A stretch of 64,000 nucleotides of DNA from Centroberyx gerrardi (taxonomy: Eukaryota > Chordata > Actinopteri > Beryciformes > Berycidae), in the NCBI RefSeq assembly GCF_048128805.1, contig NC_136001.1, forward strand, positions 5,287,001 to 5,351,000, read 5' to 3'. The notes under the pieces were generated by a model that saw only the letters and a list, made by a program, of their open reading frames with translations, made no database searches and was not told the origin of the DNA. Below, piece after piece: positions 1 through 64,000 of this stretch. Position numbers and translations under genes: made by a program. Within the stretch, counting starts at the first letter, position 1. Every line of letters begins with the position of its first letter.

Positions 1-260
1 TGCTGATAATGATAACAGGACAACCGATTGGCCAGAACAAGATCAGACTGGAGTTCTCCGCCAGTATGAATCCCTTTCACAGCTCTGAGGCCACTGGTTA
101 TGTCAGCCCCCCCTTATCTCCACCATGGAGTTTACACCCAGCTATTCCTGTCGGATCTGAATGACCGAACAGGATGGAATACAGCCCAGGTATCCCTGAA
201 TTCGGGTTAGACGGATATATAGATTTGCTCATATTGGCCTTGTATTAAAAAGGATATCTG

Positions 261-950
261 TAGGGCTGGGAGATAAATCGATCAATTAATTCGAATTTAT
301 GGTTTGTGTAAAAATGAAAATCGAGATTCACTTTAACCTAGGTAAATACGGCACGGAACCGCTTCCCTGAGCTTCCGCAGTCGATAACAACGCCCACCCA
401 GATTTCCCCTCAGACACAAACACAGTGTCAAGACGTCAGCACACGCCTCTACAAGTGAGGAGCTCGTTTCCAAAAAAGGCAGCGTCTCTTCAGTCGTTTG
501 GTTTTGCAATGTCCGACGTCGAGCGAACCACTGTCCGTTGTAAAGTTTGTCTAAAGTCTGTGGCAACTAAAGGCAGCAGCGCGACAAATTTATTCCAGCA
601 TCTCCGACAGACGCAGCAGCCGAGTGGAGAAGTGTGTGGCATTGCAACATGCACAAGCTAGCAGCAGCACCCAAATGCCTGCTAAAAAGCAGGTAACATT
701 AGCGGCATCATTTTTTATTTTAAAAATTTATTAAATTAGGTTTACACTTTATTGATCCCCATGGGGAAATTCATCCTTTGCGCTTTTACCCATACTAACT
801 AAGCAGTGGGCAGCCACTGAGCAGCACAAAACTTATTTGAATAATGCCTTTGTCTTTTTTAGTTTGTTTTTAAGAAAAAGAAAACGATCAAAATCGTAAA
901 TTGGGTGTAGGTGTGAAAAAATCTGAGATTTTATTTTTAGGCCAGCCCTA
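261..950. mobile_element. Non-autonomous hAT element with BED-finger remnant
   Basis: A 690-bp element with inverted ends TAGGGCTGG / CCAGCCCTA is flanked by GATATCTG (253-260) and GATATCGG (951-958), an 8-bp duplication with one change. Inside, 425-661 (+) reads VRCKVCLKSVATKG and NLFQHLR, a BED-type zinc finger of hAT transposases. The rest of the transposase is missing. Confidence 0.85.
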
Positions 951-1472
951 GATATCGGTGTGCCTCTGATATGATGCAGTTTGTTTGATTACTACGGAAA
1001 CCAGGAGTGGCTGTGGTTGCTCATATTTTTTTTTTTTATTCCCATCATCTCAAGATCTCGATTTAATAATCTTATTTTGAGATAACAAACTAATGGTTTG
1101 TGTGTGTTTAACAGCTTTTGTGCTATTGCTGTTGCCTTCATTAGAGGCAAGCCCTAGTAAGCCTGATAGTGTAGCCAAAATGTAGACGGACTAAAGTGGA
1201 ACTGACAGTGTGAGAGATCATGACTGGTCAATGCAATAGATTAATCGTCAATAGTAGTCAAGGTATGACACTGGCAGAAATTGCAACTACAATCAGGCAA
1301 TCAATGAAGTCGTGGTCTCAGGAATAAAATCAAAAAATAGCAATTGATCAATACTACACTGGATGTCTATGGGAAGCCCTTAACCTGAACTGATTGTAAT
1401 CCAGGAGAAACACTTCTGCCGGAAACAGAGCAGATTGGCTGAATTTTGGTCCAAAATTCAACCAATCACCTA

Positions 1473-1974
1473 AAGGTGCTCTGATCAGGATTTTTGGGGC
1501 CGATCACTGGAAGCAGTATCGGCCGATGCCGATCACGGGGTCTATCGTGTAGCTTTATTTATTTATTTAACTATTCTTAACAACATTATATATTAAGTAT
1601 TAAAACTAAGAGATGAGAAAGTATCATGAATTGACAACTGTTTATTGGCAGGCAACATGTGCAACATATTCCACTCTCTCTCTTAGAGACACAACTTAAA
1701 CCATAGCAGCCTACGCTTGGTTATTGGGAGCAGCTTAGAGCTTAACAAATATAGCTTTCCTGTGGAATAAAATAAATACAATTTTATAAAATAAAAAGTA
1801 GAATAAAAGATAAATGTGCACAACACACCAAGTTAGAACAATAAATTATATATAGGCCTACTGAGGCAACAAAAATCAATTCCAACGTTTTCAGTCCACT
1901 CAGTGGATACTGACTAGCACCTACAGTAGCCTATATACAGCTAATCTGCTAGTCTCGGAAACCCAGCTGTATCC
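1473..1974. mobile_element. Truncated hAT element, inverted relative to the copy at 13301-14384
   Basis: Sequence starting GGTGCTCTGATCAGG and running through ATATAGGCCTACTGAGG is the reverse complement of the right-hand 660 bases of the complete element at 13301-14384. It ends where that copy reads ACAGCTGGGTTTCC. One end is missing, so it is a truncated copy. Confidence 0.8.
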
Positions 1975-2058
1975 CCATTTAAAGCAAGGCTCCTCTGTAC
2001 CTCAGGTTTAGATCTCTGTTGATGTGATCTTTTTTTTTGTGTGTTTTGGTCAATCCAG

Positions 2059-4368
2059 GAAAATACCTCAAGCCACAGACCTTCAATCTCCGAGTCCCTC
2101 AGCCAAGACCATCACCTCCTCCTCTCCTTCCTCCATAGCCGCCGCCTCCTCCTCTTCATTGCATTCTAAGGTCCGCACAGGAAGTCACATCAGCTCCTCC
2201 CTCAAAACTTCATCCTCCTCCTCCTCCAGTCGCGGGCCAGGGAGACTGGCGGCGGCCGGCCAATCGGAGAACTCTGGGAGCAGCAGCGGTGGAGGTGGCG
2301 GCGTTCACCTGGTGTCTGCGGTGAAGCCAGCGGCGGTGCGTCAGGCGGGTCCCGGGCGACCCAAGAACCCGGTGGGGCGTCCCAGCAAGCAGATGCTGAA
2401 GCTGCGGGAGGAGGCCGCCGCCGCCGCCGCCCTCCGCAAGCGCAAAGCCCCGTCCCAGGAGGGGGAGCACTCGGGCCCCGACAGGAACTGCATCGTCCTC
2501 CAGGACCGGGGCCGCCCGCCCTCTGCCTCCTCCTCCTCTAAGGCCGCTGCCCCCTCCCCCCTCCCCCACGGACAGACCAACGGCACGCTCTCCCCCGGGA
2601 GCAAGCCCCGCCCCCAGCCCTCTCCCTCGGAGTCCCATTCGCCAGCCGCCACGGCGGTCTGGACCTACAGACGGACACACCCTCCTCCTCCTCTGGGCCA
2701 CTCGTCGCCCCCCGACCCTTCCTCCACCGCCACTAACTCCCACGGCCGGGGGGTCGGGGGGGACTCAGGACTGCAAGGGCGGGGCAGTGGGAGGGGCTTC
2801 GAGCACCGGGGGCTGGTGAAGAAACGCAAGGGGGGAAACAACGGGGAGCACTCGCCCCCCTCCAAGCCCTCGGCGCACCGTCTCCCCCCCTCCTCCTCCT
2901 CCTCTTCCTCGTCCTCTTCCTCCTCTCCACGCTCTAACTTCTACCCCTGGAAGGACAGTAAAGGCGGGGCGCTGGCCGGGGGGGTGGAGAAGAAACTGGG
3001 CACACAGAAGGTGAGTCTGGGGAAGGAGAGGAAACAGCGGTGCGAGATTCAGCTGCAAAGTCAGTGACGGATAGGAAAGAACAATTTGGTTATTAAAGCT
3101 ACAGTATGCAACTTTTCTTCTTGAGACAGGAAGTGTATCGTTAGTCCCGCCCTCTTCCCCCTCAGTTGGTCAAGTTCCCACCCCAACACTGTCAGTCATC
3201 TTCAGCCATCTACTTCGAAACAGCATCTAGCCTGAGGCTGAGGCAAACGTAAAGCCTCCACAGGTACTGAAAGGTACGAGTCTACATTCGGCAGATGGCG
3301 AATGCAGCCAATCTGCAATAAAAAACAACAACATTGATGTTAACCATATTTTTGAACGTTTAGCTTCGCTGTTCTTTGTTTTCTTACTGCTTTCCTCCAT
3401 TGCTGTTGCTATGAGTTCCCGCCTCACCTTGATTGCCACAACCAGCTCACCACTGGTCATGCCCACAGCAAATGGTCTACACCCCAAAGCCATCATTGAA
3501 AAGCCAATTTCAACACACAGGGGCACAGATGGACTGAAATTGTAGAATATATCCTGTTTATTTAATGTTATTTTAATGTGAAAAAGGTTGCATATTGTAG
3601 GTTTAATATTACTGGATGTGTAGAAAGTCTGGAATCGCATGGATATGTCAACATGACCACCACCAACTAACAGACACCAGTGCAAACAGAAAACCATGTT
3701 TCTTTGTATCCTACAAAGCATATACTGCACTAATACTACAGTAAAACTACACTAGTACCACACTACTATTACTGCACTACTGCTGCAGTGAAACTATAGT
3801 ACTACTGCACTACTTCTAATACACTACTACTGCACTAATTCAATGGCACTACTACAGTAAAACTACACAACTGTACTACCACTACAGTACAAATGGCATA
3901 CCATGTGTCCTTGTATCCAACAAAGCATATCCAGATTGACAGCTGTACTACTACAGTACAATGACTACACCGCTACTAGTACTTTCACTACTGTACAAGC
4001 AGAAAACCATGTTTCTTTGTATGAGACAAAGCATATTCGGATTAACATTATTGTACAGACATCAGTAAATCTCCGCTGCAGATGCTGCTGCTGATTTGGG
4101 ATTTTCACAGAATAAACATATTTCTTCAGGATGCCTCAGAACGCAAAATCGAGAGGATGCACTCCTGGGATCTGGGAGCCCAACTTCTTCCTATCCGTCA
4201 GTTAGGAAATGCGTGATCCAGCCATCTGATTCCAGACTTTTCTGACGCCCTATTAAAAGTTTTATTTATTTCACAATTTTGAAGTGATTATACAAACCCG
4301 TTGGTAAGATTAAAGTGAAATCTCAAATTCTTCTCTCTCTTCTCCTGCAGCCAAAACTGCACCATTAA
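2059..4368 (+). CDS. atxn7l2: 3' end of probable ataxin-7-like protein 2 (two last exons)
   Basis: A 952-bp exon (2059-3010) follows a CAG acceptor and ends in AAG|gtgagt. It joins in frame to a tiny last exon at 4351, after a good polypyrimidine tract, which reads PKLHH and stops at 4366-4368. The protein part is low complexity: long Ser runs, an AT-hook-like stretch with GRPKNPVGRPSK near its middle, a KRK-rich basic patch, and a second Ser run before NFYPWKDSKGG. Ataxin-7 family proteins (SAGA deubiquitinase module) have such Ser/Pro/basic C-terminal halves. The diagnostic SCA7 domain would lie upstream of this window. The name rests on composition and on the neighbour cyb561d1, since ATXN7L2 and CYB561D1 are adjacent in mammals. 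The call of a coding, spliced gene end is firm; the family name is moderately sure. Confidence 0.6.
3093..3605. mobile_element. MITE with AT-rich terminal inverted repeats
   Basis: The left end TTAAAGCTACAGTATGCAAC and the right end (reverse complement TTAAACCTACAATATGCAAC) are inverted repeats about 510 bp apart. No coding capacity. It sits in the last intron of the atxn7l2-like gene. Confidence 0.75.
3700..4050. repeat. Degenerate tandem array of ACTAC/TACAGTA units
   Basis: The interval repeats short motifs such as ACTACTGCACTA, CTACAGTA and the longer unit CATGTTTCTTTGTAT with drift between copies. It is a decayed tandem repeat in the intron before the last exon of the atxn7l2-like gene. 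Confidence 0.65.
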
Positions 4369-4737
4369 GTGTGCCTGCCTTACAAGCCACTATGAGGGAG
4401 CCAGCTCTGCTCAGTCTGGGACTGTGGCAACAGGACTCAACAAATGTGTTCTGTGTGTTTGTGTGTGTGCGCGTGTGTATGAGAGAGAGTGTGTGTCAGG
4501 TTGTGTTTGTATGTGCACAACTCGTACAGTATGGATTTGGCTGATCGGTGTTCAGTGTCTGAATCAGACCTAGGTGTGTGTGTGGATCTGTGAGTTTGCT
4601 GTTGTCTGGATGAATGTCTGAGGGAGAAACAGGGGGGCGGGCGGGGGGTGAGTTTCAGTGTATGGATTTAGAAATACCTCAAGACCATCCGGTTATGCTG
4701 CTAAATGAAATATGTTGGTTTATAAAAATGGATTAAA
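4369..4737 (+). other. 3' UTR of the atxn7l2-like gene with possible poly(A) signal
   Basis: No reading frame continues past the TAA at 4366-4368. The stretch holds GT-rich runs (about 4440-4500) and an ATTAAA hexamer at 4732-4737 that could direct polyadenylation. Inference only; no cleavage site can be seen. Confidence 0.35.
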
Positions 4738-6639
4738 AATGTCTTTACACTTGGATGCTGTGACTTGTTCTTCAAGGTATTCAATAGGTTTTAGCGTATT
4801 TGTATTTCATTGAAGATCATTAGTTGAATTCCTATTATTGCTGTGATAGTATTGAACTTTAGGTTGTTGTTGCTTATATCAGATTCATTGATTCATATCG
4901 TGAATTAAAATTAATTTTCAACAGTAGTATAATATGGTGGCTAAAAATCTGGGATCGCTTACATCCCAAAATATTTTTTATTTTTTTTGCTAAAACCTGG
5001 TTATGGTGTCTGAATGAACTGGTTGCCAGGCCGTTCAGTACAGGTGAGTAACAAAAACGGCACTTTGTTCTTAACACCAGCTACCACAATAAAGGGGGGG
5101 AAATACTTACACGGGCCGGGTTTAAGATGGTAAATGGCCTAACTACCTGAGTCAGTACAGGTGTGACAGTGTTGTGTAGTCTGTTGGAAAGTGATGGATT
5201 AACATATCTACATAATGCTATTTAGTGATTCAGAAAATGGCAACGTTTGGCGATAACCGCTAACCTGCGCGCTTGGCCGGTTCTTAGAGCGCCGCTAATG
5301 TCTGATCAAAGAGTATGAGTTTTACAAGATAGTTATGATGCCATGGAAGTTCCGAGTGGATGCAGGTTTTCATTCCAAGCAGAGACCAGATGATTTTACT
5401 GATTAACACAAGTCACCATTCAGAAACAGCACAGAAACTGTCTATTCTCAGTATTTATGACCAAGACCTGTGGACCGCCAATATGGTTTCCAGCCTTTAA
5501 AACTACAACATTAGCTAGCCATATAGCTACCAAATGCCTACAACTGCTATTTGTTGCAACTCCCTCATGAAAATACCTCTCAACGCTATCGGTAGCTTAC
5601 CAAATGACCTTAATGTTACGCTGTGTCGCTAACTCAAATAAAGCTCTCGCAGAAAAGAACATCCGTTCTAGTCCATTTGGAAGGGTATACGCGAGGACGA
5701 AACAGGAAGCAGAAAGGAAAGCTCTCGCTTCGCCTGCTGTACTCTCCGGTGTTACACGAGCTCCAATCCAGGAAGTGAATACAAAGCCCCGAGGAGGTTC
5801 GATCAGCAACTGATCTACAGCAAGCTGGAATGCACTAGTCTCTACCAGTTACATAATATGGACGACCACCTTATCAAGCGGCTGGAAGTTTGATTTACAG
5901 AAGTCAAGGAAGGGGAACGTTTGGTTCGCTGATCTGGGAACTGCATGGGAATTTACAAATAGTGATTCTCCAGGGGAAGAATCTTTCCTAAAGCGTCTCT
6001 GGTAGTGATTTAACCCGGAGAGACTGCACAGACTAGATGTGTTACTCCATCTGACAGCTCGGCCAATACGTTTTTTGTTGTTGTTTGTATTAAAACCTAT
6101 TTGAGCTACATTTGGCTCGGAATGGATTGCATCACCTGCTGTATTTGAGCGACGTCAAGCTCGCCAAAAATAGGACCGGGAGTGTATCGATATTTTATTC
6201 AAAATAAAAGCGTTTGGGGGACAAAAAGTATAACGAAAATTGTTATGCCGTGAAAAGGATATTCTGGAAAAAGCGTGTATTCTCATTTTTACAGATGCCC
6301 CAGTTAAATATATTCTGTATTTTCAAAATTCTACTATCACAGTGAGGTATGAGATTTTCTTTTCTTCAGACTCGAAGCATTTTGGAGGGAAAAAGTATGT
6401 GAACAGAACAACAAAATACAGTGAAAACGACATTTTGGGACAACAAAAACAACTGTGTTTTCATATGTCTCCTTAAATATATTCTCCAATTTCATTTTAT
6501 TCGGCTACATTAATATAACATAAATAATCGTAACAACGAGAACGTGTTACCTTGATGGGGATTTTATTTTAATCGTTTTCTACCGGACGTCGTATTATTT
6601 TTCATTCTGGCTAGCTTGACACTGCTCTTTATTATTGAA
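4738..6639. other. Intergenic region without a supported gene
   Basis: AT-rich spacer between the atxn7l2-like gene and cyb561d1. The block at 5340-5412 (GCAGGTTTTCATTC region) recurs near 22290-22400 and is an interspersed repeat. Short open frames here have no recognisable product. Confidence 0.6.
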
Positions 6640-6799
6640 TCGCATCCCCACCTATCACCCCATTTCCCCCCGTCTTGCTGAATGATGGAGCTCATACAGT
6701 ATCCCGGCCCAGGGAGCTTCTCTCTCTGCTTTAGCGTTACGTTAACACCAGCCGGAGCCGGCGGCCTCCAGAGCAGGTAGCGGCCCGGAGGGGAGCGGC
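6640..6799 (+). promoter_or_regulatory. GC-rich 5' region of cyb561d1
   Basis: The base composition changes from AT-rich (5.2-6.6 kb) to GC-rich just before the cyb561d1 start, with several CpG and GGCCC blocks between 6700 and 6799. This fits a CpG-type promoter or 5' UTR. No TATA box at a fitting distance is evident. Inference from composition only. Confidence 0.35.
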
Positions 6800-9220
6800 A
6801 TGCGGGCGGACGTGGAGTACAGCCCGGTGGGAGAGGGGCTGGGGATGAGCGACTTCTGGCTCTACGTGTGGATGCGGAGGGTGGCGGTGATAGCGGCTCA
6901 TGTAACCGGCCTGGGTCTGACCCTCATCATCTCACTGCTGTCCCGACCTGGAACAAGTGAGTGGACACGCGCACACACACACATAATCACACAGCTTCCC
7001 GTTACTTTCACACTGTACCTTAATGAAAATACACCATAATAACTGTAACCATAATAATCACTATAATATTCCTACTGTCTGTGGTAGTCAGTAGTAATCT
7101 TGTTATCACACTTTATGGTATTTTCTATATCTCCTGTATACTACCACTATAATATTCCTATAGGGATTTACAGTGCATCTCCTATGGTATCACTATATTA
7201 TTGCTATAGTATTCCCATAGTGTTTATGTGGTGTTCTATAGTGAGTTTACGGTACTTGTATCTCCAATGGTATCCCTATAATATCCTAATATATTACTAT
7301 AGGGACTTAATATTTTGCTGTGCTATTTGTATAGTATCTTTCTAAAATGTATCACAGGATCACTGGTTGTTTCTCCTTAGGCGAGACACCAGGCTGTGTA
7401 TTATTTATGAGAGGTTTGGGTCATATTCTGATAGTCATTGTCAATACACTGGTCCCAGCTAATGGATTCTAAGATGCTTACTGCTGTTTCTTATTGTTTC
7501 AGGTCTGTTTTCCTGGCATCCAGTGTGTATGTCTGTTGCAGTAAGTAACTTTCTTTCTCACACACACACACACTTTTAGCAAATGCAATCATTATATATT
7601 GTAGGAACTTTGATCTTATTACAAAAATAAGCTGGATACCATCAAATACGTTGTATTTCAGCTATCCCACTTTTTTCACCTGCAACCTTCTCATTTGCTG
7701 GAACCTATCCCAGCATGCATTAGGCGAAAGGCATCACAGGGATAACACACAGACAAACACACTCACGCTCCCATTCACACACAGTTTAGAGTCTCCAGTT
7801 CACCTGACCTGCATGTCTTTGGACCGTCAGAGGAAACCCATGCAAACTCCACACAGAAAGGAAATTCTTCTTTCCATTGTGAATAATGGATAGGGGTGTT
7901 GGGGACAGGGAGGGGTAAAGGTAGCGACTGAGCTATTCTGTTACAAGCTGACCTAGAACACGCTAGGGAATGCAGCTTTCACACTAAAATGGCTGCTAGA
8001 TGCGTTAGATTATCCAGTAGCACTATGAGATATGGTTTTGCTGAAATGTGCACACATACAGTACACACAGTAGGGTTTTCTCAGGTTCAGTACATTTTGA
8101 TGCATCACCAGTATGTTCATAATAAGTTGGTTCATGACAAACCTGTCTTTCCCCCTGGTTTCCTTTGTGTTGCCAACTTTGACTGATATGACTGATAGTT
8201 ATCCTCCATCATAGTGCCGTATTCAAAGCACATACAAAAGAATGCTATTTATAGCTCGTTCCATGTTGTTAACTACCACACACACACACACACACACACA
8301 CTAGAGGGAGACTGATATATGGGGCTAATATTGTCCTTCCAGTCAGTGTCGTCCACCTCTGATATGATGGACTTTGATTACATATTTATGGTAGAATTGA
8401 TCAATACTACACTGGTTGTCTATGAGAAAACCTTAACTGATTCTAATGAGCGTTTTGATCATTTTGATCAGATTCCACACAACTATGCATGATTATTGTA
8501 ATTATCATCATCATCATCTTAGGTTTCAATGAAGAGTCTTAGTGTTCCATGATGGTCTAAAAGCTGTTTCAGATGCTTTTTTTTTTAATGACATTTGGGG
8601 GAAAATTTAAAGATATTGAATATTGGCAGAAACCAGGATGTGTCAAACCCTAAGACACACACACAATCTCTTCTGCCTTCCTCCATAATAATCAGGTCTT
8701 GTCCCTCCCCCTCCAGTACTGCCTGTGTATGACCGAAGGCATCCTCCTCTTCTCGGCCGAAGGATCCCCCTTCTGCTTCAAATCTCGCCAGGGTAAAGTG
8801 CGTCTCCACTGGTTCTGCCAGGCTCTGGTCCTGGTAGCCGCGGCCACCGGGCTGGGCTTCATGGTGGCCAGCAAGAACGCCATGGAGCGCCCCCACCTGG
8901 TCAGCTGGCACAGCCTGCTGGGCGTCGGCACGGCGGCCGCCACCCTGCTCCAAGCGGCCTGCGGCGTCTGCCTGCTCTTCCCCAAGCTGCTGCGGGTGTC
9001 CTCCCCCCCCCGGCTGAAGCTGTACCACGCCACCTGCGGCCTGGTCACCTACCTGCTGGCCACGGTGACGGTGGTGTCGGCCATGTTCTCCGACTGGTTC
9101 CAGGCCACGGTGAAGGGGGCGGCGTGGTGGGCCTTCCTCCTGCTGCCCCTCTTCCCCGCCCTGGTGGTGATGAACCAGATTACTAATGCCTACCTGCCCC
9201 GCAAGAAGATCACCAGCTAG
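6800..9220 (+). CDS. cyb561d1: Cytochrome b561 domain-containing protein 1
   Basis: There are three exons, 6800-6956, 7503-7540 and 8717-9220, with matching phases (1, 0), giving 232 aa, close to the mammalian protein length. The family is a six-helix membrane protein that binds two b-type hemes and moves electrons from ascorbate across a membrane to ferric iron or other acceptors. Candidate heme-ligand histidines are visible in SWHP (exon 2), RLHW, SWHS and LYHATCG (exon 3). The end NQITNAYLPRKK is typical of the CYB561D1/D2 pair. LCMTEGILLFS, HLVSWHS and the LPRKK tail favour D1 over D2. The ATG at 6800 opens a hydrophilic N-terminus before helix 1. The coding part of exon 3 is strongly GC-rich, unlike its AT-rich surroundings. 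The gene runs tail to tail with zbtb40. Confidence 0.93.
8277..8302. repeat. (CA)n microsatellite in cyb561d1 intron 2
   Basis: About twelve CA units in a row. The sequence just after it (8305-8450) is a decayed copy of a repeat also seen at about 950-1400. Confidence 0.9.
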
Positions 9221-9316
9221 GAGGGGAGGGGGGAGGATGCTTAACATTTGTTTTATTCACACGGTGGTGTCTGATACTCATCTGACGTTGGACTTTTCCT
9301 TTAACATTATCTTGTG

Positions 9317-9322
9317 AATAAA
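9317..9322 (+). terminator. Poly(A) signal of cyb561d1
   Basis: AATAAA lies 97 bases after the TAG stop of cyb561d1, a normal spacing for a short 3' UTR. Confidence 0.7.
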
Positions 9323-9816
9323 GCAAATCACCTCACACACCCTGCTCATCCTCGCACTCCAACCCCATCCGCAGACATGTGAACGTGTCACAGAGGGATT
9401 CTCAAAGAAACCCATTCAACTGGATTGCAGTGCTCTAATAATGTATACATACACACACAAAACTCACAAGAAATAGTCAGGTATGGACTGACTGACCTGA
9501 GACACTACTGCAGGCAAACTTGCACTTGGAGGTGGTGGACTTGTCTGTGGCTGAACTTGACTTCTTTTGTCCACTGGCCTCTCCAGAGGCACATTTGCAC
9601 TATATATATCCAGCGAAGGTCTGAGACACTTTACTGTATGTAGACTGGTTTCCTCAAGGAATATGAAGCACCTACTGCTGCTTAGTTGTAGTAAAGTAAA
9701 GCTGAATGTGTGAGGAAACAGCAGCAGATGATTATATACCAGCCCTTTTCTTAAATTGTATTTATTCATTCGTGGTATTTTTTTTTTATGTTGTGTTGTC
9801 TGTCTTTGCTCCTTGA

Positions 9817-10279
9817 AGGTGCTATGTGTTGCATTTTATCATCAATAAGTCATTACCACATTAATGTTAAGAGACCATCACTGTGGAGATTGTCAGCCTC
9901 TACACTGCATTTTACATTGTGAGCTACAGCATCAGATTTGGATGGAAATCTGCTTTACGGCACAAAACAGGAAGAGGGCGCTGTTCTTCTAGCGCAAACA
10001 GAGCTAAAGCTTTCAGAGTTTCTGGCAATGGAAGATGGTGGAAGGAGTGAAAGGCCGATGGAAAAATAGCCTCCTAGATGTTTATCCTCTTCAATAAAAC
10101 CAAAAACGCCAGGGAGGAGGAGCACCGAGGTTTGTGGGAAATGTAGTCTTAATTTGGAGAAACACTAGCGCTAACAATACCAGCCATGGTTTCATTTGTT
10201 TACAGTAATTATACCAAGGTATCAATTAATTTGACTATATACTGTATATTGATGTTTAAAAATGCTACACACAGCACCT
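9817..10279. mobile_element. MITE with AAGGTGCTATGTGTTGC-type ends
   Basis: The left end AGGTGCTATGTGTTGCATTT and right end (reverse complement AGGTGCTGTGTGTAGCATTT) form terminal inverted repeats about 460 bp apart. A second copy begins at 30626. No coding capacity. Confidence 0.8.
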
Positions 10280-10827
10280 CTAAGTCCATGAACTACTACT
10301 CATTTCAGCCAGCGTAGACATGTGACCCCTTCCTTTCCCATTCTGTCCTCTACCTTGTTTTTGTCAGCCGCGCTCTATTGTGTTTTCTCTTGCCTTTGCA
10401 GTCGATGGGAACAGTGCATGTGCGTGCGCTCCTGCGTTGTTTGGTGATAACAAGGCCGAAGGTGTTAGATTTCTCCTCGCTCGGATGTCATCGGCACGGT
10501 CTATTTTTAAACTCCGTTGCAGAACCGCCCTGATGCACAAAGACCTATTGAATGTACTGACCTTCCGGCGCCATGCCTCAACTCCTCCTTCAATAGGAAG
10601 CCTATGTATTTATGCAAAAACAAAGAAGTAGTTAATCCATTTGACCTTATATTCCTAAAGCAAGTCACCCAGTAGCAGCATGTTGTCTGGGTGGGTGTTG
10701 GTTAGTTCTAAGTCTTTGGAGCAAAGCTAGGCTTCTGAAAAGCAGCACCTCTGTGGTATCTACTGTGTCTGTTCATTTGTTCTGATAAAGTGCTATCAGT
10801 GTATTTGGAGTGGTGAAGGATAATTTA

Positions 10828-11175
10828 TAGGGCTGCAACTAACGATTATTTTCATTGTCGATTAATCTATCGATTATTTTCTCGATTAATCGATTAGTTG
10901 TTTGGTCTATAAAATGTCAGAAAATGGTGAAAAATGTCGATCAGTGTTTCCCAAAGCCCAAGATGACGTCCTCAAATGTCTTGTTTTGTCCACAACCCAA
11001 AGATATTCAGTTTACTGTCAGAGGAGTAAAGAAACCAGAAAATATTCACATTTAACAAGCTGGAATCTGAGAATTATTTTTCTTAAAAAATTACTCAAAC
11101 CAATTAATCGATTATCAAAATAGTTGGCGATTAATTTAATAGTTGACAACTAATCGATTAATCGTTGCAGCTCTA
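10828..11175. mobile_element. Complete 348-bp hAT MITE with 8-bp target duplication
   Basis: Ends TAGGGCTGCAACTAACGATT and (reverse complement) TAGAGCTGCAACGATTAATC are inverted. ATAATTTA flanks it at 10820-10827 and 11176-11183, a perfect 8-bp duplication. It lies between cyb561d1 and zbtb40. Confidence 0.92.
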
Positions 11176-11859
11176 ATAATTTAACATGTTTAGGTTTTTC
11201 CAAAAGCATCTTGGTTCCACTGACTCAACAGGGAGGCACTTAATGCTGGGATCCATTTGAGAAAACCAGCCAATAGTAGAGTATATGTGATTCGTGTTTT
11301 TCCATTTAAATATTCTACACGTTTAACTTCTTAACTGGGTTTGAAGTTTTCTCTAAATTCCATATTATTCCAGAAATTCCAGGACTTGTGGGAACCCTGT
11401 AGTCTGAATGCTCACAACTAAAATCACATTATGGAAAGATAGAGGGGTGTACAGTGATATAAAATATGTAGACATGTACCGCGGCAGAACAACACTTTCA
11501 TATAAATTTCATAGCCATTCCCAAACTTTTCGAGTTTGATTTAATTCTCTTTTCTTTTTTTTATCTTTTTGAGACTGTGTAGGAACCCCACTTTACTTTC
11601 AGAAATTCAGAAATCATTCTTTCCCATTAAATTACATGAACATAGCACTACACACATCGCTCTTATAAATATGCATAATGTGCTTCATTCAAGCTGTATT
11701 ACTCAGGACTTTACGCTATGAGACCATTCAGCGTGTTTATAAGGTGATCAGAGTCTTGGTTTCAGGAGGTTGGCCTATTCGAATCCTGGTCACCAGGTTT
11801 CTGTCTGTACTGAACAAATAAATACATTTGAATTTTGATCATTTGTTTTTATTCATCAC

Positions 11860-12380
11860 AGGAAAAATCCATCCCTGACATCCCTGTGTCAGTCTCTCAG
11901 AATCAAAGAGTGAGGGCTTCTTTCTAGAGCCGCCATTTTGCACCAAGAGACGTTCAACAATCATACAGGGAGAAATCCATCGTAGAAGAGGAGAGAGACC
12001 AGTGTCTCCACCCACAGTAGCCTCGATAGACCAGAATGCAGTTCAGCCACAAGACATGTTGCCTTTTTGCGTAATTGGAACCGGAGCACAGAACACCGCA
12101 GCATTGTTCTCTCTCCACTCTCACTTTCAACTGAAAAAAGCCACGCTCTCCACTTCAAGCCATCTATATGCCCAAACACCTGTGTTTGATTGACAGCAGC
12201 AAGTTCACGCCTGTTCTCTGGGGGATGTAGGAAATCTCTAACTGAAGTCGAAGTAGACGAGGCAGGTTGAGAAAGCGGGTTCACCAAAAAAGTAAATGAC
12301 AACACTTCATCACAAAACAACTCCTGGAATATACTGAACACCACAAATTGATATCTAACAGTGTAAGAGTGTCAAGGGTG
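11860..12380 (+). repeat. Interspersed repeat, family A
   Basis: Carries the marker stretches GAGGCAGGTTGAG and TGTTAGATATC (inverted as GATATCTAACA) that recur at 21268-21330, 37930-38280, 47855-49115 and 61015-61110 in either orientation. No coding role is seen; open frames within it are incidental. Confidence 0.75.
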
Positions 12381-12821
12381 GATTTGTCATTTAAAACCTT
12401 AGCTTCCTTCAGCAGTGTGCACAGTCACCCAATCTGCTTTGCCACTCGCCAAGCTTTCTTGCTTTCTTAAATGATTCATCATAAAACGTGAAAATTCACA
12501 TGGTGAGAAATCAGTTATTATTGATTGATCAAAGATCATTACCATCACTGTGATCAATACTATCATCTGGTTTTATAAGTTATTATGTTTCCAAAACAGA
12601 ATAGTAAGTTAATTAAAGTGACGTGCACATCCACCTTTTTTACTTAAAAGGTTTGGAGTAAGAATAAGTATGGACCTGCCTTGAGTTCTACAGAACGGAA
12701 AGAGTCCTTGGCTTGTGAATTATGACGGTTTTGTCTTTTTGTAGTTCCATTCATGATCAGAGGAGAAAATTAAAACCATAAAACTGGTCATTATCCAGAG
12801 GAATACTCCAGGGGTCAAAGG

Positions 12822-15800
12822 TCACAGTTCAGAGTTGGGAACTGACAGTTTGTCCTCACAGATGAACGTGACCGAGCCGTTCAGCAGGTCTTCCATGTTG
12901 ACCGCCACCACCTCCGACGACGAACCCTCCTCCTTCCCGTCTCCCAGGGCAACAAACACCTGCTGGGAACTGCCCAGCTGCGATTGGTCCACAGAAATAA
13001 CAGTCTCCGCCCCCTCGTCGCCTGTCGCCTGTGTCGGGATCGCCTGATTGGACAGAGAGCATGTCGGTCAAGCGTGTTTTTCTAACTACTAATCTCTTCC
13101 GTGCGTTGAATATTTTGGAAAGGATGGGATTTCTTCTTTAGTATTTTTAATACTTCTGGGTATACTGGCACTTAAAACTAGGGTCATGTGAAACACGATA
13201 AGACAGGATTCTGAAATATTTTCCATTTCAAATTTGATGCTTTTACTAGCTGTTTATCTCTTGGCTGGATCTGAAGATTTTAGTCTGTGTTCAATATGAT
13301 TAAGGGTGCTCCGATCGATCGGCCACCGATCGTTATCGGCCGATATTCGTTCTAAATAGTTTGATCGGTGGTCTCTATAAAGGCCGATCAGAAGAGCCGA
13401 TCAGATGATGCAAAACACGCGAGACAATTTCTCTACGCGCCGCTAAAATGGCTTCACCGGTCTGGCAGTTCTACCAGGTGTCTGAAAAAGACAATACATC
13501 TGCAAAAATGTTAGGGAGAGACGAGTTGGGAAGAGATCCAAACAGAAGTAGTCTCTTTGTGCGGTCTGTCTCTGTCTCGCTCGCTCTCTCTCTCTCTCCC
13601 CGGACCCGTCTGTTCGCCTCCCATTGCACACGCGGGCGTGAGGGATATTTTCTTTCCCATGCCAAGAAGACGTCCGGCTGAATTCCCAAAAAGAAGAACT
13701 AAGGGTTATTAACGTTATTCGGAATACAGCTGGGTTTCCGAGACTAGCAGATGAGCTGTATATAGGCTACTGTAGGTGCTAGTCAGTATCCACTGAGAGG
13801 ACTGAAAACGTTAATATTTACTTTTTAACTCTGAATGTTTGCTCCCTCAATCCAGATTAATATTGAAAAATATTTTGTTATGTTGCAGTTTTTATAGTCT
13901 CTAAAGCTGGAGTAAATTGATAAAGGCCCGGTGTTTTCCGTCTATTGGAATTGATTTTTGTTGCCTCAGTAGGCCTATATATAATTTATTGTTCTAACTT
14001 GGTGTGTTGTGCACATTTAGCTTTTATTCTAATTTTTATTTTATAAAATTGTATTTATTTTATTCCACAGGAAAGCTATATTTGTTAAGATCTAAGCTGC
14101 TCCCAATAACCAAGCATAGGCTGCTATGGTTTAAGTTGTGTCTCTAAGAGAGAGAGTGGAATATGTTGCACATGTTGCCTGCCAATAAACAGTTGTCAAT
14201 TCATGATACTTTCTCATCTCTTAATTTTGATACTTAATATACAATGTTGTTAAGAATAGTTAAATAAATAAATAATGCTACACGATGAATAGAAGGCTTC
14301 AAATAGACCCCATGATCGGTATCGGCCGATACTGCTTCCAGCGATCGGTGATCGGCCCCAAAAATCCTGATCGGAGCACCCTTAAATATGATGTATGGTA
14401 ATATGATATGATGTCATCTAGGATAAATCACTCAATATTACAGATACCTTTCACAGCAGCACCAACTATCACAATTTATGAAATGAAAGTACAGACAGAT
14501 TTTAGTGTCAAAGGTGGATTTGGGCTGTACGACAAAATCCCATAGTTTTCCAGACTTCTTGTCCAATTCCAAAACATTTCAAGACCTGGCAATGATTGAA
14601 GTCATTGCCGAGTTTCCATACCTGGGTAGGAACCGAAATGTAACCAGTATTTTCTAGTAGAATTTACCATCTGAAAGCTGAGGTGAACAGTATTTAAGTA
14701 GAAAGCCCCTATCGCCTTTCCCATATAACATGAATGCAGCAGGAGAGTTCTCTTACTGTGTGGGAGGTGGATGCCTGCTCCTCCCCTGCCTCCTGCTGCC
14801 CCTGCGCCCCCATGTGGCAGGAGAGCAAGTGGTCCTGCAGTTCCGGCTGGGAGGGGCACACCAGGGAGCAGAGGGCGCAGCCGAACGCCGAGCCGTCCCG
14901 GCTGCGGTGCTGGCTGCTGGCGTGCTCCTGCATCTCCTCCTCCCTGCTGAACGCGGCCGGGCAGTACGGACAACGTGCCGCCGCCGCCGCCGCCGCCGCG
15001 TCTGCGGGAGGAAGACACGTTCAAAGACAGCCCACAAGATGTCGCTCGTGGACCTTTCCTAAACCACCTACGCGGGACCGGGCGTCCTCACCTGGGTGTT
15101 CGGTCGCCTGATGTTTGGACAGGCTGCCAGCGCTGGGGAAGAACTTGAAGCAGACGTCACATTGGACCAGGGTCTTGAGCTGACGACTGGTTTGGCTGGC
15201 AAATACCTCGGGGTGGTTGGTGCGGTTGTGGTACCACAGACCTGATAGTTGCTGTGGACACAGAAAGAAATGTATATGTAATGCTGGAGATGCACTACAG
15301 GACTGACCAGACTAGTTCTAGAGAGAAAAAAAGTGAGAGTGTTTTTAAAACCCACGTGTCACACCTGATCATTTTCTTCTTTTGTCATTGTCAGGTTATC
15401 AATTTTTGGCCATTAGAGTTTGTTGAGTCAGAATCATCTAAAATGTTACTGGACCAGTGGTTACAATGGTGAAGCCATCCCTACCTGGTAAGACTTGTGG
15501 CACAGGTCGCAGCTGAAGGGCTTTGTGGCCGTGTGCGCGCTCTTGTGTTTGTCCAGCAGGGCGGCGCTGGTGAACACCTTGTGGCAGACGGGACACTTGT
15601 GGAACTCCTTCGGGTGGCACTCCTGGATGTGCTGCCGATGCTCCTCCAACGAGGAGAAACTGAGACAACACTTCTGACAATCGTGGGGCTCCGATATGTC
15701 TGACACCGGGTGGGATAAAATACTCAATATTATATCAAATAATATTTAAGCAATATGGTATTAATATTTATGGTGATTTTAGAAGAGCTAAGAGGCGTTG

Positions 15801-18800
15801 TTTGGCACGGTGAGAAACAGTAACAGTAGAGCTTTTATAAAACAGCAGTAACACCACTGTAATAACAAAGAACACATGTTCAAGAAATGTGATGAAATAT
15901 GTTTTCATCAATAATAATTAAATGTTATTCTTCTGCCTTTCAGTAATACGCTTGAAAAAGTGGTTGCGGAGTGCCATACGTACCAGTATGAGTTTTGATT
16001 TTCAGTTTGTGCAGGAATATTTCAATGAACTGTTATGTGGTTACAGGTCTGTGTTTATAAATTATATCATGAATATACAAATTAACTCTCATTGGTTTCG
16101 GGTATTTTACAACGGCTTCAAATGTGGCTCTGCCAATCAGAACTCAGGACCACAACTAGCCGTTTCATATTGTAGATTGTCAGTATTAATTAAATATTTT
16201 TAAACTGTCTTAAATATCACTGACTACATTTCCATGCAGTCAATCATATTAATCAGACTTATATCAGATATCAGATACTTATTCCCAATGGCAGGACGTC
16301 ATATAAACACCTAATCATTTTAGAATAAACCAACCAATGCTAATCCGGTTGAAAATGCAATCCTCTTGGAAGCCTGCATGTAAACGTAATCACTGTGAAA
16401 TATGGCGATATAATAATTAGTCAATAGATAAATACAGTCAGATAGATACTTTTTTATGTAAATATATATCTGTCACTCATTCATCCAACTGTCAAGCAAA
16501 TTGGAATTGTTGCAAAAAATAAAATATTAATTAGACTCCCTGAATGTAGAACTATATATATATATATATATGTATATACACACAGTATATATACGTATAT
16601 ATATGTTGAAAAAAAAAAAGTTATTCTAATGCACCAACTAATGGTCATACAACCGTGATGGAGACTTATACATTGAAGTGACAGCAGGTATTTCAGACAT
16701 TTTGTCAGATATACAGACAAACGTTGCTACATATTTATTCAACAAATACGTTTCCATTGCTATTCAGCACATAACTTCTTTGTCGACAAAAACCTTTCTT
16801 CCTGAAGCGAGCATAAAAATATGGGATATTGAGGAAACTTTTCTGTTTCCATTCCGCTTTTATAATTCAGTACATCAGAATTAACCTAAAATACTTGGAA
16901 GGAAACCCAGCAACTGTGTTGGTTTCAGTTAATCAAAGCGTTAATGCATGCGTCCGTCTGGTGTGTTCTTACTGTGGAAGGTGTGGAGGTGGACTGTGAG
17001 TCCACTGGCCTGGCTGTAGCCTTTTCCGCATTCCCGACACACGTAAGGCCGATCGCCGGTGTGCGTTCGCACGTGACGCGTCAGCTCGATGGACTGCGCG
17101 AAGAGGGCCTCGCAATACTGGCACGCATACATCTTCCCTAAAACACACACAAAGAACACACACTGAAATGGCATTTACTGTACTGACTGGACATGTGAAA
17201 ACACTTAGGATGCAGGCGTCCAAAAATCCAATAAAGACTAGATGCAAACAGAGCTCACATGGCGAAATGAAAGAAAAAAAAAAAATCTCAAACTGAGACG
17301 GCTCAATGCAAAGATTCCATTTCCATAATCAGTGCCACTTTTCAGCAGTGCAACAATGCTTGGAAATGTTTTGGAATTTTTCACTGAAGCACCTTGTTGG
17401 TCAGATGTAGATTTGAAATGGCTTGCATTTCAAAATATTGGTTTGAGAAGTTATTTCTTCCACTTGGGAGTGTAAGCACCCCTTGCAGTCTAAAAGACAC
17501 ACACACAAACACATAATATGTACATTTTAGGCATTTAGCTGATGCTCTTGGGCTGTGATCAGATCAGAAGCTTTTTTTCTCCAGCTCAAATGCAGAGTGT
17601 AGCTGTGAGCGTCACTAGTAACTGAGAGCAAAAGCTCAAAGGGCACAAGACATCATTGTGGTTGTCATGCAACACAAAGTTTGACAAAGAGATTGCAAGC
17701 TATCTAATTAGTGGTTAGCTAACTAAGCTGAGTAACAAAGGGAATAATGTTGAAAATAAAAATGAACGAGATTAAGACAGAAATTGCTCTGCTTTAGGAC
17801 TGGACAATGAATCGTAGATAAACATATGTTGCGATCATGTAATTTGGCTCTGTTGATGCGTTTGTTATATTTTCAATTCCCCTGGAAGCCCTGGTGTGGT
17901 ATATCAAGCGCGATATGAAGCCATTACACCTGGCCAATCACAACCTTTGAATGTGCATCGTCCACCATGTGTCCAAAACGACACACAGAAACTTAACCTA
18001 GACTATGTCTGGAAAAATGTTGCAACGAGCCAAGTGCAAAAGAACGGATCGTCCCAACGTTAAGAGCCTGAACCTGAAAACTTTGTTTTAGTTCCTAAAG
18101 GTCGATCATCATCTGTCATTCGGAGATACTTAAACCAGATGAAACCAGATGACAACAAACAAGTCCAGATTCTGTGCAAAATCTGCCTTAGAGTTATAGC
18201 TGCACCTTTTAATTTAATGTCATTTTTTTCACACTAAGATGTGACGGACAAAGATGGCTGTCACACATATGGAGAGGAGAGATCACACCAGATTTTGTCA
18301 TTCAAAAGCATCTTAAGATCATGGCCTTAACCAGACTGTGTGTGTGTGTGTGTGTGGGGGGGGGGGGGGGGTACCCTCAGAGTGTTTCTTCTTGGTGTGG
18401 TAGGCGAGTGCGGCAGCCACGCTGAAGCTCATGTCACAGTGTTTGCAGTGGTAGGGTTTCTCTCCGGTGTGCAGCCGCATGTGGTTCTTCAGAGACGAGT
18501 TGGCACCGAACTTTGCGCCGCATTCCTCGCAAGCGAACGGCTTCTCTTCAAAGTGTTCGGTCCGCTTGTGGTAAATCATACCTGAAATATGACAGGGAGG
18601 GAGGGGAAACACGCTGATATGACAGAAGATGAGAAGAGCTCACATATATTTCAGTGCCAGTCATTTAATACTGGCCCAACAGTAATAAAAAAAACATTAT
18701 TTTTTAAGCACAAGTCTATAAATAAGCTTTAAAAAGTGATTTCAAAGATGATACTGAGGCTGTCATGAATGGTTTCCTCCACCATGACGCGAATGTGGCA

Positions 18801-21800
18801 TAACTCTCCCTGGGCCGGCTATTGCTCACCTGATGGGTGGGCGAAGGTTCGTCCGCAGAGGTCACAGGCCACCTTCTTCTTGACCCGCGCGGCGTCCGGG
18901 TGAGCCTCGGCCCGGTGGCGCTGCAGGGCCCGCGGGTTGCCCAGTACCTCCGGACACAGCGGACACTGCTGCTTGAACTCCTGGGACATGGAGCAGCGCT
19001 TGGCGTGGGACAGCATCCGACACTTGTAGGCAAAACCCTTTTTACACCAGCGACAGGAGTAGGGCTGGGAGGGGGAGGGGGAGGAGGAGGAGGAGGAGGA
19101 CGACGAGGACGGGGAGGAAGGCTCTGTCGCCGTGGCTTTAGGTTTGCTGTCCGCTTCCGTCTCTCCCTCTGTGTTTTCATCCTCTCCGGCCTCCTCCTGC
19201 TCCTCTTCAGTGTTGGTGCTGTTCTGCTGTTCTGAGCCTGCTGTGGGAGATCAGGGAGATTAAAGTGCTCACTAACAAGATAAAGACTGCCTGCTACATG
19301 TAAGCTCCTGCTTCCCAGTTTGGATGTAGTAGATATAACTTGTTGTACAGTTAAGTGCTTTTGTTGGGAAATAACAAAATGGACTCAGTAACAAAAGCAG
19401 TTTTTGGTGGCGGTGGCTGTTGTTTTACTTTAGAAAAAGATTTAGTTACACACTCCTTATATTTGTTGGGACATTTATTTTATGCTTTTTCTATAGTTTA
19501 TCATTACCAATAGTCTGCAACTCTTGTGTGTGTGTGTTCTATGTATTTACTAGCTAACAGAGTTAGTTTGTGTTGCAGCAGCAATATGAAGCGGAGAATA
19601 TGGCCGTCAGCAATGTAATTGATGTTTTCATTAATTTATTATTGTTCAACTAAACGTAAAACAAAGACAAAGAATGAAGACAGACTTTCCCAGTCATATT
19701 TACCACTTTTTTGGGTTGTTTATGTGTGCTCAACTTGTAACTACATTTCCAACAGCACTTGAAGGCAGCACGATAACAAAATGTAGGTTTTTTTGGTGGC
19801 TGTTGTTTTAAAAATCATGGTGCACAGAGCCACTTAGTAGTAGTAGTAGAAGATGTGCATTAGGCATGTATAATTCATATTTTACCAAATTAGATTTAGC
19901 CAAAAGTTAACGCACACACACACCACCCTGACGTACCTGCAGTTTCCCATCCATCCCCCTGCTGTGTCTGTCTCTCCACCTCCTCCAGCAGCAAGAGCAG
20001 TCGTGGGGGGAAGGAGGAAGGAGCTTTCTGCTGGACTGTATGGAGCAACGTGAGGACCCCCGCCTCACTGAGAACCCCCTCCCCCATTCTGCTTATCAGC
20101 CTCTCCATCGCTGGGCCTGGATCTGCCTGCTCACAGCACTGACAAACCACCTGGGCGGAGGCAGAAGATCTATGTTAAAACTGTGTTTAAGACATTTTAA
20201 TATTTTTAAATACTTAAATCTAGATCATTTAAGACTTCTCCAGGACCCGGGACAACCTGATTACCTGTCTCTCCTGTTCCCCGAGGCTGGTGTGCGCTGC
20301 CTGGCTCAGGAGCTCCAGGACAGACGGGACGTTGCTGAGGAGCTCCATCAGCTCGGAGGAATGTTTCAGAAGAAGAGCGGCGGAGCGATCGGACACCTCG
20401 GCCATCATCGCGTTGTTTTCCTCCACTATGCTCAGCAGGGGCTTGGCTTCTTCAGGCTCTAGGTTTATGAATATGAAGATGAGCGCCACATGGAGCTACT
20501 TCCGTCTGGGGTTTGTGATAAAGGCGCACATGCAAACGGCACACATGCAAATCTGCACATTCTATACATAATCTCTACATCAGTGAACACATTTCTGCCT
20601 CCAAGAAATGGTTGTATAAGTAAAACTCCAATCTGCCCCAAAACAGGACTTTGACATGGTGGGCAGCTGAAACTGACCTGACGCTCCCGGGACACCCTGA
20701 CGAACTCTTTTACATGGTGATCCTTCTGCATCTCCGCTGCATCTACGATTCCTTTCCCCTTCCACCTCCGCCTTCACCTCAGCCTTGCCTGAGATCAAAG
20801 CACCCTTCTTGGGTGAGGCTACCCCCTTGCCGCCCACGCTCTTGAGCTTGTTGACCTGGGTCTGGGCGGACGGGACCGCGGCCGGCGGGTTTATGAGGCT
20901 GGTGAGGATGTTCTTGAAGCCGACGGCCACGTCAAACATCTGCAGGCTGTCTGCAGCGGCGACAATGCGGCTGACGTTGTGTTTGCCCAGAGGCAGCCTG
21001 CCGGTGTAGACCATGTCCAGCAGGCAGCCAAAGTCCTGGGAGGAAACGACGGCCGTGTCGATGGAGATGGTGTCTGAACCGTCGAGGAGAGACCTGACAG
21101 AGATGAGGAGAATTACATTTCTCTTCCAGTTTCCGAGTTATTCAACAACAGTCACAGATCAGAAACGGAATTTCTTGCTCTAAGTCAAAAGTGACTGTCT
21201 GTGAACGAATGGGTGGGATCTTTCCCTCTCTTTTCTGTCTGACTTAGCTGCTATTAATGAAAATAAAACCACTTATGGAAAAATCTACCCATGGATAGTC
21301 TTACACTGTTAGATATCATCAGTAGAAGCTCAAGTATCTGAAACTCTGACAACCAAACTGACCGGTTTGCTGAACAGACATAATCAACATTTACATATGT
21401 ACTAAATAAAAACCCAACCGTGTGCCACTGTCGATTATTCCTTCTGATAAATGCAATTAAAAGTATTTCAACAGCAAATCAGGCTGCACATAGTATTTTG
21501 GAACATGTGCATGTACATGTTAGGGTTAGACGGATATATTAGATTGCCGATATAAGGCTGATATTGGGCTTTTATTAAATATCAGATATCAGTCAGTTAG
21601 TGCCAACCCCCTCCGATATGACGGAGGTCCCTCCCTGACCACAGCTAAAAGTCTGGAAAACACAAAAAGTCTGGAAAACCTGTAATAATATTTCTATTTT
21701 CTGTGGTCATTGTATTTATTCATTAAATTGTTCTATTATGATCCATAAAGAAATAAGGGGTGGGGGACTACCTGAACAGCATGCTGGAGGCGGCCAGCAC

Positions 21801-21920
21801 TAGTTTATGTGCGCGGTGGGGACTGTCTCCAACCAGGATAGTGCAGTCACAGAAGTGACCCTCCTTCCTCAAGGTCCACAGCTGCTGCATCAGCTGCTTG
21901 CTGTAGTTGGGCAGCTCCAT
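12822..21920 (-). CDS. zbtb40: Zinc finger and BTB domain-containing protein 40
   Basis: I could join 11 coding exons in frame: 21920-21772, 21093-20678, 20458-20265, 20150-19937, 19240-18830, 18581-18375, 17137-16973, 15699-15485, 15251-15092, 15001-14757 and 13043-12822 (865 aa). It starts MELPNYSKQL as in mammalian ZBTB40. Residues 1 to about 125 are the BTB/POZ dimerisation domain (HKLVLAASSMLF, MVYTGRLPLGKHN). Next come a helical middle part and an acidic, poly-Ser segment. About 13 C2H2 fingers then run from residue 415 to 780. The tail VNMEDLLNGSVTFICED matches the family end. The protein is shorter than the human one (about 1240 aa), mainly in the region before the fingers. ZBTB40 is a nuclear, telomere- and transcription-linked DNA-binding protein. 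The exon 2 donor position may be off by one base. Confidence 0.95.
13301..14384. mobile_element. Complete 1084-bp hAT element in the last zbtb40 intron
   Basis: Ends TAAGGGTGCTCCGATC and (reverse complement) TAAGGGTGCTCCGATC are inverted. AATATGAT flanks it at 13293-13300 and 14385-14392. A short frame at 13448 starts MASPVWQFYQVSEKDN, like the start of a BED-finger hAT transposase, then loses similarity. Non-autonomous. Confidence 0.93.
16550..16620. repeat. (TA)n / ATGTATATAC low-complexity tract
   Basis: Alternating TA units with interspersed CA and GTA, in the zbtb40 intron between exons 7 and 8. Confidence 0.85.
17138..18374. other. zbtb40 intron 6 (no gene inside)
   Basis: Apart from the microsatellite beside the exon 6 donor, I see only AT-rich unique-looking sequence and a possible decayed repeat near 17560-18240. 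No exon-like open segment with splice sites was found. Confidence 0.5.
18341..18374 (-). repeat. (CA)n and poly-C tract at the donor of zbtb40 exon 6
   Basis: Plus-strand (TG)n followed by a run of about 14 G. Read in the direction of zbtb40, the intron begins gtac and goes straight into a C run and then a CA repeat. Such a length-variable tract next to a donor can alter splice efficiency. Confidence 0.85.
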
Positions 21921-22549
21921 GTTACTCCGCTGAGGGCGCTGGAGAGAAAGGGAGAGAATGTTCTCCCTTTTCTGGAGAGAACGTCACGCCAAGCTCCTTT
22001 AAAAAAAATCTGTCAGTTTCATGTTTACTTGCTTATCGGCAAAAGCACACACCTACAAGAACATGACTGAGGATCTCTAATGAATAATTAGGGTCTACTG
22101 GTAAATTTGGCACTTATTTCGGTAAAATGTCAACTTTTAGAATTGGTTCACACCGGTCGCTACCGCCCTCTACCGTGTATTTTGGAGTTAGAATATTATG
22201 GGAACAACCACGGAAACCAGTTCGAAAAGTTTCATTTTTTTACTGAAACAGGAGCTGGTTGGTGTATTGCGGGGGTGTGTAACCATGTGCCATGGATAGC
22301 CGAGAGTCTGCAGGTTTTCATTCAAACCAGAGACTGCACCAGCCAGGTGACTTCACTGATTAGCACTCCTTCAACCAGAGAGGAGGAACTAATCAGTGAA
22401 ATCGCTATCTGGTTGTGTGGTCGGTGGCAGGAGGAAAAGCCCGAGTTGTCAGACTACGGACTTTAGTCAGTTGATTTGGGGAAATACAGGTTCATCTGGC
22501 CAGGTATCGCCAAATAATCAGCCTTTCTCTAAAAGCTGTTTGACAACAC

Positions 22550-22900
22550 GGAGCAGCTATGTTAATATTTGTTTCACATCGGCGCTCACTGCCCTGTCTC
22601 AGAGTGAAGCACATAACCTAGCTATTTCACAAGCTATTGTATAAGCTAGCCGGCTCTTGTACGGCATTCAACGCTAGCTTTAGCCTCTGAAGGAACATGT
22701 AATTCACGTTAGGTCGGTTAAAGTCCTGAGGGGGGGAGAGAAACGGCAACTTTAAGAATAAACTACAGACTAACATCCGACGTGCACTTCCCTTCCCCGT
22801 CTTTACCTTCAATGTTATTCAAATGATCCGGCTCTTTATTTAAACTTCATTGATGAACAATTCTTGGCTGCGCAATAAAGCTTGGCTGTTTTGAAAATGG
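22550..22900 (-). promoter_or_regulatory. Likely 5' region of zbtb40 / 3' spacer of usp48
   Basis: Between the zbtb40 start (21920) and the usp48 stop (24041) there is no coding exon. The part at 22100-22520 carries repeat-like sequence also seen near 5340-5410. 23630-23670 is an A-rich run. A zbtb40 promoter or 5' UTR exon should lie in this spacer, but I cannot place it from sequence. Confidence 0.25.
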
Positions 22901-23896
22901 CGACGGTGGGTAAAAAAAAAAAACGAATGGTACGGTGACCAACTGCGCATGCCTAAAACAGTAGTCTGACATGTCCAGGTCAGGTCTGAGATTATTTGGT
23001 ACACGCCAACCCCCAATAAAATAAAACATTGAAAATAAATAATTTCTCTGTAGGTGTTGATGTTGCACAGGGAATGGACAGAAAAGTATAATCAGTTTGA
23101 CTTCTAAGCACTAAAATGAAATTAAAATTACATTGTCATAATTGAATTACATGGTATTATAAAATTTAAATAAACACTGTACCACAAATATTTCATATTA
23201 AAGTGGGTCATTTGTTGGACCTAATATGTTAATTAGAAGTAACTAAGGACACACTGATTTGAAAATATCTTTATTGTCCATATGAAATAACAGTGAAAAG
23301 AATAGTACATACCACTGCCTGCTTCCCGTTTCTCACTTCCCAGCTTCCCACCCATGAGGTTTGCACTGATGGAACTCCTGCAGGAATTAGCCTATACATA
23401 CCGTGTAGCTATCTATCTCTAAATGCCACATGGAGTATATTTCTATAGCTTTGTTGTTGAGGTAATAAATGTTCAAACATGAAGAGCAGTTACATTTGTA
23501 ATACTTGATAGTTAATCGTGCATTCATTTGACATGTTTGAAGAAATTGCAGTGAGACCACAAGCTTCCACTTAATGGGAACACGATTCGAAAAAGAAATT
23601 GTTTCCTTAAATTTTTCTTTTATCATAATTAAAAAAAAAAACGAAAAAAAACGAAAAAAAAAAAAAAACGGTGTCTAAAACCAAGCCTATTTTCTTAAGT
23701 GACAGTACAAGTTTACTGAAGCCGAGCCCCAGACTAGAAGATATCACTTAGCTTCCTCAACCTGTTTCTATTAGGTCAGGGCAAAAAGCACTATCACAAA
23801 GTCCTTGAGAATGTATTGGGATCTTTAAATATCAAAAGCCAGCAATCTTTTATTTAATGTACAGAAAAAACAGCGGAATTGCAACATAGTCACAGT

Positions 23897-23902
23897 TTTA
23901 TT
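23897..23902 (-). terminator. Candidate poly(A) signal of usp48
   Basis: TTTATT on the plus strand reads AATAAA on the usp48 strand, about 140 bases after the stop codon. Another possible hexamer lies near 23850. Spacing is plausible, but use is not proven. Confidence 0.45.
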
Positions 23903-24038
23903 AAAGAAAACCTACTCAAAACTTAAAAAACAAACAAATTAAAGCACTTATTTGTGTATGGACACTTGACAAATTCAAGCCATTTTGATTTTCGTCCAAC
24001 GTCCGTCCAATTCAAGCATAGCTAAAGCAAAGTTTTCC

Positions 24039-27000
24039 TCAGTGCCCGAGAAGCCCAGTGCCTGCAGAGACAGACGTAGGTGATTAGACAGACACCGAAC
24101 CGAATACATGCATTCTGCAAAAAATATCCGCCTGTATCATTTTTTTAAGAGAGGTTGGCCTAAGATCAAAAGCTTCAAAAGTTAAGAATAATCAAGATTC
24201 AAAACAAATAGAGAAAAAGCATGCTCACCTTTAAATCCTTCTTCAGGCATTCTCACTGAGAAAGAACAAGTAGATGACTCAATATAAGGAAATGTTATCG
24301 TGATTCCGCCATGGTTATCAAGGTGAAATGTCACAGCTGTAGTGGAGGTAAAGACGAGAACACCACTTACCCTGATAGACATCATCCATTGCTGCATAAT
24401 CTGCTATGGGTTCATCAGCCTGCATGGAAACAATGGCAAGAAAAGTTTGAGACCCAAGAAAACCAGCTGGTCTGGAAAAGCGTCCATGGCAAGATTTGTA
24501 TGCAAAAATACAGCCATCTTACAAGCCTTAATCATGAAGTGGGGCTGCAACGGAGAAGAGTGTCTCATCTCCACTAATTGAGGCACTATAGATTCATCCT
24601 ATTTACCCAAATTCAATTCTGGAGTCAGCAGGGTGACTGGTGGGAAATCTTCTCCACCCACGAATTGACAAATCCAAACTTCAAGTAATAATCTGTGACA
24701 TTTTCATATAAATAAATGTCAGTTTTGCTACTCTCTATCACTGATTGGTATTAAAATAGTGATTTAACCTATAGAAAGTGCTCGAAAGCCTTTACATTTG
24801 CTTTTCTGAACATCTGGTGTCTGGTAGGTCTTTCTTGCTGTTGTGGCAAAATTTGTTTCCATTAAAAAAATGTGTTTCCCCTGATAGTGCGTGTTCGCCT
24901 ATATTTTACACCTGGGAAAAAAAACCCAAAATAATTTAAATTGTTGTGATCGTTTTCTTATCGCTGGCTTTTCAAACGGCAACAAAAAAGTTTTATAAAC
25001 ATTTCACAGGATTACAAAAAATGAAAGCAGCCTACCAAAAGTAACCTACCTAGTTGCCTCATAATGAATGGAGATCACACTCGTTTGGGACAGTACATCC
25101 AACCACGAGTGTCCATTGTAGGGCTGAAACGATTCCTCGAGAAACTCGAGTAACTCGATTACTAAAAATCATCGATGCAAATTCTTTGCATCGAAGCTTC
25201 GTTTAATCCATATAACTATATACACACTCAGTGTTTTGCACGGATGATTATTACTGTTGCACAACGCGCTGGAGAAAGAAAGAGAAAATAGCGAGGGGCG
25301 AAGAGAAGAGACAGGCCAGAGAAAACGACAGAAAATGTCCAAAGTTTCGGATCCAGTGTTGCCAACTTGGCGACTTTGTCGCTAGACTTAGCGACTTTTC
25401 AGACCCCCCTGGCAACTTTATTTCTCAAAAGCGACTAGCGACAAATCTGCCGACTTTTTCTGACCATGGGAAGCAATGTTAATGTGTTGAATCCCAAAGC
25501 ATTTGGCAATAAATTGGTTCGGCTGATGCCGGTTTTCTCTACTTGCTTGTCTAATCCAGAGAGGTCTGACGGTCACAGCGCTCCCCACACACAGCGTAGC
25601 TCCCTCCCTCCGCTGAGAGCAGGGACTGTAGGATAGGGTCCACTTGTAATTGCTACCGGCGTACGCCGAAACTGGCCCGGGTGGGCGGGGTCAGCACTTA
25701 ATATTAAAACGGGATGAGATGAAGGCTAGTAAAGAATGCACGTTAATTATGGCTATATGTAATGGCTAGTTAAGAACGTAAATCAATATGGTGGCTAGTT
25801 ATGATGTCCCTAAGTTAGCTAAGTTTTGCTCAAGAAAATAACCACAGAAAATAAAATGCTGCAGTCAATTTGTGAAAGCCTGAGCTTCATTCATGTTATT
25901 ATTATGATAGTCACACACACACACACACCCCACACACACCTACTCCCCTCACAGTGATGCATAAAATACCCCAGAAAGCAAAATATCAGGTGGTGTAAGT
26001 AGCAATTGGAGCCTAAAATGCACCAGTCCAATACAGCAGGTATATTCAGTTTAGTTTGATTGCAGTGAGTAGGGTCAGCAGGTGTAGGGCAACCCTTCAA
26101 CATAGCAAATAAATGTACATTAGCCAGTCTTATGAACTTGTATGATATTTAGGCCTAGTAATAAATATCAATAATAATAATTATTTCACCTCGCTTTCAG
26201 TAAATCACAGTGTCGTATGGACAGCTTCGTGCGGACAGCTTTTCTCTTTTGTATATTTACTATTGCTCTTTAATAAAGCAAAAGTATTTCTTATCCGATT
26301 ACTCGATTAATCGATGGAATAATCGGTAGAATACTCGATTACTAAAATAATCGATAGCTGCAGCCCTAGTCCATTGATTCTACAAGTTATCAGGCTACAT
26401 CAACAGAAATATGTATGTGTGAGTTCTCGCTTTTCCTCTGCTGCCTCCACTGAGCATTGTTCTTACTCAATGCTTCTTATTCAATGATTTTGTACATCAT
26501 ACATCGGCACAACCCCATCTTTGTGCGATGTTTTCCTTGTGCTGGAGAGCGTTCTGAGTCTGCGTTTTCACTGACAAATGCTAACGAGCCATATTAGGCT
26601 GTCTAGCAGTGTAGAAATCACACATATTTTGACATGCTGCTGTGTAATGTACCTTGAGACAGATGATGCTCTCGGGGATGACGCCCAGACTGCCCAGTGT
26701 GGCCGAGTCGTCCGTTAGACATTTTCCATCAATGGAGAGGTTCTGGTCGAACGGAGCCACGGAGAAGGCGTGCATGATCTGCAGGACCACAAGCACAGTT
26801 AAAAGGTATTCTTGTGAATACAGTTTGTACATTTTAACAGTTTAAGACCTCCCGGTTAAGAAAAAAATGAACACATATCATTATTTTTGACTCTGCATGT
26901 GCGTGTTTCAACCAATGCGTTAGTCAAGATTGTAGTGGCTGACTAACCTAAACACTTTGCATTCTACACTAGTTGATATTTAATGAGAGAAACTGATCTT

Positions 27001-30000
27001 TCCAAATGATTAATGGTAGAGAAAAAACCGTCAGAGGAGAAAGAGTAACAGCAGCTGGAAGACCAACCCCTATCCATGAGATTTTGTCAGCAGCCTTTCA
27101 GACACTTGATCCTTTTTGACAAAGATGGATTTCTGAAGTATACTTATACTAATATTTTTTAATTGAAGCTGCTGATAGCAAATAATTTGTGCAGTTATTC
27201 AGTATCTTTAAATTTGACCATTCTCATGCCAAAGCATACAAGTATTCGGTTTTCCCCAGAAATAGTAATAACAACAACAAACATCCATGGATATCTGTGT
27301 GAAATATGATCAAATGATAATCAAAATGTTGCATTAGAATGAGTTCAGGTTAAGGGCTTCCAATAGATAATCAGTGTAGTATTGGTCAATTCTATAATAA
27401 AAATGTAATCAAACAAACATGCATTCTATCCATCCTATCAGTAGTGGACGACAATGACGAAACCATAACCACTTTTTAATAAAGATTAAGAGCCGTGTTT
27501 CAAGCTGGTTTTGGGCTTTCACCTGTATTTTCAGCTCCTTCAGGGTCTGATTGGCTGAGACGATAAGTGCTTTCTCTCCTCGGAGTTTCCTGTGCCGGGT
27601 GCTTCTCCTGATTCCTCCTGGTTTGACCATACTGGCCACAGGAACAGGACCTCCTGCTGCTGCTGCTGCAGCATTGCCGTCACTCAGCTTTAGACGCTTC
27701 GCTCCGTCCTCTGACTGGAGGAGAGAAAGTCATGTGACTAGGAAGTAAGACTCACATTGGGTGATGGCTGCATCATCTTGCAAGCACCAAAAAGGTATCT
27801 ATCATTCGTCACATCAGTGGTGTCAGACAGTTGACTTGTGGCAACTGTGTGGCGTGTCCCTCAACTTATCCATTAGCTTATTGCTATAGCGTGGTGATGG
27901 ACTTACCTGGCTGAAGTCTGGGTCTTTCTCTCCATCCACCTTAGGTTGCTCTTCCTTCTCCTCCTCTGCCTCTGAGCTGCTAGCATTTGGCTCTGGAGCC
28001 GCCTCCTTTACCATCTACACAATGGACAACATGAGAGACACAAAATTGGACTCTCTGTGTCAAGAACGGGATATCTGTGGTTACAGAGTTCCCACTATGG
28101 CCCAACGTAAAATTCCATGACTTAACCACGACTTTCTATAATTAAGTCAGACTGCTTCCATGACCTAAAAACGTCCTTCTTTACTGCTTTGATATTAAAC
28201 CAGTAAAGAAGGTGAACAGTCTGGTTTTCACTCCGGCTGGGCTGAAAACTTCTAGCTTAATGCAACAAATGTGTGAAACAAGATGGAAATACATTCTGCT
28301 ACACTCCGTAAAGTGATTCCCTGAAATTCCCTGACCTCCCCAGGGAATTTATCGAATTCCCTGACTTTCCCTGTCTGGAGTACACCTCTAAATACCATCA
28401 TATTCCAGGAATTCCATGACCAGTGAACCCTGAAGATGAGATGAGGGAAAATATGGTATCATGGTATAGACACCATGTAAAAGATGCCAGTATACCGCCT
28501 GGCATTAATCAACAATGCAAATGGAGACTGTCCTCATGGATTCTTCTTACCCTCTTGTCTTCAATGACTTTGCGGATATAGATGGTGGCCTGGGTGTACT
28601 CTCTCAGGTCCCTCTGCTGCTGGAAGATGAAGCCCTCTCGGCACTCCCAACACAGCTCTGGACACAACAACACACACACACACACACCCACGTCAACTTT
28701 AAACTGAATCTAGGAAGATGAGCAGCCAAAATTTCAAACTACAGGACAACGATACGAGTGCATAACACTATGCAGAAAAATAGAACTCTGAGCATCTTGG
28801 GGTGATCCACTCGCCCCAGCGTTCCCACTCTTACCGGGGTGAGTGCTGTACTGGGTGGTGGAGTCGCTGGGCGTGGCCTGGCAGGAACAGTGGATGGAGA
28901 TTGGATGGTCTACAATGAAGAGTCTGCTGATCACCTCCCATTCGCTGGGCCAGAGCAGAGCTATACTGTGCAGGACAAACATCACAACATGAGACCACAG
29001 TGGCACACGCTCAGATACACACACCGCAGTGCATGTTGCTGGTCAGTTCGCCCTACTGTGAGCTGCGCTGTCTGTGCCGTCATGAAGTGAATAGCGAGGC
29101 AATGTCTGAAACATAGCTTACATATGTTGAGGAGGTAATCCATTTATAATTAGCTGTATGTATTTGCTTCACAAAAGTAGCGATAATCAGATGGAGTATA
29201 ATAGCCAGCTAATGTTGACAATGGTAAGTTAACTCATGCTTGAGGTAATAGCTAACAAAGTAAGATATTGAGCTTGCTAAATTAACTGTTAATAAAACAC
29301 CCATTCTTGAGAATTGGGACATATCTTGTCTTACCAAAAAACCTTAAAATTATTACTCAACAAATTGATTCCAAATTTCTGTGGTGAAAAATTATATTTA
29401 AGTGGTTTATATACTTTCTTTTTTATTTTTTTTTACCTTCTATACCTGTTCAGTGCCCGAAAATACCCCTGTCCCAGATAAGAATTCACAATTTCAAACA
29501 ATTAAAAAATGTGTAAAAAAACACTTCAAAACATAAAACAATACCTACTGATAACACAGCTGTGAAAATGTACTGTTATAATCCTCTTTGTTTTAAAATA
29601 GAATTTTTCTGAAAATGTTGGCCCTTGAAAGTTGTGTCCCAGATTTTTGTCAACACCGTCAGATTTCCACAAAAATGTAATTTAATCAGGCATAAAAGAT
29701 TAGCTATGTCCTAAGGACCCTTGTCTCACTTCCTGGTTTCACAGAAGGCAGCAAGGCTACTCATGCACTGTAAGATATTGAGCTTTCTAAATGAAATGTT
29801 AATTAAATGCAGTCTGTGAGAATTAAATGCAGTGTGTGAGACACACTGGACTCCAGCATGCCACATAATGCTTTGTGTGGACTGCGTAAGATTGTTACTT
29901 GACGACTGCATTGGAGTGAATCCGTTCAGAGGTTTCAGAGGAGAGTTGTACTGTTACATGATGGTCTAAATGCTGTTTCAGAGCCTTTTCCACCCTGTCA

Positions 30001-33000
30001 TGTATAACATTCTGCGGAAAACACTGGATACTTGGCCTTGAAAAACCCCACACTCACTGTTGTGCATCTCCGTTGACCAGGGAGTCGTAGGTGAACATGA
30101 AGCCTCCATGGGGGCAGAGCAGCAGGCTGTTGCCCACGCTGGACACTGGAGACGATTTAGTGGGCCTCCTAGAAAACACAGGGAGACATGGGAGAAATGG
30201 CATTTGCTAGGCTGACCTGCAATCCTGCTGCCGACCGAATCCGACACCATTTATCTTGACACGCACCAACACTGTGGCACCAAACGCCATGACATCACCA
30301 GTTTCAACTGTTGAATTCACTGTGGAAACAAACGTACCTGATGAATTTTCTCCACTCGTCCACAAAAAACAGAGGGACTATGTAAAGGACATCTGTGCCC
30401 TAGAGGGACAAAAGCAGAAAGGATTTTTTTTTCCACATTCTCCTACTTTCTCAATTGTTGTTGTATCCCAATATTTTCATTGCATTTTCATACAATATAT
30501 TTAATAATTTTTCATTACAGTTTCATATTGTACATATTTTTCATTCACTTTTCTTTCGCAGGATGCTCTACTGCTGTTATTTTGTACACCGTACATACAT
30601 GCTGTAATTCATATATTTTCTACTTAAAGGTGCTATGTGTTGCATTTTTAAACATCAATGTATCATGATGCCATGGTATACAAAGAACAGCGCACTCTTC
30701 TTTTATATCGCCATAAAGCAATATCGTTTGTGCTGTAAAACAATACAGCAGATTTCCCGCCGTTTCTGACCTCGTGGCACACAATGTAAAACGCAGCGTA
30801 GAGGCTGTCAATCTTCTCACTGATGGTCTTGTTTGTTTATGGTAATTATACTAATGTCTCAAATCTAACACGTTAATGATTTATTAATGTTAAAATGTTG
30901 CTCTTCTAGTTACACTTCTAGAGTTTGTAATTGTCAGCTGAGTTAAGTTTACCAACACCTATTTGCTCTCTTATTTTCATCCTATTATTATTATTATTTT
31001 GTTCCTATTTTGCTGCTGCAAGGACCCGATTACCCCACAGGAATCATTCCAGTTTCATCTAATCTTCAACAGCTTAATAGATCTGAGCAGGTTTTCATAG
31101 CTACAGAGGACTGACAGTTTACTGCTCCTCTTCGTGGCTACCTGTGGCCACTTGGTGAGCGTTGGCCGGTTCTTCTCCTGGAAGAGGTTGAGCAGCTGGT
31201 TCTTCTGGTCCAAGGCCATCATCTTACTGACCGCCTCATTGTCCTTCTCCTCCTGCTCCAATGTCTGGGCAGACAAGAAGGAAAAGTTTGCATACGACAG
31301 TTTACACAGAGGTTCACACCAATGCTGTGGCTTATTTGATAGCAGGATGCACCTTTCGTCAAGTTACATTTAAGATTTTTTAAAACCTTTTTAATGTCAG
31401 TGAGAATTAATCATAACACCAACTTTGCAACTGAAGCTGAAAACTAGACCTATCAGAATTTACGTCTGCATGACTGGGCTGTTTCTCATTGGGAAAAACC
31501 AACCCACAATTTTATTTGACTTAAAAAACTGAACTAAAACTGAATTTAAGACTTAAAATGCTTCAACAGTAGTCAAGACCATTTAAGGCCTTTTAAGAGT
31601 TTAGATAAGATATTTTGTGACTTTTGCATGACACTGCAGACACCATGTTAAGACCACTGCTTACAAAACAAACATTTTAGGTAATCTAATCACAAGCTTG
31701 AATTAATTTTAACATGAGGTAACAATTTATTACAACAATGAGCACATCTACTTTTTAATATCCATCTATCTCTCTAAATTTTGATACCATTCACACAGCT
31801 TCCATTACCATTTCTCCAAACGTAAAACATAGGTCTGAATGTAGAAAAAGGCTGAATGACTCATCGGACCATATTACTTTTTTCCATTGCTCAGGGCTCC
31901 AGGTTTTGTGTTCCTTACACCAGGTTATGAATATATTATGTATGTATTATGTGCATTGGCCTTGAATACAAGTAGTAGCTCAGTACAGTTCTTGTTGAAA
32001 CTGTCTCACAGAGGTGTTTTTTGTTAATTTTTCAGTCTGTAGTTTTGTAGTGTTTAGTAACTATCCTGTTAAGTGTCTCTCTATCCCTGTTGGCGAGCTT
32101 TGACTTGCAACCACTGTTCTTCTTTGCTGATGCAGTTTGTGTATAACATATGTTGTGATGATTTTTCAGATTGTGTCCCTTGTCACATTCAATAATTCTA
32201 CAGTTTCTGTGATTGATGCAGTTGCCATTTGACCTGTTTGGAACTCAGTTGCTTAATGTTTCTTTGAAAACTCATAAAAGCTCTTTTAAATCTGACACAT
32301 ACTAATTGGTATTCAACTGTGTAGCTGCCTTTGTAATTGTGATTTAGTTACTTCAAATTTTAAGTGTTTTTTCAGTGTTATGTTCCTGCTATTTTGTCTG
32401 TTATTTTGTATTGCAGCGTTGGTACGTCAGTGCCCACTCACCAGGCACTGCTGACAGGGCTCTTGGTTTTGGGTGAACTCTGGGGCTTTGGGGAAGTACG
32501 CCCTCAGCTTGGTCCAAACCTCAGATGATACCAGCCTCCGCTCAGAATCCAGGATGCTCAGACCCCCTGCAGCAGCAATACACATATAAGGAAGAGGATT
32601 AGAGCCACATGTGAAAAAGTGATTTGAGTTCTGAGATTAATCTCAGAATTCTGAGATTAATCTCAGATCTACAATTTTTCACATAAACCATCTCAATGTC
32701 TTGAGATGAAGGTTTGTGTGTGTGTGTGCGTGCGCGCGCATGTGAGTGAGTGAGAGAGACCAGGATTCGAAAATCACCTGCCACCAAGTGCCAAATACTG
32801 GTAAAATCTGTCTTTGAGAGATAAATCAATAAGGCTCACCTGCCACACTGGCTGCTAACTTTTAAAAACAACACTTCAGTTATATACAGTCTTTGCCTGT
32901 TCTCAAACTTTGTCCCTGCTGCCCACTGTACACTCTCTCTGACTGCGAGCCAATAAAATCAAGGCAAAACAATGGCTCTGTATCAAACAAGCTCCTGATT

Positions 33001-36000
33001 GGCTTCCTGTTACGCTGCTCTACATTAAGCGGTAACATCTAAACTCCTTGTTCTCTGCTGTCTGGATGGTTAACTTTCGTTCATTTATTCCCATGTGACA
33101 ACACATAGGTGTGAGGCCAACAAAAAGAAAATACTAAGACAAAAGCAGAAAAAGATCCACTGTTCAAGTGAGACAGCAAGTTTTAAAACTCAAAATCTAC
33201 TATTGTATCTTTATTGTAGGTAGGGTGACATTTTTAAGTGGAAAATGTACATTAAATGGCCACTAAAGTTACTCTTGGCAGATAAATGTATTTAGTTCAC
33301 CAGCCCTGGGCAGGTGAAGCAAAAAGCTCATTTGGGACACCGTGGTCAGTACCGTGGCTGCAGAGGATGTCCTCATTGAAAGTCTTCATCTCCTCCTCGT
33401 TGCCCTCTGGGAGCTCTGGGCCGAACTCTACAACCAAACAATTAACCAGAGATGTAAGAGTCGCTACTCGCTATCACAGATTGATAGAACACACTAGTGA
33501 TTCAACCTAAAGCCTAAAGCTTTTCCTTTTGCTGTTCTAAACACCCGGTGTCTGGTAGGTGTTTTCCTGGGAACAATGCTCTGGTATACAGGAAGTGATG
33601 CGTTTTACATTTGTGCTTTGTTTAGAATAAACAGAAGAAGAACTGGGTAGTTAGCATGAGCAGTGATAGCCACCACGGCTGAACAGACAAAGAAAAGAGC
33701 GCCACTGATAGAAACTCAAGGGAATCAGCTTTAATAAGTGTTCCCACACTTTTCAATGACTTTCACGCTCCTTTGTGGTGAAATTCAAGCACACAAAAAT
33801 GGGCATGTTTTGGGGTAAGACACTTGGTCAGACTTAAGACATCATACAGGCTTCATTTTTTTTTACTCCTGATCTCTCCTTTTCCTAAAATCCACAAACT
33901 TTCAAGAATTTTCAAGAACTATGGAAACTCTGTAATAAGTAAAAAAAAATAATAATAATAACAAAAAATCGATTACCATTACCACTCCAGCCATAACAGC
34001 TACCTTTGCTGTTGGTGGTGTGTGGTCCCTGTCCATTGGTCTGGCCATTGCTGTGTTTGGTTTCGTGTTCGTCCTCCTCCAGCTGCTCCATAGCCAGCTG
34101 CCTCCAGCTACGCAGAGACGCCTTGCCCACCCAGTAGCCCTCACCACTGATACACACACACAGAGTCATATAAATATATACTGATAATGAGAACAGAAAG
34201 CAATGCACATTGTCGCTTTTCCTGTACATGTTTCCCACATCTGTATATTGAACATAATTGATAAGGTGTGTAGTTTTTTACAACGCATGTCTAACATCTT
34301 CATCTTCTTCTTTGCTTACCCTCAAAATGTGGTAGTTCAGTACTTTTTATACTTTTCATTTATACATTTCTACAAATCACGTTCATGTGTTGCCTTGGTT
34401 GTGTTTTGTTTACTACCATTCACTATCCTATCACAATTTGCTTCTGCAATGACACAATTTGCCCACAGGAATCACCTAAGTTTCATCTTATCTAATCTTG
34501 ACTTGGATGCACAACATGACAACGCATTAACTTGCCGTGGGTGTGTTTACCTGAGTGTGCGTTTGACCTGGCTAGAGACTTCCCGGTAGTCCTCGTTGAG
34601 CTGGTTCTTCAGCCGCAGCACTCGACAACGCTGGCCCACACACTCCTTACACAGAGATGAGCCTGGACACACACACACACACACACGTGGTGGGACAAAC
34701 CCAACACACTAAATAACCCTTTCCATGTACATTAATGGGAGAAAGGAACTCAGAACAACCATCCACCAGTATAAATATCCAACCCCATAGCCAGTGTCAA
34801 ATTGAAAGGTCTTTCTGTGTGCTTTTATTTATTCCCCTTTCACAGGTCTGGAAGCACTGGGGGTAAACAAGCAAGTGGGAAAGATGTACCAGCCATAAAT
34901 ATTCTGATACATGGGAGAGACTGATGTCTGCAGTTTTGAGTAGGGCTGGTATAGCAAAACCTGTACCAAATACCAGTCGGTATTTTAACTATTTTTGCCA
35001 TATAATATTAGTGGCTATAGAAATACTGTAGAAAATACATGTAGAAATACTGTAGAAAACAGTATTTCTACACGCCTTTATTTTGAAGGCTAAACGCCCA
35101 AACCGGAAATCTTGTTTCTGGTAATTCGAGCTAATCTTACCCATCTAGTTTTTGAGGGCCGGGATGCACAGAAACGTGACATTTTTTTAAATCAACAGCT
35201 AGAGTGGTGATTTCAGCTAAATAATGGTGTAAATGTCGGTCTTTTCAAGTCACTTTGGGATCGTTTGGCTTCAGGAGGCTATTATGCTGGGCGAGCTGTA
35301 TGGAGTCATTTTATGGTTATTTTCTGTAATTTTTTAACTCTGAAGACAGGACCCCAGCAACTTCAGTTGTTTTGGAGAAGGCCGCTACGCAGTTCCGCTG
35401 TGGAGCTCAAGGCCTGCTGTATGGACTAACAAACTTTACCTGAATTTCAGCTGGCATGGGGGTGAGTAGATAATGACTGAATTCTCATTTTTGGGTGAAC
35501 TATTCCTTTAATGGCACGTGCTCTACCGGTTGAGCCAAAAAGTTAGGTGGGATTAGGGCTGTCGCGGTGAAGGAATTTCCCCTGCGGTGATTTAGGGTGG
35601 CTCAACAGCGCGGTATGCGGTGTATGCGATAAGAAATCGCTGGATGACGTCACATGCTAATTTGCATATCAATATATAACCTACGGTCTCCGCTCGCAGC
35701 GGAGGGAGGGGGCTACACTGTGTGTGGGAAGCGCTGTGATCATCAGACCTCTCTGGATGACAAGCAAGTAGAGCAAATCGGCATCAGCTGAACCAATTTA
35801 CTGGCAAATGCTTTGGGATTCAACACTTCAACATTGTTCCCCATGGTCAGAAAAAGTCGCCAGATTTGTCGCTAGTCGCTTTTCAGAAATAAAGTCGCCA
35901 GGGGGTCTGAAAAGTCGCTAAATCTAGTGACAAAGTCGCCAAGTTGGACTGCGGTTACATGAGACATTTTTTTTCATTCTGAATGAAATCATTCCGAAGG

Positions 36001-39000
36001 AAGATTGCTACGCAAGTGTTTACATGAGCGCTAAATATAACGATCGCATTAAGATGTGCGTTTACATGCTCCACAGTATTTAATCAGAATAAAAGTTTCT
36101 GACATGCGCAAAACACTGAATCCAGCACTCTAACATGGGCTTACGTTTTTTAAAAGATGGACCTGTGTCGGTTATTTCTTTACTGCTGTTCTTTCTGATG
36201 AAGCAACAGTTTTATCAAAACATACGACTCCATAAGTGTCAGAAAAAGACGTTTTGTTTTGCCCGTGCAATGATTGGGTCCATTTGTAATTTTCACCGCT
36301 GTAAACCGAAACTGGCCCGGAGAGGCGGAGTCAGGACTTCATATAAAAACAGGCTGCGCCGCCTAACGTTACATCAAGCCCGAGCGCCCCGGGGTAAATA
36401 ACAAGCACATCCATTCGAATCCTCCCGGAAAAAAGGGGTAACGTAATTGACATTACTTACGTTAAATGCGGGAGCATGTGCAGAAAGAAGCAAGATAAAG
36501 AAAGTGATCGGAATGAGTGTTTACATGATGAAATTTTATCCATCGACCGGATTATGAAAGGGTTATACCACCCCTCTCAAACTGAATGAAATTTCATTCG
36601 GATCGGCCAGTTTATTCTGATTGAGGCGTTTATATGAGGCATTTTTATTCTGATTGGGCTACTATTCTGATTAAAAGGCTCCATGTAAACGCTGTTGGCG
36701 GGAAACAATACACTCTTATTGTTTTCATTATGAATTTATTTAACATTCAATACACACGCATTGAAGTGTAAAACAAGAAGTGCCTAGCCTCATGAAAAAA
36801 AGAAAAAACGTGAACATAGCGTGGTTGTGGCGGTTGCTTGCCATCCACCGCGGTTGGCTTGTCTATAGCGCGGTATTGCACTAGTGCGGTTATTGCAACA
36901 GCCCTAGGTGGGATGATGGGCCGCGCTGACCAATAAGAAGTCCAGCCATCGCCTTACTCTTACCACATGCCAGTCAACCTGTGGCATACTGCTGTAATGG
37001 AAAATACCACAGCCTAATGTCTGACAATAAAACAAAATAACAAAAATGAAAGAGTCTGAAATCTAAATTTTGCCAGTCTTCATGGGGCAACAAATTTTAG
37101 ACTATTGATTTTCTTATTTTCAATTTTGTATCAGAATATTAAACTGATAAGTACCACACGGCCCGTTTTTGAACTGTACTGCGTTTGAAGCTCTGACGAC
37201 CTGTATCAGTATTGAAGAAGCCCATGTTTTGAGAATAGATCCCACCCTCTATGTGTCTTACCGTCCAGTCTTGGTCCTCCGCCGTAGCGCTGGTAGAGGA
37301 GCTGGGCAGCTGGCAGAGAAACCCTCTTGGCATCTCCCACCTTATCGGGGTGCAGTTTGCCGTGGGAACACAAAAAGAGGGAGTTGTCGATTTCTTTTGT
37401 GGCGGTGGAGTCGTCCAGCCACTTCTTCAGCCACTCCAGGGGGATAAACTCATACAGCTGGCCTGAGGAGGGGAAGTAGAGGGACGCATCAAACATGAGG
37501 AGAAAAATAACCTGTATAGCTGCAAGCATTTTAAAACTTATAGTCCATTTGCTTTGGTCTAAATCAGAGGGCGAGTTGTTGCATTTACGTACTGGTTCAG
37601 TTGGGTTTCACATGGCAAAATTTCAAGTGAACCATAATTTATTAACCAAACATGAAAATGTTTAGTAAATTTGACTCAAACAATGGCTTTGCAATTATTA
37701 ATTAATTAAACTTTCTATCTGATATGATTTGGTTTATCATGGCCAACATTGCAATTACAGCAGTAGTTGGCTTTGATGATTTTGACTGGCTGTCACCCGG
37801 GCTACAGGTGAGGATAACACAGTGGTAATGTGGCTCTGTTGTATTCACAACTGTGGTAAATTTATGAATTAGGTGAAATGACCAGGTTGCAGATTTTGTG
37901 CGCTGCCATTCTGTTACTGTGGAGTTTTATGAATGAGTCCCATTGTGTTTTGACTAAGGGCTGTGTCCGCAATTATAGACACATAACCCACAGCTGAATG
38001 ATCACACTTTCAAGCTATTTATATGGCCATGCGCCCCCCTAGATTGGTAGCAACAAGTTCACGCCCCTTCCCTAGGGGTTGTTGAAAGTCATTCTGGAAA
38101 CATAGGGAATCACTAACTAAAGTAGAAGTAGACGAGGCAGGTTGAGGGAAAGTGGGTACACCAAAAAGATAAATTACAACACTTCACAAAATAACTCTTG
38201 GAATGCACTGAACATCACAGATCGATGATCAATAACAATGTAACAGTATCCAAGGTTGGATTTATCCTTTATCCCATAATTCACACCATGTGCACAGTGC
38301 TTCCTGTAGTTTGGTTGAATCACTCCAAACAAAGCTCCAGGATTGGTAGAAACAAGAAACCTCTCTCTCAACAAGGTCTTGGTCACATTGCTGTATTATC
38401 ACATGGCCAAATGGCCCCAAAACACCCCAGGGTTCAAATAACTGCTCTAAACCAAACACTAATGCTCCAAGCAAACAGAGCTCCTTATAACATATTTTAG
38501 TTTTAACTGCACCCGTAAACATGATGTGTTTACATTTTACTACAGGTTCAACGTACTAGCGCACAAAATGTACGTGTTATATATATAGCCCTATGGTTCA
38601 GTTTTCATTGCAAGTCTAGTGCCAGTTGAGGACACACGTTACATAGGTAATGTTTTACTTCTTATTCCAAGTTCAGTGCACTACAGCACACAACTTAATT
38701 TCCCCATGCCTAAGAGAAAAAATGGAAATATGAATATATCGACAATGCAGGTTTACATAAGAACACACAATATACTGTGTTGCTTATATGAGATCTCTGG
38801 AGATTTCAGTCTTATCATACATACTGCTGTTGTCATGTGATTTTCAGGTCTTTACTTCTGTTTAAGGATTACATGCTGGAATCGCTTTCAAAACCCATTG
38901 GATTAACTCAAATCCATGGTGGTCCATCTGAAAACAAGGCTGTTTTTCTTCATTATATTTGGGGAAATATATAGCAGTAATACTGATATATCAATGACAT

Positions 39001-42000
39001 GCATTATTACATAGCTTTGTTGAATACGCAATTATGGTTGTCCAATGAACACATTTTAAGGTCTGTAGAAGAACTGCCTGCCGTTTCACAAGCAGTCTGC
39101 TCAATTTTGATGATTTCTAATTAGCACCATTTTGTGTCAAATAGACTAAAGACAAATTTGCTTGTAATAAAATCATTTTGCATCAATATTTTGTATCAAA
39201 TGATTTTAAATGTATGTAGGCTTGTAATAAGTGGGATCATGACATAAATAAACTCCTTCAGGGTGATGCTATACTTTGTGTCACGGTCTTCATTCACCCT
39301 GCTGGGGCTTATTTTGTGATAATGTCTGGCTCCCTTACATATCTATTAGGGGTGTCACGATTTCGATTCTAAATCGAAAATCGATCGAAATGAGCGTTCG
39401 ATTTCGACCTTCGAAATCACAAGCAGGTTCGCGATTCTCCCAGTATTTTTTTTCTCTCCACCCCTGCCTACTTGCACACGTCTGAAGAAAAAAAAACATT
39501 TCAATGATGACACAGCGTAGCTGCTAGAGAGTGCCCGTTCTATATTTCACTATAGCGCCCAAGAGCGCCCGTCATTTTTAAATCGTTTAAAATGTACCAA
39601 AAACTGAAAATCAAGTTATCAGCTTTGTTTCATATATACTTCAAGTTGTCATCGATGAACCGGAACCGGAAAATACTGTATATCTGGTGACACTGAGACG
39701 TTTGATTTTCCCCGGGTTTAGTCATCCTCCACTGGTAAAAATGGCTTCACCGGCTAAGCGTCATGCTTTTAAAACCTTCTGGAAGCTGTCAGATTGTGCT
39801 GTGAGACAGAACCTGACCCGCCGTATGTAATGGAAAGTTACGAAGACATTGTGAGTTGAAGTCTTTTGATCGAAATCTCTTGTTCTTGTTCGATAAAACA
39901 AGACACAAGATCACCTTCACTAAACAGGGGGAACTACCTGCTCTCACCGCCGGAGACGGACGCCGTTTTCCGGGAGGCGGTGCGCCGAAGACTCGGTAGG
40001 AGGACTGGCCGGGTTGCAGCGATTTTTATCCATATAAGTTTGGCGACTTTTTCCATATTTGTTTGGCGACTATTATTGTCTGATCTTATTACTGTGTGGG
40101 CTGAAGCGCTGGAGGTTTTGTATGTATTTTGAAAGCTTATCGTTAGCCAAGATAGGAAGGATCTGTTGTGTTGTCATACTGTGAATGACACTTAAGTAAG
40201 GAGACGCCCTGAATCGCCTTGTCATGTATTTGGTACCAAATTAAAGGGAAAGTTGTGTTTTTTTAAATGGAAAAACTTTGAAAAAATTTGACCATATGGC
40301 TTTAGTGTGGTACATTCCAAAAAAAAAAATATGGCAGTTATATCACACTTGATACCATCTTTTTAAAGAAGAATTTAAAAATGTAAATGACAGTTGTCAG
40401 GGCATAAAACCAATGACCTGTTGATCTTTACAAATCAAGACTCAATAGTCTAACAATGGCATAGCCGTCAGTGCTGAAAAAAAAAATGTTTAAATCGAAA
40501 ATCGAATCGTGACCTTAAAATCGAAAGTCAAATCGAATCGTGGATTTGGAGAATCGTGACACCCCTAATATCTATATATTGATACTATGTATGGAAATTG
40601 TTTCAAATCATGTATTTGTGTGGAATCAGGACCCATAGTGTCAAAACTGAATCATACTGGAAGGTCCTACACCAAGCCAATCCCAAGTCCTACGATTTAT
40701 GATACAACAGATCAACTCCTGAATCCTTCTGACATTCCAACACCGGAGAACAGATGTATTGATGTCATTCTTATACACATCACTAAATTATTTGCTTTTG
40801 GGAAGTTTTTTTTTTCAAAATAAGAAATTATCCAGAGTCTACTCAGTAGAGCCAAGGTGCTGTGGTGTAATAGCAGAATTAGTACAGACAGGGGAGCTGT
40901 TGTGACAATCAGGCAATATCCCCCATTACTTTGACTGTCCCTTTACAACACTATCTGTCCTTCTGGTGTGTTTTGAACTCAAATTCACATGACATACTTC
41001 TTACACTCTGTTTAATGTTTCTGGTTAAGTGGACTGGGGGGTGTCAGGGAGTGTTTTTACCGACCGTCTCTTGCGGGTAAAAGCTCGTAGAGCTCCTTCA
41101 CCTCCTCGTGCTTGGCCTTGCCCTTGTCCACGCTCTGTTTCCTCATGTCAGCCATCTCACTGCACCACTCCTCAAACTTATGGTTGTCTCGGTCCACCAG
41201 CCTCTGCAGGAAGGCTGGAAGACATGGCAGAGGTACAAAGGAAGGCATCAGACAAGGACAAAATTCTGAGATTGGGATATTTTTGATTGTGTTAGAATGT
41301 CATGTGGGGATGCCAAAATTTGTTTCCCTTAAAAATGGATTTACCCTGGTGTCCTGTATTTTCCTTTGACTGGCTTTTTAAACGATAAAATGTTTTAAAA
41401 ATATTTCACAGGATTAGCAGAGAAACATGGATGCCTGCAAGATTTTCTTTGCCCAAAGTAAAATACTGTTCCCCATGCAAAGCTGTTATGTCAATAATAT
41501 TTGGAAATGTTTAGCAACTGTAAGCGCAACCTTACATTTTAAATTTAGATGTTTAACCATCTACCCCACTGGTGTTTTGATAAATTTAAGGACATGTGAT
41601 GCTGAAAATTGAACTTCAGTGTATTTTGAGGATTACAAACAAGTTAAAAATAATGCTGTGTAATGTTTACAGTGTAAGCTGCCATATTGACTTGACGTCA
41701 GAAAAGTGCATCTCGGAAACCTTGGGGTTGAGAAATCTTGCCAGAGTTTCCTACTTGGAATTGAAGGGTCGTTCAATTGCATTTTTCCATGTAGGAAGTC
41801 GGGATTTCCGAGCTATGCCTATATATGTGACATGGAGGTTATATAAAAAGGTTAGCAACTGAGGTATGTATTCAAATATGCATAGTCTGTAAAAAAAAAT
41901 GTCTCACCATCTATGGATCATGCTTACAATGCTGCTGGATGTGAGGTGTATTTGAGGATCGTGTGATGCCTAAACGCCCTCACCTGGTACCTCGACGTTG

Positions 42001-45000
42001 GTCCTGGAGGGGTCTGAGGCTGAGCTCTCCTCTTCCTGGACCTTGTACACCAACATGTAGGCATTCCTAGAGCAGTGGTAGCCTTTACTGCACTTGGGCT
42101 TCCGCGCCTGGGACTTCACTGTTTCAGCTAGGGAACAATAATGACCAGGAGAAGAGAAAAAAAGACCTCAAGACGTGAACCTCAGACATCGCAGTTAGCC
42201 TTGGGCCAATATTCGATAATATCGAACAGCGCGATAACCTCCCCGGATTTCCCACACATTTCCAAATTGTGTATTTTACACTGTATTATGTAATGAATTT
42301 AAAATGGCTGCAGATGAAACTGTATGTCCAGTTTCCTGCCACTCACCGATGTCCTCCTCGATCCCCAGCTGCAGCTTCTTGCCCTCCATTTTCTCGATCT
42401 CCTCGTCATTGAACTTGTACCAGTCGCTGGTGCGCGCGTCCTTCACATGGGCGATGTAGTGGCCTGAGTAGGCACTGACACCCCGGTGGATCAGCACAGC
42501 GCTCAGTTCGTACACACACTTCTGGTCTGGGGAGGCAGCCCAAACACATACACACATATATATAAAAACAGACTTACTTTCCATGGAGTTGTATTCTCTG
42601 GCTGTTAGGGCGTATTGTTATTGTTGTTGTGATGATAATGACAATGGTAATAATGATTATCACTATTATTATCATTACTATTATTATTTCTTGACTTACT
42701 GTTTGGGCTTAGTATGTGCAAATGTAACTTATAGCAATTTAAACCCACTTTAGCCTCTGTTTGAAGTACCCCCCCCCCCCCCCCCCCCTATTGCTAATAC
42801 CTTCTTTTCCTTCCAGGAAAGGCCCCATGTCCAGCTGCTCTGGGAAACTGATAAAGGTGTTGAGCTTCTTCTTGTGACCCGTTTGTCTGGAGAGGACATT
42901 TCAATGAAGTACTGCAAAACCCTTTGTCCCATACAAGTAAACAACATACGTGCACTGATGGTATCAGGGCTGGGCAATAATTCAATGTTATCATTTATTG
43001 TCTTTCAGTAGAAAAATACGGTGAAGAAATGACAGTTATTGTGATGCACTATGCTATTGTTTGTTTCACAATACTATGATATAAAGCAGTTACTAATTAA
43101 AATCTCTCACAAAATGAGATCTGAAATAAATTAGGGAATATTATTTGAAAATTACAGCTTTATCATACTTTATATTACCATGCAGTTCAATGCAGTGAAT
43201 GTCAATTTGATTATTTAACATTTGATTTTGCATATCTTGGCAGATATTGTGATATATCAGTATCAAAAATAATTTCTTAGGATTTTCATGATAATCTGAA
43301 TAAACTGTTCTTATCTGTTAACCTATTCTGAATAAACTATGCTATTTTATCATCATTATTCATTTTTAACCAAGCATTGTCACACAGTGTTCAGTACAGA
43401 GCAGGGGCTGACCTGTCGAAGACAAAGCGCATGAGCTGCAGGTTGAGGGTGGGGGGGAGGCTGTGCAGTCTGATCCTCCGGGTGGCGCTCTGTTTACTCT
43501 GACAACTCTCACAGAAGTAGCGGTTGTCCCCGTCCAGCTTCTCCTCCTGCAAGGTGGAAGATGATGAGTTAACAGTGTACGCAGGACACAAACAAATACG
43601 CACTGAACAGTATATTTTCTAGCATAGTATTTACTTTAACCTGGGACAAAAAAAAGCTAGATTCTAATGCTTTTTGACCACTGGACAAAACTTGTCCACT
43701 GATTTGATGCTACTCAGTGCTTTAGGTTTTCTGTGTAGAACTTTTTAAAGCCACAATGAAATGAAAACTGACTTTTTCACCCTTTTATCTAAATTTCCAT
43801 GTCATAATATACATATTAGGTGGAGCTTTTGCATTTTTATACCTCCTTAAAATTTCCTGCATTCTAGGGCCTTAAAACGCAAAAAAGGAAAAGCCTTTAG
43901 ACAAAGAGGGTTAAGAACCAGAAATCATGACATTCCTTTGGTTTGTTGGCAGGGGATCTCAAAAGGTTTTGAATGGATTTGCACAAAACTTTGTAGAAAT
44001 GTTGGTCATGGGGCATAGAGGAACTCATTAATTTTCCACACTGATTGGCCAAAGGGGGGCGTGGCAACGGGTTCTCACATAAAAGCAAATAACTTCCGAA
44101 CGGATTCACATAACAGCATCAAACTTTATGTGCCTATCAGCAGACATAAGCAAGCCACCCATTAATGGACCAATCAAACAACATGGGGAGCTCATTTCCT
44201 GTTTACCACTTGGTCCAGTGATAGAAGGGCAGCTCTAATGGAAACTGAACAGATATAGAGCTGATGGGCCATGTGGTGTTGTGATTATTGCAAGAATTTG
44301 AACAGGCAGATCTCATGTCCCATTTCAGGTCCAGTCATGAAAATGTGAAGCATCTCCTGATGTGAAACAAGTTGGTAATGTGGCATGGAAGAAATTATTA
44401 ACTTTTGGTGAAAATCCCACATGTGGAACTGGCATGTGGAACTATTGACAATTGCATAGCACTGGTGGAGGAATGCGCTCTACTAGGTCTGTGTTATCTA
44501 TATTTTTATGTGAACATTCCAAACCTGGCTTCTAGAAAATATTTTTTGAAAAATAATGTGGATGTGTGGATATAAACGACAATGGAAAACAGAAATAAAG
44601 CATTCCAGTCGCAGATGAGGGGGAAATTGTTACACAGTGGCAAGCAAGGGGTCAAAGTGGCACAACACCACTGTTACAGTTTTTGGGGAGAACCCTGTTG
44701 TATTTGTTATATCAAAAAGCCATTACTTTTACTACCCGGAAAACAGTAGCAGTAGTTTAACCTCATTGCGTACCAGTATAATACCACCACTGATTTTTGA
44801 ACAATACCACCCCTCCCATCAAATAAAACTGCCTTTCTCTCCCTAACACATATCCCATTGGTTTACACTTGTGAATGATCCCTCCCCACATTATGTCCTG
44901 TCCCAACATCCTGTTTCAACAGGAAATACATCAAATTAAGGAAGCAAGATGCTCTCAAAATGCCATTTCATTGTGACTTAAATGGACAAGCCCAACCGAC

Positions 45001-48000
45001 TTCATCAGAAGGCATCCCACATTAAATCATGAGGATGAGGATTTTTTTCTTAAATGCAAGAAAAGGCATTTAGACAGCATGCTGTCTAAATGCCTAAATA
45101 AATAATTATAAACATATATGTGTGTATACTGTAAGTAGAGTGTTATGTGTAGTCCACTGTCTGTTATATATCCTACGCTGTCACCTTGCATTGAATATGA
45201 GGTCCTGTTGTGTCTGTCAGTTATCAATTCCAGCAACGTCTCCAAGACAAAGTCTTGTACAGTTACTGTAATTGGCAAATAAAGTGATTCTGATAAGCAT
45301 AATATGATGTTTACATGTGCCAACCCAAACTGAATTGTGAATCTGAACATTCCAAATATGAGTTATTGGTGTGGATGTAAATGCATTCAATGTGGCATGG
45401 ACATTTAAGTGTTACCTTGAGGAACTCTGTGACGCACTCTGTGAGGTTCTTGTGGCCCTGGATGTTGAGCTCCAGTTCGTAGAATCGGGACGGCAGTGGA
45501 GATGCTCGACCACACTGGTTACAGCTGGGGGACAACAAAACCAAGACAGAGATTCCACCATTGCACTTCAGGAAAATTTATTTTTCAGGCCCAATATTGC
45601 AACTCAAGCATGCCCACCCTGATAAAATCATGACAGTCAACCAAATATCTGTGTATCTCCCCGTAACTCTGATCACAATCCAAATCATGACTAATAAAAA
45701 CATAACCTTTACATTCACAAAGCCAAGCCTCATAAAAATACCCAGCATCAGGCTTGCTCTGTTAACCTGACAAGAATAAAGTTTCCATCTGCCTCAAGAA
45801 TGGAAAGAAATGGCTATTAAATCTACTTTCACTTCTGACTGGCACCACATCTGATAAAGTGCTACATAGCCAGACGGCTTGACTTTATAAAAAATGCCCC
45901 TAGGAAGAGAGAACAACACATCTCTCCGAGCAACCAGAGAACTTTCCCTCTGCAAAAAACAAACTTTTTCTATATTTCAAATTACTGCATTCTCTGAAAT
46001 GACCAAATCTAATCTCTGACACAATCTCAAAGTAACTTGTAATGCATCCAGCAGCTTGAGAATTCAATGGACTCAGACCACGGTACCTTTCCCTCATTTT
46101 TATGTGAAAAACAGAAAGGCTAACGTAAAAAATGTCATGTTTATGAGTCAAGGCCCGACGCCTCCCTTGAGATAAAAGTTCAGGTTGTATTTTTGTGAGG
46201 CTGGCAAGGCAACAGAAGAAGTTTGAGCATTGGGTGGTCTTACACAGTCACGTAGGAGAACTGTCCACAGAACTGCTGCTGGATGACGTTCTGCAGGCTG
46301 GGGCTCTTCTGTTTGGACAGCGTGTCCTCCAACAGAGACAGGAAGAGCTTGGAAAACTCCTGAGCGTCCTGGAAATTAAAAATCTGAACTCAGTGCTGAG
46401 AGTGAAGGAGGAGAGAAGGAGAAGGTGAGCTGGGGCCTATACTACGAAGCAAGTTAAACAAAGTCAGGGTATCTTTGCCTTAGCTGGCTTCACTAAACCT
46501 AACATTGGCGATCCTGATAACCGGTCTCACGTAGCTGGTTATCAACTGGCTCTGTCAACCCAGGATTTACCTATCCAGCTATGAGCGCGTTCACATGAAA
46601 GAGGCGGGGTTTGTAACAAATAGCCAATCACATGCAACATGGACAGATCTAAATCAGACAATTCGGATAAGATAAGATGAAACTATTGATCCCCGTGGGG
46701 AAATTAGATAGTTGCACAGCAAAAGTAATATGATTCAGCGGGGAAAAGGACATAGAATATAAGCGCAAAACTATAAAAAGAAGTAATAGCCTAAAAATAG
46801 GCGAAAATAATAAAATAGTCTAATCAAACAATAAAAGCCATAGACAATAGCCCTAATTATAGGACGATATAAGCCCTAATATTTCCTGCTGACATTTTCA
46901 ACACATGGGTATCGGAAAGAAATGGATAGCTAACATTGGGTTCTTCTCTCAAGAAGAACAAAGTCTTATAATGAATAACTGTCAGCATTACAAAACATAA
47001 CCGCGAAAAGTAAAAGTTGTTTCTGCTTCCAAGGCTAGAGAGGATTACTGGAGGAACTACCCCGTCATTAGGACACAGTGGGCATATTTTTCATTGATAA
47101 AATAGTTTGTGGACACATTGAGGCTGTAAAAAGATTTTCTATTCATAAAGTCGGTCTCTTGTTCTTCGGGGCTGCGGTAATGGAATATGAAATAGCTGAC
47201 ATTGAACCAAACACTGTCGGGAATCCAAATAAATAAAGTCAGCGCAATTAATATATGCAACAGTAACTTTAATCCATTAATAATATGGTCAATGCCTACC
47301 TGCTATATCTCCGATATAATAAGTTATCATGGAAAACAACGTGATTCTAATGATCTGTAAACACGTCGCCCTGCGAACAGCACTTCTTAGGCTACTGTCT
47401 GTTAATTCAAAAATAGCCTAACAGTTTTCAGTTTTTTATTGTGATTTTCATTTGTATATTTGTCCATATCAGGATCCTGTAGGAATGGTAACTCCCTGTT
47501 TCCAGAGAGCTGATTGGTCAGAAGGCGGGCCTTTCATACGTTTTGATCCGATACCCTGAACTTAACCTGCTCCGGAGCAGGTTAGCCGTGCAGCATAAGT
47601 TACCATGGTGATCTACCCCGGTTAAAAGTGAACCACCTTCGTGGGACTGAAAAGCCAGGGTTAAACCCAAAGTTAGCTCACTAACCCACTAATCTCGCTT
47701 CATGATACGGGCCTCAGGTCTACAGACATGGATTAAGTTTAGTCCTGGCACTTCAAGGAGGACTAACTCAAACTGGCTTTCGCAAAGACAGTTTAAAATT
47801 GTCCTCGATTTAAAGTCTTCTGGATTAAAAACTTCTCCACCCTTGGATTCCCTCACACTGTTGGATCTCATCAATCTGTGATGTTCAATGCATTCCAGTA
47901 GTTACTTTGCATTGAAGTGTTGTAATTCTACTTTTCCCTCAACCTGCCTAGTCTACTTCGGTTAGTGTTTTCCTGCGTTTCCCAGAATGCCCGTTGACAC

Positions 48001-51000
48001 CCCCCAGAGAAGTGGTGTGAACTTGTTGCTTGCAATCAAAGCAACAATCAAATTCCCAAATATTGTGTTGGCATATTGGCCCAATCCCAAACCAGCCCCT
48101 AACCTCTCGCCCTATCCACTCCCCCTCTGTTTGCGCGTTCACGTGGAGGGTTCGCCATATTAAGGGCCATCCCAAACCAATTAGCGTTGAGTGTAAGTGA
48201 ACTGTTGGTGACGACTGCTTTCAATTCTTCTGGTAGAGTGGCGAGGGCGTCCCACAGTTTGGCAATTTATTCCTCCCCTTCATTAGAAGTGCCCTCCACA
48301 GCTGTGAGTGTAACGTGATTTGGAGTGACACTTGGTGGTGAAGTGGTAGTGGGTAGGGGCCAGTTTGGGATTGGGCCATTGTGTGTTATGTTTCTCCCTT
48401 GTCCATGTCAGAGTGTGGATGTCTGATGAGCTGCAGGTGGTGTGCTGTGATTGATTGGTGTGTGTGACTGCGTAGGTGTGTTCTGGTTGCTGACTGGCCT
48501 GGTGTGACGGCTCCGTGGATTTAAGGCCAGCTGTCCGCTGTCTATTGGGCTCTCTCTCCTTCCGGCTCCCAACGCATCAGCGTGACTAGCCTTCAGCTCA
48601 GACCCATTTATTCTTTTGGTAGTAGCAAGAGTACTACTAGGAAATGTACTGACAGTGTGATTTAAGCCAGGTGCTCTTAAATCATGGAAATCTGGTAAAT
48701 ACAAAATAGACTTCTAGCAGTCCAGGAAGTTGGAGGGTTGAGGAGCCATTTGGTTTTGATGCCATTTTTTCTCCCGTTTTGCCTTAGGGAGTTAGGTTAA
48801 GAGTTTGTAGTTTTGTTTCCTTTTATTTTGTTAGGGAAGTTACACTTGCTGAGTTTAGTTACTTCCACTTAGATTTCTTTCAATAAATTGCTACTTTGGA
48901 CTGCCATCCTGCAAATGCTGGTCCTTCTTGAGAGCAGGGAAAGAGAGGGAGTCACAGTTTTCATGTGATGCCTAGGTTTCTCCTAGGCAGGGGCGTAACA
49001 GTGGGCGTACAGGCATATAAATATGACTAGGTAGCCACTAGTTTGTTACTCAAAGCACAACATGTCTTGTGGCTGCATTGCATTCTGGTCTATTGGACCT
49101 GTATCATTAGGTATGTAACGGTTGACCAAACTCAGTTTGGTCTATACCTCAGTTTTTGAGTCACAGTTCAAGTTAGTTTCAAAAAAGAAAAAGAGCTCAC
49201 ACTGGATGTTTTACTTTATTGAACTCTCCGCTCAAAGGATCTGAGCAGCACAACACAAACGAGTGTGGAACACACACACACCTTCACTTTTCTCAATTTA
49301 TTTTTGTGAAATTGTATTATCCAGTCACTGTATTTTGTGTCCAGATAATATTTCCTCACCTGGGCTCAAAAATATAAGGCACTCACCAATACAAAAGGAA
49401 GAGGCAATAATTAGTTTGGGGATGGAGCAGACAGAATTAATGTGCAATGACTGAAAAATATAATTTCAAATATGTCCAAACATCTGTGCAATTTCAGTAA
49501 CCTTCTTGTGGTCTGTGGAAACACCTTTAAAGTGCAATGCCCCTGGTGTCCAAAGTGCATATTACATCAAAACTTACATTCAAATTTGAGTTAGGATAGA
49601 ACGATTATTTTTTACCATGAAGGAATTAACATTAACTACATGCCATCATGCTTACATTGTGAAAGATACAACGGTGTACTAATATGCCCACATGTGACTT
49701 TTTATCCCTGAAGACAGACAAAGAATCTATTTTTAATGTCCTGTATCCATAATTCCATATCCATAATAGCATTAATATCTTGGTGATTGTGTTTTGTATG
49801 CTCTATGTAATTACAATAAAAATCAGATTGTTTCAAATACCTCAAATACACCCACATAAAGATTTTTGCCCCCCCAAGATGGTAAAATTAATTTCCTTAT
49901 TACAGTCACTTCCTATTATTTTGATATGCTCTCTAATATTATCTGTTATTAGTTGGATCTGTCTTCTAGTTCCACTGAAACATCACAAAACAAATGCATA
50001 CCTAAGTCCATTTTAGGATTTTTAGAAAATTTTCCACACTCGAGTCGATTGAGGCTTTGAGAATCTGAAGTCATGGAATTCATAGTCCAGAAGTAACTGA
50101 ATCAAGTTTCCATTGCCATGTTCTTGAAAGCCATTTGAAAGTTCAATTTTCATAATTTCTGGCTCCTGGCTTCAGCTGTGAAACCAGCCCCGTATTTCTA
50201 AATGAACTCTTTGGAAAAGAAGTTACTAGATTTCAATTAGGGATTTACCTGTTGCTGTCCCGTGTCCAGCCCCAATGCTTTGACTAGCCCCGACGGGTCG
50301 ATGTACCTTCTGTTGCTGTTCTGCAGGAGTGCAAACAGATACTGGAGATGCTCACAGATGGACTGAGGTTCGTAGTCTGAAATACATAGAGAGGTCTGTC
50401 TGGGATTGTGAAATGCTTGACATTGACAATATTTTGCATTACTCACTTATGTATACAAATAGTCTGAAGGCTTCAAGCAGATGCATTTGTAAAACTTCAG
50501 GAATAGTTAACTGAATTTGGCTAAGATAGGGACTCGTTTCAGCACCACTTTCTGACTTTTGAAAATCTTGTCTACACATCAACAAACCAGGGCAAGTAGA
50601 TCCAGGTAAGATTATTTAATTGTATGTCTCTTAAAGAAGTGACTTTCTGCAGTTATCAATACTGAGTATTGGGGGAGAAAGCCTAAATGCCGGTTGGTGG
50701 TGACAATGAATCCTCAAGGTAGCTAATGCGGAGGCTGACTGCATATGCACTTCGATGGAGGTGTGTGTACTGAAAAGTGAAAACACTCTACAAAATCTGT
50801 TTAGGGCATGCTGACTTAAACCAGTGGAATAAAAAGGTGCCAACATAAAGTGTCCCTAATCTTCAGTTTTCTTTACCAGAGTCAATGTTGTGCTCCTGTG
50901 CTCTGGAATTATGGCACAGGTAGAGGCTCCTGCGCAGCTCCAGGTTGTGGAACCACACTTGCAGGAACGTGTTGACGTAACATGTTGCACCCAAGTTGGT

Positions 51001-51482
51001 CAGGCCCACAAATGTGTTCTGAGAAAGAGAGAAATCAACCATCTCTTTTCAAACTCTTCCATCTCTGACCTTATGCATGACTTCTATAGACTTCAGCAGT
51101 CCACCAAGAATCTACATCAGGTGTGTCAGATGAAAAGATACCTTGTCTCGACGTTCTGAATTTGGGTCATCGATATTGTGGAAAGCGTTTTCATCGATCT
51201 CTCCCAGCCACGCCTGTTCGCCAATACCTACAAGACAATTGGGGTTCCCTTTGCAATTCCTCCTGCAAAAGCAAAATATCTTCATTAACCTTGTGATTCC
51301 GTTGCCCAGTTCACACTTAACATTATGTTGTTGTAAAGCTAAAACGAATACCTACAGTTCTCATGCTAAACTCCATTAAAAAATGGCTTTAAGGTTCAAG
51401 GTTTAATGATGCCTTGCTTCAAAAATTGACTCAAGAACGTTTATGAATCTAGGAGCCACTTTACATACACAGACAGATAGAG

Positions 51483-51530
<48 letters not shown>

Positions 51531-52124
51531 CATCACATACATAAATAAAGCAATATTTAATTCAATAAAATATCAATACACTGCTCCCTACCGCCCACCG
51601 TGGTATATTTTGGGTGGAAGAGCACTGCGTTAATAGCAGGCAAACCAATTATAAAAGTTGAAATCTAGTTATAAATAAGTGTTGTTTCGTGAAGTGGATG
51701 CATGCCGAATTGAAAAGTGGTTCATTTAAATTGGTAAACCGTCTTCAGAAATGTTGTAAGAGTTATGTACGTTTGCCGATAAGCAAGGAAACATTACATT
51801 TTCAGACTTTTGAATGGAGTTTGGCAAATCGTTCTCTACGGGAGACCTCAAGCTATCCATCCACCGTTTTAGCTTCTGTTGCTACAGACAGTTATTCAAA
51901 GTGCGTGCTAGCTGACAGATGCTAGCACATTTTTGGGGTAGCATTACTTTCAGAATAGATGGGTGTTATTAAGAAATGTGCACAATGTACCTGCAGGCTC
52001 CTCTTTTGCAGGCCGGTACATTGACGCGGTATGCTAGCTCAATGTGTTCCCGACTGATATCCTCTGGTTTCACCGTTTCCACCCAACGCCAAGCTGCTTT
52101 CTCCAGCTGTAAGCGGGGCGCCAT
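24039..52124 (-). CDS. usp48: Ubiquitin-specific peptidase 48 (deubiquitinase)
   Basis: All 27 exons join in frame (1055 aa; human 1035): 52124-51991, 51262-51142, 51018-50877, 50376-50249, 46368-46244, 45524-45416, 43546-43413, 42886-42801, 42526-42347, 42127-41984, 41214-41065, 37462-37262, 34662-34551, 34146-34004, 33427-33353, 32566-32442, 31264-31142, 30399-30338, 30168-30058, 28965-28835, 28657-28551, 28014-27907, 27714-27523, 26778-26653, 24419-24371, 24255-24229 and 24061-24039. The USP domain spans about residues 89-420, with the Cys box NLGATCYVN (Cys98) and the His box YSGHYIAHV (about His349). DUSP repeats follow (about 460-840), then an acidic linker (DGEKDPDF), a ubiquitin-like domain (about 950-1025) and the tail [14 protein letters not shown]. 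The enzyme removes ubiquitin from histone H2A and NF-kB pathway proteins in mammals. All catalytic motifs look intact. The gene spans 28 kb because its introns have filled with transposons. Confidence 0.97.
24720..25030. repeat. Interspersed repeat, family B
   Basis: Marker stretches CTGGTGTCTGGTAGGT and CATTTCACAGGATTA-like sequence recur in part at 33450-33560 and 41290-41420, all in usp48 introns. Decayed; class unknown. Confidence 0.65.
25119..26368. mobile_element. 1250-bp mosaic hAT element in usp48 intron 24
   Basis: Ends TAGGGCTGAAACGATT and (reverse complement) TAGGGCTGCAGCTATCGATT are inverted. GTCCATTG flanks at 25111-25118 and 26369-26376. Inside, GAAAATGTCCAAAGTTTCGG resembles the start of an hAT transposase gene, followed by a module (25350-25620) shared in inverted orientation with the element at 35554-36906. 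Non-autonomous. Confidence 0.92.
30626..30870. mobile_element. Second, 3'-degenerate copy of the 9817-10279 MITE
   Basis: Begins AAAGGTGCTATGTGTTGCAT as in the first copy and continues with related sequence through GTTTATGGTAATTATAC. The right inverted end is not clear. Lies in usp48 intron 17. Confidence 0.65.
32629..32668. repeat. Perfect palindromic repeat
   Basis: TCTGAGATTAATCTCAGA occurs twice in direct succession, and the whole is self-complementary. In usp48 intron 15. A similar TGAGATAATTATCTCA palindrome occurs twice at about 52870-52945. Confidence 0.85.
34940..35515. mobile_element. Decayed DNA transposon relic in usp48 intron 12
   Basis: The block begins with TAGGGCTGGTATAGC, resembling a hAT-type end, and finishes with TTTTGGGTGAACTATTCC, a sequence seen at ends of fish MITEs. 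No target duplication could be matched. Probably two relics side by side. Confidence 0.45.
35554..36906. mobile_element. 1353-bp hAT element with nested insertion, usp48 intron 12
   Basis: Ends TAGGGCTGTCGCGGT and (reverse complement) TAGGGCTGTTGCAATAACCG are inverted. GGTGGGAT flanks at 35546-35553 and 36907-36914. Within it, about 35949-36693 has its own ends GCGGTTACATGAGAC and (reverse complement) GCGTTTACATGGAGCC, pointing to a nested MITE. Non-autonomous. Confidence 0.9.
35949..36693. mobile_element. MITE nested inside the 35554-36906 hAT element
   Basis: Inverted ends begin GCG-TTACATG. The internal block 36280-36350 (CGAAACTGGCCCGG) is also found in the other hAT element at 25655-25720, so the nest boundaries may be more complex than one insertion. 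Related CATGTAAAC/GTTTACATG sequences occur near 16370 and 56640. Confidence 0.6.
37930..38280 (+). repeat. Interspersed repeat, family A copy
   Basis: Contains GAGGCAGGTTGAGGG and ACCAAAAAGATAAATTAC, aligned with 12240-12370. In usp48 intron 11. Confidence 0.7.
39347..40567. mobile_element. 1221-bp hAT element in usp48 intron 11
   Basis: Ends TAGGGGTGTCACGATT and (reverse complement) TAGGGGTGTCACGATTCT are inverted. ATATCTAT flanks at 39339-39346 and 40568-40575. A start ATGGCTTCACCGGC at 39741 resembles the transposase start in the 13301 element, but the frame soon breaks. Non-autonomous. Confidence 0.92.
42769..42789 (-). repeat. Poly-C run next to the usp48 exon 8 donor
   Basis: About 20 C on the plus strand. 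In transcript sense the intron begins gtattagcaatag and then a long G run. G runs close to a weak donor can act as splicing enhancers. Confidence 0.9.
46430..47719. mobile_element. DNA transposon of about 1.3 kb in usp48 intron 4
   Basis: Left end CTGGGGCCTATACTACGAAG and right end (reverse complement CTGAGGCCCGTATCATGAAG) are inverted repeats with a few differences. No transposase frame remains. Superfamily not settled (PIF/ISL2EU-like ends are possible). Confidence 0.7.
47855..49115 (-). repeat. Interspersed repeat family A, interrupted copy
   Basis: The first part (47855-48050) and last part (49000-49115, with GCATTGCATTCTGGTCTATTG) match consecutive parts of the 11860-12380 copy in reverse. 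The middle is occupied by later material, including the element at 48077-48378. Confidence 0.6.
48077..48378. mobile_element. 302-bp MITE with long inverted ends
   Basis: Ends TGGCCCAATCCCAAAC and (reverse complement) the same 16-mer; similarity extends further as CCAGCCCCTAACC / CTGGCCCCTACCC. Inserted in the older family A repeat in usp48 intron 4. Confidence 0.88.
51478..51531. repeat. (GATA)n microsatellite
   Basis: About twelve GATA units in the terminal part of usp48 intron 1. A useful marker; likely variable. Confidence 0.95.
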
Positions 52125-52859
52125 AATCCTAGGACACAACCACAGTCAAATATATGGGTAGACGGAAAAGATAACTACGTGATACAGCGGCCTAGCCGAA
52201 CTGTTGTCATGCTAATGTAGCCGGCTAACTGGAGCCAAATAAACTCTAGTATGTGATGGTCAACCTAGCTATGTGTAGCTAACCTAGCCAGCTAAGTTAG
52301 CTAACATTGGCTTACTAGCTGCTTGATTACATTATTCCCCTTCAATAGTGAAATACCAACCCACGAAGCATTGAAATACAAGAAATCCCGATACATAACA
52401 TTTGCACACTACGTCAGAACTGATAACTACCTCAGCGGTAACGTTAGCTAGCTAGCAATGTAGCCTGACCGGCAAGCTAAACTATGCTAGCAAGTCATTT
52501 TACTCGTGCATTTAGCTAGCACTACATAGCGAGTTTATTTGGTTAAAGTGGAATATATTCCAACCTTTATGCGTGCAGCTGCGTCAGCAAAATATGATTT
52601 ATATATTTTCACATTTTATTCATGGTTTATTTTAGATTTAGCGCCCTTGCGTCAGTTTATAAATAAATTATTTCCTCGCTCAAAAGCAACACGACGTCAA
52701 CTGGTGACGTAGGTGACGTCTCCTTTGTTATGAGTGGAGGGTGGAAAGGACGCTGCCTTCAGGTTCTGTCGGAATTAACGACATGAATTAACGCCATTAC
52801 GAGTTGAGAGCGGATGAATACGAAGTTTATTGCAGTCGCTTAAAAAAAAGAAAATCAGC

Positions 52860-52985
52860 CCGATTTTTCCAAATTAGAGATAATTATCTCATAATTCTGA
52901 GAAAAGATCTCGTTATTCTGAGATAATTATCTCATAATTCTGTGATAATGATCTCAAAATATTTCAACATATTTTATATTTTGTA
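52860..52985. repeat. Palindrome-rich repeat upstream of usp48
   Basis: AGATAATTATCTCATAATTC occurs twice, with related TTCTGAGA and GATCTC segments between. Lies about 750 bp upstream of the usp48 ATG, in the divergent spacer with catsper3. Could be a MITE core rather than a regulatory site. Confidence 0.7.
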
Positions 52986-53639
52986 GGCTATGTGAAGACT
53001 GCATTATATATAATTAAAAAAATTCAAGCTGTTAATCGTGGTGTGGGAGTTAATATCAAATTACTGATATTCTTCTTCTTCTCCAATTTAGTAGGCCTAA
53101 TTGGAATGGAGTGTCTATAAGAATTGGCAGAATTATTAATAAGAGAGAAGTCCATATTTATTTGTCCATACAAATGTTAGGTAGGCCACTGTATGTTCAC
53201 ACGGAAGAGGTTGACTTGGAAAATGGACATGGAAATGTACATGAAAAATAAATAGATGTAAAAGTTATGTTTAGCTGCCTGTTAGTCCTGGTATCAAAAG
53301 CTCAACCAATCAATTTGAGAGTGAAAAAAAAAATCTGTCTTCAATCCAATAAATTGAAGACAAGTCAAAATATAAACAAAGCCAGTGGTGGGGTCACAGT
53401 GTTTCCACAGAGATCACCATACTGCAATTATGATTGCGGCTTTAAACCCCATGGTTTCCATGATTTTTGTTTCCATGATGTTTTCAAATATGCTATGGCT
53501 CAGGATAAGAATAATGTTCTTCATGATGTCTTGCAAATAAATGTAGTTTAGTTAAAAGCTGAATTGAATTAGTTGAAGTAAATGAATGTGGGGACTAGTC
53601 GTCACAATACTGGACCCTGATTGGCTGAGAGCAGCAGTT

Positions 53640-53874
53640 CAATTTAGGTAAACCTGCTGAGTGGAGGCTTTCCAGCTCAAATGCTGCAAACTGGCCCTGA
53701 TTGGATGTATTTAAGTCACTCTTTAGTGAAGGAGCCAATCAGGACCATGTCCAGTTGTGATGCGTCTGAAACTGCCTGGAAAAAAAGTGTGAACGTAAAG
53801 CCCTATGATGCATGGGTGTACATGCATACTGAAAAAGGCAACATCCTGACAACAAATTGTACATGTATGGCCAG
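53640..53874 (+). pseudogene. SWIM-type zinc-finger exon fragment, transposon-derived
   Basis: Plus frame from about 53681 reads VNVKPYDAWVYMHTEKG then NILTTNCTCMA, followed by a strong gtaagt donor at 53875. The CxC with preceding AWV..G.I.T.N pattern is the first half of a SWIM finger as found in fish transposon-derived proteins, where the next exon carries the CxH half. No such next exon is seen. Probably a dead fragment. Confidence 0.5.
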
Positions 53875-54485
53875 GTAAGTGTCAACCGGGGGTATACACA
53901 TACACTATGAAGCTAGCTAACTCAGTTAGCTAGATTGCTACTTCAATAGCACCCAGCTGCAGACCTGGAGAAGCCCCTGGCTAGGCAAGGCGAGGTTAAG
54001 GATAGGGGTTAGGGTGAGTGTGCTATACCAGGCCAGGGGCTTCTCCGGGGCTGCAGCTGGACGCTACTGTAACTGCTGATTTCTGGGGTTGCTTTTATTC
54101 TTTCCAATCTAGGGTGCAACTACGACTAGCAAAGCATGCGAGGCATGATGTTAAAATATATGGCCACTTACTAAACTAAAATCTTTGCTATCGCTTCTTG
54201 GAACTCAGATTATTAATAGATTATTAATTCTTTGGTGTTTTGCCCCTATAATGTTCATTTTCAAACATGTTTGGAATCGAGTTTTCAAGAATATGCCCAC
54301 CAGCACCAGCTCTAGCCAGATTCTTGACAGGGATTGAAAAGACAAAGATTCTTCTTCATCCATTGCCACTGCAAAATGGAACGAAACAAAGGAGGAGGCC
54401 AGACGGCACAGCAGCAATCTTCTGACTGAGACACTGGTGGGAGAGGAATAGCAAAGAGTGACCAAGTGAAAAAGGAACTCCACTT

Positions 54486-55918
54486 CTGCAACTACATTTG
54501 GAAACAGATTGTCATTTGAAATTGAAATTTTATAGCTTCTTCGTGATTGTAGACAAATTTTTCATTGCAATATACACCATGGCACTCCTCATGAAGGAGT
54601 ACGTCGAACCCGTACAGTACTGGAAGAATGGGTACAATGTCTTTGATGCTGTCGTCCTGGTTGGGTCCTTCCTGCCCATGTTATCCAGCACAGGAGTGTT
54701 TTATTCGGGACTGTCGCTGCGGGCGCCTGCTGAAAATACTCTCCTTCTTCCCAGGCCTCCAGGTCTGGATGGAAACTCTGATCAACACCATGAAGAAAGT
54801 GAGCTGTATCGCAGGCCTAATGTTTGTGCTCATGTTCATCTCCGCCCCCGACACTGGTGATCCTGAGCGATGGCGAAGCCTAGGCTCCGCCCTCCTGACA
54901 GTTTTCAGCTTGGTGACTTTTGACGGCTGGACAGAGACGCAGGAAGCCCTGGACGACCTGGGAATGGGCTGGAACCGAATTTTCACCATAGTCGTTATCC
55001 AGGGCCGGATTAACCAATAACAGGGCTCCTGGGCACACATGTTCTTTTGGGCCCCCCTCCTCCACCCACACATCGAAACTCAAGATACTAGCCTCTTCAC
55101 AATACAAACGTAAACGTTTTACAGGTTGAAAGTAATCTGAAACTCATTTTTAGCTATTACAAACTGCTATTCCTCTAGAACTGGATCATTCAATTTGAGA
55201 GTGATAACATTTGTCCAACAAGGCAAGCTTTAGTTTGAGGTGGTGGGGCTTCCCTTTGCTTACATTTGGATTGCAGATTGTAGCTTTAAAGAGGCGAGGT
55301 GACAGGTGGTGGGAATGAAGGACCAAAAAAATTGTTAAATGTTGTGATTTATTGAAAAGGATTGACTCTGTCTGTACCTAGGGACTCAGAATATTTTGGG
55401 GCCTCTGGTGGTCTGGGGCCCCGGGGCATGTGCCCTGCATGCCCGGTCGGTAATACAGGCATGTCGTTATCATTATTGGCCACCTCTTCATCTTCAGTAT
55501 CTTTACGGCCGTGGTCTGCAAAGAGATGATTTGTGCACACAAATGATGACAACAATTTGAAAACCAAGTAGGAGAAATCGCTGGCCCTGAAGATACAAGC
55601 CATCACCCAGAGGCTGAAGAAAGAAACCAGACCAATGCCAACCAAGCTGGTGGAGCAGTTTAAAAAGTCCCCTTTCTACGGAGGCAAAATGGTGACGGAA
55701 AATGCACGCACTAGCTTGGCCTTTGCCGATCTCTACCTCACCACCCTAAACCGTCAGGACTACACACTGAACAAGTTGAACTGCGTGAGCTGGTCGAAGA
55801 GAATCTGCTGAAGAAGCAAGAAAGGAGAGAAAGATGTGACGCGGTTCTGGGATCAGAAGAGGGAGGGAGAGGGTCTCACTGAAATAGACAACTATAGAGA
55901 AAAGCTGCAAAGAAAATA
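54486..55918 (+). pseudogene. catsper3: Decayed catsper3 (CatSper sperm calcium channel subunit)
   Basis: The region reads, in order, as the voltage-sensor and pore parts of CATSPER3: the S2/S3 part with EYVEPVQYWKNGYN (54537-54700), S4 with CGRLLKIL in another frame, S5, the pore TFDGWTETQEALD (54915-54955), S6, and the C-terminal part with KLVEQFKKSPF and LYLTTLNRQDYTLNKL (55570-55775). Breaks are plain: no ATG in register (the frame opens with TTG), a frame change between S3 and S4, about ten residues lacking between S5 and the pore, a 463-bp insertion in S6, in-frame stops after S6, and another frame change before ELRELVEENLLKK. No introns are apparent across these domains, so it may be a retrocopy or a decayed locus whose introns are short or lost. 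CatSper genes are known to be absent from many teleosts, which fits loss. Confidence 0.85.
55000..55462. mobile_element. DNA transposon inserted in catsper3 S6, 9-bp target duplication
   Basis: The 9-mer GTCGTTATC occurs at 54991-54999 and again at 55463-55471, on each side of this 463-bp block. Removing the block and one copy restores a continuous reading through the S6 helix (FTIVVIIIGHLFIFSIF). The ends are imperfect inverted repeats rich in GGGCC / GGCCC. No transposase frame is visible. A 9-bp duplication would fit Mutator-like or Merlin-like elements; the superfamily is not settled. Confidence 0.85.
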
Positions 55919-57540
55919 AACAAGTATTGATACTTGGATTTCTTGTTGACTTGTGTTCTGTTCAGCCAACTTCTCCATTTAGCACTGTCCTAAACAAATC
56001 TCACAGAATAATGTTTGCATGTACCTAAAGCTCTGGGGGAAATAATGAAATGAATGAATGAATGAAGCTTGAATCACATTTATAAAATTAGAAATTGATC
56101 ATATTGCCCTCTGGTAGTTGAGTTAAAAACTCAGCAAGAAAGGATTTGATCTCTGAGGGGAATTTGATAAAAAGTCATGGGCTATTACATGAGATTATAT
56201 TGCATAATAGTGGATGAAATGTGAGCCATTTCTATCTAAAAGGATTTTTGCTAGTGTGGCAATTTAGCCCAAACGAAGCAAAGGGGGTGAATACTTATGC
56301 AAAACAGATGTCTCTGTTATTTGAATTTTATGCTTCAAAATAAATTTCTACACATTTGTTTTCACTTTGATGGAACAGATTGCTTTGCATAGAACTCACA
56401 CACAAAAAATCCTGAATAAATGAATTTTGAAAATAACTTCATAGCACAAAAATACTTTTGTAAGGCACTGCATATTATGACGTCTGGTTAAAATGTATTT
56501 CAAACTTGAAACTTCAAAAGTCAAAACACCACTCTTGCTGTTTTATATACAAGATAGCCTACAAGGTAGGCCTACAGGAGTGTTAACTTTCCAGGCGGAC
56601 ATTGAGGATCCTTGAGGCAAAATTCCAATTAAGCTGTTTACATGGGTTGCTTATATAATTATTCCATTCATATTCCCATTTGCATGCTGCGGGCCATAGT
56701 CCGATTAACAGGAGAATCACTGGAGACACGGACAGTTTAAATGATATCCGTTTCTCTCAAACTCCTGAGCATGGTGACAGTTTCAGCCTCACCCCAGAAA
56801 TGTTGGGATTCTGTTTTTTCTGGCGTCAGCCATCTTTGTCCTCTGGAAACAAGTTCCAACCCTCTGGAAGGCAGAACGACTGTTGTCAAACAGTTGGACT
56901 GCCGCTTGTGTTGCATAATGCCATGAATCCTCCAATAAGAGTGATAGTTTGATTAAGGTGTATACATGTCTAAAATGCCCTTCAATAGGCATACCTTGCT
57001 TATATAGGGAGGAATTATGCATGCTGACTGGTTTAAGCAATGTGGATTTTAAATGTGGGTGATTCTTGACACTTGTTAATCCATATTTATTTAACCTTAA
57101 ATGTATTCATAGTGGTAATTACAGTAGGATATGCGGGAATTTTTGGTAGGCTCTGATATTTCCCATCTGACATTACAAATTGTGTGTGTCAACACAAGCA
57201 GTAAAAAAAAATAGCAAATCTGACGATGTTTGCAGTCCAAGATACTAAGTAAGAAATTCTAAGTTATATTCACACCAATACAATCAACAACACTCACAAA
57301 AAAAAGAGAAATGTCTGCTGTAGTGTTGTTTATGGTTGATTTTTAAATTCATAAATACAAATGATTTTGGATGTGCAAACACATAAAGAATGTTTTCAAA
57401 CCGAAGCAAGAAAAGCCTGTTCTTTCAATCAGTCAGATGGCAAAAACTAGGAATATAACTGGAATGATCCTTTAATATCTACACGTGTGGCAATTAATCC
57501 CAAACAGATGTATGACACTACATTGCATATTCCAACATAC
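55919..57540. other. Intergenic region, repeats only
   Basis: AT-rich sequence with a repeat relic near 56640-56960 and A runs near 57200-57310. Open frames are short and lack splice context. I see no supported gene. Confidence 0.5.
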
Positions 57541-57644
57541 CACAGAATTTCTTCCCTCTTCTGGATGCAGACGGGGCCACGGTATCCACGGCTCATGACC
57601 TCTTCGGTGATTTCTTTCACTGTGCCTTCTGTGGCTGTCTCAAT
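57541..57644 (-). CDS. Unidentified coding exon candidate
   Basis: On the minus strand a cttgtcag acceptor is followed by 104 bases open in only one frame (reading IETATEGTVKEITEEV then MSRGYRGPVCIQKREEILW) and a gtatgt donor. The peptide looks protein-like (alternating charged and hydrophobic residues). I do not recognise the family. It may belong with the exon at 58134-58218, but their phases do not join directly, so a further exon would be needed. Confidence 0.45.
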
Positions 57645-58133
57645 CTGACAAGTAGAATAGGAGATGGTCATATAATGGCGTGTGCAAAGCTGTAGACATG
57701 ACAATCAAAGTAGATGGCAAACAGACTGCTGTAGTGAGAAATTTTCTCCGTTATAACATTGAACCTCTAGACTAGAGTAATGCTGGCCAATGACATCTCA
57801 GTCCACTTCTCCCATTTCCACACCTCCTCCAATCCTTGGGGTGTTTTTTTTTGTTTATTCTTGTTTATTCTGTTTTTAGATGCAAAGCACCTCATGGTCC
57901 TGGAAAGCAACTCACTCATTCACAGACTCACAATTAGCGAGATGAGGACAGATAAGTGAGTGAGTTACTTTCCATCCCATCAAATAAAGTACAAACTGTA
58001 TTTCTAACGCATACACAGGAACATGGATCCAAATATTTCATCATTTGCCCTAACTCCTCAAAAATTAATTTAACAAATATTGATAGTGTGAAAACCCTGA
58101 TCCTTAGTTCATAATCATATTAGGATGGCATAC

Positions 58134-58218
58134 CTGAAGTTGGACCTGTCAAAATCCAGCAGGGAATATTTGGGGCACTTCCCAGTTTGGTCCCCCTCAA
58201 AGAATTTCTGCTCCATGC
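58134..58218 (-). CDS. Unidentified coding exon candidate
   Basis: Minus-strand exon of 85 bases between a ttacag acceptor and a gtatgc donor. One frame reads MEQKFFEGDQTGKC then PKYSLLDFDRSNFR. It is open over its full length and looks like real coding sequence, but I cannot name it. It lies upstream of the 57541-57644 candidate on the same strand. No other coding evidence was found nearby. Confidence 0.45.
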
Positions 58219-58459
58219 CTGTAACCATTTCTTCAGCCACACAAGTTATTCAATTAGCATGATACACATCACTGCCCATTCCATGTAAATACAGCCCTTT
58301 ATTGACGACATTGTACACAACATTAGACTGTAGATAGTACTACACAGTCTGGTGTAGTAGGTACACCAGGAACAGCAACAGAGGGAGGCTGTGATCAACA
58401 TATCAGGGAAACCCCTGTCTGAATGTGCTATTAAAGTATAAGGGTTTATCCACTCGCCA

Positions 58460-58776
58460 GAGAATTTGACACAAAGATTGACCTCTTCAGATTCTATAGA
58501 AGTCTACACCTCAGAGCATGGTACAAGATGAACTCTTTATCTTCAGTGAGTACCAGTGACTCTGTTCAAAATGGGCCTCAAAAAGCACCTTTTAAGCCCA
58601 AGTCTACCTTCTGCCTTACTACCCTTAATGCTACATTAAATAAGTTTGCTAAAAAGATTGACTATGAGGTTGGTAATCTATTTAAGCAGAAGAATGTTAC
58701 ATGTAATTATCACAATCTCTCTAAAGATGAACAAAGTGCTTTAGATGAACTATTGAAAAATGAGGACTTGGTGATT
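58460..58776 (+). mobile_element. Truncated retroelement reading frame (Penelope-like suspected)
   Basis: An open frame reads from about 58460 through FDTKIDLFRFYRSLHLRAW, the Met at 58528, TTLNATLNKFAKKIDYEVG, and NLSKDEQSALDELLKNEDLVIK. The last segment resembles the part just before the ADKGG motif of Penelope-like reverse transcriptases. The similarity stops abruptly after LVIK at 58776, where a different repeat continues. No reverse transcriptase core is present. It is a fragment joined to another element; the family call is tentative. Confidence 0.5.
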
Positions 58777-59840
58777 AAAGGTCCCATATTCTACACTTTC
58801 CAGTGTTTTATTTTATGTCTTGAGGTCCATTCAAAGCTGTTTGTGTGGTGTCATGTACCAAAAACACTCTCAATCCATTTTTACACGTTCATTTTCCAGC
58901 ATCTCTCTGAGCCTTGCCAAGTACAGGCTGTTTCTGTCGCTGTGTCTTTAAGGCTCATTAATATTAACGACCCCTCTAATCTGATTGGCTAACCGTTTCA
59001 AGAGTGAAACATGAGACACCACAACCCCGGCAGCTACAGGTAGGGAAAACTCTACGGTAATAAACAATGGGCCTCATGCATAAGCCTATATCATCACATG
59101 CTGCAGCAGGTCAAGTCTCAGTCTAAAATTGTGACTCAAGTCTGACTCGAGTCCAAGTCGTGTGATTCGAGTGCCCACCTCTGGTCCTTAGTGGCTATAT
59201 CCTACCTCATTTCAAGCCTTGTGAAAGTTTGGAGATGATTTCAATGATTTCCCATGCCTTGTTTGCACCACAAAGTGCATTGCTTCTGTGCTTTACAAGC
59301 TCTCCTATTAAACACTAGTAAAGAGCCCTTTAAGACACTCACGTTTTCACACAAGAGTTCTTGTTTGCAACAAATTTGTACCAGCCCCCTATTATCATTT
59401 GTCAAAAGCTAGTGCAAGTCCATGTGATTTGTAACCATTTATCAAGGTCTGCAGGCCATCCAGTGTATGTACCCATTGTATCCAATGTAGGTGGAATGAG
59501 TAAAAGAACTTTATTGGGCTGGGCCATTGCCCTGATGTTAAACATGTAATGTTTTTTTTGGTGACTTTGCTTTTGTTGGTCAAATCTTGGTCAATACAGA
59601 CATAACTAGCTTGTAATGCTATGTCACCGCAGTAATGAAATGCAACAAAATGCAATTTGTTCAAGAAATAGCTGCAACACAATGCTTAATAAAACATTCA
59701 CATAAAGAATCAGGATCTGATAGGTGGATGGTGGTTGACATTCCATAAAACAAAACTCTGATAAAGTTCAACAGAGTCTGCACTCCACATTAACCTACAT
59801 TTAGTATCCAGTTTGTATGTGGGACTTCTTCGCCATGCGC

Positions 59841-60533
59841 TCACTTCCTTAAGTGACTAAGCATATGTTTCTTCAGATGGGAACTCTGGTAGCATCCTTT
59901 GCCGCAGACGGCACACTTGTACGGCCTCTCGTCTGAGTGAATCTTCAAATGATGCTTCAAGCCGTACTTCATAGGAAACTCTTTGCCACAGATGTGGCAC
60001 CGGTGTGGTTTGTCCCCCGTGTGAGTAGCCAGGTGATATTTCAGACCCACGTTTTGCCGGAACCTCTTGCCGCAGAACGTGCAAAGGAACGGTTTTTCCC
60101 CGGTGTGGACCCGCATGTGCTTGTTCAGGTTTCCGTTCAAATGGAACCCTTTGCCGCAGATGCTGCAAAGGTACGGCTTCTCCCCGGTGTGAATCCTGAG
60201 GTGCTTTATCATGTCAGCGTGGCTACCGAAACGTTTCCCGCAAAGCTCGCACGCCTTGGCTGCGACGTGAGTTTGCAGATGAAGCCTCAAATTCTCTCCG
60301 GCCTCGAAATGCTCGCCGCACAAACCGCAAAAATCGGTGTCCTTCGTGTGCTTCTGCACATGATTCTTTAAAGCGGTGATGTACATGAAAGACTTTCCGC
60401 AAACTTTACATCCATGGGGCACAGCGTAACTCTTCTTGGGTTTCCTAACCTTAGCACTGGAGCTTTGCATTTTTGCGCTCTTTGCTTTCAAGGCTGACTG
60501 AGGGCTTTCGCTCCTTTCCCAATCATCACCACC

Positions 60534-60567
<34 letters not shown>

Positions 60568-60946
60568 TCATCATCAGAACTGTTCCAGCCCTCGCTTTGA
60601 GCAGCGGAACCGTCAGTTGAGAGTGGCTGGAAGTCACCGCTTGCTTCTGTTACTTCAAAGTTTTCCCCGCCCTGTAGTTCTGTCCTCTGTTCAGTTGAGG
60701 TGCTGGGCAGAGAGTCTTCCTTTGGGTTTACAGCACTCTGGGTCGGAGAATGATGTGCAGACTTCGTTTGGCCTTGATCGCACTCACTTTTGATACCTGT
60801 CGGGGTGAAGATGAATTTCAAAATATCATCTCCACCCTGATTTGCCCAGAGTTCATTTCCAATCGGCTGTGGCTCGAGGCTGTCGTAGTCCAGACTAAGG
60901 CTCCAATCTTGCTCTTGCTGCTGCTTGGCGGGAGGTTGCTGGTGGC
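59841..60946 (-). CDS. C2H2 zinc-finger protein, terminal exon with seven fingers
   Basis: An exon of about 1.1 kb starts at a ctcaccag acceptor (phase 1) and ends at TGA 59841-59843. The first 220 residues are acidic and disordered, with a run of nine Asp followed by seven Gly coded by GAT and GGT repeats, then a basic patch (KVRKPKKSY). Seven C2H2 fingers follow: CKVCGKSF, CGLCGEHF, CELCGKRF, CSICGKGF, CTFCGKRF, CHICGKEF, CAVCGKGC. HTGEKP linkers sit between fingers 3-4 and 4-5. The last finger has Cys in place of the usual Phe (GKGCYQSS). Likely a nuclear DNA-binding transcription factor of a fish-expanded family. The upstream exons are not certain; the Met at 60819-60821 is internal. Confidence 0.88.
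60525..60575. repeat. In-frame trinucleotide repeats (GGT/GAT) in the zinc-finger gene
   Basis: Plus strand shows repeated CAC/CCA units then CAT units. On the coding strand this is a GAT run followed by a GGT run, giving poly-Asp then poly-Gly. It is a coding microsatellite likely to vary in length. Confidence 0.9.
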
Positions 60947-61014
60947 CTGGTGAGAAGGATAAACAGAAAAATTAGCTGGAAACAAAATGAAAAGCACTGC
61001 TACTAATTTTAAGG

Positions 61015-61110
61015 AAAAATCCACCCTTGGATACTCTTACACTGTTAGATATCGTCGATCTGTGACGTCCAATACATTCCAGGAGTTGTTTAGTGATCAA
61101 GTGATGAAAA
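61015..61110 (-). repeat. Interspersed repeat, family A fragment
   Basis: CACTGTTAGATATCGTCGAT and CATTCCAGGAGTT align with the end of the 11860-12380 copy in reverse. Confidence 0.7.
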
Positions 61111-62402
61111 CCCCTCGCACTGTAGATCCCCAAAGTGGGAGAACCAAATGCCTTCAGATAGGCTGAGTGGAGTTAAAGTGGAACAACTTTTTAGTAGGTG
61201 GATTGGGTACACTTGGCTTTTTAATGAATATTCTTTCACACACATTTATTTTTTTCATCCACCAAGATTTTGCCTGATCGTTCTACAAGCATCCAGGCAC
61301 CTGATATTTGCTATAACAAGTATTCTCCCACTTTGACTTTTTGCACATTATTCTTGTACTAAAAAAGTAGTTTAAAATACTTTCATTTGGGATTTCTGTT
61401 GTAAGTACTCTCTTCTATCAGAATGTAGTGACAATTAAAGAAACGTATGTAAAAATATAAAATTAATTTAAGAGAAAAGTCTAGATTTTTTTCAAACTTC
61501 ATCTTTGAGTTACAGTGAGAAATTTTTAACACATTTTTTCTTTTCAAAATTGCTCCCATTTTACATTTCTTGCTAAGAAGCCTTACACCAGGTCCCTTCA
61601 TTACATCTTAATGGAATTTTAGGGTGTAGTTTGGAGTTGGAATAGCTGTGTCACTTATGGATAGCAGCTGACTCCGGTTTCTGCGGTTTCAAAGAAATAA
61701 ACTATCATTCTTTCATATGCAAAAGTGCAGAGGACGCACTCTTCAGAAGGTGTTTTTTTTTTCATTGACTTCCGTAGTAAAATTAGAGATGATAAAGTAC
61801 ACTGTTAGTTCACCCTCTGTACTGTTTTATAACAATGTGACAACTGAAACCAAAAGCTGAAAAAGTAGGTTCCTGTTACACCAGACACATCCGATATACT
61901 GTGAATCAATAAAGTACCCCTTTTACATATATTAAAACACACCCATGTTACTTGTTTTATCTTATTGAATGTTGAACAGCCCTGAAGTTTTTAAAAGGAT
62001 TTCCCAGCTTTCTTGTAGAAGTCCAAACCCAAACCTTAAACTACCGTTAAAAAAAGTTCTTCAGCAATGATGCTCACTGAAAAAACTAAAGCAAATGATG
62101 AGTGGAATGATGGCCAAGGTGTGAAAACCCCGTACAAATAAATCAAGACCCAACAAATTTATGTAGAGTTCATTCATTCTTTATTTTGTTGAAAACAAGA
62201 ATGAGGGCACAGGGAATGGGGCTGAAGAAACATGCTCTGAAACCAGAATACAATACAGTGAAGATCACAGGGAGGGATAGTAAATGTTTTTCTATGATTC
62301 TCGTTCTGCATGCATATTGTCATTTCCACTACCGCTGTATTCTTTGCCGCAGACACTAAACCTTTCTAGGTTCCCTCCTAGTTTCTCCAGATTCTCCTAA
62401 TT

Positions 62403-62756
62403 AGGGATGGGACGGTCTGCTTATCTCACAATACAATTTGATACGCAATATGGGGTCACGATTCAATACAACCAAGATATAATGAAATAAATAAGTTGCA
62501 AATCTTTCTAGCAATGGCATTGGCTCGCTAGAATGTAAACAACAATTAAAAAATGGCATTACAAAGTGCAAATGATATAATTTGGATGGAGAGCTTGTGA
62601 AATTGTGATGGGCAAGCAGTCTCATTTGTGATTACTACAGCAGAATAAAATGGAGCTAATATCGCGATTCCTTTTTCTGCCCCACGATACATATTATCGT
62701 CTTGTATTGTTTTTGTATTGCGATACATTGAATTTGGATATATCGTCCCATCCACA
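62403..62756. mobile_element. Probable hAT-type MITE
   Basis: Left end GGGATGGGACG and right end (reverse complement GGATGGGACGATATATCC) are inverted; the interior has many CGATAC motifs. I could not match a target duplication, so the exact edges are uncertain. Confidence 0.6.
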
Positions 62757-62794
62757 GTTTGTTCCGTACGAGTGTTCATAAGCCTTTTCAATGT

Positions 62795-62905
62795 ACCACT
62801 CTGAAGGGTTTGTCACAGATGCAATGCAAGTGAATGGCTTCTCCTGTATGAATCCTATGTCTCTTCAATTTACCCTTCAGGGTAAATCCACGAATGCTTT
62901 GTGTA
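62795..62905 (-). pseudogene. Degenerate C2H2 zinc-finger fragment
   Basis: Minus strand reads GFTLKGKLKRHRIHTGE, the helix and linker of a C2H2 finger, then a damaged start of the next one (CICDKPFRVVH) and a stop. The upstream Cys pair of the first finger is not intact. It is short and lies between a zinc-finger-type N-terminal exon (63.5 kb) and the intact seven-finger exon, so it is probably a relic of a duplicated neighbour. Confidence 0.6.
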
Positions 62906-63429
62906 AAACTCTCAACTCTCTCTCTCTAGTGAGATTCTTCATAACAGCTTTCATTTTCACATCTTCATTTTTTTAAGTTGAATTGTTTACCAGGCAACAA
63001 AATTAAATGCGTCCCCCCTCCCCTCCCTCCCCCCATTATTTACCCTCATTCTTTTTCAAGCCATGTGTCAATTGATCCAAGATAAAACAAGCCTGCTGAA
63101 ACCTCAAACTTTCTACAGACTCTAAAAGCGCTAAACACCACCCAGCTTTGCATCTCTTTTTCTGCATGCCAATAATTAAAGAATTCTTATTTTAGGGTGG
63201 AAAAAAACATTCCACCTACTTCACAAAGAGCAGCACACATTTTCCTGGGCAACACCATACATGTCCGCAATTTGACAACTTTTCACTTTTAGCATGTTTA
63301 AACTTGTCTTCCTGCACTCTCCGTCTTTGGTCACGGCCACGAAACAGAGAGCTTCTTCTCTCTCTACCATAAATAAAAAAATGTGAGAAGAGGTTTTGGT
63401 GAATGCACATCTTCATTTTGTTGGTTCTG

Positions 63430-63542
63430 AGTTCCTCTTGTTCCTCTTGAACCCGTGTTGGCTCTAGCTCCTCCTGGCCCAGGTTGGAGCGCTGTTCCTC
63501 CTCATGAGGAACCTCCTCTTCACAGCCAAAGACAAAAGGATG
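63430..63542 (-). CDS. N-terminal exon of a fish C2H2 zinc-finger gene (partial)
   Basis: After a ccagactccag acceptor the frame reads HPFVFGCEEEVPHEEE and then GQEELEPTRVQEEQEELRTN. Acidic exons with the EPxxxxEEQEEL pattern stand before the finger exon in many teleost C2H2 genes. It may belong to the relic at 62.8 kb or to the gene at 59.8-60.9 kb. Its donor is not clear; the open frame runs on to about 63360. Confidence 0.55.
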
Positions 63543-64000
63543 CTGGAGTCTGGAGGGAGTGACAAAGAGAAAGTCTGCTTGATGGAAATGGTAAAACAAT
63601 CCCCCTTTTTCAGACTAATCTGTGATCTTTAGTTCACTCCAGGAGTTATTTTGTCATGAAGTCTCTTATATAGGGAAATTAAAACTAGATTCTAAGTATT
63701 ATAAGTATTGTGTTCACCATATGCGTGTACGCAAACAGATGTTGAGTGCAGTACCACACTCCTGGTTATAAGTTGAACTGGTTGAGCGATGAATTTACAC
63801 AAAGCCACTTCTGATAGAATATGCACTTTGTTGTTTTTGTTCTTGTCTTCCCTTCCCCTTTCTGCATGTTTTTACTTTTAGTGCGTGTGTGTGTGTGCAG
63901 GTTCAGGAGGGTGGATACGGGTGGGTGTAGGTAGGCGGTTGTAGGTGTGGGGTGTCCTCTTTGTTTTGTGGTTTGGGTGCCAGAGTTTGGCACAGTTGTA
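63543..64000. other. End of window, no supported gene
   Basis: Contains a GT-rich tract at 63880-63900 and AT-rich sequence. The upstream exons of the minus-strand zinc-finger gene may start here or beyond, but none can be delimited. Confidence 0.4.

Follow-up and report, generated by a model that had tools for sequence, protein, structure and literature searches.

The window analyzed here, a stretch of 64,000 nucleotides from the fish Centroberyx gerrardi (contig NC_136001.1, positions 5,287,001 to 5,351,000), contains a broken copy of the sperm channel subunit gene catsper3 that is, in our judgment, quite likely a dead representative of an intronless catsper3 family that is dispersed over the genome, derives from a retrogene and evolves by birth and death in a fish that keeps CatSper genes. 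The initial annotation had taken this copy as the mark of a recent loss of catsper3, and with it of CatSper, in this lineage; that reading fell with the finding of 13 catsper3 places in the genome, of lesions shared between copies, of one copy with an open reading frame and of open exons of four other subunits. Because the relic is one of 13 places and other genes of the channel are present, it is not evidence of channel loss. The family provides a test case for how an obligate channel partner can move to a retrogene, and serves as a warning that a broken catsper3 in a fish need not mean that the channel has been lost.

CatSper is reported as lacking in Teleostei (Cai and Clapham 2008, PMC2572835), as present in Atlantic salmon sperm (Lissabet et al., cited in the review PMC8004680) and as present in three ray-finned fishes (Romero and Nishigaki 2019, PMC6660944), and herring and salmon are reported to have Slo3 (PMC5337896). 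Degenerate CatSper sequences are described as a CATSPER2 pseudogene in primates and as fragments in chicken, which resemble the fish relic in being degenerate CatSper copies in a vertebrate genome; the chicken fragments occupy ancestral syntenic positions and are interpreted as signs of loss, whereas the fish copies are many, are without introns and occur where other genes of the complex are kept (PMC2572835). A literature search, with most subscription papers beyond its reach, found no paper on a fish catsper3 retrogene.

The broken copy in the window

The order of domains and the signature residues of CATSPER3 that the initial annotation described are indeed readable from S2 to the C-terminal helix (54525-55873), in several frames (Table 1). 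The read-through of the relic had mouse CATSPER3 (PDB chain 7eeb_C) as its top match, at E 3.6e-40, with Cav3.2 as the best non-CatSper chain, at E 1.4e-13 (among the best 60 of 133 matches); in a further search of PDB the two values were 4.1e-52 and 3.9e-36. Both CATSPER3 chains stood on top in either search, which rules out another six-helix channel, the alternative named at the outset, as the source of the relic; chains of CATSPER1, 2 and 4 were not among the 60 matches listed in either search. The two longest open pieces matched Pfam Ion_trans above cut-off (28.8 and 32.9 bits; cut-off 25). S6 reads GHLFIFSIFTAVV (55478-55516), and LNRQDYTLNKLN closes the piece at 55536-55781. With mouse CATSPER3 (PDB 7eeb, chain C) the family has in common S2 to S6, the pore signature T-x-D/E-G-W and the cytoplasmic tail motif ahead of the C-terminal helix; it differs in that no introns were seen in the fish copies, the window copy is broken and the sequence is distant. 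The span first assigned to the relic, 54486..55918, had the right locus and strand and was slightly short at both ends of the homology, which takes in a start codon remnant at 54376 and the stop site at 55880 and extends over about 54215-56245.

Table 1. Features of the catsper3 relic, in window coordinates
Feature	Position	Strand	Remark
CATSPER3-like relic: homology to sister units	54215..56245	+	Takes in some 5' leader, what is left of the CDS and some 3' flank; ends approximate (all-against-all blastn, 10-kb loci)
Remnant start codon and N-terminal part	54376..54524	+	Start codon at 54376; 51-nt deletion near start, 2-nt frameshift, 59-nt deletion removing S1
S2-S3 coding remnant	54525..54722	+	YWKNGYN; end part holds 23-nt deletion common to the C5:5.63 Mb copy
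S4-S5-pore-S6 start remnant	54724..54999	+	Next frame; TFDGWTE (within VTFDGWTE); holds 27-nt deletion (28 nt in L026)
463-bp insertion	55000..55462	+	Transposon-like by eye; between 9-bp GTCGTTATC at 54991-54999 and 55463-55471
S6 coding remnant	55463..55543	+
Counterpart of the interval holding intron 5 in rodent Catsper3	55478..55592	+	Contiguous, without intron
Cytoplasmic C-terminal remnant	55536..55873	+	Two frames; in-frame TAG at 55569-55571; LNRQDYTLNKL
Site of the family's stop codon	55880..55882	+

The window copy is dead. Over the 314 codons that can be compared with the open copy on contig C15 (L021), six indels break its frame and three stops lie in frame, and it has lost S1, so that no intact six-helix frame is left; its deletions include ones of 51, 59, 23, 27, 24 and 28 nt, and together with the 463-bp insertion these lesions bear out the earlier description of a gene broken several times. 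The surviving codons, for which a dN/dS check had been proposed, agree: the changes private to this copy have a nonsynonymous to synonymous (N/S) rate ratio of 1.13, a value that suits dead sequence. Its nearest neighbor in a tree of 11 rows is the copy at C5:5.63 Mb (L026), which is 96.9% identical to it over 415 bp and ends at the pore; the two group at 97/95, and the C4 copy joins next at 95/97. The 23-nt and the 27/28-nt deletions fall at the same places in both copies and are the oldest nameable lesions of the window lineage; being shared, they predate the parting of the pair.

The site of the 463-bp insertion, in S6, is contiguous in six sister rows (L021, L023, L025, L027, L028 and L029). 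Within a few bases of it, the copy at C5:6.72 Mb (L024) is interrupted by an insertion of its own, about 7 kb long (1462-8467 on the reverse strand of that locus). The 463-bp sequence begins CAGGGCCGG and is, judged by eye, perhaps a non-autonomous hAT element; 9 bp are duplicated around it, where 8 bp are expected of hAT elements. Direct repeats around the window copy as a whole were sought, with no result.

Thirteen catsper3 places in one genome

We searched the window's own assembly (G000; 778.9 Mb in 278 contigs) with the relic protein and then with the longest open frame. The former gave 25 matches, which resolve into 13 CATSPER3 places: the window, four further places on C5 (at 5.63, 6.72, 30.39 and 31.58 Mb), a pair on C8 and single places on C1, C4, C14, C15, C16 and C21. 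The latter gave 34 matches at E values up to 10, of which the strong ones are the same 13 places and the remainder are short scraps (20-37 residues) and Cav-like sequences with E values no better than 0.0075. Of the 12 other places, 5 (L021, L022, L023, L025 and L028) span most of the coding sequence, the rest being partial; one partial place, of only 127 bp, is uninformative on introns. Most copies are broken, and their column consensus gives an open frame of about 415 codons, from ATG to stop, in which the alignment consensus slips frame twice, at the pore and ahead of the C-terminal helix. Between pairs of copies, dN/dS ranges from 0.19 to 2.26.

None of the catsper3 places long enough to judge has an intron, and an intron-bearing catsper3, the parent that a processed retrocopy would have, was not found in this assembly. 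A single intron position was examined directly, one known from rodents rather than fish: in the primer table of PMC4012946, intron 5 of Catsper3 measures 382 bp in mouse, the primers flanking it translate by hand to LASFIF and EEKQ.IL, and the corresponding interval is unbroken both in the window (Table 1) and in L021. The coding sequence of L024 is interrupted twice, in an insertion-like manner; the first interruption (about 7 kb) starts with a run of T and has no GT, and it is absent from the sister copy L027 (97% identity over 387 bp).

Other channel genes and a candidate working copy

The initial annotation had proposed looking for the other subunits in the same genome, and what was found there speaks against loss: open reading exons of CATSPERB, CATSPERG, CATSPER2 and CATSPER4, some exons of each gene being seen. 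The CATSPERB gene is on C5 at a distance of about 83 kb from the relic (region about 5426090-5433920; L034 and L035); CATSPERB is matched by its first part (E 5.7e-50), and Pfam CATSPERB_C by its C-terminal part (E 2.4e-50). CATSPERG exons on C3 gave three matches (best E 1.3e-11; two of the three above cut-off). On C17, a pore exon has CATSPER4 as its best match (E 2.7e-7), with adjoining S4-S5 and S6 exons recognized by eye, and on C9 one exon matches CATSPER2 at E 1e-10, with Nav1.5 next at 5e-7. CATSPER2-like sequence occurs also at C2:22.49, 22.90 and 22.95 Mb (L049-L051, L049 on the minus strand) with about equal scores (L050 at E 8.9e-13), and CATSPER2 thus seems to be multi-copy as well. 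Given these open exons, CatSper is probably still used in this fish. Eight Ion_trans places examined as further CatSper candidates were set aside, seven as cyclic-nucleotide-gated or voltage-gated potassium channels by eye and one (L039) as low-complexity frames.

At the CATSPERB locus, an exon of about 600 codons ends CAG/GTATGA and the next starts after TTGCAG, each boundary being in phase 0 by eye; the locus also has an exon of about 400 codons. In mammals CATSPERB is divided into many small exons, and with exons this large the fish gene also looks intron-poor.

Among the catsper3 copies, an intact reading frame is found in L021 (C15:23626213-23627400), which is open for 396 codons; its stop lies about 20 codons ahead of the family's stop, with a 9-nt insertion past that point. 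Its coding sequence has no frame break in 1135 sites and a single private indel, of 6 bp and in frame, as compared with 12 private indels in 974 flanking sites (1 observed versus 14.0 expected from the flanks; Fisher p 0.001); since seven copies were compared in this way after the data had been seen, we regard this shortage as suggestive. The same test gave no significant difference between coding sequence and flanks for L022, L023, L028, L024 and the window copy. L025 is also indel-poor (p 0.005) and yet has two stops and a frame break, and it therefore probably died lately. Substitutions in L021 are more frequent in the coding sequence (81/1135) than in the flanks (43/974; p 0.009). Its private N/S rate ratio of 1.20 is, taken alone, compatible with drift, and in a simulation with its 83 private changes the probability of staying free of stops by drift alone was 0.06. 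The pattern fits a protein that changes fast while its frame is kept, or else a very recent death of the gene, and we regard L021 as a candidate for a working, fast-evolving, intronless catsper3.

Leaving the window copy aside, all rows but one have private N/S rate ratios in the range 0.56 to 1.89. The truncated copy on C21 (L029) has 4 nonsynonymous and 14 synonymous private changes over 107 codons, compared with totals of 429 and 135 for a pool of the other rows (p 3.6e-6; the pool leaves out L032), a signal that consists of 18 changes of which the silent ones look GC-rich. The low proportion of nonsynonymous changes suggests that the source of L029 was probably under purifying selection; from the GC-rich look of the silent changes, GC-biased conversion or change may be responsible instead.

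Origin of the family and competing explanations

A retro-origin of the family is what we infer from one feature of its sequence, the missing introns. Like processed pseudogenes and retrogenes, the copies lack coding introns, are dispersed and mostly decayed, and include one that is open; unlike processed retrocopies, the fish unit has no poly-A tail that we saw and no clear target-site duplication, and it has non-coding flanks with an intron-like leader. Where both ends of the unit are mapped, at four loci, neither a poly-A tail nor a convincing target-site duplication was seen, the copies being old, and the 5' leader contains two donor-like and one acceptor-like splice sites (putative, by eye); together these features indicate that the copies are not simple processed mRNA.

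On the reading that we prefer, a retrogene-derived family undergoing birth and death, an intronless catsper3 would have arisen, in the simplest case from a spliced transcript that was reverse transcribed, and would have been functional for some time, as the open consensus and L029 suggest. It would then have come to lie in the at least 13 places where it is observed, several of which carry a unit of about 3.5 kb; most copies would have broken, as is seen, with the lesions common to the window and C5:5.63 Mb copies arising before that pair parted, and catsper3 would now be supplied either by the open C15 copy or by a source missing from the assembly. The parental catsper3 would in this case be lost, or it may simply be missing from the assembly. 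Only tentatively do we extend this reading to a full replacement, in which the intron-bearing catsper3 would have given way to an intronless, mobile, multi-copy family and the channel would run on one fast-evolving retrogene at C15:23.63 Mb while about a dozen sisters, the window copy included, die; an essential single-copy sperm channel subunit would then be undergoing birth and death.

It is conceivable, and to us somewhat improbable, that the working catsper3 is a conventional gene with introns which the assembly lacks (owing to a gap or a sex-specific region) and that the copies are its by-products: the truncated L029 has a signature of purifying selection and no intact source for it was found, as such a gene would explain, whereas no gene of this kind was met in a 778.9-Mb assembly in which CATSPER2, CATSPER4, CATSPERB and CATSPERG were all found.

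The form of the copies bears on a further explanation, an unlikely one in our estimate, namely that an intronless catsper3 was taken up by a mobile element of about 3.5 kb, which spread it as passenger copies, none of which works. The copies are alike well beyond the coding sequence, and several constitute a unit of about that length with non-coding sequence on both sides. This unit has a common 5' start (L021, L022, L023 and L025, with L024 and L028 starting close by) and a common 3' end (L021, L022, L028 and L029), and no similarity was found outside its ends at E 1e-8 (blastn, 10-kb loci), all of which speaks for such an element; no terminal inverted repeats were seen by eye and no clear target-site duplication was found, however, and the N:S counts of L029 and the indel shortage of L021 suggest that the protein is, or once was, under selection. 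Duplication of large blocks is rejected because the flanks outside the unit are dissimilar in the 10-kb loci.

That the window is the ancestral catsper3 locus and its relic a unitary pseudogene, left by a recent loss in this fish, would suit a sequence that is clearly CATSPER3 with its domains in readable order, and is rejected as highly improbable given the lack of introns, the 12 further places, the lesions shared with another copy and the presence of other CatSper genes. The neighbors of the relic in the window also carry DUSP, UCH, BTB and C2H2 domains (presumably USP48-like and ZBTB40-like genes), unlike the surroundings of human CATSPER3, which we take to be PITX1/PCBD2.

Two observations concern the surroundings of individual copies. 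At L021 on C15, repeated blastn matches show that a 42-bp segment of the catsper3 leader recurs in tandem roughly a dozen times at 3535-4075. Upstream of a C8 copy (L022, reverse strand, 220-924), an open frame resembles, by eye, a fragment of a hAT or zinc-finger-MYM transposase.
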